Of a stretch of 64,000 bases of DNA, positions 1-64,000 are shown one piece after another. Source of the DNA: Thermococcus sibiricus MM 739 (lineage in GTDB: Archaea; Methanobacteriota_B; Thermococci; Thermococcales; Thermococcaceae). Under the pieces are notes generated by a model. That model made no database searches, was not told where the DNA came from, and saw only the letters and a program-made list of their open reading frames with translations. The stretch is taken from assembly GCF_000022545.1 (NCBI RefSeq), contig NC_012883.1, positions 1,170,276 through 1,234,275 on the forward strand. Direction: 5' to 3'. The stretch's first letter is position 1; each line of letters opens with the position of its first letter. Position numbers and translations under genes: made by a program.

Positions 1-103
1 TGAACTAAATTGAGCAGTAAAGTAAGAAATCATAAGAACAATAATCATAAATGTACACAAATTAAGGACCACATGAAAAAATTAACATAAATAAAAGAAA
101 AAA
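1..103 (-). other. Window edge beyond mbhN, possible start of a further gene
   Basis: AT-rich sequence after the mbhN stop. On the minus strand a GTG at 72 opens a hydrophobic reading frame that stays open to the window edge (24 codons). There is no clear ribosome binding site, so this may or may not be the start of another membrane protein gene. Confidence 0.15.
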
Positions 104-673
104 TCACTCTTCGTACTCTTCTATTGCACTAAACTTACATATTGTAGCACAAATACCACATCCAATACACTTCTCGGGATTAATTTTATGAACTACTCTA
201 GGAGCCCCCTCAATAGCATTTTGAGGGCAGTTTCTTGCACACAAGGTGCAACCTTTACACTTTTCTGCAATTATCCGATATTTCTTTGTTTTCCCACTCT
301 TTTGAGCGATCATCTCTTCAATTTCTTCATTTTTGAGCCACCTTAGGTTGTCATCATACTTATCATAAGTAGCCAATAGGAACTCACCACTCATCTCTAA
401 AGCATTTACAGGGCATACATCTACACACTGCTGACAGAAAACACACCTCCCTAACCAAAGCGTTACTTTCTTTATTTCTGGGACGTATTCAAATACTCCT
501 GCCGGGCATACGTTCATACACAATTTACAGCCGATACACTTGTCAACATGATATACAAGTTTTCCCCTGAAACCTTCAGGAATGGGAACAGGCTCACTTT
601 TGGGAAATGCGTTTGTAGCTGGGCTTTTAAAGAGGTTTCTTAAAACTACTGAGAGTGTTGGAGGAACTTTCAT
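104..673 (-). CDS. mbhN: Mbh hydrogenase ferredoxin-like subunit MbhN with four [4Fe-4S] motifs
   Basis: NuoI-like electron-transfer subunit of the membrane-bound [NiFe] hydrogenase; it passes electrons from reduced ferredoxin towards MbhJ. Residues about 40-100 carry two CxxCxxCxxxCP motifs (CIGCKLCMNVCP, CVFCQQCVDVCP), as expected for MbhN. Unusually, residues about 130-189 add two more (CKGCTLCARNCP, CIGCGICATIC), in a module resembling the ferredoxin tail of NuoF/HydB-type proteins. That gives 189 aa where I recall about 140 for Pyrococcus MbhN. The ATG at 673 has a GGGGTGATT ribosome site and overlaps the mbhM stop as ATGA. Last gene of the operon. Confidence 0.9.
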   Translation of the reverse strand: MKVPPTLSVVLRNLFKSPATNAFPKSEPVPIPEGFRGKLVYHVDKCIGCKLCMNVCPAGVFEYVPEIKKVTLWLGRCVFCQQCVDVCPVNALEMSGEFLLATYDKYDDNLRWLKNEEIEEMIAQKSGKTKKYRIIAEKCKGCTLCARNCPQNAIEGAPRVVHKINPEKCIGCGICATICKFSAIEEYEE

Positions 674-1659
674 CCAATCACCCCCAAGATGTCTATCGCT
701 AATAATATTGCCCCTATCATACTTGCAGGCAGTATTCTGCTCCAGAATAAATTAACAGCTTGAGTCACTCTAAGTCTTCCTGTAATGGCCCTGAATAGAC
801 TCATGCTAACAAAGAGTATCACAAAGACTTTTATTGTGTGAAAGACTAAATCCACCAGCATAGCTTCTATACCACTTATTCCTAAGTACTGACTCAGCCC
901 CCACGGGAAGAACACTGCCACTACTAAACTGGCACTTGCATACTCTTTTAATGAATTGCTTAGTTTAAACAATGCCAAGTCTCTACCACTGTATTCTGCC
1001 ATAGGCCCTTCTGCAACCTCCGTCTCTGCCTCAGGAATATTGAAATAACCAACTTCAATCTCACTTGCGAGCCAAAAGATAAACACTATTAAAAGAACTA
1101 AACTGCCTACAATTGTCAATGGAGTTCCAATTTCCCATATATTGTGCTGGTAAAGTGTTTCAAGGCTAAAAGGTTTTTCTACATCAAGTTTGGCCAAACG
1201 CCACAATATTGCAAAGAGCCCAAGCATCATTGGTGCTTCTCTCGACGCTAGCATGATAACTTCTCTTTGAGCCCCTATTTGAGCATATGGAGAGCCTGAG
1301 CTTACTGCACCAATTACTCTTATGAAAGCTATTAATGCAAGTAGATAGATAAATACAAGTACATCTCCCTTTGTAGCAAGAATTGGGCCAAATCCAATCG
1401 GAGTGTATGCTAAAAGGGTTATTGATGCAGCTAACGCTAGGATTGGAGAAGCTTCAAACATCTTATTGGAATCCCTTGGGATTATTGATTCTTTACCAAC
1501 AAGTTTTAAGAAATCATAGAAAGGTTGAAGCAGAGGAGGGCCCACCCTTCTTTGCATTCTGGCAACTAATTTTCTGTCCAATCCATCCCAGACAAGGGAA
1601 ACGAAAGAGACGTAAATATAAACAGCAATTAACCCCACAGTAGTATAAAGAACGCTCAT
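670..1659 (-). CDS. mbhM: Mbh hydrogenase membrane subunit MbhM (NuoH-like)
   Basis: NuoH/ND1-type membrane anchor joining the hydrogenase arm to the ion-pumping arm of Mbh. About eight membrane helices; 329 aa from the ATG at 1659. The family signature region rich in Glu and Arg is present ('GAQREVIMLASREAPMM' and 'EIEVGYFNIPEAETEVAEG'), matching the conserved acidic loop of NuoH-like proteins. I chose the ATG at 1659 over an upstream in-frame GTG because GGAGGTGTGAG lies at the right distance and the ATG overlaps the mbhL stop as ATGA. The stop overlaps the mbhN start in the same way. Confidence 0.95.
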   Translation of the reverse strand: MSVLYTTVGLIAVYIYVSFVSLVWDGLDRKLVARMQRRVGPPLLQPFYDFLKLVGKESIIPRDSNKMFEASPILALAASITLLAYTPIGFGPILATKGDVLVFIYLLALIAFIRVIGAVSSGSPYAQIGAQREVIMLASREAPMMLGLFAILWRLAKLDVEKPFSLETLYQHNIWEIGTPLTIVGSLVLLIVFIFWLASEIEVGYFNIPEAETEVAEGPMAEYSGRDLALFKLSNSLKEYASASLVVAVFFPWGLSQYLGISGIEAMLVDLVFHTIKVFVILFVSMSLFRAITGRLRVTQAVNLFWSRILPASMIGAILLAIDILGVIG

Positions 1660-2948
1660 AGTCTCACACCTCCACACGTACCCCCTACTGGTTCAGGCTT
1701 TACCTTTATATTTGGATTAATTTCTTTTGTCTTTTCTATTGAGGCTTTAAGCAAATCCTTTTCAGTCAATACTCTCTTTTTGCCTGTTTCCGAGTCTATG
1801 ATAGCAACTCTATCGGTACAGCTCAGGCATGGGTCAATTGATGCTATTGCTACTGGCACGTCTGCAAGCTGTTCTCCAACCAAAGCTCTTGCAACTGCAA
1901 ACAAGTTCGGAAAAGTGGGTTCTCTTGCCTTCCATTTTGCAGGTGTATCAGTTCCAGGATTTGCCCTTACATAGTGAATAGTTTCTCCCCTAGGAGCTTC
2001 ATATCTGCCAATTCCAGCTCCTTCAGCTTTTTTCAATTTAGTTAATGTTACGTTGTCCTTAGAAAACGTTTTTATTTTACCCTCAGGCATTTGATCAAAA
2101 GCTTTCTCTATGATCTCCATGCTCTGCCAGAGTTCACCAACTCTAACAACCATCCTGTCAAAAACATCCCCCTTAATTACTCCCGTAAACTCCTTTGGAG
2201 TTATGGGCTTAATTCCCAACTCTGGGTAAACACCAAGGCGCTCATTATACCTCACATCTTTTTTAATACCGCTCCCCCTTGCTGTTGGCCCTTGGGCACT
2301 ATACTCAAGTGCAATTCTCTTTGGAATAACCCCTGCATCTCTCAAACGAGCTTCTACTGTAGGATCATAAAGGAAGATTTCCTCTACCTTTGGCATTACT
2401 TCCTCGCGGTAATGCTTTATCATATCAAGAATCATTCTTTTGTGTTTTTCTTCTATATCTCTTCTAACCCCTCCAATAGTGTTCATAGCATAGTTTACCC
2501 TGTTCCCACCAATTGCCTCTAAGATGTCCATTACTCTTTCTCTAGCAAGCCAGCTTAGATGGAGAACCGTGTCATACCCTATTGCATGGCCAACTACTCC
2601 AAGATTGAGCAGATGTGAGTGGATTCTCTCCAACTCTCCAATAATTGCTCTGATGTATTCTGCCCTTTCAGGCACTTCAATACCTGCCATTTCTTCAACA
2701 GCTCTGGTGTAAGTATGGTTGTGAGAAAAAGAACATATTCCACAAATTCTTTCAACTAAATAAAGCAGTTGGATATAGTTTCTTCTCATAGCTATCCATT
2801 CAAGGCCTCTCAAATTATAACCAAGTTTAATATCAACATGTATAATACGCTCACCGTCAAGGGTTATGATGAACTTCTCTGGCTCCTCCAGTGCTGGATG
2901 AATTGGTCCAATAGGGATTTTAACCCAATATTCAATTCTACTGTTCAT
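1656..2948 (-). CDS. mbhL: Mbh hydrogenase large catalytic subunit MbhL ([NiFe] group 4)
   Basis: Catalytic large subunit holding the Ni-Fe centre that reduces protons to H2. 430 aa. Both metal-binding motifs are visible: N-terminal 'RICGICSFSH' (about residues 67-76) and C-terminal 'DPCLSCTDR' (about 373-381), so all four cysteine ligands are kept. This argues for a true hydrogenase rather than the related sulfane reductase Mbx. About 50 residues follow the last CxxC, longer than the short peptide removed in many [NiFe] enzymes. ATG 2948 follows GGAGGGTTT. Group 4d assignment rests on the surrounding Mrp-type genes. Confidence 0.97.
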   Translation of the reverse strand: MNSRIEYWVKIPIGPIHPALEEPEKFIITLDGERIIHVDIKLGYNLRGLEWIAMRRNYIQLLYLVERICGICSFSHNHTYTRAVEEMAGIEVPERAEYIRAIIGELERIHSHLLNLGVVGHAIGYDTVLHLSWLARERVMDILEAIGGNRVNYAMNTIGGVRRDIEEKHKRMILDMIKHYREEVMPKVEEIFLYDPTVEARLRDAGVIPKRIALEYSAQGPTARGSGIKKDVRYNERLGVYPELGIKPITPKEFTGVIKGDVFDRMVVRVGELWQSMEIIEKAFDQMPEGKIKTFSKDNVTLTKLKKAEGAGIGRYEAPRGETIHYVRANPGTDTPAKWKAREPTFPNLFAVARALVGEQLADVPVAIASIDPCLSCTDRVAIIDSETGKKRVLTEKDLLKASIEKTKEINPNIKVKPEPVGGTCGGVRL

Positions 2949-3469
2949 TTTAAACCCTCCTTTTTAATTTTGTAGGGATGACCTGCATTTTTCACCATTT
3001 CTGGCATTATTCCCTTTTCATCCAACCTTAGTGGATAGATTCCTTCTGGAAAATCATCTGGGAGGAAAAGTCTTCTTGAGTCTGGTATACCTTCAAATAT
3101 TATGCCAAGAAACTCCTGATTCTCTCTCTCATATGGAACTGAACTTGGAAACACATCTCCCAGAGATGGTATCTTAGGATCTTCTTTTGGACATGAGGTA
3201 ATTACTGCAACTGAAAGGCTCGGACTATTTTCACAGAAAAGTTCCAAATGATATGTAGCACTTAAATGATCTCCTCTATCCTCCCCGATTATTATTGAAA
3301 ACTGGGTATGAGGATCTATTTCTTGGAAATATTTCATAAGTTCCTTAAAGTCATTCCTACTAATCTCGATCCAAATTCTCTCTCGTGGATGAGGAGTTTT
3401 AGTTTGTGAAGTGTAAATTTCAACTTCAAATCTCTCTTTAATCCTCTTAATTAATTCCTCTGGAGTCAT
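2945..3469 (-). CDS. mbhK: Mbh hydrogenase subunit MbhK (NuoC-like 30 kDa)
   Basis: NuoC/30-kDa-type peripheral subunit of the hydrogenase arm, 174 aa, soluble, with no cofactor motif. The family's conserved C-terminal segment is recognisable (about residues 112-150: 'YERENQEFLGIIFEG', then 'RRLFLPDDFPEGIYPLR'). It probably stabilises MbhJ-MbhL, as NuoC does in complex I. ATG 3469 overlaps the mbhJ stop, and its stop overlaps the mbhL ATG. Confidence 0.93.
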   Translation of the reverse strand: MTPEELIKRIKERFEVEIYTSQTKTPHPRERIWIEISRNDFKELMKYFQEIDPHTQFSIIIGEDRGDHLSATYHLELFCENSPSLSVAVITSCPKEDPKIPSLGDVFPSSVPYERENQEFLGIIFEGIPDSRRLFLPDDFPEGIYPLRLDEKGIMPEMVKNAGHPYKIKKEGLK

Positions 3470-3936
3470 TTTTTCTCACCTTCTATCTTCTTTATAAACT
3501 TCTCTAGGCCCAATACTACCCCATATAAAACTGCCTCGGGCCTTGGAGGACATCCAGGGATAAAAACATCTACAGGGATATGTCTATCAAGAGGAGCATT
3601 CGTGAAGGGACTCTCAAAGAATACACTCCCTCCCGTAGGGCAGGCCCCAATAGCAACCACAACTTTGGGATCTGGAGTCTGTTCATAAATCAACTTAACT
3701 CTCTCAAGACTTTGGTCAGTTATTGGGCCGGTAACGAGTAAAATGTCTGCATGCCTTGGCGTACCTACCAACTTAATACCGAACCTTTCGGCATCATATC
3801 GTGGGGTTAATGCGGCGATTATTTCAATGTCGCATCCATTACATGAACCGCTGTTAACATGAAATACCCATGGTGACCTTCCAAGATATTTACAAAGCTT
3901 TGATATTCTTTTTTCAAGAATTTCTCTCTCGCTCAT
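3466..3936 (-). CDS. mbhJ: Mbh hydrogenase small subunit MbhJ (NuoB-like)
   Basis: Small subunit carrying the proximal [4Fe-4S] cluster next to the Ni-Fe site. 156 aa. Cluster ligands are seen in 'GSCNGCDIE' (about residues 31-39), 'AIGACPTGG' and 'PGCPPRPEA', the NuoB/[NiFe] small-subunit pattern. Soluble and membrane-associated through MbhM. ATG 3936 is preceded by GGGGGTGAG. It sits four bases after mbhI and overlaps mbhK. Confidence 0.96.
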   Translation of the reverse strand: MSEREILEKRISKLCKYLGRSPWVFHVNSGSCNGCDIEIIAALTPRYDAERFGIKLVGTPRHADILLVTGPITDQSLERVKLIYEQTPDPKVVVAIGACPTGGSVFFESPFTNAPLDRHIPVDVFIPGCPPRPEAVLYGVVLGLEKFIKKIEGEKK

Positions 3937-3940
3937 CTAC

Positions 3941-4288
3941 TCACCCCCAAATAACCATGGCCCCCAGCACTATCGCTACAGTGATCAGTAGGTAACTAAC
4001 ATAATCTGTCAATAATCCAGTGTGTTCCCTTCTAAATGTCAAGAACATCTTGTTTATTCCTCTAATGAATCCCCACATGACATGCCTTCCTGTGAAATAT
4101 CCTTGAAGGTGCTCAAATTGAGGAATAACCTTGTCCTGATCTTCACCACTTATATAAATCTTAGATCCATCCCCTTCCTTCCTAGTACCAACGCTTACCT
4201 TCTCAGCCCATTTCATTAGTAAATAGCTGATTAATAATCCAACGATAAAAGCATAAATGAAGTATAAGGCATCCCAGTAACCAAACAC
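3941..4288 (-). CDS. mbhI: Mbh hydrogenase subunit MbhI
   Basis: Small membrane subunit at the junction of the antiporter-like and hydrogenase modules of Mbh. Two hydrophobic segments (N-terminal and last 25 residues) flank a polar middle. The GTG at 4288 gives 115 aa with a GGGGGTGG ribosome site five bases upstream; a GTG at 4297 inside that site is the alternative. Its position between mbhH and mbhJ is the Thermococcales Mbh order, and the name rests mostly on this synteny. Confidence 0.85.
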   Translation of the reverse strand: MFGYWDALYFIYAFIVGLLISYLLMKWAEKVSVGTRKEGDGSKIYISGEDQDKVIPQFEHLQGYFTGRHVMWGFIRGINKMFLTFRREHTGLLTDYVSYLLITVAIVLGAMVIWG

Positions 4289-4289
4289 A

Positions 4290-5876
4290 TCACCCACCCC
4301 CTATGAACTTTAAAAGTGCCATTATGTATTCCCCATTGAGCTGCTCTAGCATTTTTGCCGTGGGTAGCATTATCTTGTCACTTATTTGCCACGAAAAAAT
4401 GCCCATTACAAGTATAATTATAACTAACACCAGCATTGGAACAATCATTGCAGTTCCAGGCTCTTTCACCATTTTAACCTTCTCACTTTCGACGCCTAAG
4501 AAGGTAAACAACACCCTTGTGTAAGCTATCAATGAAAACACAGTGCCAATTACTGCAACCACCGCCAAGATTGGATTATACATTGCAGAACTCTCATATA
4601 TGAGCCACTTACTTGCAAAACCATTTAATGGGGGAAGTCCTATTATCGCGGTTGCTCCTATGATAAATGAGATAGTCGTGAACGGCATTCTCCTTGCCAA
4701 TCCACTGAGTTCATTTAAGTTCTTTGTCCCAACTTGATGAATAACAGCCCCAGCTATGAAAAAGAGCAGACCCTTTATGACAGCATGATTAACTATATGG
4801 TACACAGCCCCAGTCAAAGCAATTTCTCCTATTTTGTCCCCGTATGCCACTATACCAATTCCAAATCCGAGAAGAATGTATCCAATTTGACCCACACTTG
4901 AAAAGGCAAAAAGTCTTTTCATATCATTCTGAACCACTGCCATTGCATTTCCAATAACCAACGTCAAGCAAGCAAAGAATATTATTATCCATCCAAGAGT
5001 GTTCAGATTAAAGGCAGGCATACCAAATGTTTTAAGATAACCATGTAATCCCGGATTAAAGATTCCAAAGATTATCCTTGCTATGGCATAAACACCACCT
5101 GCCTTTATAACAAGCCCAGAAAGCATTGCTGAAATAGAACTTGGAGCTGCTGGATGAGCATCAGAAAGCCACATATGGACTGGAACTGCACCACTCTTGA
5201 ATAATAACCCTCCAATCAAAAAAGCAAGAGCTACCTTGCTTATAAGGGTTGGATTTTCCGCTATTTTCATTGCCAAGTAAGCCATCGTAAGTGTTCCATA
5301 CTGTCCATACAAAAGAGCAATTCCAAGCAGAATAAAAGAACTTGCAAGAGAGCCTACAAACATGTATTTAACTCCTGCTTCAATTCCTTCCCAGGTATCA
5401 TTTCTAAATGCCACTAATGCATAGCTAGCTATGCTCATTATCTCAAGGAACACGTAAAAGTTGAAGATGTCCCCAGTAATCACTACACCAATCATTCCAA
5501 GTTCCAAAACGAGCGTTAAGGTATAGTATTTGTCCAAGCCAGTATCATGCTTCATATACTCTAAAGAGTAGAGTATAGCTAGAAAACTAACAAATGTTAC
5601 TGTTAATGCAAGCAACGCCCCAAATAAGTCTACTTCCCATATGATTCTGATTGGAAACTTGACACCATTCCCAATTGGATTTGTGTCTCCTAAAGTGTAA
5701 ACGAGTATTTCATTACTCTTCCAGACAGTGTAGAAAACTTTTGCAGCAATTCCCAATGTGAGCCCACTCACTATCACTGCCCAGTATTCTCTAAATTTCC
5801 CTCCCAATAAACTGATTACTGGCATAGAAAACGCTCCAAATAATGGGGTTATTATGAGCCACGGAAGGACATTCAT
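4290..5876 (-). CDS. mbhH: Mbh ion-pumping subunit MbhH (MrpD/NuoN-like)
   Basis: Large antiporter-like membrane subunit, 528 aa, about 14 helices, of the MrpD/NuoL-M-N family; part of the proton/sodium-translocating arm. The family's key charged residues are visible: Glu in 'FYVFLEIMSIASY' (about residues 144-156) and Lys in 'GGLLFKSGAVPVHMW' (about 222-236), followed by the conserved 'SDAHPAAPS'. There is one MbhH gene with no second copy, unlike Mbx clusters with H and H'. ATG 5876 overlaps the mbhG stop. Confidence 0.96.
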   Translation of the reverse strand: MNVLPWLIITPLFGAFSMPVISLLGGKFREYWAVIVSGLTLGIAAKVFYTVWKSNEILVYTLGDTNPIGNGVKFPIRIIWEVDLFGALLALTVTFVSFLAILYSLEYMKHDTGLDKYYTLTLVLELGMIGVVITGDIFNFYVFLEIMSIASYALVAFRNDTWEGIEAGVKYMFVGSLASSFILLGIALLYGQYGTLTMAYLAMKIAENPTLISKVALAFLIGGLLFKSGAVPVHMWLSDAHPAAPSSISAMLSGLVIKAGGVYAIARIIFGIFNPGLHGYLKTFGMPAFNLNTLGWIIIFFACLTLVIGNAMAVVQNDMKRLFAFSSVGQIGYILLGFGIGIVAYGDKIGEIALTGAVYHIVNHAVIKGLLFFIAGAVIHQVGTKNLNELSGLARRMPFTTISFIIGATAIIGLPPLNGFASKWLIYESSAMYNPILAVVAVIGTVFSLIAYTRVLFTFLGVESEKVKMVKEPGTAMIVPMLVLVIIILVMGIFSWQISDKIMLPTAKMLEQLNGEYIMALLKFIGGG

Positions 5877-6235
5877 CCTCTCAACCTCCTTAGTTTGCTC
5901 ACGTCTAAGGTTTCATAGTGTTGATAAGCATTAATCGTCAACGCCATTGCGAGGGAAAGTACACAAACCCCAATAACAATGCTAGTAAGTACCAAAGCCT
6001 GTGGGATTGGGCCTACCATTGGAGTACCCTTTAAAGTCTCGTATCCTGTATATATTGGAGCTGTTGGAAGGAGACCATTTTCCAAGCGATATCCTAAACT
6101 TATGAGCAATAGATGAATCCCCGCATCCACTAAGTTTAATGCCAAGATCAACTTGATGAGGTTCCTTTTGTACAAAAATGCATAGATCCCCATGAAGATC
6201 ATGAGGAATGCAGTCACAAACTGGAATGCTATCAC
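5873..6235 (-). CDS. mbhG: Mbh subunit MbhG (MrpC/NuoK-like)
   Basis: NuoK/MrpC-type three-helix membrane subunit, 120 aa. The helix 'FMGIYAFLYKRNLIKLILAL' and the later 'GPIPQALVLTSIVIG' are typical of MrpC. I chose the GTG at 6235: AGGAGGTGG sits five bases before it and it overlaps the mbhF stop as GTGA. The GTG at 6244 falls inside the ribosome site. Confidence 0.92.
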   Translation of the reverse strand: MIAFQFVTAFLMIFMGIYAFLYKRNLIKLILALNLVDAGIHLLLISLGYRLENGLLPTAPIYTGYETLKGTPMVGPIPQALVLTSIVIGVCVLSLAMALTINAYQHYETLDVSKLRRLRG

Positions 6236-6687
6236 TTTTTCCACCTCCTAAACAAGGCAATCGCGAATAACGCACTAACTAATCCAGTATATACTTTTAA
6301 CCCAACTGCAAGGTTCATCATTGATAAATAGCCTGCTGAAAGAAGGGTTCCGGCCTCACCGTTAAAAACTGGGCCCTTGTGCCACAGTATGTTGTAGAAA
6401 AATGCTACGCCAAGACCAAGCATTCCAGCTGCTAAGAATACTAAGCCGCCAATACCTTCCAACACTGAATAAAAATTCTTATTAATCTTCTCTTTTGCCT
6501 CACTGAGCCCGAATGCTACAAGGAAAAGGACTCCAGCTCCTGCTATAGTTGCTCCACCTTGAAATCCCCCACCTGGTGTTATGTGACCATGAGCAATTAC
6601 ATAAGCACCAAATATTCCAATTAAAGGTATAGTGGCCCTTGCCATCGTCTTGACTATAAGTCCCATATCAGAATTCTGGGCCCTCAT
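6232..6687 (-). CDS. mbhF: Mbh subunit MbhF (MrpB-like)
   Basis: MrpB-type membrane subunit, 151 aa, four helices. The family motif 'HGHITPGGGFQGGAT' is present at about residues 33-47. Part of the sodium/proton antiporter module that couples hydrogenase turnover to an ion gradient. The ATG at 6687 is preferred over the ATG at 6702 because GGGGGGAGGA precedes it and it overlaps the mbhE stop as ATGA. Confidence 0.93.
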   Translation of the reverse strand: MRAQNSDMGLIVKTMARATIPLIGIFGAYVIAHGHITPGGGFQGGATIAGAGVLFLVAFGLSEAKEKINKNFYSVLEGIGGLVFLAAGMLGLGVAFFYNILWHKGPVFNGEAGTLLSAGYLSMMNLAVGLKVYTGLVSALFAIALFRRWKK

Positions 6688-6977
6688 TCCTCCCCCCTCC
6701 ATTTCCTAAGTAATGCAACTGCACCTGCTATTGACGTAAAAAGAACAGTGGCCTCTCCTAAAGTGTCGTATCCTCTGTAATCAAAGACAATATCGGTTAC
6801 AATATTGGTCCCACCAACTTCTTCAACCCCATGTTCTATGTAATACTGGTCAGTGTACCTATACTCCTCCCAATTTCCTTCCCCTAAGCCAAATTTCAAA
6901 CCATAATTCGGGTTAGCAACTACCAAGAGGACACCCAAAATAAAGACCAATGAAAGTGCCCCAAAAGTCGTTTTCAT
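6684..6977 (-). CDS. mbhE: Mbh subunit MbhE (MrpA C-terminal-like)
   Basis: 97-aa membrane subunit corresponding to the last part of MrpA. Two helices flank an extracytoplasmic loop; the conserved 'TNIVTDIVFDYRGYDTLGEA' (about residues 56-75) is the MrpA/MbhE signature. Overlaps mbhD and mbhF by four bases each. Confidence 0.92.
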   Translation of the reverse strand: MKTTFGALSLVFILGVLLVVANPNYGLKFGLGEGNWEEYRYTDQYYIEHGVEEVGGTNIVTDIVFDYRGYDTLGEATVLFTSIAGAVALLRKWRGEE

Positions 6978-7240
6978 GGCCCTTCACGCTCCCATCTCTC
7001 TGTTTTTGATATCCCATAAACAACTATTGCAGTAACTACTCCCGCCCCTACTGCAGCTTCTGCTATTGCCACATCAGGAGCATGAAGCATGTAAAACTCT
7101 AAGCTAAGAAGAAGACTCATAGCAGTAGATGCTAAAGCTGCTGAGAGTAGATCTCTTGTAGTTATCATCCAATAGGAGGAAATCAATATGCCAACTAACA
7201 AAGCCACCTGAATCATCATGTCAACAGTAAGTACATTCAT
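6974..7240 (-). CDS. mbhD: Mbh subunit MbhD (MrpA-like)
   Basis: 88-aa, three-helix subunit equivalent to an MrpA C-terminal segment (MbhD domain). The motif 'YMLHAPDVAIAEAAVGAG' (about residues 50-67) contains the conserved Asp and Glu of the family's ion path. Overlapping four-base junctions on both sides. Confidence 0.92.
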   Translation of the reverse strand: MNVLTVDMMIQVALLVGILISSYWMITTRDLLSAALASTAMSLLLSLEFYMLHAPDVAIAEAAVGAGVVTAIVVYGISKTERWEREGP

Positions 7241-7602
7241 TGCACCTCACCTCTAGCTCTCAGCTCATACGCATCAATGACAGCTTTGGCAGGCTTGGAA
7301 CCACTAAGATGAGCAGCTTTTGCTATTGCATGAGCACCGGTTGGGTTAGTTAACATCAGCGCTATCAGCGCGACCATACTGTGAAGAGCCATTTGAAGGT
7401 ATTTCGGATCATTTGTTTCTCTTAACTGCCAAATAGAATGTAGAACAACAGCAAATACTGCAAATATTGTTCCAAATGTAGTACACTTCGTTGCTCCATG
7501 GAGCCTCGTATACACATCTGGAAATCTGTGAAGGGACAAACTTCCCAGTATGTTGAAGGTGATGCTTACGGCAAGGAAAGCATAAATAATAATCTCAATC
7601 AT
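7237..7602 (-). CDS. mbhC: Mbh subunit MbhC (MrpG-like)
   Basis: MrpG-type three-helix subunit, 121 aa, with the family's 'FPDVYTRLHGATKCTTFG' segment (about residues 28-45) and 'LTNPTGAHAIAKAAH' near the end. Part of the Mrp-like antiporter half of the complex. ATG 7602 overlaps the mbhB stop. Confidence 0.93.
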   Translation of the reverse strand: MIEIIIYAFLAVSITFNILGSLSLHRFPDVYTRLHGATKCTTFGTIFAVFAVVLHSIWQLRETNDPKYLQMALHSMVALIALMLTNPTGAHAIAKAAHLSGSKPAKAVIDAYELRARGEVQ

Positions 7603-7862
7603 TCTAATCCCCCCTGGAGGTATTTAGCAATGATCAAAGTCCCTATATAGCTGAGAAGAGCATAAACTATTGCGATATCAATGTAAATTACTCTATCATA
7701 AGCCACTCCTAGAAGTATCATTCCTGCTACTATGAGGGTATTTAGAGTATCCACCCCAACCACCCTATCTGGAACACTTGGACCCAACATCACACGGGCC
7801 AATGTTATAAATCCTGCAAGAGCTACCCCTATCATCCCATAAAAGAACTCAGGGAAAATCAT
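7599..7862 (-). CDS. mbhB: Mbh subunit MbhB (MrpF-like)
   Basis: MrpF-type small membrane subunit, 87 aa, three helices, with the conserved 'GPSVPDRVVGVDTLN' loop (about residues 26-40). The ATG at 7862 is preferred over the in-frame start at 7883 because GAGGAGGTTAGG precedes it and it overlaps the mbhA stop as ATGA. Confidence 0.92.
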   Translation of the reverse strand: MIFPEFFYGMIGVALAGFITLARVMLGPSVPDRVVGVDTLNTLIVAGMILLGVAYDRVIYIDIAIVYALLSYIGTLIIAKYLQGGLE

Positions 7863-8359
7863 TTTCCTAACCTCCTCGCCCATTTTTCAAATGAACCTGC
7901 AATAATTTCTGAGGTTTTTGGCTCTTCTTCCGTCACATGTATCCAATGAACATAAAGAGCCTTTTCCTCAGGACATGCATCAATCGTCAACGTACCTGGA
8001 GTTAACGTAATTGAATTGCTTAGAATAGTGTATTGGGCATCATTCTCCAAGTCCACTGGGACTTTAACAATTCCTGGCTTTATTTTGCCAGTAATAACCC
8101 TGTAAGCCACGTCAAGGTTAGCTTTCACCATCCCCCAGAAAAGGGGGCCCATTGCATACACTACAAAACCAAGCCATCTGACAGGGTTTAAGAATCTCGT
8201 TGTTTTCTCACCTATGATGTTTCTAGTAGAGAATGCAACAATTGAAGCAAAAATACTCCCTGCTATAAGCTCTTCTGCACTCCAAAGCATTCCCTTTGTA
8301 CCTGCAGTAAGTACAAGCCAGAGCACAAACGACCATATGAATGCAATAATGAAACTCAT
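7859..8359 (-). CDS. mbhA: Mbh subunit MbhA (MrpE-like), first gene of the operon
   Basis: MrpE-type subunit, 166 aa: hydrophobic first third, then a soluble domain with the family's 'SNSITLTPGTLTIDACPE' (about residues 115-132). First of 14 co-directional genes (mbhA-N), nearly all joined by ATGA or GTGA overlaps. The ATG at 8359 has GGGGTGGG upstream; the in-frame GTG at 8368 lies inside that site and is unlikely. Promoter and SurR-type site are upstream. Confidence 0.93.
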   Translation of the reverse strand: MSFIIAFIWSFVLWLVLTAGTKGMLWSAEELIAGSIFASIVAFSTRNIIGEKTTRFLNPVRWLGFVVYAMGPLFWGMVKANLDVAYRVITGKIKPGIVKVPVDLENDAQYTILSNSITLTPGTLTIDACPEEKALYVHWIHVTEEEPKTSEIIAGSFEKWARRLGK

Positions 8360-8437
8360 TTTTCCCACCCCAACTTTTAGTTTAAGTCTAAATTCTCACT
8401 TATTTTTGCCATTACCAATATATGATCCAATTTTTAG

Positions 8438-8452
8438 TTTTAAAAGCCTTTT
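8438..8452 (-). promoter_or_regulatory. BRE/TATA promoter of the mbh operon
   Basis: Reading the minus strand, AAAAGG (BRE, 8452-8447) is followed by CTTTTAAAA (TATA box, 8446-8438), about 80 bases before the mbhA ATG. The start of transcription is expected near 8413. Confidence 0.7.
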
Positions 8453-8491
8453 GTAAAGAATTAAATTAACAACAAAGGTACAAAAAACCTT

Positions 8492-8508
8492 GTTTTTAAC
8501 TAAAAGTT
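8492..8508 (-). promoter_or_regulatory. Extended SurR-type binding site upstream of mbh
   Basis: The plus strand reads GTTTTTAACTAAAAGTT, which fits the published SurR consensus GTTn3AAC and its extended form GTTn3AACn5GTT exactly. It lies about 40 bases upstream of the mbh BRE/TATA, the side expected for activation. In Pyrococcus, SurR activates mbh without sulfur and releases DNA when sulfur oxidises its CxxC switch. Function here is inferred from motif and position. Confidence 0.75.
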
Positions 8509-8670
8509 ATGTAGAAAGTTGATTTTTAGTGATGTATTAGCCACAGCAGTACAGAAATAATAACCCCAATGTCTAATATGAGACATTAACGTTTATTATC
8601 TTTCAAAATGACATTCCTCCTTTTTGAATAACAATATTTGAAAAAAGAAAAGTAAGCAGTAATACAAACC

Positions 8671-8678
8671 TTTATAAA
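8671..8678 (+). promoter_or_regulatory. TATA box of the TRAM protein gene
   Basis: TTTATAAA about 75 bases before the ATG at 8746; predicted transcription start near 8702. The 8369-8745 gap thus holds two divergent promoters (this one and mbh) and the SurR-type site. Confidence 0.55.
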
Positions 8679-8745
8679 CCTAAGAAAAGAACTCAATTTG
8701 GCGCTCTTCTCAGAGTGCTGAAAATTTGAAAGGAGATTGTTGAAA

Positions 8746-8961
8746 ATGTATGGAGATAGATTTGGTGGAAGAAGGTTTGAAGCCCCAGTTAAAGTTGGGG
8801 AAAGATACAAGGTGAAAATTGAGAGTATCGGCCAAGGCGGAGATGGAATAGCTAGAATTAAAGGATTTGTAGTATTCGTCCCAAACACAAAGGTTGGAGA
8901 CGAAGTAGAGATTGTCATTAACAGTGTGAAGAGAAAATTCGCCTTCGCTGAAGTTATTTGA
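8746..8961 (+). CDS. TRAM-domain RNA-binding protein
   Basis: 71-aa stand-alone TRAM (OB-fold) protein: basic N-terminus, then a [20 protein letters not shown] segment typical of the fold, ending in '[11 protein letters not shown]'. Small archaeal TRAM proteins bind RNA and act as cold-inducible or general RNA chaperones in some species. The ATG at 8746 has GGAG ten bases upstream; a TTG at 8737 or 8740 is possible. Monocistronic between divergent mbh and the downstream plus-strand operon; a T-rich segment follows the stop. Confidence 0.88.
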
Positions 8962-9078
8962 TAATATTCAAGTTTTTGATCACTCAAAGATCCAAATTTT
9001 GGACTCTTTTTCTTAATTTTTACTTGTGTTTTTGAAAGGCGAATCATTTCGAGCTAAGAAGAATCAAATTACGAAAGA

Positions 9079-9087
9079 TTTATTTAT
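9079..9087 (+). promoter_or_regulatory. Promoter of the uppP-like operon
   Basis: CGAAAG (BRE-like) followed by TTTATTTAT, about 33 bases before the ATG at 9120, giving a very short leader of roughly 10 bases. Confidence 0.55.
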
Positions 9088-9119
9088 CAACACTTTGGTT
9101 ATTTTTATTAGTGATACTC

Positions 9120-9938
9120 ATGGATTACTACCAAGCCATTTTTATCGGAATGTTTCAGGGTATTGCAGAGTGGCTACCAATAAGCAGTTCTGGACAGGTG
9201 ATGTTACTGTTCATCAACTTCCTGAAGATTACCCCAGAAGAAGCTTATTCTTACTCTTTACTTTTGCACTTAGGGACTTTAATGGCTCTGTTTTTTAAAT
9301 TCAGATACGAACTGGGTAAAATTCTGTTTAAATTCATTTTATTTCAATGGGAAGAAAAAGAAAAGTTCTTGTTTTATTCCACATTGTTCACAGGCTTAAT
9401 AGGTTTTCCTCTTTATAAGGCATTTAAAATGCTTGCATCTTCATTTAATGCTGAGGCAATAAATGGGGTAATTGGTGTGGCCCTCATTTTGACTGGGATA
9501 ATTTTAAAGAAAACTCGAGAGTCTCCATTGGAGAGGCTTGAAAAGGGCCTTAAAAAAGAAAAAGATGAAGTCACAATATTCGATGCAATAGTTGCTGGAA
9601 TTGCTCAGGGAATTTCAGTCGTTCCTGGGATATCCAGATCTGGAATGACAATAGGAAGTCTGCTACTTTTAGGGGTAAAGCAGGAAAAAGCTGTAGAACT
9701 TAGCTTTTTAATGGCGGTGCCGGCTATTCTTGGGGCATTGTTCTTGGAATTACCTGAAGTTTCAAGGAGTTCTGAAGACATATCTCTACCTTTAATATCA
9801 ATATTCAGTGCATTTATCGTAAGTTTGCTTATGATTGACGTTATGCTAAAAATTGCCAAACACCTTAACTTTTCCAAATTTTGCATATTATTTGGATTTA
9901 TAGCATTAATAGCCTCTATCTTGGGGGTGTTAATGTGA
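9120..9938 (+). CDS. uppP: Undecaprenyl/polyprenyl pyrophosphate phosphatase (BacA/UppP family)
   Basis: Integral membrane phosphatase that recycles polyprenyl (in archaea probably dolichyl) pyrophosphate to the monophosphate carrier used for glycan assembly. 272 aa, about eight helices. Both family motifs are present: 'EWLPISSSGQ' (residues 17-26) and 'PGISRSGMT' (about 170-178). The first ends in Gln where bacterial BacA has His (SSTGH). The ATG at 9120 is preferred over the GTG at 9111, part of whose sequence (GTGA) can serve as ribosome site. The stop overlaps the next start as GTGA, pairing a lipid-carrier enzyme with a sugar-nucleotide enzyme. Confidence 0.88.
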   Translation: MDYYQAIFIGMFQGIAEWLPISSSGQVMLLFINFLKITPEEAYSYSLLLHLGTLMALFFKFRYELGKILFKFILFQWEEKEKFLFYSTLFTGLIGFPLYKAFKMLASSFNAEAINGVIGVALILTGIILKKTRESPLERLEKGLKKEKDEVTIFDAIVAGIAQGISVVPGISRSGMTIGSLLLLGVKQEKAVELSFLMAVPAILGALFLELPEVSRSSEDISLPLISIFSAFIVSLLMIDVMLKIAKHLNFSKFCILFGFIALIASILGVLM

Positions 9939-11197
9939 AAGGTGTCATACTTGCCGCAGGCAAAGGAGAAAGACTAAACCCCCTCACAGATGATAGACCA
10001 AAAGTGATGCTAAAAGTTGCCAATAAGGCGATAATAGACTATTTACTTGAAAATCTTCACCCATTTGTAGATGAATTCATAATAATTGTACGATACCAAA
10101 AAGAGAAACTGATGGAGTACTTAGGAGATGAATACAAAGGAAAGCCAGTAACTTATGTGGAACAAGTGGAGGGAGAAGGAACAGCTAAAGCCATATATTC
10201 TGCAATTGAATACATAGAAGATAAGGAATTTTTAGCAGTCAACGGAGACATATACTTTGAACGAGATGGGATAAAAGACCTATTACAAGCCTTTAGAAAA
10301 AGTAATGCAGATGCTGCCTTACTTGTAAAAGAATTCAAAGATCTGAGTCACTTTGGCATGATCAAAGTTAAAGGAGACTTAGTAGAAGAAGTAAAAGAAA
10401 AACCAGGAGCAGTTTCAGGATACGCAAACCTAGGAGCTTATCTCTTCAAGCCAGAAGTTTTTAAATTCATAGAAAACACTTCTCAAAGCCAACGAGGTGA
10501 GTATGAAATAACAGATACAATAAACCTCATGATCAAAGAAGGAAAAAAAGTCACCTATGCAGTTTATGAAGGTTATTGGAACGATATTGGAAGGCCTTGG
10601 AACCTTTTAGAGCTAAATGAATACATCCTCAAAAATCATCTCCGGCACAGCATAAGGGGCATTGTGGAAGAAGGGGCCACAGTTCTTCCTCCCGTAGAAA
10701 TTGGAGAGGGAACAGTTATTAGGAGCGGAGTATACATCATAGGGCCCGTAAAAATTGGAAAGAACTCAAAAATAGGCCCTAATTGCTTTATAAGGCCATA
10801 CACAAGCATTGGAGATAAATGCCACATTGGGAATGCAGTCGAAATTAAGAACTCAATAATAATGGATCACAGCAATGTACCTCACCTAAACTACGTAGGG
10901 GATTCTATCATAGGGGAAAACAGCAATCTAGGTGCCGGAACAATCACTGCCAATTTACGACATGACAATAAAAATATAAAGGTTGAGATAAAAGATAAAC
11001 TCGAAGATAGTGGAAGAAGGAAACTCGGAGCAATAATAGGCCACAACGTAAAGACTGGAATAAACGTCACAATATATCCTGGTAGGAAAATAGGAAGCAA
11101 TTCCTTCGTCGGCCCGGGAGTGATAGTTGACAAAAACATCCCCTCCAATGTATTGGTTATCACAAAACAAGAAAAAGAGATTATTGAAAGGCGATGA
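9935..11197 (+). CDS. Bifunctional sugar-1-phosphate nucleotidylyltransferase/acetyltransferase (GlmU-like)
   Basis: Makes a nucleotide sugar, probably UDP-GlcNAc or dTDP-hexose. 420 aa from the GTG at 9935 (GGGGGTG upstream, GTGA overlap with uppP). N-terminal Rossmann domain (about 1-230) with 'LAAGKGERL' then 'DRPKVML', and the metal-binding Asp in 'AVNGDIYFE'. C-terminal left-handed beta-helix (about 245-420) with hexapeptide repeats such as 'IGKNSKIGPNCFI' and the GlmU-like 'YVGDSIIGENSNLGAGT'. This pattern suggests a sugar-phosphate acetyltransferase as in archaeal GlmU-type enzymes; the exact sugar cannot be read from sequence. Confidence 0.88.
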   Translation: MKGVILAAGKGERLNPLTDDRPKVMLKVANKAIIDYLLENLHPFVDEFIIIVRYQKEKLMEYLGDEYKGKPVTYVEQVEGEGTAKAIYSAIEYIEDKEFLAVNGDIYFERDGIKDLLQAFRKSNADAALLVKEFKDLSHFGMIKVKGDLVEEVKEKPGAVSGYANLGAYLFKPEVFKFIENTSQSQRGEYEITDTINLMIKEGKKVTYAVYEGYWNDIGRPWNLLELNEYILKNHLRHSIRGIVEEGATVLPPVEIGEGTVIRSGVYIIGPVKIGKNSKIGPNCFIRPYTSIGDKCHIGNAVEIKNSIIMDHSNVPHLNYVGDSIIGENSNLGAGTITANLRHDNKNIKVEIKDKLEDSGRRKLGAIIGHNVKTGINVTIYPGRKIGSNSFVGPGVIVDKNIPSNVLVITKQEKEIIERR

Positions 11198-11200
11198 GGG

Positions 11201-12307
11201 ATGGACTTTATTCCCTACCTAAATTTTTTATCGAGATGGTTACTCTTTCTCGCCGTAGCCTATAAAACAACTAAAACCCGAGAAAAGAGATGGGGATTAA
11301 TAACTACTGCTTTACTTATAAATGCTCTTGATGTAGAGAGCTATATCCTAACTCCTCTCGGTGTTTCTATTAAGTCAGGAGCATATGACGTCGCCGCCAA
11401 AATTCCAAACTTTCTTATAGCCGGCCTGCTGGTTTGGGGAAGCATTCAGTTAAAAAAGGAGAGAAGCGATTTTAAAGACGTTACAATTTTGGGAATATTC
11501 GTTGTTGCTGCGTATATATGGCTCTTCTTATTGGCAAGTGAATTTTTTGATAGATTTGAACATTCGTTTACAATTAAATCCTTGTTTCCCAGCTTTGCCT
11601 TTGGAGCATCTTTTATTTACCTCGGATACACGTTAAGGAGCTATGTAATCTCCAAGAAAACTCTCGAGGAACTCTTTCCCATAGGCCTCATCCTATTAGG
11701 AGCACTAAACCTCACGTATCCATTTACAAGAAACATTCAAGCTATTGCACCAGCAATGTTTCTGCTGGCAGCGATCTTCCGATTAATGGCTGTAATTGGA
11801 GCGTTGAAATTTGCAATATACCCTGCAGCAATATTTGCAAAACCAAAAGAACAAATGCCATCAAAAATTAGAGGAACATTTATGTTCAAGAGCAAAGAAG
11901 AGCTGAAAAAAGCAATCCCAAACTTCTTTGATCAAAATGTCATTATGATAACGAGGGAGCTGCCAAAGGATAAAGTTCCGGAAAATATGCTGGTTTACTG
12001 GCTCACAAAAATGGAAGAAGACACTATAAAAGCGGACGGAAAGATTTATCCGATATCACCAACAAGGATAGACGTTCTGCTCCACCTCCTAACTAAGAAC
12101 CTTGAAAGCGGATACAACGCAGTTTATATTGATGGGTTCGAGTATTTAATGATAGAAAACGGCTTCGATATTGTTATTAAGTTCCTACTCGATCTAAAAG
12201 ATAGAGTATTAAACAAAGGTGACGTTATAACCCTAATAATAGATCCAAGAATCCTAACTGACAAGCAGATGGCCCTTCTAGAAAGAGAATTTGGCAAGGG
12301 AAGGTAA
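11201..12307 (+). CDS. Membrane protein with C-terminal DUF835 domain
   Basis: 368 aa. Residues 1-215 hold about seven hydrophobic helices; residues 225-368 form a soluble DUF835-type alpha/beta domain (for example 'NVIMITRELP', 'YNAVYIDGFEYLMIENGFD'). This architecture is common in Thermococcales; function is unknown, possibly sensing or signalling. ATG 11201, three bases after the GlmU-like stop, behind GGCGATGAGGG: third gene of the operon. A second DUF835 domain lies at 37593-38003 in a broken gene. Confidence 0.75.
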   Translation: MDFIPYLNFLSRWLLFLAVAYKTTKTREKRWGLITTALLINALDVESYILTPLGVSIKSGAYDVAAKIPNFLIAGLLVWGSIQLKKERSDFKDVTILGIFVVAAYIWLFLLASEFFDRFEHSFTIKSLFPSFAFGASFIYLGYTLRSYVISKKTLEELFPIGLILLGALNLTYPFTRNIQAIAPAMFLLAAIFRLMAVIGALKFAIYPAAIFAKPKEQMPSKIRGTFMFKSKEELKKAIPNFFDQNVIMITRELPKDKVPENMLVYWLTKMEEDTIKADGKIYPISPTRIDVLLHLLTKNLESGYNAVYIDGFEYLMIENGFDIVIKFLLDLKDRVLNKGDVITLIIDPRILTDKQMALLEREFGKGR

Positions 12308-12313
12308 AAAAGC

Positions 12314-13486
12314 TCAGAAGCCAAGGTACTCTATAAACCTTCTGGTATGCTTCGTCTCTCTTTGAAGCTCTACTTTTTGAAGTATTTGCCTTTCTATTGC
12401 TCTAATAGCATCATGAACAGCTTGTATTGCCCCCCAGGTCTCTCCTGTGGCCATAAATTGGCCTTTATCCGTTACCAACCTCATTCTAGCTTGGTATAAG
12501 TGTACCCCTCTGAGTTTTTCCGGGAAACGCCTAATGTTTAGATAGATTATCCCCTCGTTTCCAAGCACTTCTTCATATCTATCCACAAACTTTCTAACAT
12601 CCTCAATTATTCTTTCTCTGCTGAAGTCACTCAGATATTGGGCATCTCCCCCAAGTTGTAAATAGAATTTAGCCTTCTTTTCTACCATCCTTGAAATTGG
12701 AAGCAGAAGATCCTTTACAGTCAATACTCCCTTCACAACATTCTCTTGGTTTATAATCACAAGTCCATCAATATCATATTCTTTTATTAGACTGATGGCT
12801 TCTCTAACCATCGTTTCTGGGTATACCGTAATTACCCCTTTAATCATCACATCTCTCAGCTGCATTGAGAATGGAGGTATTTTTTCTCCTGCAACTTCCC
12901 CAAATTGAGCCCTAAATCTTGGCTTTATAAAACGAATTATCAAGTCATGTAATGTGACAAGGCCTTCTAGTTTACCATTTTCATCAACAACAGGAATTCT
13001 GGAAATTGCATAATCCCTCATTGTTGCAAGGGCTTTTGCCACGGTGTCTGAAGATCTAAGGGTAACAACGTCTTTTGTCATGAAATCTTCAACCTTTTTT
13101 TTCCCGAATTCTTCTTTAGCAATCCTTTCCAGAAGGGTTATATCACTTATTACACCTAAAATTGTTTTTTTATCCTTTCCAACAGGAAGTGAACGCAAAT
13201 CAGTCTCAAACATAAGTTTGGCTGCAATGCTTAGGTCCTCGTCTAATTCTAAAATCGGAGCGGTTTTATAAACATCCTTAACCTTAGCTTTGGTTGGGTC
13301 CCACTTCAAGTGGGAGCGAATTATCAAATCTTGGGTTAGGACACCCTTGTATATTTTCCCATCAAAAACTACAATTAAGTCTGGATCTTCCTTCTCAAAA
13401 ATTCCAATCGCCTCAGAAAGCGGGGCGTTTATGTCTATTTTTGCAAATTTTTCTGTCATAACTTCCTGGACAGAAATCCCGACCAT
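12314..13486 (-). CDS. Four-CBS-domain protein with HPF-like C-terminal domain
   Basis: 390 aa. Four CBS repeats are visible, at about residues 3-58, 64-122, 132-190 and 212-268, each ending in the usual G(V/L)(L/V)T-type strand and helix. CBS pairs bind adenine nucleotides. Residues about 285-390 do not look like CBS; 'GQFMATGETWGAIQAVHDAI' followed by 'RAIERQI' resembles the closing part of ribosome hibernation factors (HPF/RaiA, 'AI..a...lErQl.K'). So it may be an energy-sensing ribosome-associated factor; this is inference. The ATG at 13486 has a strong GGAGGTG site; an upstream TTG at 13504 is rejected. Confidence 0.8.
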   Translation of the reverse strand: MVGISVQEVMTEKFAKIDINAPLSEAIGIFEKEDPDLIVVFDGKIYKGVLTQDLIIRSHLKWDPTKAKVKDVYKTAPILELDEDLSIAAKLMFETDLRSLPVGKDKKTILGVISDITLLERIAKEEFGKKKVEDFMTKDVVTLRSSDTVAKALATMRDYAISRIPVVDENGKLEGLVTLHDLIIRFIKPRFRAQFGEVAGEKIPPFSMQLRDVMIKGVITVYPETMVREAISLIKEYDIDGLVIINQENVVKGVLTVKDLLLPISRMVEKKAKFYLQLGGDAQYLSDFSRERIIEDVRKFVDRYEEVLGNEGIIYLNIRRFPEKLRGVHLYQARMRLVTDKGQFMATGETWGAIQAVHDAIRAIERQILQKVELQRETKHTRRFIEYLGF

Positions 13487-13583
13487 TCTTGACACCTCCT
13501 TCAATTATATATTGGTTTTTATTCCATTTAAACCTTTCCGAGATAGATTTTATTTACATTAAGTTAATAAAGTTTTCGACCCT

Positions 13584-14234
13584 TTAATGCCTCAAATTTA
13601 TCTCAAATGGATACTTTCTTTTTAGAACTAGGTACAGGGCAGATAATCCTCCAAGTGTGTTCATAATACTATCCCTTACTTTATTCACAGTACTTTCATG
13701 AATAAACGAGATCTCGCTCTCACTAAGCTTTTCAACGACTTCCCATCCAAAACTTAGAAAGAAGAGAGCTAAAAACGAATAAAGAATTAGCTTTCTTCTT
13801 GCTAAATTTAGATACTTCTCATTTGACAGGTTAAGGAGGATTTCAGCTGTAATGACCCAAACAACCATGCCTCCAAGAAAGTGACTCACCATGTCTGCGT
13901 TTCTCCACTCTTTATGAAAAAGGTCAATTGTAGTAAAGGGAACGTTTACGAGTGAAACATGCACCGCTATGAATATGCCTAAGAGTGCCATTGTTTTTCT
14001 ATTGTAAAGTGGGGCTAAAAAAGACCTGAGTTTGTGAGGTGGATTGGGAAAATACTTCTCAGCCATACCGGGGATGTAAAGGCCCATTAACGCTACAAAA
14101 GTTCGATATATATGGTCAACCCTTCGATAGAAGAGAGCTGTGATAAGTCCAAGAAAAACGATGAACCTGCTTATATTGAGCACTGTCTTTGATTCTATAG
14201 AGATCACCAAAATAGTAATATGAGAACATTCCAT
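13584..14234 (-). CDS. Integral membrane protein, DUF2238/YjdF-like
   Basis: 216 aa as drawn, about five to six helices. Conserved-looking polar positions sit in helices: 'DMVSHFLGGM', 'FLSFGWEVVEKL' and 'DSIMNTLGGLSALYL', the D-H/E/D-N pattern of the DUF2238 (YjdF) membrane family, whose function is unknown. The start is uncertain: a TATA-like TTTTAAAT lies directly in front of the ATG at 14234, so a downstream start such as the GTG at 14183 is plausible. It shares direction with the CBS gene but has its own promoter-like sequence. Confidence 0.65.
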   Translation of the reverse strand: MECSHITILVISIESKTVLNISRFIVFLGLITALFYRRVDHIYRTFVALMGLYIPGMAEKYFPNPPHKLRSFLAPLYNRKTMALLGIFIAVHVSLVNVPFTTIDLFHKEWRNADMVSHFLGGMVVWVITAEILLNLSNEKYLNLARRKLILYSFLALFFLSFGWEVVEKLSESEISFIHESTVNKVRDSIMNTLGGLSALYLVLKRKYPFEINLRH

Positions 14235-14262
14235 TTAAAAGTTTCTGAAAAATAAAAAGAAA

Positions 14263-15537
14263 TCAGTTGAGAACAGCCTCAACAGCCAAGTCTGCTCTAA
14301 CTATGCCATAACCATAGTTGGGATCCCAGTCTGCTGGCCCTATGTCATCTGCGGTTATGTGAAGGATACCCCTGACAGTCCTCTTGTCTGTGTCGTCAAA
14401 GGTCCCAACTGGAAGGACGGTGCTATATTTGGTGTAGTATACCGCTTGAATTAGCGCTACAACTCCGCTAACATGCGGACATGCCATGGATGTTCCGCTC
14501 ATTGTAGCGTAGGTGTCGTCAGGATATGTGCTCAATATGTCAACACCAGGAGCGCTAACATCTACCCCTCTGTTGCTCCACGAGGGTACTTCGTCATTAA
14601 TGTCAATTGCACCAACGGCTATAACCTCTGGATACGCGGCAGGATAACTTGGACTTGATGCGTATTCATTTCCAGATGCTGCCACAATAACGACTCCATA
14701 ATTGTATGCTTCTGTGATCGCATCGTGGAATGATTGAAGATCACTCGAACCGCCAAGACTCATGCTTATTACTTCTGCAGCATCATCGTCTGGATCGCCC
14801 ACTATTATCCCATCTCCCTCACTGTCAAGGACTCCATCAGGTCCTAGTAATGCCTGTTCTATTCCAAGGATTATGTCGCTATACGATCCCCTACCACTTG
14901 CATCAAGAACCCTAACAGCATATATTTCTACAGCCGGAGCAACTCCTACCACTCCAATGTCATTATTGAGTGCTGCTATGGTTCCTGCAACGTGGGTCCC
15001 ATGCCCATTTTGATCCTTGTAATCCTTGGGCTTTGTTGATACCTTCCCTCTAAGAACACTAACTCCCTATGCCAGATTAGCTTTTAAATCTGGGTGATCA
15101 TAATCGATTCCTGTGTCAAGGACTGCAACCTCAATTACTCCTTCACTTGAACCATCGGCTATACTCCACACATTCGGGGCTTTTACCTTTTCAATTCCCC
15201 ATGGAGTTTCTTGAGAGGGCTGTGAGGGCTTGGGCTTACCTACTCCCGGTGGCTTACCTAAAACATGGGCTTCAGCGTCATACTCTACTCTCACAACACC
15301 TTTTGCATTCTTTAGCCTCTCAACGGCTCTAGGTGGTAGCTCTGCAACAACAATGGGAAATATTCTTCCTTTTCCAACAATGTTTCCCCCAATTGCAAAG
15401 ATAGAGTTCTCGTTAAATCCCTTGTCTATTGTTATTATTACTCGAACTTTCTCAGCGGGAACCGCCCCGACTATTCCCGCTGTAGCTTCAAAAATAACAA
15501 AAACCAACAGCAGAGAAAAAACTTTGTTAAATTTCAT
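14263..15537 (-). pseudogene. Tk-subtilisin-like secreted serine protease, interrupted by one in-frame TAG
   Basis: Reads as a complete 424-codon pre-pro-subtilisin close in length to Tk-subtilisin, except that codon 157 (15069-15067) is TAG where the family context suggests TGG (Trp). The same frame continues unbroken on both sides. Signal peptide at residues 1-26, propeptide to about 100, then the protease with catalytic Asp141 ('VLDTGIDYDHPD'), His179 ('NGHGTHVAG'), oxyanion Asn in 'AASGNE' and Ser350 ('GTSMACPHVSG'). Asp-rich calcium-binding loop 'VGDPDDDAAE' kept. Without readthrough the product would lack His and Ser and be inactive. It could be a recent nonsense mutation or a sequencing error. 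Confidence 0.85.
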
Positions 15538-15674
15538 GGCCTGTTCATCTCATATTTGTAAATTGTTATGTTTCTTTATGTTTTGTTTTTAACCTTTAAA
15601 CTATTTAATACTTTGGGTGTTCTATTTGAACTAATTAAAGAAACCTCTAGTTGAAAAAGGGAGGTTCTAAAAAA

Positions 15675-15712
15675 GCTTTTATTTGGTGTTACTTTACCAA
15701 GTAATAGTGTTA
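15675..15712 (+). promoter_or_regulatory. Promoter and candidate operator of the Ni/Co importer operon
   Basis: TATA-like GCTTTTATTT at 15675-15684, preceded by an A-run. Directly downstream is the inverted repeat TTACTTTACCAAGTAA (15689-15704, 6-bp arms), overlapped by a direct repeat GTGTTA at 15686-15691 and 15707-15712. The position between TATA and start suits a repressor operator, perhaps metal-responsive; the regulator is unknown. Confidence 0.45.
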
Positions 15713-15738
15713 TCAAATAGTTACGGGAGGTGAATTCG

Positions 15739-16353
15739 GTGCACATTCCTGATGGGCTATTGAGTCTTCCAGTAATAGCGATAACATACGTGCTGACGAT
15801 TGGAATCCTTGGGTATTCTCTAAGGAAGCTAAAGGACTTCCCAGAAGAGAAGATCCCTCTCCTAGGGCTATTTGCAGCTGGAATATTTGCTGCCCAGATG
15901 GTGAATTTCCCAATTATAGGGGGAGTAAGCGGGCATTTACTTGGAGCGGTACTTGCGGCGGTACTTTTGGGCCCATACGCAGCAGTTCTTATAATGACAG
16001 CAGTGCTACTAATTCAGACCCTCCTCTTCGGGGATGGTGGAATAACAGCCATAGGGGCCAACATATTGAACATGGGGATAACTGGAGCTTTTGCTGGATA
16101 CTGGATATACTCAAAGCTCAAGAACTTTAGTGAGGCATTTGGAATAGCATTAGCTTCCTGGTCGGCAGTAGTTTTAGGTGCCTTCTTGGCTTCAGTAGAA
16201 ATAGGTGTAAGCCACAGTCTGCCTTTTGGAAAAGTGCTGGGCCTAATGGTTGGCTACCATACTGTAATAGGCATTGGAGAAGCGTTAATAACTCTCTTTG
16301 TGGTAAATGCTCTCAAGTCTAGACTCCCCGAGATAGGAGGTGTTCCAGCATGA
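15739..16353 (+). CDS. cbiM: ECF-type nickel/cobalt transporter S component CbiM/NikM
   Basis: Substrate-binding membrane subunit of an energy-coupling-factor transporter for Ni2+ or Co2+. 204 aa, about seven helices. The GTG at 15739 gives the N-terminus M-H-I-P-D-G; His2 with the N-terminal amine is the family's metal site, so this start is strongly favoured over the GTG at 15730. GGGAGGTG lies just upstream. Family segments 'GGVSGHLLGA' and 'FGDGGITAIGANILNMG' are present. First gene of a four-gene operon; nickel supply for Mbh is the obvious use. Confidence 0.92.
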   Translation: MHIPDGLLSLPVIAITYVLTIGILGYSLRKLKDFPEEKIPLLGLFAAGIFAAQMVNFPIIGGVSGHLLGAVLAAVLLGPYAAVLIMTAVLLIQTLLFGDGGITAIGANILNMGITGAFAGYWIYSKLKNFSEAFGIALASWSAVVLGAFLASVEIGVSHSLPFGKVLGLMVGYHTVIGIGEALITLFVVNALKSRLPEIGGVPA

Positions 16354-16598
16354 GAAGCATCGTAAAGGGGTTACTCATAATCCTTATCCTACTCGCTATA
16401 GCCTTACCTTTTGCATCTGATAATCCGGATGGGCTTGAAGCAACAATGGAAAAAGTACACCTAGAGGAATCCCCAGTTTACAGTGCTCCTCTCGACTACG
16501 GCGAAACATGGGGACAAAGCTTAATAATGGGAGCAATTGGAATAACCCTAGTGTTTGGTGCAGTTTATGGACTTGGAAAACTAGTAAAAGGTGCCTAA
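16350..16598 (+). CDS. PDGLE-domain subunit of the Ni/Co transporter (NikN/CbiN-like)
   Basis: 82 aa with an N-terminal helix, a short loop with 'SDNPDGLEATME' (PDGLE motif, about residues 25-36) and a C-terminal helix. PDGLE proteins replace CbiN in many nickel-type CbiM systems and help load the metal. Overlaps the cbiM stop (ATGA) and the cbiQ start. Confidence 0.88.
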   Translation: MRSIVKGLLIILILLAIALPFASDNPDGLEATMEKVHLEESPVYSAPLDYGETWGQSLIMGAIGITLVFGAVYGLGKLVKGA

Positions 16599-17256
16599 AT
16601 TGCATCTCATTTTCATTTTCATCTATGCCTTGGTAATAGTTACAAGAACAAGCTTAGCTGAGCTGTTTTACTTTCTTCCGATATTGATGGTATTAATATT
16701 GCTTTTCAAACCTAAAAGAATGCTTTTTAAACACTTGGGATTCCTCTTAGGCTTTGAAGGGTTTCTGTTTATTCTAGCGTTGTTTACACCAGGAGATCCC
16801 CTGGTGACAACTCCCCTTGGAACAATAACCTCCGAGGGCATTCAAAGATTTTCCCTCTTACTTGGGAAAGCGTTTCTTTCTTCTTCTGCCGTTGTTGTAA
16901 TCTCAAATTCTCTTGGATTTCCATACCTATTAGGTGAGATGGAGGCCCTTCGCTTTCCCCGAATACTGGTGCTAACTCTTGCATTCACCTACCGGTATCT
17001 CGAGCTTTTTGAAGAAGAGGCTCTTCGGATGAAAAGGGCACTAGACTCCAGGGCATTCAACATTGGAAAAATAGAGTACTACAGAAAGCTGGGGGCACTC
17101 ATAGGAGAAACGTTTGCCAGAGCATACATCCGGAGTATAAAAATACACTGGGCAATGCTCTCCAGAGGTTTTGGAGAATTTCCCAAAGTAACTAAGGAAA
17201 GAAGAGTTGAACCCCTAATTCTAACCTTAATTGCATTGGGGGTGGCGTTGCTTTGA
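16591..17256 (+). CDS. cbiQ: ECF transporter T component CbiQ/NikQ
   Basis: Transmembrane coupling protein of the importer, 221 aa, about five helices. The cytoplasmic signature 'EEALRMKRALDSRAF' with the following 'WAMLSRGFGEFP' carries the Ala-Arg-X coupling helices (ARAL/SRGF-type) that contact the ATPase. The start GTG at 16591 overlaps the preceding gene; a TTG at 16600 is an alternative. Its last bases overlap cbiO. Confidence 0.9.
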   Translation: MPKLHLIFIFIYALVIVTRTSLAELFYFLPILMVLILLFKPKRMLFKHLGFLLGFEGFLFILALFTPGDPLVTTPLGTITSEGIQRFSLLLGKAFLSSSAVVVISNSLGFPYLLGEMEALRFPRILVLTLAFTYRYLELFEEEALRMKRALDSRAFNIGKIEYYRKLGALIGETFARAYIRSIKIHWAMLSRGFGEFPKVTKERRVEPLILTLIALGVALL

Positions 17257-18041
17257 TAGAACTTGTGAATGTCCATTTTTCATACAACAACCGAGAAGTT
17301 CTGAAGGACATTTCACTTAAGATAAACGATGGAGAAGTATTTGGAATCTTAGGCCCAAATGGAGCAGGAAAATCGACATTGATACTGCACTTGAACGGAA
17401 TACTGAAACCCAAAGAGGGAAAGGTCATAGTAAACGGTATAGAGGTTAACAAAAAGCCAAAGGAAGCTAGAAAAATAGTGGGAATAGTATTTCAAGACCC
17501 AAATGACCAGCTCTTCTCTCCCAAGGTATTTGATGACGTTGCCTTTGGTCCATATAATTTAGGCTTACGTGGAAGGGAGTTGGAGGAGAGAGTTGTAAAA
17601 GCTTTGAGGCTTGTTGGCATGGGAGATTACATATACAGAGAAACAAAAGAACTTAGCTTTGGAGAAAAAAAGAGGGTAGCGATAGCAACGGTGCTTGCAA
17701 TGGAACCAGAGATTTTAGTGTTTGACGAGCCCTTCGCTAACCTTGATTTTCGAGGAAAGAAAATGCTAAGGGAGTTAATTGAAAAATTCAGAGGAGAAAA
17801 GACCATAATTTTATCTTCCCATGAAGCTGAATATCTTACACTCTGTGATAGGATAGTCCTTCTAAGCGAGGGGAAAATTGTAAAGATTGGGAGCCCAGAA
17901 GAGATTTTAAGGAATGCTGGACTTCTCAGAGAGCACAATTTAGATGTGCCCTCTTTGATAGATTTATTCTCAAGTCTTGGGCTAGAAATACCCCGAAGCC
18001 TGGAGGAAGCTAAAAGAAAGCTTAAAAAAGTTTTAAGGTGA
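17253..18041 (+). CDS. cbiO: ECF transporter ATPase CbiO/NikO
   Basis: ABC ATPase powering Ni/Co import, 262 aa. Walker A 'GPNGAGKST' (residues 35-43), Q-loop 'VFQDPNDQLF', signature 'LSFGEKKRVAIA' (an LSFGE variant of LSGGQ), Walker B 'ILVFDEPFANLD', H-loop 'LSSHEAEY'. TTG start at 17253 overlaps the cbiQ stop (TTGA), with GGGGGTGG upstream. Last gene of the operon. Confidence 0.93.
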   Translation: MIELVNVHFSYNNREVLKDISLKINDGEVFGILGPNGAGKSTLILHLNGILKPKEGKVIVNGIEVNKKPKEARKIVGIVFQDPNDQLFSPKVFDDVAFGPYNLGLRGRELEERVVKALRLVGMGDYIYRETKELSFGEKKRVAIATVLAMEPEILVFDEPFANLDFRGKKMLRELIEKFRGEKTIILSSHEAEYLTLCDRIVLLSEGKIVKIGSPEEILRNAGLLREHNLDVPSLIDLFSSLGLEIPRSLEEAKRKLKKVLR

Positions 18042-18073
18042 ATTTTATTGCTGTTCTCTTTTTTCTCCAAAAT

Positions 18074-18100
18074 CCTTATAATGTATCACTGCGAATGAGT
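18074..18100 (+). promoter_or_regulatory. malP promoter with one good half of a Thermococcales glycolytic motif
   Basis: TATA-like CCTTATAATG (18074-18083) is followed by TATCAC (18084-18089), a five-base spacer and ATGAGT. The known TrmBL1/Tgr motif is TATCAC-N5-GTGATA; only the left half is perfect (right half about 3 of 6). A motif downstream of TATA would suit repression relieved by maltodextrin. Confidence 0.4.
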
Positions 18101-18131
18101 AACAAAATCTTGGCACTCACGGGGTGATGAT

Positions 18132-20627
18132 ATGGAGGCCGTTATTAATCAGATAAAATCAAAACTCCCGGAAAATTTAGAAGGGCTTTTGGACTTAGGA
18201 TATAATTACTGGTGGAACTGGAATAGAAGGGCCACAAAACTTTGGGAAAAAATAAATCCTGAACATTGGAGAGAATATAAGAATCCCGTCAAGCTTCTTC
18301 TTGATACTCCTGAGGAGAGACTAAAAGAACTTTCAAAAGACGATGATTTCATAAATCTGTATGAGCTTGTTATTGATCAGTTTAGACACTATATGGAATC
18401 TGAAAACACTTGGTTATCAACGAATTGGCCCAAATGGGAAGAACCTGTTATATACCTGTGCATGGAATACGGAATAAGTAAAAGTCTTCCTATATACTCT
18501 GGTGGACTTGGAATACTCGCAGGAGACCATTTGAAAACTGCAAGCGACTTAGGGCTTCCTTTTATAGGTATTGGTCTTCTTTACAAGCATGGATACTTTA
18601 AACAACAAATAGATAAAAATGGAAACCAAATAGAGGTATTTCCGGAGTATGACCCTCATGAAATGCCAATAAAACCCTTAACAACAAAAAAGGGAAATCC
18701 AATTCTCATAGAAGTTCCAATAGAAGATAGAACAGTTTATGCGAGAGCTTTTGAAGTTAATGTTGGTAGGGTAAAACTTTATCTTCTTGACACAGACGTT
18801 CCTGAGAACTCCCCAGACGACAGGACAATTTGTGATTATCTCTACAATGCCGAAATTGATAAACGAATAAAGCAAGAAATTCTCCTTGGTATTGGTGGGA
18901 TGAGGCTCTTGAGAGCATTAGGGATTGAATCAGCAGTGATCCATCTAAACGAAGGACATCCCGCCTTTGCAAATTTCCAAAGAATAGCATGGTATATGGA
19001 AGAAGGTTTGAACTTCTTAGAGGCTCTAACTATTGTAAGAGCAACTACTATTTTTACAACTCATACGCCGGTACCAGCTGGCCATGATAAATTTCCCATA
19101 GTAGAAGTGGAAAAAAGATTGGCTAAATTCCTTGAAGGAATTCCAAAAGAAGAATTTCTTAACCTAGGTCGTGAAGGTGAAGAATTCAATATGACTCTTC
19201 TTTCGATAAGAACTTCAAGCTACGTGAATGCCGTAAGCAAACTACACACTGCCGTCACCAAAGAAATGTGGAAAGAGCTCTGGAAAGGCGTTCCTCCTGA
19301 TGAAATGCCTGTAGAGGGCATTACAAATGGAGTCCATACAAAAACATGGCTACATAATGAAATAAAGAAGCTCATTGATAGATATATCGGAAGAGTTTGG
19401 AGAGATTATGCTGAGTTGGAGGGCCTTTGGTATGGCGTAGAGAGAATTCCCAATGAAGAACTATGGGAAGCCCACCTAAAGGCAAAAAAAGAGCTCATAG
19501 ACCTCATCAAAAGAAATATGAAAGAAAGGAACAAAAGACTTGGCATTGAAGAGCCTATACCAGAAATAAACGAAAATGCATTGTTAATTGGCTTTGCAAG
19601 GCGTTTTGCAACATACAAACGCGCAACAATGATCTTCAATGATTTAGAAAGACTCAAAAAAATAGCAAACAATCCAGAAAGGCCGGTATATATAATTTTT
19701 GGAGGAAAAGCGCACCCAATGGATACTTCAGGTAAAGAATTTCTAAAAAGGCTCTATGAAGTTTCCCAAATGCCAGAATTTAAAGGCAAAATCATAATAT
19801 TCGAGAATTATGATATGGGTTCAGCTAGGGCCATGATATCGGGAGTGGATGTATGGCTCAATACTCCCCGACGACCTTTAGAGGCTAGCGGAACGAGTGG
19901 AATGAAGGCAGGCCTTAATGGTGTCCTCAACCTAAGTGTTTACGATGGCTGGTGGGTTGAAGGATATAACGGTAAGAATGGCTGGATTATAGGAGAGGAG
20001 AGCATTGAACCAGAAACTGAGGGAGATGATATAACTGATGCAGAAAGTCTGTATGAATTACTAGAAAATGAGGTTATTCCCACATATTACGAAAATAGAC
20101 AAAGATGGATTTACATGATGAAAGAGAGCATAAAGAGTATTGCTCCACGCTTTAGCACACACAGAATGCTTAAAGAGTATGTGAACAAGTTCTACTCAAA
20201 GGCTTTAACTAATGCCGTTCTCCTAAAAAGAGACAAATTCAATACAACTAGAGAGATCGCCACATGGAAAGCAAAGGTGCTTAATTCATGGAACAAGGTT
20301 AATATAGAAAGGATTATCACTCATGATGCCATTGCTACTGAAATAATAGTAGACTTAGATGAACTTGCTCCCGAAGATGTAAAAGTTGAAATCTACTATG
20401 GGGTTAAAGCAGAGGGATATGCTATAGAAAAGCCGTATATAATAGAACTCAAACGTCCTCAACACCTAGGAGATACAAAATGGCTCTACAGATACAAAGG
20501 GAATGCTCTCAAGAACCTTGGAAATCCGTGCTGGCACTATGCAGTGAGGGTTTATCCATACCACGATAAATTGCCCCATAAATTCTTGCTCGGTCTTATT
20601 AAGTGGAAGGGTTTCTTTGACTTTTAA
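18132..20627 (+). CDS. malP: Maltodextrin (alpha-glucan) phosphorylase
   Basis: GT35-family enzyme releasing glucose-1-phosphate from maltodextrin or glycogen with phosphate. 831 aa, the length I recall for the Thermococcus litoralis enzyme. The archaeal-type N-terminus ('LGYNYWWNWNRRA') and the pyridoxal-phosphate lysine in 'EASGTSGMKAGLNGV' (Lys at about residue 592) are visible, as is 'CMEYGISKSLPIYSGGLG'. Cytoplasmic. ATG 18132 behind GGGGTGATG. It stands alone with its own promoter. Confidence 0.95.
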   Translation: MEAVINQIKSKLPENLEGLLDLGYNYWWNWNRRATKLWEKINPEHWREYKNPVKLLLDTPEERLKELSKDDDFINLYELVIDQFRHYMESENTWLSTNWPKWEEPVIYLCMEYGISKSLPIYSGGLGILAGDHLKTASDLGLPFIGIGLLYKHGYFKQQIDKNGNQIEVFPEYDPHEMPIKPLTTKKGNPILIEVPIEDRTVYARAFEVNVGRVKLYLLDTDVPENSPDDRTICDYLYNAEIDKRIKQEILLGIGGMRLLRALGIESAVIHLNEGHPAFANFQRIAWYMEEGLNFLEALTIVRATTIFTTHTPVPAGHDKFPIVEVEKRLAKFLEGIPKEEFLNLGREGEEFNMTLLSIRTSSYVNAVSKLHTAVTKEMWKELWKGVPPDEMPVEGITNGVHTKTWLHNEIKKLIDRYIGRVWRDYAELEGLWYGVERIPNEELWEAHLKAKKELIDLIKRNMKERNKRLGIEEPIPEINENALLIGFARRFATYKRATMIFNDLERLKKIANNPERPVYIIFGGKAHPMDTSGKEFLKRLYEVSQMPEFKGKIIIFENYDMGSARAMISGVDVWLNTPRRPLEASGTSGMKAGLNGVLNLSVYDGWWVEGYNGKNGWIIGEESIEPETEGDDITDAESLYELLENEVIPTYYENRQRWIYMMKESIKSIAPRFSTHRMLKEYVNKFYSKALTNAVLLKRDKFNTTREIATWKAKVLNSWNKVNIERIITHDAIATEIIVDLDELAPEDVKVEIYYGVKAEGYAIEKPYIIELKRPQHLGDTKWLYRYKGNALKNLGNPCWHYAVRVYPYHDKLPHKFLLGLIKWKGFFDF

Positions 20628-21368
<741 letters not shown>

Positions 21369-21420
21369 TTTCACAACCTTTTTATATTTATTAAGGTTTC
21401 TCTTATATGGCGATGTTACA

Positions 21421-22740
21421 ATGAAGATTGTAGTGATTGGTTCTGGAACAGCCGGGAGTAATTTTGCACTCTTTGCAAGAAAGCTTGATAGAAAAGCGGA
21501 AATCATTGTAATAGGAAAAGAAAAAACAATGCAGTATTCCCCCTGTGCATTACCATTCGTTTTAAGCGGAAAAATCCCAAAGCTAGAAGATATCGTTGTA
21601 TTTCCCAATGAATTCTATGAAAAACAAAAAATTCAAATGATGCTTGAAACCGAGGCAAAAACCATAGACAGAAAGAGAAAGGTTATAATCACAGATAAAG
21701 ATGAAGTCCCATACGACAAACTTGTATTAGCTACAGGCTCCAAAGCATTCGTTCCACCAATTAAAGGTGTTGAAAAGAGAGGAGTCTTCACATTAAAAGA
21801 AATGAGAGACGTGAGAGAAATACAAGAATACATAAAAGAAAGAAAGCCAAAAAAAGCCGTTGTAATAGGTGCGGGCTTAATAGGGCTTGAAGGGGCCGTT
21901 GCATTTAGAGAACTTGGAATGGAAGTTCTCGTTGTTGAACTTCTCGAGCATCTACTTCCAACAATGCTTGACAAGGATATAGCCTCAATAGTACAATCCC
22001 ATCTAGAGGAAAGGGGAATCCAATTCAGATTTGGAGTTGGTGTGAGTGAGATTATCGGAGATCCAGTAACGGCCGTAAAGATAGGAGAAGAGAAAATTGA
22101 ATCTGATATAGTCCTTGTAGCAACTGGTGTAAGAGCGAACGTGGATCTTGCAAGAGAAGCTGGATTGGAAATAAAGAGGGGCATTGTTGTTGATGAATAT
22201 CTGAGAACAAGTGATCCAGACATATATGCTATCGGAGACTGTGCTGAAGTCTATGATGCCGTGACTGGAGAGAGAATACTAAGCCAGCTAGGTACAACAG
22301 CTGTTAGAATGGCAAAAGTAGCTGCTGAGAATGTTTTTAATAAAAACGTGAAGTTTAAACCAGTGTTTAATACAGCCATAACAGAACTTTTTGATCTGGA
22401 GATAGGCACTTTCGGAATAACACAGGAAAGAGCAAGGAAAGAAGGGATTGAAGTGGTAGTAGGCAAATTCAAGGGATCAACTAAGCCAGAGTATTATCCT
22501 GGAGGAAAACCAATAACCGTGAAATTGATCTTTAGAAAAGATAATAAAAAGCTAATAGGAGCCCAAATAGTTGGTGGAGAGAGAGTATGGGGAAGGATAA
22601 TGGCTCTAAGCTTTGCTGCCCAGAAAGAGGCTACAGTTGAAGATATTGCCTATGGAGAAACAGCTTATGCACCCCCAATAAGTCCGACTATTGATCCAAT
22701 AACTGTTGCAGCAGAAATGGCTCTTAGAAGATTTAAATAA
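21421..22740 (+). CDS. FAD-dependent pyridine nucleotide-disulfide oxidoreductase (NADH oxidase/CoA-disulfide reductase family)
   Basis: 439 aa flavoprotein. FAD-binding 'VVIGSGTAGSNFA' at the N-terminus, NAD(P)H-binding 'AVVIGAGLIGLEGA' (about 150-163), second FAD motif 'DIYAIGDCAEV' (about 268-278), and a single redox cysteine in 'SPCALPF' (about residue 42). This is the pattern of NADH oxidases and CoA-disulfide reductases, which in Thermococcales reduce O2, disulfides or elemental sulfur via CoA. The exact substrate cannot be decided. ATG 21421; TATA-like TTTATATTTA lies at 21381-21390, so the longer upstream frame is rejected. Confidence 0.88.
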   Translation: MKIVVIGSGTAGSNFALFARKLDRKAEIIVIGKEKTMQYSPCALPFVLSGKIPKLEDIVVFPNEFYEKQKIQMMLETEAKTIDRKRKVIITDKDEVPYDKLVLATGSKAFVPPIKGVEKRGVFTLKEMRDVREIQEYIKERKPKKAVVIGAGLIGLEGAVAFRELGMEVLVVELLEHLLPTMLDKDIASIVQSHLEERGIQFRFGVGVSEIIGDPVTAVKIGEEKIESDIVLVATGVRANVDLAREAGLEIKRGIVVDEYLRTSDPDIYAIGDCAEVYDAVTGERILSQLGTTAVRMAKVAAENVFNKNVKFKPVFNTAITELFDLEIGTFGITQERARKEGIEVVVGKFKGSTKPEYYPGGKPITVKLIFRKDNKKLIGAQIVGGERVWGRIMALSFAAQKEATVEDIAYGETAYAPPISPTIDPITVAAEMALRRFK

Positions 22741-22747
22741 CATTTGC

Positions 22748-22778
22748 TCTTTTTCCTTCTTTTTTGACTCTTTTTTTG
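22748..22778 (+). terminator. T-rich terminator after the oxidoreductase gene
   Basis: Three runs of five or more T within 31 bases right after the stop at 22740, as in archaeal oligo-T termination. Confidence 0.5.
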
Positions 22779-22803
22779 ATTCTAAAGGACAAGAGTCAAC
22801 TTT

Positions 22804-22843
22804 TTGTCATAATGACAAATAAGGTTGGAAAAGATTTTTATAG
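22804..22843 (+). promoter_or_regulatory. Palindromic operator and promoter of the sodium symporter gene
   Basis: Perfect 15-base palindrome TTGTCATAATGACAA (22804-22818) directly upstream of BRE-like GGAAAAG and TATA-like TTTTTATAG (22835-22843). The predicted start near 22867 leaves a leader of about 125 bases, containing a possible hairpin with GTATAG/CTATAC arms. A dimeric regulator is likely; its identity is unknown. Confidence 0.5.
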
Positions 22844-22992
22844 ATGTCCTCCATTCTAATACGTTGATGCACTATGATATTCAGGAGTGAGGGTTTTTGG
22901 GAGTATAGTTGGTGAACCTTTTCTATACGTGGGTTATTTAGTAGTCCCTAACTCTAATTTCGACGTTTCAAAACTGTTTGGAGGTGTAGTTT

Positions 22993-24276
22993 GTGGCCAG
23001 AGAAACTTGGGGAAGTAGAGTAGGTTTTGTTGCAGCATCTATAGGAAGCGCAGTAGGTTTAGGAAACATCTGGATGTTTCCAATGAGAGCCGGCCTTTAT
23101 GGAGGAGCTGCGTTTTTAGTACCCTATTTGGTATTGCTATTTACAGTAGGAGTTGTAGGACTTACTGTAGAATGGACTTTAGGAAGATCAACCAAAGGAG
23201 GCCCAATAGAAGCGTTCGCCAAAGCACTACCCGGAGGAAAGTACCTTGGAATACTTGTCAACATAATAATGATAATGATATTTGCCTTTTATTCACTAGT
23301 ACTTGGATGGATACTTAGATACTTTATCGCCACCCTTACAGGAGAATTAACAAAAGCTAATCCAGGTGCATTCTTTGATGCTCTTGCCTTTAGTAAAGAG
23401 GCACTTCTGTGGCAGTTTATAGTAATAGCAATAACCGTAGGTATAGTGGCAATGGGTGTTCAAAAGGGAATTGAAAGAGCCAACAAAATCATGATGCCAG
23501 CCCTTTTTGTGCTTCTTATCATGTTAACAATAAGAAGCGTTACACTTCCCAACGCCTATGAAGGACTCAAATTTTACCTTTTACCTGACTGGAGCAAAAT
23601 GATGAGCGGAAAAACATGGATGATAGCACTATCACAGATGTTCTTCTCTCTGAGTGTTTTGGGTACTACAATGGTAGTTTACGGAAGCTACCTGAAGGAG
23701 AGCGATGACATTCCTCTATCAGCAATAGCAACAGCTTTCGGGGATACAGCGGTAGCAGTCACAGCGGGTTTCTTAATATTCCCTGCAGTATTTTCCTTTG
23801 GAGTCGAACCCACAGCAGGACCAGGACTAGTTTTTGTAACACTCCCCATGGTATTCCAAAAAATGCCTGGTGGAATATTCTTTGGGATGTTGTTCTTCCT
23901 CTTGTTGATATTCGCTGGATTGTCCTCAACAGTTTCAATGCTCGAAGTCTACGTTGATTCAGCAATTACAAAGCTCAATATGAGTAGAAAGAATGCCTCG
24001 GTTCTCCTAGGTCTGGCGACCTTCCTAGTTGGAGCCCCCTCTGCACTAAGCCCCTCATACTTTGATTGGATCGCAAACATCTCTACTGTTTATATAGGCC
24101 CATTAGGAGCCTTAATAGCAGCTTTAGCATTAATAAGGCTTGGAATAGAGAAGGCCTATGAAGAACTCAGAAAGGGGGCCTTAATAGAAGTCCCAGAAGC
24201 CTGGAAACCTTGGGTAAAATACCTTTACCCAATAGTGATAATAGTCATATATATCTCACAGTTTGTACTGGGGTGA
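22993..24276 (+). CDS. Neurotransmitter:sodium symporter family (LeuT-like) amino-acid transporter
   Basis: Sodium-coupled importer of an amino acid or similar compound. 427 aa, 11 hydrophobic helices. The helix-1 signature 'GSAVGLGNIWMFP' (about residues 18-30) contains the unwound substrate/sodium site; Met replaces the common Arg of GNIWRFP. Later 'FAGLSSTVSMLEVYVDS' is the helix-8 sodium-site region. The GTG at 22993 follows GGAGGTGTAG. Followed after four bases by a 32-codon gene. Confidence 0.9.
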   Translation: MARETWGSRVGFVAASIGSAVGLGNIWMFPMRAGLYGGAAFLVPYLVLLFTVGVVGLTVEWTLGRSTKGGPIEAFAKALPGGKYLGILVNIIMIMIFAFYSLVLGWILRYFIATLTGELTKANPGAFFDALAFSKEALLWQFIVIAITVGIVAMGVQKGIERANKIMMPALFVLLIMLTIRSVTLPNAYEGLKFYLLPDWSKMMSGKTWMIALSQMFFSLSVLGTTMVVYGSYLKESDDIPLSAIATAFGDTAVAVTAGFLIFPAVFSFGVEPTAGPGLVFVTLPMVFQKMPGGIFFGMLFFLLLIFAGLSSTVSMLEVYVDSAITKLNMSRKNASVLLGLATFLVGAPSALSPSYFDWIANISTVYIGPLGALIAALALIRLGIEKAYEELRKGALIEVPEAWKPWVKYLYPIVIIVIYISQFVLG

Positions 24277-24280
24277 TAAA

Positions 24281-24379
24281 ATGGACATAGTCTACCTCAT
24301 AGCAATATTTGTAGTATTAATAATATACGGTCCCTTGATATGGGCTCTCTACCGGCTTTCAAAAGCTTCCACCTCTTAA
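24281..24379 (+). CDS. 32-aa single-pass membrane protein, likely symporter partner
   Basis: Tiny gene, four bases after the symporter stop, with an ideal ribosome site (GGGGTGA, 24270-24276) before its ATG. The product has one helix ('IAIFVVLIIYGPLIWALY', about residues 7-24) and a short Ser/Lys tail. Bacterial transporters of this family often have a small membrane subunit encoded next door (MetS beside MetP), so a partner role is a reasonable inference; no experimental support is known to me. Confidence 0.6.
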   Translation: MDIVYLIAIFVVLIIYGPLIWALYRLSKASTS

Positions 24380-24390
24380 TTTCTTTTTTT
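24380..24390 (+). terminator. Oligo-T terminator after the symporter operon
   Basis: TTTCTTTTTTT directly after the 32-codon gene, just before the ribosome site of the next gene. Confidence 0.45.
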
Positions 24391-24401
24391 GGTGAGTCCC
24401 T

Positions 24402-25451
24402 ATGGCAATAAAAGACGTTAAAAATATGGGAAAAGATTATGGAAAGGATTTGCCAAAAGGAGACTACTTAGACTGTGCCCTCGCACATAACCCATTTGGA
24501 TGCCCTACGCTGGTGATTGAAGAACTCAAAAAGCTTAGTTTTCATGATATACACTTGTACCCTAATAATGATGAAAAACTCAAAGAAGCTCTTGCAGAAT
24601 TCTGGAATGTAAAAAATGACCAGATTTTCCTCGGCACAGGCTCTATGGGATGTCTTCAGAAAATTAATAAGCTTCTCACTCCTGGTTCAGTTGTTCTTGG
24701 CTATTCTCCTCAGTTCCTTCCTTATATTAACGACGCCCGTTTGAACGGAGCGGTTTACCACTATGTACCCCTACTGAGGGAGGAAGATTTTACTATAGAT
24801 GTTTCCAGAATAATTGCTCAAATCGATGAGAGAACGACCTTCATCTACGTGGATAACCCAAACAATCCTACCGGCCAGATCTTCAAGCTAAAGGAGATTG
24901 AAGAACTTGCGGAAGAAGCTGGAAGAAAGGGGGCTATTCTAATCGTTGATGAAGCATTTGGAGAGTTTATGGAGAAAAGGAATTCCGCAATAAACCTCGA
25001 ATATCCAAACGTTGTGATCACAAGGTCATTCTCAAAGGGCTTTGGGCTGGCCGGCCTGAGAATCGGATACTGCGTGGTAAAGGGCAAGGAGATGAAAGAG
25101 TTGCTTTTTAAGGTCGATTTTCCATTCTCAATCACAAACATCTCAATACGAGCCGCTCTAAAAGCGCTTGAGGATACAGAATTTTTAAAGAAGACTATCA
25201 AGAAGACCAAAAAGAGCAAGGAGAAAACCATGAAGGAGCTTGGAAGAAGGTTTCATATAGCAAAGACCCACAAAACAACCCCAATCTTCCTGTGTGGTGG
25301 TCAAAAAGATACATATGGCTATTTTCTTCAGAAAGGAATCCTCACAGTCCCAGGAAGTGAATTCATGAACCTTGATGATTCGTATGTCAGAATAAGAGTG
25401 CCGAAAGATGTAGATGAGCTTCTAACAAGAATCAATCTTCCATCACCATAA
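24402..25451 (+). CDS. Class I/II pyridoxal-phosphate aminotransferase, HisC-like
   Basis: 349 aa, fold-type I. Visible landmarks: phosphate-binding 'GTGSMGCLQKINK' (about 75-87), 'VDNPNNPTGQIF' (about 149-160), 'ILIVDEAFGEF' with the PLP Asp, and 'SFSKGFGLAGLRIGY' with the Schiff-base Lys (about residue 212). The overall pattern is closest to histidinol-phosphate aminotransferases, but no other his genes are nearby, so another amino acid is possible. ATG 24402 behind GGTGAG. Confidence 0.82.
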   Translation: MAIKDVKNMGKDYGKDLPKGDYLDCALAHNPFGCPTLVIEELKKLSFHDIHLYPNNDEKLKEALAEFWNVKNDQIFLGTGSMGCLQKINKLLTPGSVVLGYSPQFLPYINDARLNGAVYHYVPLLREEDFTIDVSRIIAQIDERTTFIYVDNPNNPTGQIFKLKEIEELAEEAGRKGAILIVDEAFGEFMEKRNSAINLEYPNVVITRSFSKGFGLAGLRIGYCVVKGKEMKELLFKVDFPFSITNISIRAALKALEDTEFLKKTIKKTKKSKEKTMKELGRRFHIAKTHKTTPIFLCGGQKDTYGYFLQKGILTVPGSEFMNLDDSYVRIRVPKDVDELLTRINLPSP

Positions 25452-25494
25452 AAAAGAAGAGCAACACAGGAGGTTTAATCTTCATTTTTCTCAC

Positions 25495-25758
25495 CTAAAG
25501 CTTTCCGAGTAGCATTAATATTCCAAAGAGGATAAACAGCACTCCTGCTCCCTTGTGAATAAGCTCAAAAGGTAAGGCATCACCTATTTTGTCCCCCAAT
25601 ATTGCCCCGATCAAATTAACGGAAACCAACCCTAAAACCGCTCCTAGAAATGCCTTTACCCATCCATATTTAGAGGCAAAAGCAATTGTCGCTAGCTGGG
25701 TCTTATCTCCCAGTTCTGCAAGAAAAATTGCTACAAACACATAAAGAACTTCTTTCAA
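25495..25758 (-). CDS. GDT1/TMEM165 (UPF0016) half-transporter
   Basis: 87-aa membrane protein with three helices and the family motif E-x-G-D-K-T ('AELGDKTQLATIAFAS', residues 14-29). The GDT1 family moves Mn2+ or Ca2+; single-repeat forms like this act as dimers. TTG start at 25758 with GGAGGGGATC six bases upstream. Co-directional with the upstream aminotransferase. Confidence 0.85.
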   Translation of the reverse strand: MKEVLYVFVAIFLAELGDKTQLATIAFASKYGWVKAFLGAVLGLVSVNLIGAILGDKIGDALPFELIHKGAGVLFILFGILMLLGKL

Positions 25759-25791
25759 AAGATCCCCTCCTTTAAAAAGATAATTAAAAAA

Positions 25792-26967
25792 TCAAAGCTC
25801 CTCAAGAGCTTTTTTCATCCTTGCCATTGCTTCCAATAAGTTCTCTTGGCTTGTAGCATAGCTGATTCTTATGTAACCCTCACCGGCGGGTCCGAAGGCA
25901 GTTCCTGGGATAACTACTACTCCAGCCTTATCTAAAAGCCACTCTGCAAACTCCTCACTCTTCATTCCAGTTCCCGTTATGTTTGCGAAAACATAGAACG
26001 CACCCTTGGGTTCAAAAGCTTTTATATGAGGCATTTCTTTCAAATGCTCTAAAACCAATTTCCTTCTCTTCTCGTACTCTTTCCTCATCTCCTCTACAGC
26101 CTTCCAGCTTGCTTCTTCTCTAAGTGCGGCCACTCCGGCAATCTGGACAAATGAAGCAACGTTTCCAATGATGTAAGCATGGAGCTTTATCATGTCTTTG
26201 ACGACATCTTCAGGAGCGATTGTAAAACCTAATCTCCATCCGGTCATTGCAAAAGTCTTTGAGAAACTATTCGCCAATATAGTGTTATCTGGAGCGTATT
26301 TAATCATCGGCACATGCTTTGCTCCATCATAAAGGAAGTGCTCATACGGTTCATCACTAAGAATGTAGATATTATAATCCTGGGCGATGTCTGCCACAGC
26401 CTTAGCAACTTCCTCATCCAAAGTTGCACCAGTTGGGTTATTCGGGTAGTTTAAGACTATCATTCTAGTTCTCTTTGTGATTAACTCTAAAAGCTCGTCT
26501 GTATCTGGTTGAAATTCATTCTCTTCTTTTAATGGCAACCGAATGTACTTTGCTCCAGAAACTTTTGCATCCTCAACATAGCACACAAATGCCGGGTCAG
26601 GTATTATGACTTCATCTCCTTCCTCGAGCAAACTTTCAAATGCAAGATAGGTAGCTTCATAAGCTCCAGCCGTTACAAGAACATTCTGGGGTTGAATTCT
26701 CATCCCATAGTGACTGACATAATATTCTGAAATTGCGTTTCTTAGCTCTGCAATTCCAGCATTTGGGGTGTAGTGTGTCCATCCCTCATCAAGAGCTCTT
26801 TTTGCAGCTTCCTTTATATTTTTAGGTGTATCAAAATCAGGTTCTCCTATTCCAAGTGAAATGACATTTTTCATTTTTGATGCTCTTTCAAAAAGCTCCC
26901 TAATCTTTGACCTCTGGATTAGATTTATACGATCTGCAACGAAATATTTATGCTTTTTATAACGCAT
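25792..26967 (-). CDS. Aspartate/alanine-type aminotransferase
   Basis: Fold-type I PLP enzyme, 391 aa. 'ISLGIGEPDFDTPKNI' near residue 40, 'LNYPNNPTGATL' (about 170-181), 'YILSDEPYEHFLYDG' and 'SFSKTFAMTGWRLGF' (PLP Lys about residue 237) match the archaeal aspartate/aromatic aminotransferase group; Arg near the end in 'GYIRISYA' binds the substrate carboxylate. The ATG at 26967 is preferred over a GTG at 26988 because GGGGGG precedes it. Substrate not resolvable. Confidence 0.88.
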   Translation of the reverse strand: MRYKKHKYFVADRINLIQRSKIRELFERASKMKNVISLGIGEPDFDTPKNIKEAAKRALDEGWTHYTPNAGIAELRNAISEYYVSHYGMRIQPQNVLVTAGAYEATYLAFESLLEEGDEVIIPDPAFVCYVEDAKVSGAKYIRLPLKEENEFQPDTDELLELITKRTRMIVLNYPNNPTGATLDEEVAKAVADIAQDYNIYILSDEPYEHFLYDGAKHVPMIKYAPDNTILANSFSKTFAMTGWRLGFTIAPEDVVKDMIKLHAYIIGNVASFVQIAGVAALREEASWKAVEEMRKEYEKRRKLVLEHLKEMPHIKAFEPKGAFYVFANITGTGMKSEEFAEWLLDKAGVVVIPGTAFGPAGEGYIRISYATSQENLLEAMARMKKALEEL

Positions 26968-27098
26968 TATCCATCCCCCCAATAGCACTTATGAATGATG
27001 GAGATATTCTTATAAATTTATCGAGAAACGTTCAAAAACGAAGACAAAGTACAAGAATTCTTCGGGATTTAAACAATGAACCAACAATTTGAGTAATG

Positions 27099-27521
27099 TT
27101 AAAGGACATCAACCAGAGCAATCTGTTCAACGGATTCCTTCACTTTCTCTTTCTCACAATTCGTAAGCTGGAGTTCCTTTGCACCAATTTTCAATAGAAC
27201 TTCCGCCAAATCCTTCTCAGCATTTTCACCAAATGCTACTATGAAGTTTTCACCCTTCTTTGCCCCAACCAGATTAATAGCATCCTTTATTTGAAGATTA
27301 CCACTAACTCTTAAGAGAATTTCTCCCCTGATAGTTTTGGCTTTGTTTGTACCTCTTTCGAAAGATTTTAATGCCAACACTGTAGCAAATACCACTTTTT
27401 CCCAACATTCCACATTCAATATTTGAACGTTATTAGGAAGTATCTCAAAGATTTGAGTAATGTTCTCAACTAAGATTTTTGCAATTGCAATTCTTTTGTT
27501 ATTGTACATCAATACTCTCAT
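27099..27521 (-). CDS. KEOPS complex subunit Cgi121
   Basis: 140 aa. Recognised from 'FATVLALKSFERGTNKAKTI' (about residues 45-64) with following 'EILLRVSGNLQIKDAI', the Cgi121 family core. KEOPS makes the t6A modification at position 37 of ANN-decoding tRNAs; Cgi121 binds the tRNA 3' end. Another KEOPS subunit, Pcc1, lies at 36 kb. ATG 27521 behind GGGGAGATG. Divergent from the ftsZ operon across a 210-base gap holding both promoters. Confidence 0.85.
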   Translation of the reverse strand: MRVLMYNNKRIAIAKILVENITQIFEILPNNVQILNVECWEKVVFATVLALKSFERGTNKAKTIRGEILLRVSGNLQIKDAINLVGAKKGENFIVAFGENAEKDLAEVLLKIGAKELQLTNCEKEKVKESVEQIALVDVL

Positions 27522-27731
27522 TACATCTCCCCTAAGTGAATTATTCGTTATTTATTAAAGTTTTTGCGTATATAGAAGTATGCGTTCACTTAAAATATTT
27601 GAGTTTCTCTCTATTTTTTTAAAAATTCTTGGATATTAATAATATCATGATATTAAATCAAAAACAAAAAGTATTTAACTAATTAAAACAACATATTCAT
27701 TAGCTACGCTCGTATATATGGTGAAACCGCC

Positions 27732-27923
27732 ATGGCCAAAATGAAGATCATTAGTGTACAGCTACCGCAAGGACTCATAAATGCCCTTGATGTATTAGTT
27801 AGAAGAGGGGTATATCCCAACAGGAGTGAAGCGATTCGAGAAGCTATCAGAGAACTGGTAAAAAGAGAACTTTATGTCATGGAGTCAGAAGAAAGAGAAA
27901 TTCCAGAATACGTGGTGAAATAG
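27732..27923 (+). CDS. Ribbon-helix-helix protein upstream of ftsZ (CdrS-like)
   Basis: 63-aa DNA-binding protein: beta strand '[19 protein letters not shown]' then helices with '[17 protein letters not shown]', a CopG/MetJ-type fold. A short ribbon-helix-helix gene next to ftsZ2 is conserved across Euryarchaeota and named CdrS in haloarchaea, where it regulates cell division. Here it precedes ftsZ with essentially no gap, in one operon. ATG 27732 behind GGTGAAACC. Confidence 0.85.
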
Positions 27924-27943
27924 GAGTGTCGGAGGGATTAGGA

Positions 27944-29188
27944 ATGGTGTTTAAAATATTAGAACAAGCCGGTATTGATTTAGATATAAATAATAACGGA
28001 AATAAAATTCAGGAAACTCTCAGTGATCTTGAGACTTCTAAATCTGTCATTAAAATCGCAATAATCGGCATTGGAGGTTCAGGAAACAATACAATTACCC
28101 GACTCTATGAATTGGGTGTTGAAGGAGCAGAGTTAATAGCAATGAATACTGATGCCCAGCACCTAGCCCGGACAAAAGCCCACAGAAGAATATTGCTTGG
28201 GAAAAATATAACTCACGGTAAAGGTTCTGGTGGGAACCCAAGAATAGGGTATTTGGCTGCAGAGGCCAGTAGAGATGAAATCGCTGAAGTTGCTAGGGAT
28301 GTTGATCTCGTATTTCTAACTGCCGGTATGGGCAATGGAACTGGAACTGGAGCTGCCCCTGTAATTGCAAAGATCATAAAAGAAGAAGCAAGAAACAGAG
28401 GAAGAATTCAAGAACCACTCATTATAAGTGTTGTAACATATCCTTTCAAAAATGAAGGCACCAGACGAATTGAGAAAGCAAAAACAGGAATACAGGCATT
28501 GCTCAAATACTCTGACACTGTGATAATAATAGAAAACGACAAACTTCTTGAACTTGTACCCAAATTGCCAATATCTGCCGCATTTAGATTCGCAGATGAA
28601 ATAATAGCCAGGATGGTTAAAGGCATAACAGAAACCATAATGCTTCCATCAATGGTGAATATCGACTTTGCTGATGTTTATAGTGTAATGAAAAATGGTG
28701 GGGCAGCCTTAATTGGGATTGGAGAGAGCGACTCCAACAGAAGAGCTGTTGATGCGATAAACAATGCATTGACCAACAAAATGCTTGAAGTGGAGTTTGG
28801 AAGTGGTGAATCAGCATTGGTTCATTTCACTGTCGGCCCAGATGTGAGTCTTGGAGAAATAAACGATGCAATGCAAATAGTCTACGAAAAATTAGGAGCA
28901 AAATCGGAGATAAAATGGGGTGCAAGAATCGATAAAGAGCTTGGGAAAGTAGTTAGAGCAATGGTTATAATGACGGGAATTAGATCTCCTCACATTCTCA
29001 GCAGTGATGTACATGCCCTTAAGGAGGAAGACAATATTATTATATCCAATCCAATTCACAGAAGAATAAACAAAGACTCAGAACTTGAAAATCTCTTTGA
29101 TAAAGTCTCGGGAGAAAATAGAAACTCTATGAGAAATCCAATTGCCGAGAGGATTTTAGATAGTGTCATAGATTACGACTTAAGTTAA
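27944..29188 (+). CDS. ftsZ2: Cell division tubulin-like GTPase FtsZ
   Basis: 414 aa. GTP-binding '[11 protein letters not shown]' near residue 40, tubulin signature '[12 protein letters not shown]' (about 130-141; Asn replaces a common Gly) and T7-loop '[11 protein letters not shown]' with the catalytic Asp are present. Forms the division ring; pairing with a CdrS-like gene points to the FtsZ2 group. I chose the ATG at 27944 because GGAGGGAT precedes it and '[11 protein letters not shown]' resembles other Thermococcus FtsZ starts; a GTG at 27926 is possible. Confidence 0.92.
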
Positions 29189-29240
29189 ATCTTTACCTCT
29201 TTATAATCACTTAAGTTTGGTAAAATCAGATTGGCTTAAA

Positions 29241-29687
29241 TCATTCACAAAATGTTTCCACTATTTTTTGAATTATTTTGCTGGTTTTAGCAACATCGCT
29301 TTTATATGCATATGGAATTCTTATAACTTCGGCATTAATATTTTTTTTCTTAAGTTCTTCCTTAAGAGCACTTACATCAAAATTTTGATCTGGCCCTAAA
29401 GCAATGATATCTGGATTTAGCTGTTTAACAATCTCAAAACTTATACAATTTGGTTCTCCAATGACAACCTCATCTACCATTTTAAGAGCTTTTAAAACTT
29501 CTGCACGCTCATACATAGAGTTTATAGGCCTCCTTCCTTTTCTTTCCTCAACGGTTTTATCATGAGCCACTATTACTACGAGCTCATCTCCAAGCTCTTT
29601 TGCTTGTTTCAGAAAATGGATATGTCCTACATGTAATATATCAAAAACCCCTCCTGTAACTACTCTAATTTTCTTTTTCTTAGTCAT
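29241..29687 (-). CDS. ribL: Archaeal FAD synthase RibL (cytidylyltransferase-type)
   Basis: 148 aa. Nucleotidyltransferase motifs '[18 protein letters not shown]' (HxGH) and '[17 protein letters not shown]' (ISS/T-E-R region) are clear. Archaeal RibL transfers AMP to FMN to make FAD. The ATG at 29687 overlaps the preceding PUA gene stop as ATGA. Glycerol-3-phosphate cytidylyltransferase is the main alternative from sequence alone. Confidence 0.85.
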
Positions 29688-30196
29688 AGCGCTGTCAACT
29701 CCCAAATTTTATCTTTTGCATGATGTATCACTTTCACCGCTTTTCCTTTTTTCTTTTCTTTCATGGTTTTTCCATCTAATAAAGCTATTCCAATTGCCAA
29801 TGGTCTGCCATATTTCTCTTCAACAATAAAAACAAAGTCTCCCTCTTTAATTTCTTCGTCTACATCCACTATCCCTGGAGTCATTACATCCGCACCATTT
29901 AAGATATAAGGCACTGCTCCTTGATCTACCACGACTCTACGTTTCCAAGTTCTCAAATCCTCTAGAGTAGAGATTTCATAAAGAGCTATGACTAGCGGAA
30001 AAATCAAATCTTCTCGTTTTATAAAACGAGGCTTTTTATTAACAAAGAGTATTTGGGTCTTTTTATCAAATTCACCTATTAGAACCTGATCACTCTTAGA
30101 TATCAACTTTTCTGCCACTTCTTTCCCAAAGATTCTCTTCATATCTTCCATTATCTGTCTAACCTCTTTTTTACTCAAAGGATGTTTTATCTTCAT
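29684..30196 (-). CDS. PUA-domain RNA-binding protein (MCT-1/DUF1947-like)
   Basis: 170 aa. N-terminal domain (about 1-80) of the MCT-1/Tma20 pre-PUA type; C-terminal PUA domain (about 88-165) with '[20 protein letters not shown]' and '[12 protein letters not shown]'. Related proteins bind ribosomes or tRNA and help re-initiation or recycling. ATG 30196 with AGGTG eight bases upstream; the GTG at 30205 overlaps that site. Overlaps ribL. Confidence 0.82.
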
Positions 30197-30214
30197 TGTG
30201 GACACCTTAAACTT

Positions 30215-30814
30215 CTACTCCTCTAATTTCCTAATTTCGACTGGTATTTGCTCTCCTTTCAAAACCAATGCTACATGAATAGCACTTTTAACTGCATCAA
30301 TGCGATTTTCTGCCCAAGTTATAACAATAAGATCCCCATCTTCAAGAGGTAGTTTCTCTAAATCCTCAGCGATTTCAGGAAGTGTTTCTTTAAGAGGCCT
30401 GTTATCCTCAGGGAATATAACTTCCCCATTAAGGTAACGGAGAATCATCGCCCCTCTTGCGAAGAACCTAATGGCTTCATCCCTTAGCTCTATACTTTTA
30501 AATTGGGGGGGATCTTTCACGACAATAGCATATGCCAGAAAATCTTCTATTGAACAGACTTCTACGGGTTCTGAAAAGAGGTCTAAAATTGCCTCCACGA
30601 CTTTAAAACCCTTTTCACTTAAGGAATGACCCTTTTGTTGGGATTTAATCAAATTTAAAGCAGCTAACTTCTTTAAAAGGGTTCTAATAGTGCCTTCTCC
30701 AAGATTTAATTCCTCAGAAATCTGTTTACGGCCTTTCGGAGTCTTTAGCAAAAAGAGTGTGACAAGAATATCTTCTATTTCAAACTCTGGATACGCACCT
30801 CTTTTCCAGTCCAT
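30215..30814 (-). CDS. Helix-turn-helix regulator with DUF4443-like C-terminal domain
   Basis: 199 aa. Residues about 10-70 form a winged helix ('GRKQISEELNLGEGTIRTLL'), followed by a domain of unknown role with 'GDLIVITWAENRIDAVKSAI' near the end, as in the DUF4443 family. Probably a transcription regulator binding a small ligand. The ATG at 30814 follows GGGGTGAAAG; the longer frame up to 30895 overlaps the RNA ligase and is rejected. Confidence 0.75.
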   Translation of the reverse strand: MDWKRGAYPEFEIEDILVTLFLLKTPKGRKQISEELNLGEGTIRTLLKKLAALNLIKSQQKGHSLSEKGFKVVEAILDLFSEPVEVCSIEDFLAYAIVVKDPPQFKSIELRDEAIRFFARGAMILRYLNGEVIFPEDNRPLKETLPEIAEDLEKLPLEDGDLIVITWAENRIDAVKSAIHVALVLKGEQIPVEIRKLEE

Positions 30815-30867
30815 TCTTTCACCCCTACTTTGAAATGCAGTACGGAATATAAAAAGTTTAAGGAAGA

Positions 30868-32010
30868 TTAATCCACGAATGCATGACCATTCCATAGCTC
30901 CAGAATTTCCCTTGTTGCCTCTGGATAAACTCTTTTGAAACTTATTCTCCAGTAATCATTAGGCATTTCTTCAATTTCTTCAATATGGATTTTTAATCCC
31001 AGGCGTTCAAAATGAGAGACCATTTTATATGCTGTTTCTATGTGCTTTACCCTAACTGTAAAGACCTCTGCTATCTCTTCACCACCACTTACATCCCATA
31101 TACTCTCAACAAAGGGTTCTAAAAGAGCCTTTCCAAGAGCAGTGGCGTATTTCTCAAACTCTGCATCTCTAATTTTTTTCTCTGATAAGTAGAATCCTAG
31201 ACGCTTAATCCTTTGCATAAAATATCCATGAGGAAGTTCAAAAAAGACTCTAGCACCTATGCGGATATCATTTATATTTGCATAAGGTGTGACGTACTTT
31301 ATTATCCTCTTCATGTCAAAACTTTTCATCACAATTCCTTCTCTTCGTTGCTCCCTAAGATTTTCTATAAGCTCTCTAAGGTCATTTATTTTAGAAATAT
31401 CATAAATGCCAAAAATCTCAACACTTGGAATTCCATACTCTTCTGCTATTTTTACCCTTTCTTTTACAGGGAGGGACTTTCCGGTCCTCTTTTCTTGAAT
31501 ATCAAAAAGAAAGAACTTAATATCTTCCTTTACGTATGGTGGACCCTCAACAAGATAAGGACTTTCTGGGCCTGCCATTTCTCCACAAAGCACCAAATTG
31601 GGGTAATCTTTAAAGAATTCCATATTAACGAAGTCTTCAATCCGCTCTGTAGTAAATGGACATATAAAGCCGCCTCTAGTAAAGGCAAACACTCTCCCCT
31701 CAATTTGAGCAACCCTGACATTATACCCATCCACTTTTTCCTCAACATAAAAAGGTTTTCTTTTAAATACTCTTTTTACACCATTTTCCAGCTGTACCAC
31801 CCTCTTTATGTGGGGAAATCCAAGTATAATATTATGAAAATCAAAGAGCACCGTCCCTCTTCTTAGGTTGGCTACCGAATCTTTAAACCTGAGATACCTA
31901 ATGCCTTCAAATTCATCTTCAACTATCCCTCCTTTCCCCTCAAGTATCTCAATTCGCTCTTTGTTGATTCCGAGATCAAGAAGAAGGCTCTTAAAATATG
32001 AACTCACCAT
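30868..32010 (-). CDS. ATP-dependent RNA ligase, Rnl3 family
   Basis: 380 aa, close to the Pyrococcus abyssi homodimeric RNA ligase (Pab1020 type). Nucleotidyl-transfer motif 'EEKVDGYNVR' with adenylated Lys92 and motif IV 'REGIVMKSF' (about 250-258) are visible, with a C-terminal dimer domain. It joins or circularises RNA 5'-phosphate and 3'-OH ends. I chose the ATG at 32010 by family length; the frame stays open upstream to 32085. Confidence 0.88.
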   Translation of the reverse strand: MVSSYFKSLLLDLGINKERIEILEGKGGIVEDEFEGIRYLRFKDSVANLRRGTVLFDFHNIILGFPHIKRVVQLENGVKRVFKRKPFYVEEKVDGYNVRVAQIEGRVFAFTRGGFICPFTTERIEDFVNMEFFKDYPNLVLCGEMAGPESPYLVEGPPYVKEDIKFFLFDIQEKRTGKSLPVKERVKIAEEYGIPSVEIFGIYDISKINDLRELIENLREQRREGIVMKSFDMKRIIKYVTPYANINDIRIGARVFFELPHGYFMQRIKRLGFYLSEKKIRDAEFEKYATALGKALLEPFVESIWDVSGGEEIAEVFTVRVKHIETAYKMVSHFERLGLKIHIEEIEEMPNDYWRISFKRVYPEATREILELWNGHAFVD

Positions 32011-32136
32011 TTGCAGCACCAATAAATAATACTCTTTCGTATAATTTATAGTTTTTGTGAAATTGATTTCCCTAGTAATCAACAAATTTTAAAACCAATC
32101 TCCCCAAAGTGGTCATTTCAAAAAATGAAAATAAAG

Positions 32137-32862
32137 TCACTCCTTCAAAAATACTTCCACCAGATTTCTGGTTTCCTTCAAAGCATCCAAAGGAATTCCC
32201 TTAGGGAGGCCCCCAATCTCTCCATTAACATCCTTCAAAACTCCTTCACTGGCTCCAAGAAACATTCCCTCACTAGTTATCCCTCTGAAGTTTACAGGTG
32301 GAAGTAGTGCAACAGCAACTCTATGGCCCTCTTTCACACTCAAATCATTTGTAACTACTGTAATAGCCTTATCCCCTATATTCACATTGCACACAAGGAG
32401 TTTGTCTGCATTTGGATGCTTGCCAGCACTCATAACCTCTCCAACTTTTATATCAACACCAATTACTGGGTCATTTATCTTTCCAAGCGCCAATCTTTTG
32501 TCCAAATTCATTATCGTATTCAAGAAAAACCTAACTTTTGCAATGGACTCTTCAAGTTTCTCCCTTTCATGTCTATCAGCCAATTCTAAAAACCTAACAT
32601 ACCACTCTTCCCCACCAAGTGCCTCAATTATTCCTTCAACTTTTTCTTTGAGATCTTTCATTTGAGGAGTTTCAATGAGCTCTGAAGGCTCTAGATAAGA
32701 ATAGCGCAGAGCCTGAAGTTCAGGGATCATCCTCTTGGCAAGTTGTACGGCTCTTTTCTTATCCCATTTACCTTTGAATTTTGCTCCCTCAATTGTTTTT
32801 AGGAAAAGTTCTATCGCTTTTTCTGCAACAAGCAAACGATAGTCATTACTGGTGTCCCACAT
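32137..32862 (-). CDS. tRNA-binding OB-fold protein with helical N-terminal domain
   Basis: 241 aa. Residues about 135-235 form an EMAPII/Trbp111-type tRNA-binding domain ('[20 protein letters not shown]' and 'GMFLGASEG'). Residues 1-130 are mainly helical and of unknown role. Such domains are found at the ends of MetRS or alone and bind tRNA without base specificity. The ATG at 32862 has GGGTGA five bases upstream; two earlier in-frame starts lack room for a site. Its 5' end overlaps the solenoid gene by 17 bases. Confidence 0.82.
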
Positions 32863-33916
32863 CCTCATCACCCTCAATCGCTTTTAGAATCTCTTTCTTA
32901 ACGTTTTCGTTAGAGATTGCCTCGGCCACAGTAACGGCTTTGAGTTTATCTCCCTTCCTAGCATAAGCCAAGGCTATTCTAGCAAATACCTGAGAAGCGA
33001 TCTCCTTGTTAGTTATTATGGCCGCTATAGTTAAGGCATCTTTAATCTGGCCTATTTTTAGGAATTTAAACGCAATATCTCTAAGGGAATCATCATCAGG
33101 CTGGAGTTTTCTTTCAACAACCATCCTAAATGCCTCTTCTACTAAACTATTCCCTAAACCTTTTTTATCATGAAGAACAAGCCAATATGCTACTTCTAGC
33201 AACGCTAAAACTTTTTCTTCCTCTGACAAGTACTTGATAACAAAAACTGCACTTTCTAAGTCCCTTCTCTCAAGAAAATCTGAGACCACCTTACTACCCA
33301 TTTGTGTTGCAGCTTCTATAAGTGAGGCCTTTTTCCTCAGCTCTCGTGCAATAAGATTTCGTCTGATATTCTCATAAATTTCTGCTGCAAGCTCATAGAA
33401 CTCCCTAGCGTTTGGAGACCTTATTTTATCTGCACTCTCAACTATTCGCTGAGCTAAACTGTAGAGAAAAGAAAGAACTTTGGAATATGGTTCAGAGGAG
33501 CTTACCACACTTTCATAAGAAACATTATAATAGTAGAAAGCATCGCTGTATTTTCCACTTAGAGCCATGTAATATGCTAGGTATCCATACCCATCAGCCC
33601 TCCAAAGGGTAGAATCAATAGATTTAACAAGTTGATAATCTTTTTTAAAGAAGTAATCTCCTTTACTATCTCCTGAGGCCAAAAGAGTATAACCAATCAA
33701 TGCCAAGGCCCTAGCTTTTTCCAAGGACTCCTTTAAAGAATCCACTGTTTCAAGCATTCTTCCTAAAACCGCTTCCATGTATTTAGCTTCTTTTACATAA
33801 AGGTAAATATATGAAAGTGCTTCAAGTCGTGGGAATGGTTCTTTGATTCTAAGAGCTAAATCCAAAGCACTCCCAAAATCACCCCTCTCCATAAAATCCG
33901 ATATATCTTCCATCAT
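32846..33916 (-). CDS. Alpha-helical repeat (TPR-like) protein of unknown function
   Basis: 356 aa made almost entirely of helical pairs, for example '[20 protein letters not shown]', '[20 protein letters not shown]' and '[20 protein letters not shown]', indicating an alpha-solenoid scaffold. No catalytic motif. It lies between a zinc-ribbon gene and the tRNA-binding gene at the end of the exosome superoperon, so a role in RNA or ribosome biology is possible but unproven. ATG 33916 follows GGTGAT; the GTG at 33925 lies in that site. Confidence 0.75.
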
Positions 33917-33921
33917 AAATA

Positions 33922-34254
33922 TCACCGACTGTTCTTAACTCGCTTATCCCATTCCTCAAGCATTAGATCAAGGGCTAACAAATTGGTAAGCTTTAGTCGT
34001 ACTTTATTATTCTCATAATCAATACTACCATTGAATTCGTTAAGGAGTTCAAAAACCTTGCTGGCTTCATTCTGATTTAAATTGTTTCCATAGAATTCCT
34101 CACCACATTTTGGGCATTTAAACGCAAAACTGTTTAAAACAGACAAGAAAGAGTCCTTATCTTTAAGTAACTCTTGAAAATTATCCACTACTAGCATTTG
34201 TTCCACAAGATCTTCCCATTTAATTACCTCGCCACAAAGGGGGCACCTACTCAT
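33922..34254 (-). CDS. Zinc-ribbon protein of unknown function
   Basis: 110 aa with two CxxC pairs, 'CPLCG' (residues 4-8) and 'CPKCG' (about 48-52), likely one zinc site separated by a helix, then a helical tail. No family recognised. Packed between the DHH phosphoesterase and the solenoid gene, probably cotranscribed. Confidence 0.7.
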   Translation of the reverse strand: MSRCPLCGEVIKWEDLVEQMLVVDNFQELLKDKDSFLSVLNSFAFKCPKCGEEFYGNNLNQNEASKVFELLNEFNGSIDYENNKVRLKLTNLLALDLMLEEWDKRVKNSR

Positions 34255-34258
34255 TGAA

Positions 34259-35239
34259 TCACCCCAAGTTCTTTAGAAAAGTTTCGATTTCTTTCACTAA
34301 AAACTTAACGGCCTCATCAAGATTTTTCTTTCCGTTTGCTCCAGCTGCCCCAGAATGTCCTCCTCCAGAACCATCTATAATCGGGCCCACTTTTTCCATG
34401 ATTTTGCCTAAATGAAGTCCTTTTTTAATTAAATGCTCTTTTGCACGAGATGAGATTCTAACTCCATTCTTTTCACTCCCCACAATCGCAACATCGGCCC
34501 CCAACTGGAGAAAAGTCTTACAAGCCAGCGATTCATAAGAAGAAACCTTTGAAATCGCAATTATATAGTTTTTCACCTTTTTAATTTCCATTCTCTGGCA
34601 AGCTTTCAAAATTGCCATTCTCTTCGCCTGATCGATGTTTTCATCTGTAACTGGAACTACAAGATTGTATATCTCCCCCATCTGTATTTCAAACATTTTT
34701 AAGATCTCAGAAACGGTTTTAAATGTTTTTACGTTGGCGTATCTAAAATTCGCAGTATCAGTGATAATCCCGGCCAAGATAGCTCTCACCGACATTTCAT
34801 CGCGAAACCCCAGATATTTAAAAAGATCCCACACTATCTCCGCTGTAGATGTCCTAGATGAATCCACAATCTTGATATCCGCCTTTATAGGGTTCTCTTT
34901 TTCAACATGGTGATCGATAACTATAACAATCTTTCCTTCGGGAAGATTAATGGGGTCAAGTTGTTCAAGAGAGGATGTGTCAAATATTATTATCACATCC
35001 TCCTCAACTTTTGGATTTTTTTCTACCTCAGCAAATTGAAGAAGCCTCTTTGCATAAGAAGAAATACTCTGAGCAACCCCAATTCTATTTTTTAGTCCCA
35101 TGCTTGTCAAGTATCTTGAAAAAGCAATAGCACTACCCAATGAATCAGGATCTGCATTGTGGTGACACAAAAGCATGAAAGAATAATTATTTTTCTTTGC
35201 TTTATTTAAAAACCGCTTAAGTTTTATTTTTCCTTGCAA
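34259..35239 (-). CDS. DHH/DHHA1 phosphoesterase (NrnA/RecJ-like)
   Basis: 326 aa. Metal-binding motifs 'CHHNADPDSLGSA' (about residues 25-37), 'IIIFDTSS', 'VIDHHVE' (DHH, about 109-115) and the DHHA1 motif 'GSGGGHSGAAG' near the C-terminus are complete. Hydrolyses oligonucleotides or single-stranded nucleic acid ends; nanoRNase or archaeal RecJ-type activity are both possible. TTG start at 35239 overlaps the end of the DUF3194 gene; no closer start is available upstream of the first motif. Confidence 0.87.
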   Translation of the reverse strand: MQGKIKLKRFLNKAKKNNYSFMLLCHHNADPDSLGSAIAFSRYLTSMGLKNRIGVAQSISSYAKRLLQFAEVEKNPKVEEDVIIIFDTSSLEQLDPINLPEGKIVIVIDHHVEKENPIKADIKIVDSSRTSTAEIVWDLFKYLGFRDEMSVRAILAGIITDTANFRYANVKTFKTVSEILKMFEIQMGEIYNLVVPVTDENIDQAKRMAILKACQRMEIKKVKNYIIAISKVSSYESLACKTFLQLGADVAIVGSEKNGVRISSRAKEHLIKKGLHLGKIMEKVGPIIDGSGGGHSGAAGANGKKNLDEAVKFLVKEIETFLKNLG

Positions 35240-35525
35240 TTTCTATCAACCTTCCCTCAACTTTTTTGTATGCCTCTTCAAGAGCCTTTTCAACTAAATT
35301 ATCCACATCCACTTTCACGAATATTGGAACTTCCAAGTAAATTTCAAGTTCCAAATCGAGAGTATCTCCCTGGTTTAATTTTGTTGTTACTTCAATATCC
35401 TTTACTTCACTTCTCGTTAAATGAGCAAAAATATACTCTATCGCTGTTTCTTGAGCAAGTTCTCCGAGTTTCACGAGTTCCTCTTCATTCAGTTCCGGAA
35501 GGCCTATATGAATAACCCTCTTCAT
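35217..35525 (-). CDS. DUF3194 protein
   Basis: 102 aa, acidic, mixed helix/strand ('GLPELNEEELVKLGELAQE' start). Family found in Thermococcales beside prefoldin beta; function unknown. ATG 35525, overlapping the DHH gene by 23 bases. Confidence 0.75.
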   Translation of the reverse strand: MKRVIHIGLPELNEEELVKLGELAQETAIEYIFAHLTRSEVKDIEVTTKLNQGDTLDLELEIYLEVPIFVKVDVDNLVEKALEEAYKKVEGRLIEIARKNKT

Positions 35526-35556
35526 ATATACCACTCACAAAATTTAAAAAAGAAAT

Positions 35557-35910
35557 TTAACCGGCTACCCCTCCTCTAAGAGCACTTTGTATCTGTTGGG
35601 TAAGTTCCTTAATCTTTTCATTAAGTTTCTGCTCTTGCCTTTCTAAGGCCTTCAAACGCACTTCAAGTGTCTCAACTTTTTCTTTTACCTCTTCCAAGGC
35701 CTTTGATTTTGTTGACTTTACAATTAATGTACCTACTGTTTTGTAGATTGGGGTTCCTTCTTCTGTCTTTTCAATCTCTTCAAGGGCTTTTTTGGCATCG
35801 TTAAGCTCTACCTGAACTCTTTGCTTTTGTTGAATAACAAGTTGGATCTGCTGTTGGTAACTCTCCAACTGGCCTAACAATGCTTGGACTTGTGGTGGAA
35901 TGTTCTGCAT
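35557..35910 (-). CDS. pfdB: Prefoldin subunit beta
   Basis: 117 aa coiled-coil chaperone subunit; two long helices joined by a beta hairpin ('TEEGTPIYKTVGTLIV'). With PfdA it forms the jellyfish-shaped hexamer that hands unfolded proteins to the thermosome. The ATG at 35910 follows GGAGGTG, giving 'MQNIPPQVQ'. Member of the exosome superoperon. Confidence 0.95.
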   Translation of the reverse strand: MQNIPPQVQALLGQLESYQQQIQLVIQQKQRVQVELNDAKKALEEIEKTEEGTPIYKTVGTLIVKSTKSKALEEVKEKVETLEVRLKALERQEQKLNEKIKELTQQIQSALRGGVAG

Positions 35911-35970
35911 AGCAACACCTCCATAATCGTGATTCCGAGCTATACTCTCAGAGAACATTTAAATAGTTAA

Positions 35971-36213
35971 CTAAAGCTCAGCAACATCGAGGGCAACTTT
36001 AATCCATCGAAGGTAAGAATTGATAGTGCCCCTTAAAGCGGAGTTATCCTCTGCAGTGAATCTCATTATTATTTTGGAACCCTTCAAAGAAAAATCCAAC
36101 CTGCTTCTCCTATATGGAACACTTTTGTGCTCAAAAAGAACGCTTTCATAAACAATCTTTGCAATTTCTTCGTTTGGGAATTCTAGTTCAATTGAACCTT
36201 TTATCCGGCTCAT
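35971..36213 (-). CDS. KEOPS complex subunit Pcc1
   Basis: 80 aa. 'IKGSIELEFPNEEIAKIVYE' start and 'EDNSALRGTINSYLRWIKV' end are the Pcc1 pattern. Pcc1 dimerises KEOPS and contacts tRNA. ATG 36213 overlaps the Brix gene stop as ATGA. Matches Cgi121 at 27 kb. Confidence 0.88.
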   Translation of the reverse strand: MSRIKGSIELEFPNEEIAKIVYESVLFEHKSVPYRRSRLDFSLKGSKIIMRFTAEDNSALRGTINSYLRWIKVALDVAEL

Positions 36214-36842
36214 ACTTCCTCGCTCCTCTTGATCCCGAGCTTTTCCTTGTAATCCCATCTCCGGCCATCTTCCATTATCCATATTTTAACACTTATCAAG
36301 GGGCCTACTGGATTCTCTTTTGAAACATCAAAGCGATAGAAGTTTACCGCCATACCCCTAGGATGCGGCTCTACAACCCCAAGAACGTCTGTATTATATT
36401 TATCGGCTATATATTGAAGAGTTCTTCCATCTCTCGGAACAAACTTTCCATTTGTGAGCTCGGCAAAGACCTGTCCAAATGTAACATGATCAAGTCCCAC
36501 ATTTTCAGCCGTTGTAATTATGAATGTCATTTCCTCCCTAATCGGCCTAATATTTCTAAACCCCATTTCTCGCTGAAGTTTAATACCGTGAAGGTAGAGA
36601 TAGCCCATATAGGCCCAATCTTCTGGAGAAACCTTAATAAAAGTCATTTTAAGAGGATTACCTTTCCAAACGTTTATAACCAAAAGCCTTTCGTATCCCC
36701 TGTCGTATGCTTCAACAAGAAGGTCTTGCACAGTCTTTTTACCTCTAGTCAAATAGGTCGAGTTTGGAAAAATACGCTCTAAGTCATGTCCAAAGCTTCT
36801 TGTCCTCCTTGTAGGTCGATGGGAAGTGGTTATCAGCATCAT
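36210..36842 (-). CDS. Archaeal Brix-domain ribosome biogenesis protein
   Basis: 210 aa Brix/Imp4-type rRNA-binding protein: 'TTSHRPTRRTRSFGHDLER' start and 'GNPLKMTFIKVS' centre are typical. Acts in rRNA folding and subunit assembly. ATG at 36842 (or the adjacent 36839). Conserved position between rpoP and pcc1. Confidence 0.9.
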   Translation of the reverse strand: MMLITTSHRPTRRTRSFGHDLERIFPNSTYLTRGKKTVQDLLVEAYDRGYERLLVINVWKGNPLKMTFIKVSPEDWAYMGYLYLHGIKLQREMGFRNIRPIREEMTFIITTAENVGLDHVTFGQVFAELTNGKFVPRDGRTLQYIADKYNTDVLGVVEPHPRGMAVNFYRFDVSKENPVGPLISVKIWIMEDGRRWDYKEKLGIKRSEEV

Positions 36843-36910
36843 TTCTGATCACTTGTGAGTTTATCAAAAATAAGTTATAAAGCTTTTTGAATGTTTTAAA
36901 AAAGCAGAAT

Positions 36911-37060
36911 TTAGATGGCTTTAACTCTTCTCCCCACTTTAGGCCTAGGCTTGTAAATTATCTTAGCTCCGCAGTAGGGACAGCGAATCTCCCTAACCAC
37001 CGCCAAATCCATTTTGAATTCTTTCCCACATTTTGCACACTTATATAATACTTCCACCAT
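36911..37060 (-). CDS. rpoP: DNA-directed RNA polymerase subunit P (Rpb12-like)
   Basis: Short 49-aa gene. 'YKCAKCGKEF' and 'IRCPYCGAKI' provide the two CxxC pairs of the zinc ribbon; the C-terminus is Lys/Arg-rich ('KPRPKVGRRVKAI'). Essential small polymerase subunit. ATG 37060 behind GGTGAT. Lies in its usual place between the L37Ae and Brix genes. Confidence 0.95.
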   Translation of the reverse strand: MVEVLYKCAKCGKEFKMDLAVVREIRCPYCGAKIIYKPRPKVGRRVKAI

Positions 37061-37087
37061 AGTTATCACCAAAAATTTTTAAGGGGC

Positions 37088-37345
37088 TCATGGACTTGAG
37101 ATGCCCCTCTTAGCAATTCTCCCGGCTGGTGTGGCTGGTAAATAAGCTCCTCCCGCGAAAGTTGCGCCACATTTCTGGCATTGCCATATCCCTGTGCTTA
37201 TTCTCCTAACAGCCTTTCTGCCACATACTGGGCAGGTATGCTTCTGTCTCATTTTCTCCTCTACTGCAGCTACTCTTCTTCTAATCTTGAGACCGTATCT
37301 TGGACCAAACCTTCCAGCGGATCCTACTTTTTTAGTTCTTGGCAT
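37088..37345 (-). CDS. rpl37ae: 50S ribosomal protein L37Ae (eL43)
   Basis: 85 aa, basic, with a four-cysteine zinc site ('CPVCGRKAV' and '[13 protein letters not shown]'). The ATG at 37345 behind GAGGTGATG. In other Thermococcales it follows rrp42 closely; here 1.4 kb separates them and it has its own promoter. Confidence 0.96.
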
Positions 37346-37392
37346 GATCATCACCTCTAATGATTATGACTGAAATGAATTTTAGGAAGTCA

Positions 37393-37407
37393 TTTAAAAG
37401 CCTTTCC
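37393..37407 (-). promoter_or_regulatory. Promoter of the L37Ae-rpoP-Brix operon
   Basis: On the minus strand GGAAAGG (BRE, 37407-37401) and CTTTTAAA (TATA, 37400-37393), about 50 bases before the L37Ae ATG. The rest of 37408-37592 is GC-richer sequence with no recognisable gene; a plus-strand TATA-like CTTTATAAA lies at 37442-37450. Confidence 0.6.
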
Positions 37408-37592
37408 TTCGAGTTAAGCCAGCAGATAGTGAAGCTACTCCCTTTATAAACTTTTGCTAATAATACGTGATGATGTCGTTTTCCCTAAATCCGAGGTTGA
37501 AATAATACGTGTTGAGATTCTTCTCGGATACTATAATCCTCTCGCAACTTCGAGCTTGATGAGGACAGAAAGACCGTGTGGTAATGCAGACA

Positions 37593-38565
37593 CTAATCGA
37601 GCTTTTCCATTTCTGAAGTTAGCATTGCCCACATCCTCGGCGTAAAAGCCTCTTTCTCTCCCTGCAAGAGAATGTAACAGTCATTTTGGATTGCAATATC
37701 CTTCATGGTCATTAATGCTTTTGCAATTTCCCTCTCATCGAACTCCACGAGAAGGGATTCAATGGACTCCAAGAGCACTACCTTGTAGCCTTCCTGGAAA
37801 AGATCTCCACAGAGAGTCTCAGGCGATTCAACGATAAAGCGTGGTTTTAGGGTTATAATCCCATTTTTTGCAGCTTTGCTGGTGATCCAAACCACAGGGA
37901 TGTTTCTTTTCATCCAACTCCTTATCTCTTCCGGCGGTTTGCGAGAAAACACTATCCCCTTGCCTTTGCTAAGGAAGTCCAGAAAAGCATAGCGCGCCTT
38001 CAACCGATCTTCGAATAGATAACCTCCAGGAGATAAGCTCGGTTATCGTCTTTTTCTTATCCATGAAACCCCCTATAAATTCATAGGCTTTTCTTATCCT
38101 GAGATAGTGATCTCGTTCCATCAGTGCCAGCTGGGAAAATATTCCCCTTGAATCCTCATTTTCAGCATAAGAGATGAGCATCTCGTAGACCTTCTTAGCG
38201 AAGAGCTCGCTCTTCATGCAGTACTCCAGAGCTTCGAGGTAGTCATTGGCTTTCTCAAACTCCGAATAGTACGGAAATACTTCCACGGGCGGCGCATCGA
38301 CCTTAACGGGTTCCTCATCAGTATAAAGCTTTTTGAAAAGCCGGTATAACCTGTCCCGGTGTTCCTTACTTTCATCACTCATCTGAATAAAGAGTACTTT
38401 GATGCTATCTCTCTTGACCCTCCGGGCAAGCTCCTCATAGTACTTTGTCTCCTCATCCTCGTTGAAGATGGCGTAACTTAGAACTTCCTTCGGGCGGAGA
38501 CACTTAAGTCTCTCGATTACTGACGAAAAGTATTCATCAAGGTCTGTAATATTCGGCACCCCCAA
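37593..38565 (-). pseudogene. Ferritin-like/DUF835 protein gene with a frameshift
   Basis: Residues 1-175 form a ferritin/rubrerythrin-like four-helix protein: Glu/His-bearing 'YYEELARRVKRDS', 'DESKEHRDRLYR', 'KSELFAKKVYEML' and 'ALMERDHYLRIRKAY'. The frame then runs into a stop at 37969. The DUF835 domain continues in another frame, starting with 'PGGYLFEDRLKARYAFLDF' at about 38030, so one base too many near 38030 splits the gene. No start with a ribosome site exists for the second part. Thermococcales encode such fusions. The block is GC-richer than its neighbours and sits inside the exosome superoperon. The 5' start (TTG 38565 or GTG 38559) is uncertain. Confidence 0.7.
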
Positions 38566-38733
38566 TAGTTTTATATTGATGTTTGATACTTAACCTTTTC
38601 CCCAAAACACTGGGTATAACTCGTCTTCAAGAACACCACTAATCAAAGAAAAACCTTGAGTAAAAGAATGAACCAAAAAATGATCATTAATATATAAGCA
38701 ACTAATTTCAAAGAAAAAGAAGATATAGGAGGA

Positions 38734-39543
38734 TTACTCCTCTTTAATGGCACCGAAGACTACTTTTCTTACTTCTTCTGCCTTTTTGTATGCAAGATCA
38801 ACTGCGTAAACTACTTCCTCGAGCTTAAAGCTCCCACCTTCGCTTTTTTGAACTGCTGAGATGTACCCATTTTCATCAGTTGTTATTGTTATCTTCCCAT
38901 CCATGACTTGTTCTTCTTCAAAGTTTGGATCTACGACTAAGTTGCCCCCAATTTTTGCGAGAGTTACTGGGATTGGAATCCTCTTTACTGGAAGTTTTTC
39001 ATACTCTTCCAGCATTACTACTTCCTCAATTTCTTCATTGTAATCTACTTTTGGAATTTTCGTGCTTAACAATGCTGCAATTGCACCTATTCCCGATGCA
39101 TCCAAGAGGTTTCCATCGTGATCCAAAACGTGTACATCTATGAAAATCACTCTGACCAACTTTCCTGGAACTATAACAAGTTTCTCAAGATCAATTGCCT
39201 GACTTTCTCTTATTCCTCTATCGATAATTCTTGCAAGCTCTATGGCGCTCTCATCTGGTGGCCCTGGTTCAAAAGTTGGTGATGCCAAGGGAACAAACTC
39301 AACGTTGGTTGTTATCACGCCCATGTCTGGCAAATCTGGGAAGGGCTCCCCTAACTCAACTTTTATACCAACCAGAACCTGAGTATTCCCAAGTTTTACT
39401 AAAGCGGACCCCTCAGCTTTTTCTATCACATTCGTTTCGACTGTTAGAGGTCTAAAATCCTCTAAACCTCTGCCATCTATTCTCTTGTCCTCCTTGAGTA
39501 ATTGCAAGATGTGATCTTTTATTATTGAAGCCATTATTTCCAT
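38734..39543 (-). CDS. rrp42: Exosome subunit Rrp42
   Basis: 269 aa RNase PH-fold, non-catalytic partner of Rrp41 in the archaeal exosome ring. 'DKRIDGRGLEDFRPLTVE' start and 'VLDHDGNLLDASGIGAIAAL' are typical. The ATG at 39543 follows GGTGAG; the GTG at 39552 is inside that site. Overlap-free junction with rrp41. The 38566-38733 gap downstream holds no gene I can see. Confidence 0.95.
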   Translation of the reverse strand: MEIMASIIKDHILQLLKEDKRIDGRGLEDFRPLTVETNVIEKAEGSALVKLGNTQVLVGIKVELGEPFPDLPDMGVITTNVEFVPLASPTFEPGPPDESAIELARIIDRGIRESQAIDLEKLVIVPGKLVRVIFIDVHVLDHDGNLLDASGIGAIAALLSTKIPKVDYNEEIEEVVMLEEYEKLPVKRIPIPVTLAKIGGNLVVDPNFEEEQVMDGKITITTDENGYISAVQKSEGGSFKLEEVVYAVDLAYKKAEEVRKVVFGAIKEE

Positions 39544-39544
39544 T

Positions 39545-40288
39545 TCACTCACCTACCTCTTCTACTATTTTGAGATACTTTTCTCTCAAAGCCTCTCTTT
39601 GCTTCTGATAGACTGCCTTTGCTCCTTTTATTGCAAGTTTCACTGCTTCGAGGAATTCTTCCTTAGTTAGATAACCATCCATTTGAAGTAGAGTTATATC
39701 GTTCTTTATTGGCATTATAGCTACTGGAACATCCGCTTCTCCATAATTATCCTCTTCCTTATTGAGATCAAGGACTATCTCTCCATCTATTTTCCCAGCT
39801 GCACATGCCGCAACAAGATCCTTCATAGGGATTCCAGCATCGGCTAAAGCCAAAGAAGCTGCTGTGATTCCAGCCACTCTTGTGCCAGCGTCAGCTTGGA
39901 GAACTTCTATAAAGATGTCTATTGAAGTTCTCGGAAATAGTTCAAGAATAACTGCTGGTTCTAAGGCTCCTCTTATAACTTTGCTTATCTCAACACTTCT
40001 TCTATCCGGCCCGGGTTTTTTTCTCTCTTCAACACTAAATGGGGCCATGTTATATCTTACTCTCAAAATGGCCCTATCTGGTTTTTGAAGGTGCTTTGGA
40101 TGAATTTCTCGTGGACCATAAACCGCAGCCATTATCTTATTTTTACCCCACTCAACATAGGCAGAACCATCGGCACTTTTGAGCACTCCAACTTCCATTT
40201 TTATTTTTCTAAGTTCATATTTCTTTCTTCCATCAACTCTATACCCATTTTCATCAATAAGCTTGAGTCCTTCAGGCTTTCCCATCAT
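39545..40288 (-). CDS. rrp41: Exosome catalytic subunit Rrp41
   Basis: 247 aa phosphorolytic 3'-5' exoribonuclease. '[18 protein letters not shown]' start, '[20 protein letters not shown]' with the phosphate-site 'AGTR', and catalytic-region Asp in '[16 protein letters not shown]'. ATG 40288 overlaps the rrp4 stop. Confidence 0.96.
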
Positions 40289-41040
40289 TGTCCTTCACCC
40301 TCTTCTAATTGAGGAATCTCTTCAATAATTCCCTGTTCTTTAAGCTCGTTTAATCTTTTAACAAGCATTTCCCTAACGCGATCTGTCAATCCTTGGGTAT
40401 GACTTTCTCTGTTGACCTTGAGAATAGCTTCTATAGCCAGCTTTTCAAGTTCTTCTTTTCTTCCACTAACCCATACCCATCCATTTTGGCCAACAATAAT
40501 TCTAGTCCCTGTAAGATTCTTTATCATGTTTATCATTGAACCGCCTTTTCCTATCAAACGAGGAACTTTTGATGGAGTTATCTTTACTAGCTGGCCTCCT
40601 TTTAATGGCCCTCCATTGAATGGCATTCCCTTGGTAATCAAATCAATCTGATTAATCTCGTTATATGCCTTTATTTTTGCGTAGATTATATCTCCTATGT
40701 CAAATATCTTCCTTAAATCCGTCTTTAATACATCTACTCGTCCTTCTATCACATCTTGTACCCTAAGTCCAGCTTGATAAGGAGCTCCTATATCAACTAT
40801 CCAGTTTGAGAATTTTACATCAACTATTTTGCCAATTACTGTATCCCCAACTTCTGGGATGTATGGACCTTCTAATGGAACCACCGATACAGTGTCATTT
40901 GAAACCCTGACTAATCCAACAACACTTGAGTAAAGTCTGTTCCCTTCTTTAAAAGTTCCTCTTCCATTTTTGAATGATCCTTGTGCCAAGAGTGTCCCTG
41001 GAACCACTAAATCCCTATTTTTTACAAAAATCTTTTTCAT
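40285..41040 (-). CDS. rrp4: Exosome RNA-binding subunit Rrp4
   Basis: 251 aa cap subunit: N-terminal domain, S1 domain (about 60-135, '[20 protein letters not shown]') and KH domain with '[16 protein letters not shown]' (GxxG, about 152-167). Feeds RNA into the Rrp41/42 ring. Overlaps SBDS and rrp41 genes. Confidence 0.95.
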
Positions 41041-41747
41041 AGTCCCTTCCTCTCTATAAGTTTAGTTACAACCGTGCCCTTTGTGAGGGCATTCAGTTTC
41101 TCATAAAATTCTTCTTCAATTCCACCTGGAATCTCAATCAAAAACATCCAAGACCCGTCACTCGCCCATTCTTCTCTTTTTATATTCCCAAATGTTCTTA
41201 CCTCTCCATAAGCCTTTCCACTGTACTCCGATGGTATCTTTACAGCAATTACCTTTGTTTCAATTTTTAACGGTAAGACCCTTCTCAAAGCTTTTATTAT
41301 CTCTGGAACTTGGGCCTGTGCATCTTTGAATATATCCACTCTTACTCCTACCTCTTCCATTGCTTTGAGAATTCTATCAGGGGGGTGAGGATAGCCACTT
41401 CTCGGGTCAACTGCATTCCGATGAATTATCATGGCTATCTGCTTTTTCTTATCTTCAAGCATCTGCTTTCTCTGTTCCGCTGTAAGCTGAACCTCTCCCT
41501 TTCGGAGAATTATCTTTGCGATTTCATAAGGGTCATTTGTTCCAAAAATCTTTTCCATTTCATGTTCACTTGCCTTATCCCCTTTATGAGCATCTTTAAA
41601 AATATAAGGGGTGGCAAGAATTTCTTCAACAGGGAGTTCTTTGCCTTCTTTGAAGTCTCTAGCCAAATATGGATCTACTAGTATTTCAAAAATTTCTCCA
41701 TGTGTCTTCAATCTGGCAATAACTGCTTTATCGATACTCACTGGCAT
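41037..41747 (-). CDS. SBDS/Sdo1 ribosome maturation protein
   Basis: 236 aa, three-domain Shwachman-Bodian-Diamond family. '[20 protein letters not shown]'-type start and '[20 protein letters not shown]' (about 118-137) are diagnostic. Helps release the anti-association factor aIF6 from 50S subunits. ATG 41747; four-base overlap with rrp4. Confidence 0.94.
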
Positions 41748-41758
41748 AGGTATTCACC

Positions 41759-42541
41759 TCAGTAGTTGCTGTCTAACTCACTATAGTCTTCTTCTTTTTC
41801 GGGAACTTCTTCAGCTTCGACCTCTTTCAAAGCCTCTTCAAGACATTTGGCCACTTCTTCTGGAGTAATCTTTTTGAATTTCTTTTCTTTTACTGAAATT
41901 ACTGCAACTTCAATGCTCTCAGGGGAGGGTTCTTCCATGATTTTTGACAAAGCCAAAACCGCCAGCTTGATTGCCTCTTCCAATGTCATTTCGTCTCTAT
42001 ATTTTTCTTCAAAGATTGCCATTGCTGTGTTTCTCCCACTTCCTATTGCAACGGCTTTCCATTCAAAATATGCACCACTTGGATCGGTTTCGAACAATTC
42101 GGGCTTTTCATTTACGCCGGCCATCAAAAGAGCAGCTCCAAATGGCCTGACACCGCCGTATTGGGTATGCATTTGTTTTAGATCACAGATCTTTTTAACT
42201 AGAACTGTTAATGGCACTGGTTCTCCATAAGTTAAACGATAAATTTGGGCCTCTAAACGAGCTCTATCCACAAGAACCCTCGCATCAGCTATTATGCCGC
42301 TTGAGGCCGCCGCTATGTGGTCATCAATTTGGAAAATCTTTTCGTAACTCTCTGGTTCTATAAGTTTACTTGTTACCCTCTTTTCTACAGCTAAAACGAC
42401 GCCATCCTTACACTTTACTCCAACTGCAGTGGCACCTCTCTTAACAGCTTCTCTTGCATATTGGACCTGGAAAAGCCTTCCATCAGGGCTGAAAACCGTT
42501 ATTGCCCTATCATACCCGGCTTGTGGTGGTACAAACGCCAT
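41759..42541 (-). CDS. psmA: Proteasome subunit alpha
   Basis: 260 aa outer-ring subunit of the 20S proteasome. '[20 protein letters not shown]' (residues 9-28) is the alpha-subunit N-terminal helix signature, with 'YTRPFG'-like '[10 protein letters not shown]' further on; the C-terminus is acidic and ends Ser-Asn-Tyr, an HbYX-independent tail. First gene of the SBDS-exosome operon. Confidence 0.96.
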
Positions 42542-42597
42542 TTTCCATCACCTCTAAAGTTATCGTAATTTTTTATGTTAGGGGTTTCTTTACATCC

Positions 42598-42606
42598 TTT
42601 ATATAC
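42598..42606 (-). promoter_or_regulatory. TATA box of the psmA-exosome operon
   Basis: GTATATAAA on the minus strand, about 57 bases before the psmA ATG. Confidence 0.55.
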
Positions 42607-42652
42607 TCTCCGCTGTAGATAGTCAGCAAAGGGATAATTAAATTTTTCCCAA

Positions 42653-43015
42653 TTACTTCCATCCAAACTCTTTCAAAAATTTCATTTTAAGTCTTTTTAT
42701 CGTTCCAGACACTCCAAGTGTCCTCACAATAGCTTTTGAACCATTTATTTCAGTTATCAACGTTAATACAAATCGGATTTCCTCTACATATTTCCTATCA
42801 CATCTTACAATTCCGGTTTGGGTTTTTTCGTCAAACTTTATGAACCAAGGTTTCGCCCTCGCAGTTCCCAGTTCGCCCAAAGTTTTAAGAGAGACATCCC
42901 AAATGGCCTTCTTTATCATTTCTTTTTTGAAAGGCCTCTCTCCAGTAACCTGAAAAGCTATGTAACGATTTTTGTCTCTTAGGGTAGGGGGCAATGTTTT
43001 TGGTTTCCTTCTCAT
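42653..43015 (-). CDS. rnp2: RNase P protein component 2 (Pop5)
   Basis: 120 aa. '[17 protein letters not shown]' start and '[20 protein letters not shown]' (about 72-91) match archaeal Pop5. With Rpp30 it activates the catalytic RNA that trims tRNA 5' ends. Upstream of psmA, the typical gene order. Confidence 0.93.
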
Positions 43016-43088
43016 GACAAGAAATCCTTTGTAGAATGGATTTATTAAATTAACCCAAATCTTTTATAGAAGGGGCATCCAAGATTCT

Positions 43089-44246
43089 ATGATGAGGAGA
43101 GGTATTGCAGAACTCCCCTTACATGGGGGACATGTCCCGAGATGGCTCGCCCTTAGAATGAAACGGTTAGCTGATCTTGTCATAAAGCTTCTTGTGGACG
43201 AATATGGCACTCAGGGCGTTCTTGAGAGGCTGGCCGATCCAGTGTGGTTCCAAGCACTAAACAACTTAATTGGGATGGATTGGGACTCTTCTGGGAGCAC
43301 TACAGTCACTGCAGGGATGGTAAAAGATGTGCTTTCTAAAGAAGACCTTGGAATCAAAGCTGCAGGCGGTAAAGGGACCAAGAGCAGGAAAACTCCCGAA
43401 GAATTAAAGCAAATAAGCGAAATATACGGCCTCGATGCAGATGAATACATAAAAACTTCAAAACTAGTTGCCAAAGTTGATACAGTGGCCTTACAAACCG
43501 GGTACCAGCTTTATCATCACGTCTTCTTTGTTGACCAAGATGGAAGGTGGACCATCGTGCAACAGGGCATGAATCCGAGCATCAAGCTTGCGAGAAGATA
43601 TCACTGGTTCTCTGAAAAAATTGAATCCTTTACTTTGGAACCACATAAGGGAATAAGCGGGATAAAAAGTGATTATAGCCTGAATACAATTGCGAAAGAA
43701 AGCAAAGAGTATCAAAAAACTCTCCTAGATATAATTTCAGAAAGTCCCACAAAAATCGAAAGAGAGGTTAAGAGCATAGAGGCCCTATCAAAAGGTTACA
43801 CTCCACTGTTCTATAAGCCCTATGAAAAAAGGGAAGTCTTACCAATAGTGGAACGCTATCAGAGCTTTGGAAGATTTGAACTCAATAAAAAAGCATTGGA
43901 ACTAGCAAGAGAACTTAGTGTAAGCAATTATGACGAGCTTTTGCTGATTAAGGGCCTAGGCCCAAGTACGTTAAGAGCATTGTCTCTCGTTCTTGAGTTG
44001 GTGTATGACGTTCATCCCTCCTGGAAAGACCCAGTTACCCATCCTCCTGATCCATTCAAATTTGCCTATGCTGTTGGTGGAAAGGATAAGGTGCCGTTCC
44101 CTATTGAGAGGAGTACTTATGACGATCTGATTTCTTTCCTCGAGAAGCTTCTTGAAAAGGGCAAAGAAGAGCGAGAAGTTGTTAAACAGGTCACAAAGAT
44201 AAGTGAAAAGTGGAAGTTCCCAGAGGAGGAGAAGAGAGCTACTTAG
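43089..44246 (+). CDS. DUF763 protein
   Basis: 385 aa. 'GIAELPLHGGHVPRWLALRM' at the N-terminus and 'DEYIKTSKLVAKVDTVALQ' are the DUF763 hallmarks; a helix-hairpin-helix-like 'LLLIKGLGPSTLRALSLV' (about 280-297) suggests nucleic-acid binding. Function unknown. Two adjacent ATGs (43089, 43092) can start it. Divergent from the Pop5 gene. Confidence 0.85.
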   Translation: MMRRGIAELPLHGGHVPRWLALRMKRLADLVIKLLVDEYGTQGVLERLADPVWFQALNNLIGMDWDSSGSTTVTAGMVKDVLSKEDLGIKAAGGKGTKSRKTPEELKQISEIYGLDADEYIKTSKLVAKVDTVALQTGYQLYHHVFFVDQDGRWTIVQQGMNPSIKLARRYHWFSEKIESFTLEPHKGISGIKSDYSLNTIAKESKEYQKTLLDIISESPTKIEREVKSIEALSKGYTPLFYKPYEKREVLPIVERYQSFGRFELNKKALELARELSVSNYDELLLIKGLGPSTLRALSLVLELVYDVHPSWKDPVTHPPDPFKFAYAVGGKDKVPFPIERSTYDDLISFLEKLLEKGKEEREVVKQVTKISEKWKFPEEEKRAT

Positions 44247-44396
44247 GCCCTTTTATGAAGGAACGCACGCACAATAATCCTCCCTGTGGTACTCCCAGCT
44301 CCCTCACTATTGGCCTGCACTTGGCCTTTAGGAGGTAGAAGCCCTTACCGTCCTCCCTCTCGCTCTTCTCACTTGTTGAGATAGGACTGGTAGGGG
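44247..44396 (-). other. GC-rich intergenic island, gene relic or structured RNA
   Basis: About 150 bases with clearly higher GC than the surroundings. On the minus strand one frame is free of stops from 44398 down to a TAG at 44241-44239 and contains 'GKGFYLLKAKCRPIVRELGV', a protein-like stretch with no start codon or ribosome site. It could be the tail of a lost gene; GC-rich islands in AT-rich hyperthermophiles are also often stable RNAs. I see no convincing fold by eye. Confidence 0.35.
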
Positions 44397-44921
44397 TTAA
44401 AACCACCACTTTTTCTTCCGTTTTTTCTTTTTGAAAGTTCCGAAGAGTTCATCCTCTATACTAAAACTAGGAAGTTCTAGGTCAAAAGAATTCTTATTTT
44501 TCCGTCCACGTTTCTTTTTGGGTTCAACAAGGAGATTGAGTTCAGATATCCCCAAATCAAATTGTTCTTTAGATTTTGTACTAGATGATTTTCCAGATTT
44601 GTTTCGATTTAGAATACGTCTGATAGAATCTTGAACGTTCTTTGATCTACTCCTAACTTTCTCTTTAAGTTCCTTTCTACTGATTATTGCATTGTCCGCG
44701 TTTCTATGGCAAGTGCCACACAGTACTATAATGTTGGAGGGAGTTGTCTTACCGCCTTCTCTGATTGGTTTAATATGATGAATATAACCGGCAGTTGTAC
44801 TTACTCGTCTTCCACAGTATTCACACTTTCTCCCCACAACTTCAATGATATCCCTTCGCATAGCTCCTGTTATATTCCTCTCACCAGTGACCCTATCAAG
44901 TTCATCAGACCAGGACATCAT
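44397..44921 (-). CDS. HNH endonuclease domain protein
   Basis: 174 aa from the ATG at 44921. Zinc-type HNH nuclease: 'CEYCGRR' and 'LCGTCHRNAD' give the four Cys ligands, with catalytic 'GYIHHIKPIREGGKTTPSNI' between. The C-terminal 90 residues are Ser/Lys-rich and end in a very basic 'KKKKRKKKWWF', probably for DNA binding. Lone HNH proteins are often mobile-element cargo or defence effectors; it lies beside a tRNA gene. The start is uncertain: the frame extends up to 44996. Confidence 0.75.
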   Translation of the reverse strand: MMSWSDELDRVTGERNITGAMRRDIIEVVGRKCEYCGRRVSTTAGYIHHIKPIREGGKTTPSNIIVLCGTCHRNADNAIISRKELKEKVRSRSKNVQDSIRRILNRNKSGKSSSTKSKEQFDLGISELNLLVEPKKKRGRKNKNSFDLELPSFSIEDELFGTFKKKKRKKKWWF

Positions 44922-44984
44922 AGTGAACCCCATAGAATTTTTGTTCTTCATTCTAATATAGGTTATGTTGCAATAATTACAGTT

Positions 44985-45086
44985 ATGACAAGCCAAAGGG
45001 TAAGTGTCGAGTTGAAGGAGGAGTTGAGGAAGATTGGCAGAATGGGAGAAACGTATGAGGATGTGATTAGAAGATTGTTGGTTTGC
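44985..45086 (+). pseudogene. Truncated antitoxin-like (VapB/RHH-type) coding fragment ending at the tRNA gene
   Basis: The ATG at 44985 opens a frame reading 'MTSQRVSVELKEELRKIGR', then 'GETYEDVIRRLL', the typical N-terminal half of a VapB-like antitoxin. After about 34 codons it runs straight into the 3' end of the tRNA-Val gene, so the C-terminal half is missing. No toxin gene follows. It reads as a scar at a tRNA integration site. Confidence 0.5.
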
Positions 45087-45164
45087 TGGTGGGCCCGCGG
45101 GGATTCGAACCCCGGACCTCCACCTCGTAAGGGTGGCGTCATAACCAGTCTAGACCACGGGCCC
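45087..45164 (-). tRNA. tRNA-Val (anticodon UAC), CCA encoded
   Basis: Minus-strand cloverleaf: acceptor GGGCCCG pairs with CGGGCCC, anticodon loop CTTACGA gives UAC, T-loop GGTTCGAATCC, and CCA is encoded at 45089-45087. No intron. Promoter BRE/TATA is just upstream (45190-45205). Confidence 0.97.
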
Positions 45165-45189
45165 GCCCAAAGCATTAAAGTAGAAGCCC

Positions 45190-45205
45190 AAATATAAACC
45201 TTTCG
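45190..45205 (-). promoter_or_regulatory. tRNA-Val promoter
   Basis: On the minus strand CGAAAGG (BRE) and TTTATATTT (TATA), about 25 bases upstream of the tRNA 5' end. Confidence 0.7.
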
Positions 45206-45317
45206 CTTAAGAACAAGGCTTTAACTCAGCCCTTACCCTTCCAAATAAGTAGGATTTTTAAATGGAAAAGCTAAGATTTATAAGGATTCCAAAATATTTC
45301 CAACCGAGGCGAGACTG

Positions 45318-45605
45318 GTGGAGAGGGAGATCACCGAAGAAAAACTTAAGAAGTACTTCGAAATCACAAAACAAGCTCTTGAGAGGCTAGAAATTGCAGT
45401 ACATGAAAAAAGCCTTCTCTTTTCTGTAGCGCAAGACTTTTTAACTATGGCAAAAAGCTACTATAGCGACGCTGAATACTACTACAAAAAAGGGGATTAT
45501 GTCACAGCGTTTGCAGCTTTAAACTATGCCCATGGGTTTATTGATGCCGGAGTAAGACTTGGAGTGTTTGAAGGAGAAGATGACAGACTGTTTGCATTCG
45601 GGTGA
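45318..45605 (+). CDS. DUF357 protein
   Basis: 95-aa helical protein; 'MAKSYYSDAEYYYKKGDYVT' (about 45-64) and 'ALNYAHGFIDAGVRLG' are the DUF357 pattern. Function unknown. GTG start at 45318 behind GAGGCGAG. Four-base overlap with the downstream gene. Confidence 0.82.
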   Translation: MEREITEEKLKKYFEITKQALERLEIAVHEKSLLFSVAQDFLTMAKSYYSDAEYYYKKGDYVTAFAALNYAHGFIDAGVRLGVFEGEDDRLFAFG

Positions 45606-45610
45606 GGAAA

Positions 45611-46003
45611 ATGGGAGACTATATCGTTGTCCTTGAGGCTCCAATAATAGTGAGAGAGGTTGAAAGTGCAGACGATGCAATAAACGTTGCTGTTTCAAAG
45701 GTTGCAAAGGCGTTAAATAAGGAAAAACTGGACTTTGTAAGGGTGGAAATAGGATATTCCCAGTGCCCGGTTTGTGGTTCACCATTTGAAAGTGCTTTTG
45801 TGATTGGGAATGTGGGTCTGGTTGGAATTTATCTTACCCTTAAAGTGTTCAATGCCCAGAGTTTGGAGCATGCTGAGAGAATAGCAAAAGCCGTTGTTGG
45901 AAAGGCCTTAAAAAAAGTCCCATTAAAAGTTTTTGAGATAAAGGAGTTCCACGATGGAAAAGAAGAGGGTATTGAACTCAATAACCACAAAAATGAGTTT
46001 TGA
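45611..46003 (+). CDS. DUF555 (UPF0212) protein
   Basis: 130 aa with a CPVCG pair in the middle ('GYSQCPVCGSPFESAFV', about 46-62). Archaeal family of unknown function, often next to DUF357. The ATG at 45611 follows GGGTGAGG; the GTG at 45602 lies within that site. Confidence 0.85.
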   Translation: MGDYIVVLEAPIIVREVESADDAINVAVSKVAKALNKEKLDFVRVEIGYSQCPVCGSPFESAFVIGNVGLVGIYLTLKVFNAQSLEHAERIAKAVVGKALKKVPLKVFEIKEFHDGKEEGIELNNHKNEF

Positions 46004-46015
46004 AAATTTTAATTA

Positions 46016-46030
46016 ATTTCTTCTTTTTTT
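46016..46030 (+). terminator. Oligo-T terminator after DUF555
   Basis: ATTTCTTCTTTTTTT shortly after the stop at 46003, upstream of the pyrG promoter region. Confidence 0.45.
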
Positions 46031-46075
46031 GTTGGGATTTATAGTTTGGAATTTATCATTTTTAGCTTTTTCTAA

Positions 46076-48615
<2,540 letters not shown>

Positions 48616-48648
48616 AAACACCACCAATAAAAATAGAGGAGTAATGTT

Positions 48649-48741
48649 TTAAGGGTTTTGGGAGAAAAGTACATTTGGAGGATATTCTTCCCCACATTTT
48701 GAACATACAAGTTTCTCTACAAATATAAAGGGCCTCCCCAA
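48649..48741 (-). pseudogene. Possible N-terminal zinc-ribbon fragment of a PLP-enzyme gene
   Basis: Frame of 30 codons from a TTG at 48741 reading 'LVCSKCGEEYPPNVLFSQNP', which resembles the beginning of archaeal threonine synthase-type proteins (CxxCG-x-x-YP). It stops at once. It lies just downstream of a related cysteine-synthase-like gene. Weak evidence. Confidence 0.25.
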
Positions 48742-48768
48742 TAGGATAATAAGGTGAAAAGAAGAGAT

Positions 48769-49791
48769 TTAATCCTCCCTGGCCAGTTCTAGCATTCTTT
48801 CGTGCTCTTCTGTTCCTAGTCTCCTCTTTAGGAAGAGTCTAGTGCTAAAGTATCTCGCCGCATAATCAGGGAGAATTGTAACAACTCTATCCCCTTCTCC
48901 AAAGTTGTGCCGTTCTGCAAGTTTTATTGCTGCTACTACATTTGCTCCTGATGAAATTCCAACTCCAAGAGCTTCCCTCCTAGCTATTCTTCTTGCCATT
49001 TCAATTGCTTCATCACTACTCACAGTAACCCAATCATCAATATATTGCTTGTATTTTTCAACCAAACTTGGAACAAACCCATCACCAATCCCCTCAACTT
49101 CATGCCTTCCCCAAGCTCCTAACTCCCCACTTTTGAACCATCCTTCAGCCGTTGGACACTCTGCTGGCTCCATTCCCGCAGTTATTATCCTAGGGTTAGC
49201 ATCTTTCAATCTCTTTGCAATCCCAACAAGTGTTCCTCCTGAGCCAACTCCAGCCACGAAGCCTTTAATATTCTCTGCTCCCAGCTGCTCTATTATTTCT
49301 CTTCCCGTGGTTTCGTAATGGGCCTTGAAGTTTGCCTCATCATCCCACTGATCCAACACCACATATTTGTCAGGATTTTCTTTTTCAAGCTTTTTCGCGT
49401 ATTCTAATGCTCCCATAGCGTCGCTTTCTCCCCCGGGAGTATAGATTAATTTAGCACCAAAGAGCATGTCTAAAAGTTTCCTCTCGTAGCTCATTTCCTC
49501 AGGCATGACTATTAAGACATCATACCCAAAGTAAGAACCCCAAGCAGCAAATGCTATTCCAGTGTTCCCGGTCGTGGCTATCGCTATGGTCATTCCTGGT
49601 TTCAATTTTCCCTGTTTTTCGGCCTCTTTTATCATGTAATAAGCCATTCTATCTTTTACACTACCAGTGGGATTCATAAATTCACACTTTGCCCAAATTT
49701 CAAACGGATAGTCTTTATCTATTTTGGAAAGCCTTACTATTGGTGTGTCTCCAATTAATTCTACACTACTATTAGCTAGCTTGCCTGCCAT
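48769..49791 (-). CDS. Cysteine synthase family PLP enzyme
   Basis: 340 aa, fold-type II. PLP Lys in 'NPTGSVKDRMAYY' (about residue 46), 'TTGNTGIAFAAWG' (Asn/phosphate side) and 'GVGSGGTLVGIA' (PLP phosphate loop) are all present. Makes cysteine from O-acetylserine or O-phosphoserine and sulfide, or a related beta-replacement. The C-terminal 30 residues are longer than in bacterial CysK. The ATG at 49791 follows GGTGAT. Confidence 0.88.
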   Translation of the reverse strand: MAGKLANSSVELIGDTPIVRLSKIDKDYPFEIWAKCEFMNPTGSVKDRMAYYMIKEAEKQGKLKPGMTIAIATTGNTGIAFAAWGSYFGYDVLIVMPEEMSYERKLLDMLFGAKLIYTPGGESDAMGALEYAKKLEKENPDKYVVLDQWDDEANFKAHYETTGREIIEQLGAENIKGFVAGVGSGGTLVGIAKRLKDANPRIITAGMEPAECPTAEGWFKSGELGAWGRHEVEGIGDGFVPSLVEKYKQYIDDWVTVSSDEAIEMARRIARREALGVGISSGANVVAAIKLAERHNFGEGDRVVTILPDYAARYFSTRLFLKRRLGTEEHERMLELARED

Positions 49792-50152
49792 CTTTATCAC
49801 CATTCAGACTAAAGATATCTCCAAATATTTTTACAATTTTTCCTTGAAGATAAAAGAAATTAAACGAAAAAATACTTAAATAATTTAAGAAAAAGTTCCA
49901 AAAAGGTGAACGAGCTAAATGACTTTCTCCACACACTCGGGAATAATTATCCAGAAATCGAAAACGTGATTACTCACGTGGTTTTGGGTAGTTGTGAACT
50001 ATCCCACCCTTTCGGAAGGGGTCTTCCAGGAGGATAAAATTGATATTATCCAAAATAGCTGATTTAAAATTTTAGATTGTTAATTTCAGGATTAAAAAAT
50101 GATAAAAATACTAATGAACAAGAAAATATAGATGATCTAGGAAGTGAAGAAA
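49792..50152. other. Degenerate intergenic region with short repeat and small open frame
   Basis: About 360 bases without a convincing gene. It contains a 43-codon plus-strand frame (49906-50037, GTG start) with no recognised relative, and the hairpin-forming repeat at 50010-50025. The rest is AT-rich. It leads into the decayed agmatinase gene. Confidence 0.5.
50010..50025 (-). repeat. Short hairpin repeat, copy 1
   Basis: The minus strand reads AAGACCCCTTCCGAAA, identical to the plus strand at 59949-59964. Similarity extends a further dozen bases (GGGTGGGATAG here, GAGTGGAGATAC there). The sequence can fold as CCCTT-loop-AAGGG. Confidence 0.6.
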
Positions 50153-50988
50153 ATGGGAAAATATAAACCACTTGATCCTCTGGAAGTGCCAAGGTTTGCA
50201 GGCATTAGGAGTTTTTGGCGCTTACCACACTTAAGCTAGATATGACCAGAAGCAATTAGGAGCCAATCACTTATATTAAGATCTCACAATCCAGTTTTAA
50301 ATATAAGCCCCTTTGAATATTGCCCAGGAATTGATTATGGAGACATAAAAGTTATCTCTGGATTTATAGAGCATTCCTACGAAACAATTGAAAAGGAGTA
50401 TCGCTCAATAATAGACAAGGAAGTAACCCAATAGCCTTGGGGGGTGATCATTTGGAAGAGGGTTTGTTTCTTACTGAGCATTCTATTCAAATTGGGAAAA
50501 GAGGTTCTACATACTCCAAAGATGAAATAGATAAAGCAAGAGAGCTTGGGTTTGAGATAGTAACTGCCGAAGAAATGTTCAAACTTGGAATTGACAAGGT
50601 AGCGCAGATGATTCAAGAGCGCGTAGGCTATGTTAAAGTCTTTGTAACGTTTGACATTGATTTTATTGACTCGGCATATGCTCCAGGAACAGGAACACCT
50701 GAAGTAGGTGGTCCTACTAGCAGAGAGGCACTAGAACTAATAAGAAAAGGACTAAAAGGATTAAATTTTGCAGGCTTTGATTTGGTGGAGGTTTATCCTC
50801 AATACGACCCAGGCTTTATTACTGCACTCTTGGCTGTAAACATTGTCTTTGAATTCATTTCATTAATTGCTTCGAACAAAAAGAATACATTAACACTGCA
50901 ATCAAGCAGACCATTGAAAGTACTTGCCCTATGGGAAAAGATTTATAAGCAAATTTTTAAAATGCCCATAGGGTTAAGATCATCATGA
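50153..50988 (+). pseudogene. Agmatinase/ureohydrolase (SpeB-like), decayed
   Basis: The start is intact ('MGKYKPLDPLEVPRFAGIRS', ATG 50153), then TAG at 50237. Fragments continue in other frames: 'NPVLNISPFEYCPGIDYGDI' and 'KEYRSIIDKEVT' to a frameshift near 50428 where 'PIALGGDH' is read in another frame, then a direct jump to 'EEGLFLTEHSIQIGKRGSTY'. The Asp-x-His-x-Asp metal site is deleted, while the later 'TFDIDFIDSAYAPGTGTPEV' is kept. The tail runs into the S8e promoter. Ureohydrolases remove urea from agmatine or aminopropylagmatine; this copy cannot work. Confidence 0.88.
50934..50950 (+). promoter_or_regulatory. Promoter of the S8e gene
   Basis: GGAAAAG (BRE) and ATTTATAAGC (TATA), about 50 bases before the S8e ATG; lies within the decayed agmatinase tail. 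Confidence 0.6.
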
Positions 50989-50998
50989 GGTGAGAGTT

Positions 50999-51391
50999 AT
51001 GGCTATCTGGCAAGGAAGATCACTAAAAAAACCTTCAGGTGGAAGAATCATATTCACAAGAAAGAAGAGAAAAAGAGAGCTTGGAAGAGAACCGGCACTA
51101 ACTAGGGTAGTTGAAGAAAAGGAAGAAAGAAAAATCATAAGGACGTATGGAGGCAACAGAAAGGTTAGACTCGTCAAGACCATCTATGCAAATGTTTTCG
51201 AGAATGGAAAGGGTAAAAAAGCAAAAATAATCAGTGTAGTGGAAAATCCGGCTAACAGACAATACGTTAGGAGAAATATAGTCACAAAGGGCGCAATTGT
51301 CCAGACAGAGATTGGAAAGGCCTTAGTAACTTCAAGACCAGGTCAAGATGGCGTTGTAAATGCAGTCCTTCTAAAAGAAGAAAGCGCTTGA
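50999..51391 (+). CDS. rps8e: 30S ribosomal protein S8e
   Basis: 130 aa, basic: '[14 protein letters not shown]' start, '[14 protein letters not shown]' and '[19 protein letters not shown]' are the S8e signatures. The ATG at 50999 follows GAGGTGAGA. T-rich terminator at 51392-51405. Confidence 0.96.
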
Positions 51392-51405
51392 TTTTTCTCT
51401 TTTTC
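51392..51405 (+). terminator. T-rich terminator after S8e
   Basis: ATTTTTCTCTTTTT directly after the stop codon. Confidence 0.45.
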
Positions 51406-51455
51406 TGCGAATTGCTTATATACTTCAGTGTTTATTTTATAATGAGGTGTAAGTA

Positions 51456-52349
51456 GTGGAATATTCACGGCTTGAAAAAATATTAGCAAGTTTGTTTGTT
51501 GCATTCCTTCTTTTAGCGAGCATAAATTTTCTGAGAGAGCTTGAAAATATCCCTCAAAGACCAGATTATACATACTACCAAGAAAAATATGGGATAACAC
51601 CTCTTCTTGAAAATCAAAGTCGTCTAATGGAACTTGATAGGGAGCTTTATGAGGGATATAAAAAGGCTGAAAGTAATCTTACGGAAGCTGAGAGGGTTTA
51701 TCTCTTCAAAAGGGAGGAATACAGAGTTGCACTTGAGAGTGGAAATGCAACAAAGGAGCTTGAACAGGAATATTTGAAAGCAAAAGAGGAATATGAAAAA
51801 GCTTATTTAAAATATCTTGGAGCAAAAAGCGCTTATGATGATGTTCACAATAAGCTACAGGAGCTGAGCTCACAAATTCAAGAGTTGATGCAAAAAGCGA
51901 ATGAAGAATACACCCGAGCGTATCAAGTGTACAGACTCAAGGTTTTAATGCTTAAACTTGCATTTGTTCTGCCAATTTTTGTGATGTCACTACTCCTTCT
52001 CAGAAAGTACAAAAACATTTACACCTCATCGTTGATCGCATATTCAGCATTACTTCTCCTCTACCTGACAATCTCGGCAATATGGAACATAGTTCATATC
52101 ATAGGTATTAGTCTATTTGGAGCTGTGGCAACACTTGCAGCCCTTTACTATCTCAGGAAGGAGTATTTCAAGCCTGAAAGAGTTTATAAAAGGAGAATTG
52201 CCCAAAACAAATGCTACAACTGTGGATTCCCAATAAAGGACGACTACCTTAACTGTCCTAATTGCGGAGCAAAGTTAAAAGAAAAGTGTGAGCATTGTGG
52301 AGCTCTTAAGCCTATTCACCTTCAGTTTTGCCCATACTGCGGGCAATAG
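51456..52349 (+). CDS. Membrane protein with coiled coil and C-terminal zinc ribbons
   Basis: 297 aa. One N-terminal helix (about 9-27), a long extracytoplasmic coiled coil (about 55-165, rich in Glu/Lys), three membrane helices (about 165-235), then two cytoplasmic zinc ribbons: 'CYNCGFPIKDDYLNCPNCG' and a second with 'CEHCG' and 'CPYCG'. No family recognised; it resembles archaeal zinc-ribbon membrane sensors. GTG start at 51456 behind GAGGTG; TATA-like GCTTATATAC at 51415-51424. The last 38 bases overlap the convergent nog1 gene. Confidence 0.75.
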   Translation: MEYSRLEKILASLFVAFLLLASINFLRELENIPQRPDYTYYQEKYGITPLLENQSRLMELDRELYEGYKKAESNLTEAERVYLFKREEYRVALESGNATKELEQEYLKAKEEYEKAYLKYLGAKSAYDDVHNKLQELSSQIQELMQKANEEYTRAYQVYRLKVLMLKLAFVLPIFVMSLLLLRKYKNIYTSSLIAYSALLLLYLTISAIWNIVHIIGISLFGAVATLAALYYLRKEYFKPERVYKRRIAQNKCYNCGFPIKDDYLNCPNCGAKLKEKCEHCGALKPIHLQFCPYCGQ

Positions 52350-53367
52350 CTTCCATTTCCGGTTTTATTATTTCTATTACCTTGCTCTTTAGTTCATCTA
52401 TTCCAATCCCCTTTTCTGCTGCAATTCTCAGAGATTTAATCCCCCTTCTCTGTAAGAACTCTTCAACCTTTCTTATTTTGTCTTCACTAGCTATATCTGT
52501 CTTATTTAACACCACTATGAATGGAAAATCTCCAAACTCTTCATATATCTCTTCAAAAAGGTGCATTTGATCCTCTATAGGGTAACCACAGTACTCACTT
52601 GGATCAAAGATGTAGATAACTAACTTTCCAAGGTGCCTCAAGGCCAAAATCGCCTGTTTTTCAATTTCATTTCTCTCACTTATTGGCCTGTCCAGAAGAC
52701 CTGGAGTGTCTATGACTTGGTATTTCAACCAATGTTCTTCGAATTGGCCTACATTTATCCCCTTTGTAGTGAAAGGATATGTGGCAACTTCCGGTTTAGC
52801 GTTTGTAAGCTTTCTCAAGAGTGTAGACTTACCCACGTTTGGATGGCCTGCAATAACTATCGTGGGAAGAGTAAGGTCAATTACTGGCATGTCCTTTAAG
52901 ACGTCTCTGGCCTTGTTCAAATATTCAAGGTTATCATTTATGTCCTTCAAAATACTCGCTACCCTGCCGTAGAATTCCCTCCTTAATTTTGCAATCTCCT
53001 TTGGATCTCTTGAGTATCTTATTTTCTCTACGTATCTCTCCTCAAGACCTCTAATGGTTTTTATCGCCCAATTTATTGATGCTAAGGCCTTATGAAACAT
53101 TCTTTTGTCCACGAGAGTATCAAGAAGCTCCTGGTAAAAAGGAGGAAGGGTCGAAACCCCGGGTGTTCTATCAAGAACTTTCCTAAGACTGTCCCTAGTA
53201 ACATTTGAAACAGTCCTCACTCTAAGCTCTTCCCTTTGTCTCGCCTTACTGATTATGTTGCCCCTTGGGGTAAAAGCAGAAGCTGCTTTTTCAGCCCGCC
53301 TAAAAGCTTTATCAATGATCTCATCTGCCAAAAGGATAGTAGGCATTTTTTCAAATGGATTCCTCAT
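52312..53367 (-). CDS. NOG1-type GTPase, ribosome biogenesis
   Basis: 351 aa. N-terminal helical NOG1 domain (about 1-165) followed by a GTPase: G1 'AGHPNVGKST' (about 176-185), G3 'VIDTPG', G4 'NKTD'. Nog1 acts in 50S/60S assembly. ATG 53367 preceded by GGTGAGAG. Last gene of a likely tldD-tldE-small gene-nog1 operon. Confidence 0.92.
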   Translation of the reverse strand: MRNPFEKMPTILLADEIIDKAFRRAEKAASAFTPRGNIISKARQREELRVRTVSNVTRDSLRKVLDRTPGVSTLPPFYQELLDTLVDKRMFHKALASINWAIKTIRGLEERYVEKIRYSRDPKEIAKLRREFYGRVASILKDINDNLEYLNKARDVLKDMPVIDLTLPTIVIAGHPNVGKSTLLRKLTNAKPEVATYPFTTKGINVGQFEEHWLKYQVIDTPGLLDRPISERNEIEKQAILALRHLGKLVIYIFDPSEYCGYPIEDQMHLFEEIYEEFGDFPFIVVLNKTDIASEDKIRKVEEFLQRRGIKSLRIAAEKGIGIDELKSKVIEIIKPEMEAIARSMGKTEGE

Positions 53368-53373
53368 TTTCTC

Positions 53374-53547
53374 TCACCTTTTCTCACTTTTCCTTTTTCT
53401 CGCCTTTAGTGGATTCCACGGTGGGTTTTTAAAGATGTTGATTAAAGAGAAATCTTCAGACAGCATATTGATTCTCTCAAGAATAGTTGAAATCATCCAA
53501 CCTGAAAAAATTGTTAAAAATAAAAATAAATCCACCAAAAATAACAA
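53374..53547 (-). CDS. 57-aa single-pass membrane protein between tldE and nog1
   Basis: Small gene starting with TTG at 53547, five bases behind GAGGG and ten bases after the tldE stop. One hydrophobic helix ('FLVDLFLFLTIFSGWMISTI', about residues 3-22), then a polar stretch with 'NPPWNPLKARKRKSEKR' at the end, so inside-positive C-terminus. The stop (53376-53374) overlaps the ribosome site of nog1, indicating cotranslation. Family unknown. Confidence 0.6.
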   Translation of the reverse strand: MLFLVDLFLFLTIFSGWMISTILERINMLSEDFSLINIFKNPPWNPLKARKRKSEKR

Positions 53548-53556
53548 AATAACCCT

Positions 53557-54876
53557 CTATTTACCTGCTATCCTCACGTTCTCAAAAGCCATTGCTGGCA
53601 CAACCATGCTGCCTCCAAAAGGAAGTACTCTCTGCTCTTTACTAACCTCATAGAGAGTGGGTAACAGCTCGTAGATATTTCCGCTCATCATGAAAACCGT
53701 TGAACCTGTTACCTCTCCATCTTTTATCAGAAAGGCCGGATTAGCCACTACTGCAAAGTTTCCATTGTCTGGGTTGCTCGAATGGGCCCCTTGAAATCCA
53801 TCCACTAAGTAGCCGTGATCTATCTCACCCACAAGGTCTTCTAGTGACTTCTTGCCCTTTTCAATGATAACATTGTGGAAGCCTATGCTTATCCCCCCAG
53901 TATTTAGGCTCCTTTTTGCATTTCCGGTGCTTTCGAGTCCTTGTAGCTTCGCCCAGTAATTGTCCCATATGAAACCATTGAAAATTCCCTTTTCAACTAA
54001 CACATTTTTCCTAGTTGGGACTCCTTCATCATCTGCTATAACAGGATTTATGCTGAGTTCATGGAGTGGGTCATCATAGATCGTTAGGAGTTCATTTGAA
54101 ATACTTTCATTTACCTTACTGGCTAATGGGGTGGTGCCTTTCACGAGTTTTTCACCGCTGAATGCTGGGAACAGAGCATAGGTTAAAAGACTTGAAATGG
54201 GCTCTGGCTCCAGAATTACTTTTGCTTCCTCTGTTTTACTTTTCTCAACATTGAATGCCCATTTAACTTTTTGAAGAGCTTTTCTAATAACTTCTTCAAC
54301 GTTGAGATTAAGAGAAAGCTTTGCATCAAAGTCAAAAATACCGGGAGTTACTCTGCCTTCTTTCATCCCAACAAGCTCAATGTAGAAGAAAGCTCCTCCC
54401 CCCTCTTGAGACACATTAATCCCATGAGAATTTATTATCAAGCTTTCTCTCCATTCTGCTCCTCCTCCACCACCAGCTACCACTATGCCTTCTTCCCTTG
54501 CAAGCTCTATACCTTTTCTCGCAAGTTCCACAAAGTAATCTGGGGAAACTTCTTTGAGCTCTTTATCAACTTTTCTCGGCTTCCTGTATTTTCCTGGTTC
54601 TGGGAGTGAAATCCACTTCTCATCGGGCTTGTTGAGCTTTGCCATCTTGTATGCCCTTTCTATGGATTCTTTGATTTTTTCTTCATCTGCAGTATCAACT
54701 ATCGAAACCCCAAGCTTTTTATCCTTAACACCTCTGACAACGGTAACAACCCTTTCCCTTAAAGCTGAAGTAGAAACCTCGTTGAGTTCTATGTTAACGC
54801 TTGCATCTCTATTTTTGTAAATAGCAATCTCAAGTTCATCGAAGAATTTTTCTCCAAAACGAATTAGGTTTTCCAT
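53557..54876 (-). CDS. tldE: TldE/PmbA-type metalloprotease partner
   Basis: 439 aa. TldE/PmbA fold: 'SGEKLVKGTTPLASKV', 'DDEGVPTRKNVLVEKGIFNG' and 'GAHSSNPDNGNFAVVANPAF' are typical. TldE lacks the zinc motif and works with TldD as a heterodimer that degrades unfolded peptides or processes peptide products. The ATG at 54876 has GGGTGA five bases before it. Directly downstream of the broken tldD. Confidence 0.9.
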   Translation of the reverse strand: MENLIRFGEKFFDELEIAIYKNRDASVNIELNEVSTSALRERVVTVVRGVKDKKLGVSIVDTADEEKIKESIERAYKMAKLNKPDEKWISLPEPGKYRKPRKVDKELKEVSPDYFVELARKGIELAREEGIVVAGGGGGAEWRESLIINSHGINVSQEGGGAFFYIELVGMKEGRVTPGIFDFDAKLSLNLNVEEVIRKALQKVKWAFNVEKSKTEEAKVILEPEPISSLLTYALFPAFSGEKLVKGTTPLASKVNESISNELLTIYDDPLHELSINPVIADDEGVPTRKNVLVEKGIFNGFIWDNYWAKLQGLESTGNAKRSLNTGGISIGFHNVIIEKGKKSLEDLVGEIDHGYLVDGFQGAHSSNPDNGNFAVVANPAFLIKDGEVTGSTVFMMSGNIYELLPTLYEVSKEQRVLPFGGSMVVPAMAFENVRIAGK

Positions 54877-54881
54877 TTTCA

Positions 54882-56230
54882 TCACCCTATTATTATTCCT
54901 CCATCAAAGCGCATGTGCGGACCACCAGAGCTGACAAAAGCGGTCTGTCCCTTTCCGCATCTTCCCATTTCGAGACCAAAGTCTCTTCCTACAGCGCTTA
55001 TCTTCTTTAAGGCCTCAATTGCAATTCCGCTTATTGAAGTGTCCCTTATTGGCTTCGTTATTTCACCGTTCTCTATCATATAACCTTCTTGAACTCCAAC
55101 TTGGAATGCCGAATTAAGCTGTGCTTGGCCCCCTCTGAAATCAACCACGTAATAACCAAACTTAATTTCCAGTCTCTGGGTTCAAAAATAGTATTGCGCA
55201 TTCTTATTATTGGAGGATATGTGTAATTTTCGGCCCTTGCATGGCCGTTGGGTTCCATACCCCATTTTTGAGCATATTCCCTGTTCAGCATTATTTGCTT
55301 GAGAGTCCCATTTTTAATTATATGAATGTTCTTAACTGGTACTCCCTCATCGTCATATCTATCATTACCAAATCCACCTTCAACTATGCGCTCACTCATG
55401 GTAACATGTTCAGGGGCAATCTGCTTACCAATTAGATCCTTAAACGGCGAATTTATAGTTAAATCTGCCTCAGCCAAGTGCCCAAGGGCCTCATGAGCTA
55501 TGATACCAACAACTATAGGGCCTGCCACTATTGGGAACTCTCCTCTCTTGGGAACAACTCCCTGAAGCTGAGCATGAACCTTTCTGACAACCCTTTTGGC
55601 AACCTCCTCATTTGGTTCTCTCTCCTTAAAGAGCTCCCAGCCATGTTCAACTGCTCCTACTTCGTCCCTTGCTGCAGCAAGTTTTTCTCCCTCTTTACCT
55701 GTGGCCCAAACATATTGCCAAACATAGTTAAGATCCCACTTTATCTTTGTACCTTCATTTGTCAGAAGAATCTTTTCACCGCTTGCATCCTCATAGCGAA
55801 GCCAAGTTGATTTTATAGCTTTGTCTTCTTTGAGAAGAGCCTCCAAATCCATTAACCTCTCAACCTTCTCTTCTATTGGAACTTCTTTGGGTTTTACTTT
55901 CATTTTACTTTTTACGATATCTTGATGGGCTTTAACCTCTGCAAGCTGAATTTTCTCTTTTTTGGCCTTTGCTGTCGCCCTTGCAAGTTTATATGCACTT
56001 TCTATAGCATTTTCAAGCTGTTCAAGTCTGTTTGTTGATGCAAATCCCCATGCGCCATCTGCTAGAACCCTAATGGCAACTCCCATTTGACCTTTGCCAG
56101 CGAAAGTCGTAAATGTGCCATCCTTGAGCTCAAGTGTATTTTTGTTTATATTTTCATGTCGAATTTCAATATAGTCTGCTTTAAATTTCTCTAGAGCCCA
56201 ATTAAGGGCATTTTCTAATCTATCTTCCAT
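54882..56230 (-). pseudogene. tldD: TldD metalloprotease gene with a frameshift
   Basis: The first 345 codons are normal, including the zinc motif HExxxH ('IIAHEALGHLAEAD', about 249-262). After 'IFEPRDWK' the frame runs out to a stop at 55076. The family sequence resumes in another frame from about 55165 with 'EIKFGYYVVDFRGGQAQLNS' and continues to 54882 with 'EMGRCGKGQTAFVSSGGPHM', the conserved Cys region. A small deletion near 55165 explains this. As read, the product lacks its last 90 residues. Real mutation or sequencing error; tldE is intact. Confidence 0.85.
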
Positions 56231-56358
56231 TCATATCACCCACAATCTAAATGTTTAGAACATCATTTGAATTTGACTATCCAAGTATAAAAGCATTTCT
56301 TTGTTCACTAGTGCACACAAAAAAAACAGTGAAATAGAGAAAAGGGGTAACTACCCTT

Positions 56359-57306
56359 ATGGAAAAAGTCTCCCCACCCGAAAAAAATAAATCTATTGAC
56401 CTACAAAAAAAGAGCGAGGTGGGGAAGGTGTTTGATATAGTTGCAATTGGTAACCTTAACTATGATGTCACTCTTTTAGTAGAGAGATTTCCTGAATTTC
56501 ATGAAAAGGTAATCGCCAAGAAAGCCCATTTTGGATTAGGTGGAGCTGCAGGCAATACTGCCTCCTGGCTCTCTCAAATGGGCCTTAAAGTTGGATTTAT
56601 CGGTGCTGTGGGCAATGACGAGATTGGAGAGGCCCATATAAGTTACTTCAAAAAAATAGGAGTTGATGTAGAAGGAATTAAAGTGGTGAACGAGCCCTCT
56701 GGCATAGCAATATCCATGATAAAGAACGAAGATAAGAGAATCGTCAAGCATCTGGGAGCAAACGCCCACAGAGAAATTGATCTGGAATACTTATCGAGAG
56801 CGAGATACATTCACATGTCTTCAAATCCAAAGGAGATTATAGAAAAGACAGCGAAATTCGCCCATAAGAGGGATATACCTGTTTTTCTTGATATAGGGGA
56901 GGCAGAGCTTCCCAAATCAGTTGAAGATAAGATCACCTACCTTCTGATGAATGAAGATGAGTTCAAACGAAAGTATGGAAGTTTAGAGAATCTCCAAGCT
57001 GTAAAAAGCAAAAATTTAATAATAACCCTGAATGGTGGTGGTGCCTTGCTCCGAAATGAAAGAGGAGAAATCTTCAAAGTTAAAGGATTAAGCGCTAAAG
57101 TCATCGACTCCACGGGGGCCGGAGATGCCTTCGATGCCGGATTTATTTACGGTATAATAAAGGGATGGAGATTGAAAGAAGCCGCAACTTTAGGAACTTT
57201 TCTAGCATATTTAAGTGTCCAGAAAGTAGGGGCCAGAACCGCAATAATAGGCATTGAAGAAATTAAAAAGAAAGCCAAGGAACTTAATATAGAACTCCCA
57301 TTTTAA
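56359..57306 (+). CDS. PfkB-family sugar or nucleoside kinase
   Basis: 315 aa as drawn. Ribokinase fold: '[20 protein letters not shown]' (about 58-77) and catalytic '[18 protein letters not shown]' (about 245-262) with the Asp base. Thermococcales PfkB members include nucleoside and ribose-1-phosphate kinases; the substrate is undetermined. The first 22 residues are Lys-rich and unlike the family; the GTG at 56428 behind GAGGTGGGG would give a typical 292-aa protein. TATA-like AAGTATAAAAG lies near 56284, and the palindrome CACTAGTG lies shortly downstream of it. Confidence 0.82.
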
Positions 57307-58124
57307 TAGCTCTTTAATCCCACAGTTCTGGCTTGTTTTTCACTCCATTTATAAGATAGGTAACCTATTATTGCATAAAACCCAGAAAGGAGCACTAGAT
57401 ATGATATCTCATTAACAGAGGCAGTGTACCCATAAGCCACGATCTTTCTAACCGCTTCGCTGGTCGGAGCGTATGGTAAGGCCTTTGCCAATATTTGGAG
57501 ACCCATAGGGAGAATAGAAATTGGATACATTGCTCCACTCAATGCAAATACAAGCATCTCAAGTATTGTTATAAATGGACCTGGATCTTTTAAGTAAAGC
57601 ACTAACCCTGCTGCTGCCATTCCAAGACCAATCATCCCTACTGCACCAACCAAAAGGAAGGGAAGGGCTTTCACAAAATTTAGGAAGTTAAACCGCACAT
57701 CAAAGAGCAAGATAAAAATAGGAACATAAACACTCATGTAAAGAAAAGATAGAAAGAGTCGTATGAGTACATTCCCCATGAAGAAGGTTATCCTTCTCAT
57801 TGGGGCTGCAAAGGAATACTCAATGGTACCTGCATACAGTTCCTCAACTACGCTCCACACAAATCCACTTAAAAATGTAAGTCCAAATCCAAGAACCATA
57901 AAACCAAGAACTGCGAAGGTCACATAATCCGCATACCCTGTGATCTGTTGGAGAGCTAGAGAATTCCTCTCACCAGTTAATCCAATTCCTATCAACAGGG
58001 CCTGACCAACGAAAAAGAAGCCCATCATCACATCACTAACCAACCAAAGTTTATAGCTTGTGAAAATACGCCAGTTTTTCACTGCAACTCCATACAGTGC
58101 CCTAAGCTCATTAATAGCCTCCAT
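57303..58124 (-). CDS. ABC-2 type transporter permease
   Basis: 273 aa, six helices, ABC-2 (exporter) architecture with an N-terminal cytoplasmic helix ('[20 protein letters not shown]'). The ATG at 58124 follows GAGGGTGAT. Last of three overlapping genes (ATPase and two permeases). Convergent with the kinase, overlapping its stop. Confidence 0.85.
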
Positions 58125-58914
58125 ATCCAATCACCCTCGTAATCCTTTCGGCCCATTTAAAGAGTAAATAACCAATTCCCCAATAAATTGGAATCAAGAC
58201 TAAAAGCCAAGCTACCTCCCCCCAAACTTCTAGGTACCCTCTACCAACAAAGAGACTTCTTACAACAGCGGCAGCATGAGTTAATGGGAAGAGTTTTGAA
58301 AAAGCTATCATGGCTTCAGGCATGACATTTAATGGGAAGAACACTCCCGAGAAGAATAGCATGGCAAATTCAAATATCTGAGCAAACGGCCCTATGTTTT
58401 TTAACATCATAACTAGTCCCGCAAATACAAAGCCAAATCCCAAAAAAGCTATCAATGAAGCAACCACAATTGGAAGGGATTTTAAAATGATTAAAAGGGT
58501 AAGAGGAATATCAAAGATCACTACACCAATTGCAAAAACTATCATCATAAGAACAGAATCCATAAGAAGCCAGCTAATGGCCAGTCCAGATAACAATTCC
58601 ACAATTTTTGTTGGGGAAAGAACGTTCATTTCAAATGTTCCCCTCTGCAGTTCTCTCCTCACCCCCCAGACATAAGCCTCCATTGGAGACACAGAAACCC
58701 ACCATAGCACATATCCTATTAATGCATAAGTAGGATAATCCCCCATGCCAGTAGAAACTTCCAATAAAGCAGAATAACGTCCTCCGAGAACAGCTTGCCC
58801 AAAAAAGACAAACTGTAAAAGAAACACTATACCAACCAGTATAGAGCTTATAACCCTGAGAGGATATCGAAAGAACATTCGAAACTCCTTTTCTACGACT
58901 GCAGAGAGGATCAA
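58111..58914 (-). CDS. ABC-2 type transporter permease
   Basis: 267 aa, six helices; 'SAVVEKEFRMFFRYPLRVIS' cytoplasmic start and 'PFAQIFEFAMLFFSGVFFPL' are ABC-2 features. TTG start at 58914 overlaps the ATPase stop (TTGA), GAGGGAT upstream. Forms a heterodimeric pore with the following permease. Confidence 0.85.
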   Translation of the reverse strand: MILSAVVEKEFRMFFRYPLRVISSILVGIVFLLQFVFFGQAVLGGRYSALLEVSTGMGDYPTYALIGYVLWWVSVSPMEAYVWGVRRELQRGTFEMNVLSPTKIVELLSGLAISWLLMDSVLMMIVFAIGVVIFDIPLTLLIILKSLPIVVASLIAFLGFGFVFAGLVMMLKNIGPFAQIFEFAMLFFSGVFFPLNVMPEAMIAFSKLFPLTHAAAVVRSLFVGRGYLEVWGEVAWLLVLIPIYWGIGYLLFKWAERITRVIGYGGY

Positions 58915-59876
58915 TCCCTCAACCCCCTGCCTGTGAGTCTTATAAAAACATCCTCTAGAGTGGGCTCTTTTTGTTCAACACTTATTATCTTCGCTTTTCT
59001 CCTAACCAACCATTCTACAACTTTTGGTAACTCTTCTTCATCTACTGTGCCTCTAAGAACCGTGAAATTACTTTCTACGTCTCGTTCGACAATTGCTAGT
59101 CTCCAGGGGATCTCCTCAGGCACGTTTCCTTTAAGACGAATTTCAACCACGTCTTCATCCATAACCAGCTTTTTGAGATTATCCGGAGTATCAAGAGCTA
59201 TTATTTTTCCATGGTCAATTATAGCAATCCTGTCACAAAGTTGTTCCGCCTCAGCCATATAGTGGGTTGTTAAGAGGACTGTCTTTCCCTGCTCATCAAC
59301 AAGTTTTCTCACGAACTCTCTAACGAAAATTGAACTTTGGACATCCAACCCTAAAGTAGGCTCATCCAGAAAAAGTACCTCCGGATCATTCACCAAGGCC
59401 TTTGCTATCGCTAGTCGTTGCTTCATTCCCCGGGAGTAGTTCATTACTAAATCATTGCGCTTTTCCCATAATCCTACAAGTTTAAGGAGAAATTCAATCC
59501 TCTCCCTTTCCTCCTCTTTAGATACATAGTATATTCTCGCAAAATATTTTAGATTTTCATAACCGCTTAAACGCCAGTAAAGAGTTCGTTCTCCCTCAGC
59601 AACGAGATTTATCCTTCTTCTAATTTCCCGTGTATTTTCTCTTATGTCATAGCCCAAAATTCTTGCACTGCCATCTGTTGGCTCCAAAAGTGTGGTAAGC
59701 ATCTTTATTGTAGTGGTCTTTCCAGCACCATTTGGGCCCAATAAACCAAATAATTCACCTTTTTTAACCTTAAAGCTTATCCCTTTAACCGCCTCAACCC
59801 ATTCTATCTTCCTAAGTGGAAAAGGAATCTTTTTGGGATAATATTTTTTTAAGTTATTGACTTCAATGGCATACAT
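58911..59876 (-). CDS. ABC transporter ATPase (ABC-2 exporter, DrrA-like)
   Basis: 321 aa. Walker A 'GPNGAGKTTTIK', signature 'YSRGMKQRLAIAKAL' (variant of LSGGQ), Walker B 'VLFLDEPTLGLD', H-loop 'LLTTHYMAEAE', then a C-terminal regulatory tail ending in 'EPTLEDVFIRLTGRGL' as in drug/polysaccharide exporters of the DrrA type. Cargo unknown. The ATG at 59876 follows GGGGAAG; the longer upstream frame is rejected. Confidence 0.9.
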   Translation of the reverse strand: MYAIEVNNLKKYYPKKIPFPLRKIEWVEAVKGISFKVKKGELFGLLGPNGAGKTTTIKMLTTLLEPTDGSARILGYDIRENTREIRRRINLVAEGERTLYWRLSGYENLKYFARIYYVSKEEERERIEFLLKLVGLWEKRNDLVMNYSRGMKQRLAIAKALVNDPEVLFLDEPTLGLDVQSSIFVREFVRKLVDEQGKTVLLTTHYMAEAEQLCDRIAIIDHGKIIALDTPDNLKKLVMDEDVVEIRLKGNVPEEIPWRLAIVERDVESNFTVLRGTVDEEELPKVVEWLVRRKAKIISVEQKEPTLEDVFIRLTGRGLRD

Positions 59877-59939
59877 TGTGCTTCCCCTGAACTTATTCAT
59901 ACAAAAAACACAAATAAAGATAATGGTTTTTACTTCCCT

Positions 59940-60045
59940 GTTGCTTGCAAGACCCCTTCCGAAAGAGTGGAGATACAAACACTCTAAACTAGTGGAAGTG
60001 GTTCTGATGAACTCTCACAAAGTCCCGCCCTTCGGAGTGAAACAG
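59940..60045 (+). other. Relic of a mobile-element end or coding tail
   Basis: Region between two promoters. Reads 'WRYKHSKLVEVVLMNSHKVP' in one plus frame without a proper start. It contains the repeat copy at 59949-59964, a hairpin AGAGTG...CACTCT and the GC-rich AAGTCCCGCCCTTCGG, a string like those at the right ends of archaeal IS200/IS605 (tnpB) elements. Inference only. Confidence 0.3.
59949..59964 (+). repeat. Short hairpin repeat, copy 2
   Basis: AAGACCCCTTCCGAAA on the plus strand, identical to the minus strand at 50010-50025; see copy 1. Confidence 0.6.
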
Positions 60046-60139
60046 ATTATTGGGCAAAGGCTTAAAAATGGTAAAAGAGTAAACAATAGAAAGAGCAATA
60101 AGCACCCTAAATGGCAATGATATCATGGAGGTGGCTTAA

Positions 60140-60421
60140 TTGGAAATCACAATCGAAAAGTTTAAACCTAAAGTTACAAGACCATTCAAAAGGAAGAATG
60201 AGTACTGGGTTAAGCTTATCGATGGAAGTGGAGAGTATATAATGAAGTTTAAGACTCCCCTCGAAGCTGAGGATGCTATTTATGGCCTTCTTGACTTACA
60301 GGTGTATGGTGGGAAAGTCAAGCTCACCCTTAGAGAAGGAAATGTTATAGAAAATATCAAAATTCTGGAACTTTACAAACCTTCAGCAAAAGAGCTTGTT
60401 GATGAATATTTTACCGATTAA
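60140..60421 (+). CDS. Conserved-looking 93-aa protein of unknown function
   Basis: 93 aa, mixed alpha/beta, no cysteines, soluble: 'RKNEYWVKLIDGSGEYIMKF' then 'LEAEDAIYGLLDLQVYGGKV'. TTG start at 60140, six bases behind GGAGGTGG; TATA-like CTTAAAAATG near 60060. Upstream of tfe with its own promoter. No family recognised. Confidence 0.6.
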   Translation: MEITIEKFKPKVTRPFKRKNEYWVKLIDGSGEYIMKFKTPLEAEDAIYGLLDLQVYGGKVKLTLREGNVIENIKILELYKPSAKELVDEYFTD

Positions 60422-60568
60422 ATTGATGCTCTTTTTTATACACTAACCCCCTCTTTTCGACAAAAATCTATATATAGGATTAGACTCATAATTATATAAG
60501 TAGAATTACCAAAAGAGGCATAAAAACCAATTCTTAAATTAAAACTCATTAATTTGGAGGGTTTAACA

Positions 60569-61084
60569 ATGGCAAGAAGAAAAAACAAGGAACTCCTAAA
60601 GTTCGTGGAGGAAATTGGAGGGGAAGAAGCTAAAGAAGTAATTAAAGCCCTAGAGAAGAAAGTCGAAGCTACTGATGAAGAGCTCGCAGAGATAACGGGG
60701 ATAAGAGTAAACACAGTACGTAAAATTTTGTATTCCCTCTATGATAATCAGTTGGCAGAGTTTAGGAGAACTAGAGACAAGGATACAGGATGGTATTACT
60801 ATTACTGGCATCTCGAAACAAAAAGGTTATCAGATATAATAAGAAGCAAAAAAATGCAAGAGCTAAAGAAACTCAAAGAAGCCCTTGAAGAGGAAACTAA
60901 AGAAATCTACTATCATTGTGGAACTCCAAGTCATCCGAGGTTGACTTTTGATGAGGCCATGGAATATGAATTCAGATGTCCCTTATGTGGAGAAATGCTT
61001 ATGCAATATGATAACAGCGAAGTTGTGAAAGAACTTCAAGAAAGAATAAAGAAACTTGAAAAAGAACTCGGAATTAAAGCTTGA
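60569..61084 (+). CDS. tfe: Transcription factor E (TFE alpha)
   Basis: 171 aa. Winged helix (about 1-90; '[20 protein letters not shown]' and '[12 protein letters not shown]') then a zinc domain ('[20 protein letters not shown]', 'CPLCG') and a C-terminal coiled tail. Helps open promoter DNA and keeps the RNA polymerase clamp open. The ATG at 60569 follows TTGGAGGGTT. TATA-like sequence near 60466-60478. Confidence 0.94.
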
Positions 61085-61121
61085 TTTTTAAGTACTAATG
61101 AACTGCGGGGATGATAATATG

Positions 61122-61850
61122 GAAATAATTATTCTTGAGAAAATTTACGGAGATCGAAGTGGTTTTCAGAAACTTGATAAAAAACTAGATTCTCTTATTG
61201 GAGATTTAGAAGTTTCTTGGAAAATAGGAATAACTCAAAAGCAATGGGTAAAAATAACACTCGAGGGAGAAGATACGGAAATTTCCACAAATCTCATTAG
61301 AGAAGAATTTGGAGAAGTTCCATATAAGTTAAACAGCATTAAAGAAGGGGAGACATATAAAGGACGCTTTATAGATCTAGGAAAAGTTGGATATGGAGTA
61401 TATACAGATATAGGTGTCTTTTCACCTACTCCAAAAGATGCCCTCATTCCTCTTTATTATCTTAAATCCATATTTGGGGAAAAACCAGTTCGACAGATGA
61501 TAAGAGAATTTGGATGGGTAGACTACCTTCCTATTGAAATTAAGATAAAAAAAGTAGAGTTTGGCACAAGAGAAGTCGAAGCAGAATTTACAGAAGAGCA
61601 GATTAAGAGAATAGAGAAATGGTTGAGCGATGGTCACGATAAAATTTTCGTCACCGGCACTATAAGTGAGAATATTGAAAAGGCCCTTCTAGAAACAGGG
61701 CATTCCAGGGATGTTATACGCCTGGAGGAGCTTGGATTGATGGAAACTTTGTTGATTCTTAAAAAAGGCACTCAAGCCCCAGGGATAATAAAAGAGATTG
61801 GGCCCTATGTGAGGTCAGCCACTTTTGGTGCAATTAAATTCTCTGAATAA
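61122..61850 (+). CDS. DUF2110 protein
   Basis: 242 aa archaeal family of unknown function. 'GETYKGRFIDLGKVGYGVYT' (about 69-88) looks like an S1/OB-type strand pattern, suggesting nucleic-acid binding. The ATG at 61122 follows GGGGATGAT. Downstream of tfe, probably cotranscribed. Confidence 0.75.
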   Translation, partial: EIIILEKIYGDRSGFQKLDKKLDSLIGDLEVSWKIGITQKQWVKITLEGEDTEISTNLIREEFGEVPYKLNSIKEGETYKGRFIDLGKVGYGVYTDIGVFSPTPKDALIPLYYLKSIFGEKPVRQMIREFGWVDYLPIEIKIKKVEFGTREVEAEFTEEQIKRIEKWLSDGHDKIFVTGTISENIEKALLETGHSRDVIRLEELGLMETLLILKKGTQAPGIIKEIGPYVRSATFGAIKFSE

Positions 61851-61874
61851 CTTTCTTCTTACTTTTTAATAAAA

Positions 61875-63254
61875 TTAGAGTTCCTGCAGATTAGCCTCTC
61901 CTCCTAAGGAAGAGGCTTGGAAAAGAAGGATTAAACGTACGACAAGACCTGATGATACCAAAATAAGGGCCGGAAAGATTTCTGGAATAACAGGCAATAA
62001 AACCAACAAACTGAGGAATAAATAAAATAGAAGGGCTTTACCCCCTCTCATCCTCATTATCAATGTTTTAAAATTAAATACGACATAAATGATTAAAATG
62101 AGCTGGATAAAGGCCTCTTTTACAAACAGTATTAAATAATCAAAGTTCGCATCTAATGGCCATTTAGGAAAAGGTATTTTGAAGTAAAGACTTCCAACAA
62201 GAAGCCCAATTACCGTGAGACCTAAGTATAAGTAGTTCCTCATAGATTTTGTCGGAAATGCCAAAAACATGAAAAAAGGTATTAAAACAAAATAAGGCCG
62301 TATTAAAGCCCCAAAAATGGTGATAAACGATAAAACCCCGGTTCGTTTTATTGATTTAGTGGTTTCTTCAGTAAACATTGCATTCAAAATTATTCCCAAC
62401 ACAATTACAAGGATAAATACCTCAAATAGAGATTCATTAAAATTCTCAAGGGAGTGTCGAAAAGTAGGGGATGCGAAAGTAAGGCCGAAAACCAGAAAAC
62501 CAAGTTCCCTGTATGACTTTGGAGCAATAAAAAATAATAAAGTTGCAATCAAGAATAACAAGAATAAATGAAGGATAAAAAGGGCCTCTTCACTGGGAGA
62601 GTAGATACTGAAATAGAGGCCAAAAACCCATGTTAAAGGGGTCCTCTCCTTACCCAATAAAGCATCTTGAAACGTTGATCTTAAAAATCCTTCATCAATC
62701 ATAAACAAATTGGAATTAAAAAACCAAAGAACAATGAGAGCTACTGTTGAAATATAGAAAAAATGAGTGTAGACGCCATTTTTTGAGAAAATGAAAGTAA
62801 ATAAAATCACTAGCAAAATACCAATCAAAAAACTCCCATATACTTCCTGAGTTCTAAAGGCGTATTTTTGAGAGAAGGCCCTTTCAATCAAATACATATT
62901 CTCCTCACTTCCAGTGAAAAACACCACATTATCAAGAACAATTACTGAAGGTTTCAGTGAAGCTTCATAAGGAAGACCCGTTAAATGCCAGAATTCCATC
63001 ATTTTTGAGTTTTCATACACGTTTCCTACAAGAACAATCGTATCTTCACCCTTTTCCTTGAATCTCGAGAGTTTTTCATCCAAATATTTGGCCCAAGCCT
63101 TAGAATATTCACTTTCACCTGGAAGTACATGGTAACTCCTTCCATTATCAAGAAAACTTTCAAAAGCTTTTTCATTTGGATAAAAGTCTAACTCTGCCGC
63201 TAAAACCGGCTGGAACATCAGCATCATTAGTAAGATTAGTAAAATCTTTTTCAT
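61875..63254 (-). CDS. Multi-pass membrane protein with signal peptide and external domain
   Basis: 459 aa. Signal peptide at residues 1-19 ('LLILLMMLMFQPVLA'), an extracytoplasmic domain to about 138, then nine or ten membrane helices to the end. No glycosyltransferase or protease motif seen. 'TFRHSLENFNESLFEVFILV' hints at a GT-C-like membrane core but this is weak. Own transcription unit, convergent with the DUF2110 gene. Confidence 0.6.
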   Translation of the reverse strand: MKKILLILLMMLMFQPVLAAELDFYPNEKAFESFLDNGRSYHVLPGESEYSKAWAKYLDEKLSRFKEKGEDTIVLVGNVYENSKMMEFWHLTGLPYEASLKPSVIVLDNVVFFTGSEENMYLIERAFSQKYAFRTQEVYGSFLIGILLVILFTFIFSKNGVYTHFFYISTVALIVLWFFNSNLFMIDEGFLRSTFQDALLGKERTPLTWVFGLYFSIYSPSEEALFILHLFLLFLIATLLFFIAPKSYRELGFLVFGLTFASPTFRHSLENFNESLFEVFILVIVLGIILNAMFTEETTKSIKRTGVLSFITIFGALIRPYFVLIPFFMFLAFPTKSMRNYLYLGLTVIGLLVGSLYFKIPFPKWPLDANFDYLILFVKEAFIQLILIIYVVFNFKTLIMRMRGGKALLFYLFLSLLVLLPVIPEIFPALILVSSGLVVRLILLFQASSLGGEANLQEL

Positions 63255-63319
63255 TTACGTCACCAAATCAGAGTATACCACCTTCACAACCCTGTCAAGG
63301 AATAAATAAAAATAAAAGG

Positions 63320-63445
63320 ATTTAAGTTTTGCCCTCAAGCTTTAGGCTCATTGTGATATGCCCCCCACCGTGAATAGCGGGGCTTTCAAAGGATAAGGCT
63401 TTCTATCTCCCCTCCCTGCTGTATCCCCCGTTTCCACCAAGGAAG
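63320..63445 (-). other. GC-rich intergenic island with decayed coding tail
   Basis: In an AT-rich gap, 63360-63440 is strikingly GC-rich. On the minus strand one frame reads 'VETGDTAGRGDRKP' and, after a one-base shift, another reads 'LSFESPAIHGGGHITMSLKL' to a TAA near 63338. The continuity suggests the end of a degraded gene, perhaps a transposase. Alternatively it is a structured RNA: CCCCGC and GTGGGG can pair. Confidence 0.35.
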
Positions 63446-63484
63446 ACTTAGCAGCAATGAAAATTAAAGAGCAAAAACCCAATT

Positions 63485-64000
63485 TTACTCGCTTTTTGCT
63501 CTTTCTTCAAGTTTTTTAACAAGGTTTTTGGCAATTTCCATAAATGCCCTTGCTGCTGAAGTATCTTCATAAAGCACTATGGGTACTCCATTGTCACTTG
63601 CTTCTCTTGCCTTGGGATCAATGGGGACTTTCCCAATGAAGTCGACTCCTTCCTTTTCTGCGAGTTTCTCTCCACCGCCTTCTCCAAAGAGATCAATTTT
63701 ATTCCCACAATGCGGACATATAAGGTAACTCATGTTCTCAATGACTGCTACATACGGAACCTGCATTTGCTTCATCATGTTAACTGCTTTGCCAGTATCA
63801 AGTAAAGCAACTTCCTGAGGGGTGGTAACTATTATTGCTGCTTCCAAGTTTAAAGTCTGAGTAACAGTCAAAATTTGATCACCAGTCCCAGGTGGAAAAT
63901 CTATTATCATGAAATCTAAATTACCCCACTTAACATCTCCAAGAAGCTGTTTAATGGCCTTTGTAACCAATGCCCCTCTCCATATAATGGGTTGATCCTC
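63485..64000 (-). CDS. Mrp/NBP35-type P-loop ATPase, partial (5' end outside the window)
   Basis: The last 171 residues of an iron-sulfur cluster carrier ATPase (ApbC/Mrp/NBP35). 'DFMIIDFPPGTGDQ' (Walker B/switch II), 'IVTTPQEVALLD' and 'VIENMSYLICPHCG', whose CxxC binds the bridging cluster, are diagnostic. It likely loads Fe-S clusters into targets such as ferredoxin-type proteins. The Walker A start lies beyond 64000. Confidence 0.92.
   Translation of the reverse strand, partial: EDQPIIWRGALVTKAIKQLLGDVKWGNLDFMIIDFPPGTGDQILTVTQTLNLEAAIIVTTPQEVALLDTGKAVNMMKQMQVPYVAVIENMSYLICPHCGNKIDLFGEGGGEKLAEKEGVDFIGKVPIDPKAREASDNGVPIVLYEDTSAARAFMEIAKNLVKKLEERAKSE

Follow-up and report, generated by a model that had tools for sequence, protein, structure and literature searches.

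We consider it almost certain that the gene at positions 12314-13486 of the analysed stretch of the Thermococcus sibiricus MM 739 genome (64,000 nucleotides, hereafter the window) is an ortholog of hibA and encodes a hibernation factor of idle 70S ribosomes, which by analogy with its counterparts in P. abyssi and T. barophilus would bind and protect the ribosome.

The window encodes an ortholog of P. abyssi HibA

The hibA open reading frame lies on the minus strand (13486..12314) and runs uninterrupted over 390 aa from an ATG at 13486 to a stop codon at 12316-12314; the plus-strand reading of the same interval contains 16 stops. It is the one full-length hibA copy in the T. sibiricus genome. 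When the 390-aa protein was searched against Pfam, four CBS stretches were recognised (PF00571, E 5.3e-41) and no family besides CBS was found, leaving the tail unmatched. Matches to NCBIfam were likewise driven by the CBS part and all remained far below the cut-offs. Comparison with the PDB using phmmer returned chain 9sr9_H, which carries the PDB label 'Dehydrogenase' and aligns gap-free with our protein (residues 1-388 to 1-388, E 1.7e-194). The entry 9SR9 is listed as HibA-ATP in the data statement of the study that described HibA (PMC13324472). Identity to P. abyssi HibA amounts to 293/388 residues (75.5%; CBS module 77%, tail 73%), and in the loop of CBS3 that corresponds to the PTC loop (residues 190-207) 15 of the 18 residues are identical. 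The features of the gene are as follows.

12314..13486, minus strand: hibA, ribosome hibernation factor HibA, 390 aa, four CBS domains and an HPF/RaiA-like domain (ORF, Pfam, alignment to P. abyssi HibA)
12680..13486, minus strand: N-terminal CBS module, residues 1-269, four CBS domains (Pfam PF00571; boundaries by alignment to P. abyssi HibA)
12941..12964, minus strand: CBS3 ribose-binding motif GLVTLHDL, residues 175-182 (sequence motif)
12866..12919, minus strand: PTC loop, residues 190-207, RFRAQFGEVAGEKIPPFS (identity with P. abyssi HibA and conservation in Thermococcales; role as in PMC13324472)
12707..12730, minus strand: CBS4 ribose-binding motif GVLTVKDL, residues 253-260 (sequence motif)
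12317..12679, minus strand: C-terminal HPF/RaiA-like domain, residues 270-390 (AlphaFold, Foldseek, profile comparison, PDB 9sr9_H and 9l96_a by sequence)

The paper describing HibA appeared in Nature Communications on 27 April 2026 (PMC13324472). The P. abyssi protein, in which four CBS domains make up residues 1-269 and an HPF/RaiA domain residues 270-392, was found by cryo-EM on hibernating 70S ribosomes of stressed cells and was present on 75.5% of the hibernating-like 70S particles. Its tail occupies the mRNA/tRNA channel of the 30S subunit, its CBS module takes three places on the 50S subunit and its PTC loop reaches the peptidyl-transferase centre. In vitro, HibA inhibits translation; T. 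barophilus cells deleted for hibA regrow with a delay and contain about 60% fewer 70S ribosomes (all PMC13324472). By this model, HibA would hold inactive 70S ribosomes together, block translation and protect the ribosome until growth resumes. In earlier pull-downs, P. abyssi HibA came down together with proteins of DNA replication and recombination (work cited in PMC13324472), and the protein may thus also have other roles.

A preliminary description of this DNA had read the gene as four CBS domains fused to an HPF-like tail and hence as a candidate dormancy factor, pointing to recent reports that tie CBS-domain proteins to archaeal ribosome dormancy. That reading agrees with published HibA, of which the T. 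sibiricus protein is a 75.5% identical ortholog, and the pointer to such reports was correct; the implied novelty, however, falls away, since the family is known (PMC13324472). The T. sibiricus copy is an ordinary conserved member of it, and only its sequence is new.

The C-terminal domain is a remote homolog of bacterial HPF

No match was obtained when the whole genome was searched with the PF02482 (Ribosomal_S30AE) profile at E<=10, and no sequence reached the curated cut-off. The HPF relation was detected by profile comparison and fold search, which resolves this null result. In a profile-profile comparison with six bacterial HPFs, the HibA tail, represented by a profile of 40 aligned sequences that include the T. 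sibiricus protein's own copy, scored 35.3 (E 1.3e-5, probability 80%); the controls gave at most 22.3 for 200 column shuffles, 12.2 for the reversed profile and 11.9 for the CBS region. We also carried out the structure prediction and the search against HPF/RaiA folds that the preliminary description had proposed. The AlphaFold model of the C-terminal domain reached a pLDDT of 88.4 (confident in 2/5 models, not in 3/5), and Foldseek matched it to 28 PDB structures at E<=1e-3 (best E 1.6e-6). Most of these are named HPF, RaiA/YfiA/protein Y, MPY, RafH or ribosome interface protein; the remaining ones are ribosome or chloroplast-ribosome entries, which we take to show an HPF-type chain. By sequence, the domain matches PDB chains 9l96_a and 9sr9_H. 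The sequence relation of the tail to bacterial HPF is remote, yet real, and the HPF-like tail noticed earlier was borne out by both approaches, with its start near residue 270 and thus a little before the residue 285 first proposed. Architecture, orthology, HPF fold and the conservation of loop and motifs are properties of the T. sibiricus protein itself. Standard annotation (Pfam, NCBIfam) still overlooks its ribosome-binding domain.

Could the tail be vestigial, and HibA mainly a transcriptional or metabolic regulator of the CBS type? In P. yayanosii, similarly laid-out CBS modules do function as the HhpR regulator (PMC13324472), and the NCBIfam HhpR model weakly matches residues 5-181 (46 bits vs a cut-off of 520). 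The tail, however, is conserved like the CBS part (identity of 88% vs 86% and of 74% vs 78% in two relatives), is predicted to fold as HPF and in the ortholog has been seen on ribosomes, with this very domain in the 30S channel (PMC13324472). The same genome moreover encodes a separate 285-aa CBS protein that is the likelier HhpR-type candidate, and we give the regulator explanation almost no credence. This candidate HhpR-type (CM) protein lies elsewhere in the genome (L006:1498-2355) and has a GTG start.

HibA is conserved throughout Thermococcales

Full-length HibA was found in 74/74 Thermococcales genomes with completeness of at least 90% and contamination of at most 5%. Weak or split copies occur in eight genomes (G036, G053, G054, G064, G065, G067, G081 and G082), all of which are less than 90% complete, and the family is thus present and intact in all better-assembled Thermococcales genomes. 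Across the order, the PTC loop (190-207) hardly varies and the ribose-binding motifs of CBS3 and CBS4 are kept. In three genomes of a sister family the homolog has diverged: its open frame spans 394-401 aa and its tail is 24-25% identical. One draft Thermococcales genome (G061) contains two full-length HibA genes (C27 and C28), which may represent either a genuine duplication or contamination.

Nearly all loci examined share the gene order sugar nucleotidyltransferase - DUF835 gene - hibA, with hibA convergent. In the window, the DUF835 gene occupies 11201-12307 on the plus strand; it is convergent with hibA, is its neighbour at almost every Thermococcales locus we inspected and is much less conserved than hibA (34-80% identity). 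The window also holds an archaeal SBDS homolog (SBDS_N part at 41466-41726, minus strand, E 6.2e-29); in P. abyssi, idle ribosomes carry SBDS as a second factor (PMC13324472). A subtilisin-like protease gene at 14263-15537 (minus strand) reads as two ORFs of 156 and 229 aa, as one in-frame TAG at 15067-15069 breaks an otherwise open frame, and is either a pseudogene or affected by a sequencing error.

The upstream region of hibA contains conserved elements

Footprinting across 36 upstream regions revealed the following elements, together with a conserved ribosome-binding site.

13493..13499, minus strand: ribosome-binding site GGAGGTG, upstream of the hibA start (sequence; conserved in Thermococcales)
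13526..13537, minus strand: conserved BRE/TATA-like box AAAGGTTTAAAT (footprint across 36 upstream regions)
13549-13571, minus strand: inverted-repeat-like element TTTATTAAC-N5-GTAAATAAA (conserved upstream of hibA)
13549-13578, minus strand: extended upstream element CGAAAA..TTTATTAAC..TAAA, also CGAAAAnTTTATTAAC...TAAA (footprint across 36 upstream regions)

The box AAAGGTTTAAAT resembles a typical BRE/TATA and is probably the hibA promoter. In most of the Thermococcales that we examined, the element CGAAAAnTTTATTAAC...TAAA precedes the hibA start by about 63-92 bases; the extended element CGAAAA..TTTATTAAC..TAAA may serve as a second promoter or operator. When the genome was scanned for TTTATTAAC-N5-GTAAATAAA, the hibA copy alone matched at <=2 mismatches, and at three mismatches the background was like that of the reversed-pattern control; the scan and its control thus lend no support to a regulon site.

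Adenylate binding and its possible role

A complete ribose-binding motif, GhhTxxD, is found in CBS3 and CBS4 but in neither of the other two CBS domains. This agrees with the P. abyssi module, which binds a single adenylate at its CBS3/CBS4 interface and holds AMP about ten-fold tighter than ATP (Kd 12 µM for AMP, 65 µM for ADP and 113 µM for ATP; PMC13324472). Judging from these motifs, T. sibiricus HibA is likely to bind nucleotide as well; its CBS3/CBS4 interface would probably hold one adenylate, preferably AMP, which may tune the recruitment or release of HibA. A stronger form of the hibernation-factor reading holds that this site is a true energy switch, at which AMP loads HibA onto ribosomes and ATP releases it. 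The confinement of canonical motifs to CBS3 and CBS4 and the preference of the P. abyssi module for AMP would suit such a switch, but native P. abyssi complexes contained no nucleotide, the ribosome-bound states were largely unchanged in reconstitutions with AMP or ATP (PMC13324472), and the CBS3 threonine is missing from diverged class-level relatives. We regard switching by energy charge as unlikely. The earlier term 'energy-sensing' holds for the binding of AMP, ADP and ATP by the P. abyssi protein, and not for an effect on ribosome-bound states, which AMP and ATP hardly changed. Still more doubtful, and in our view rather improbable, is the combination of an AMP/ATP-gated HibA with a regulated two-box promoter in Thermococcales, by which energy charge would set both synthesis and loading. 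The preferred reading remains that of a hibernation factor of idle 70S ribosomes, whose CBS module suggests a link to cellular energy.

Comparison with known systems

The closest known system is P. abyssi HibA itself (UniProt Q9UYR4, Pab0961; PDB 9SR9-9SRF, 9T7H), which belongs to the same length class and shares the four-CBS and HPF/RaiA architecture and the PTC loop; we found no difference in architecture and only ordinary sequence divergence. More remote is the CBS domain-containing protein of PDB 9l96 (406 aa), which is matched in its CBS part as well as in its C-terminal domain (E 3.8e-35 overall; tail alone 3.5e-10). HhpR (CBS module CM-3 family) has the four-CBS module in common with HibA but is a stand-alone transcriptional regulator, and at 46.4 bits the T. 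sibiricus protein falls under the NCBIfam NF053603 cut-off of 520 bits. Dri of Pyrobaculum calidifontis is likewise an archaeal hibernation factor built from CBS modules (PMC13324472); it consists of two fused CBS modules and lacks an HPF/RaiA domain, whereas the T. sibiricus protein has one CBS module and an HPF-like domain and is thus not a Dri protein. Bacterial and plastid HPF/RaiA/protein Y/PSRP1, in turn, share the fold of the HibA C-terminal domain (Foldseek E down to 1.6e-6) at 9-20% identity in the significant structural matches, but carry no CBS module. HibA connects hibernation of the bacterial HPF type with archaea.
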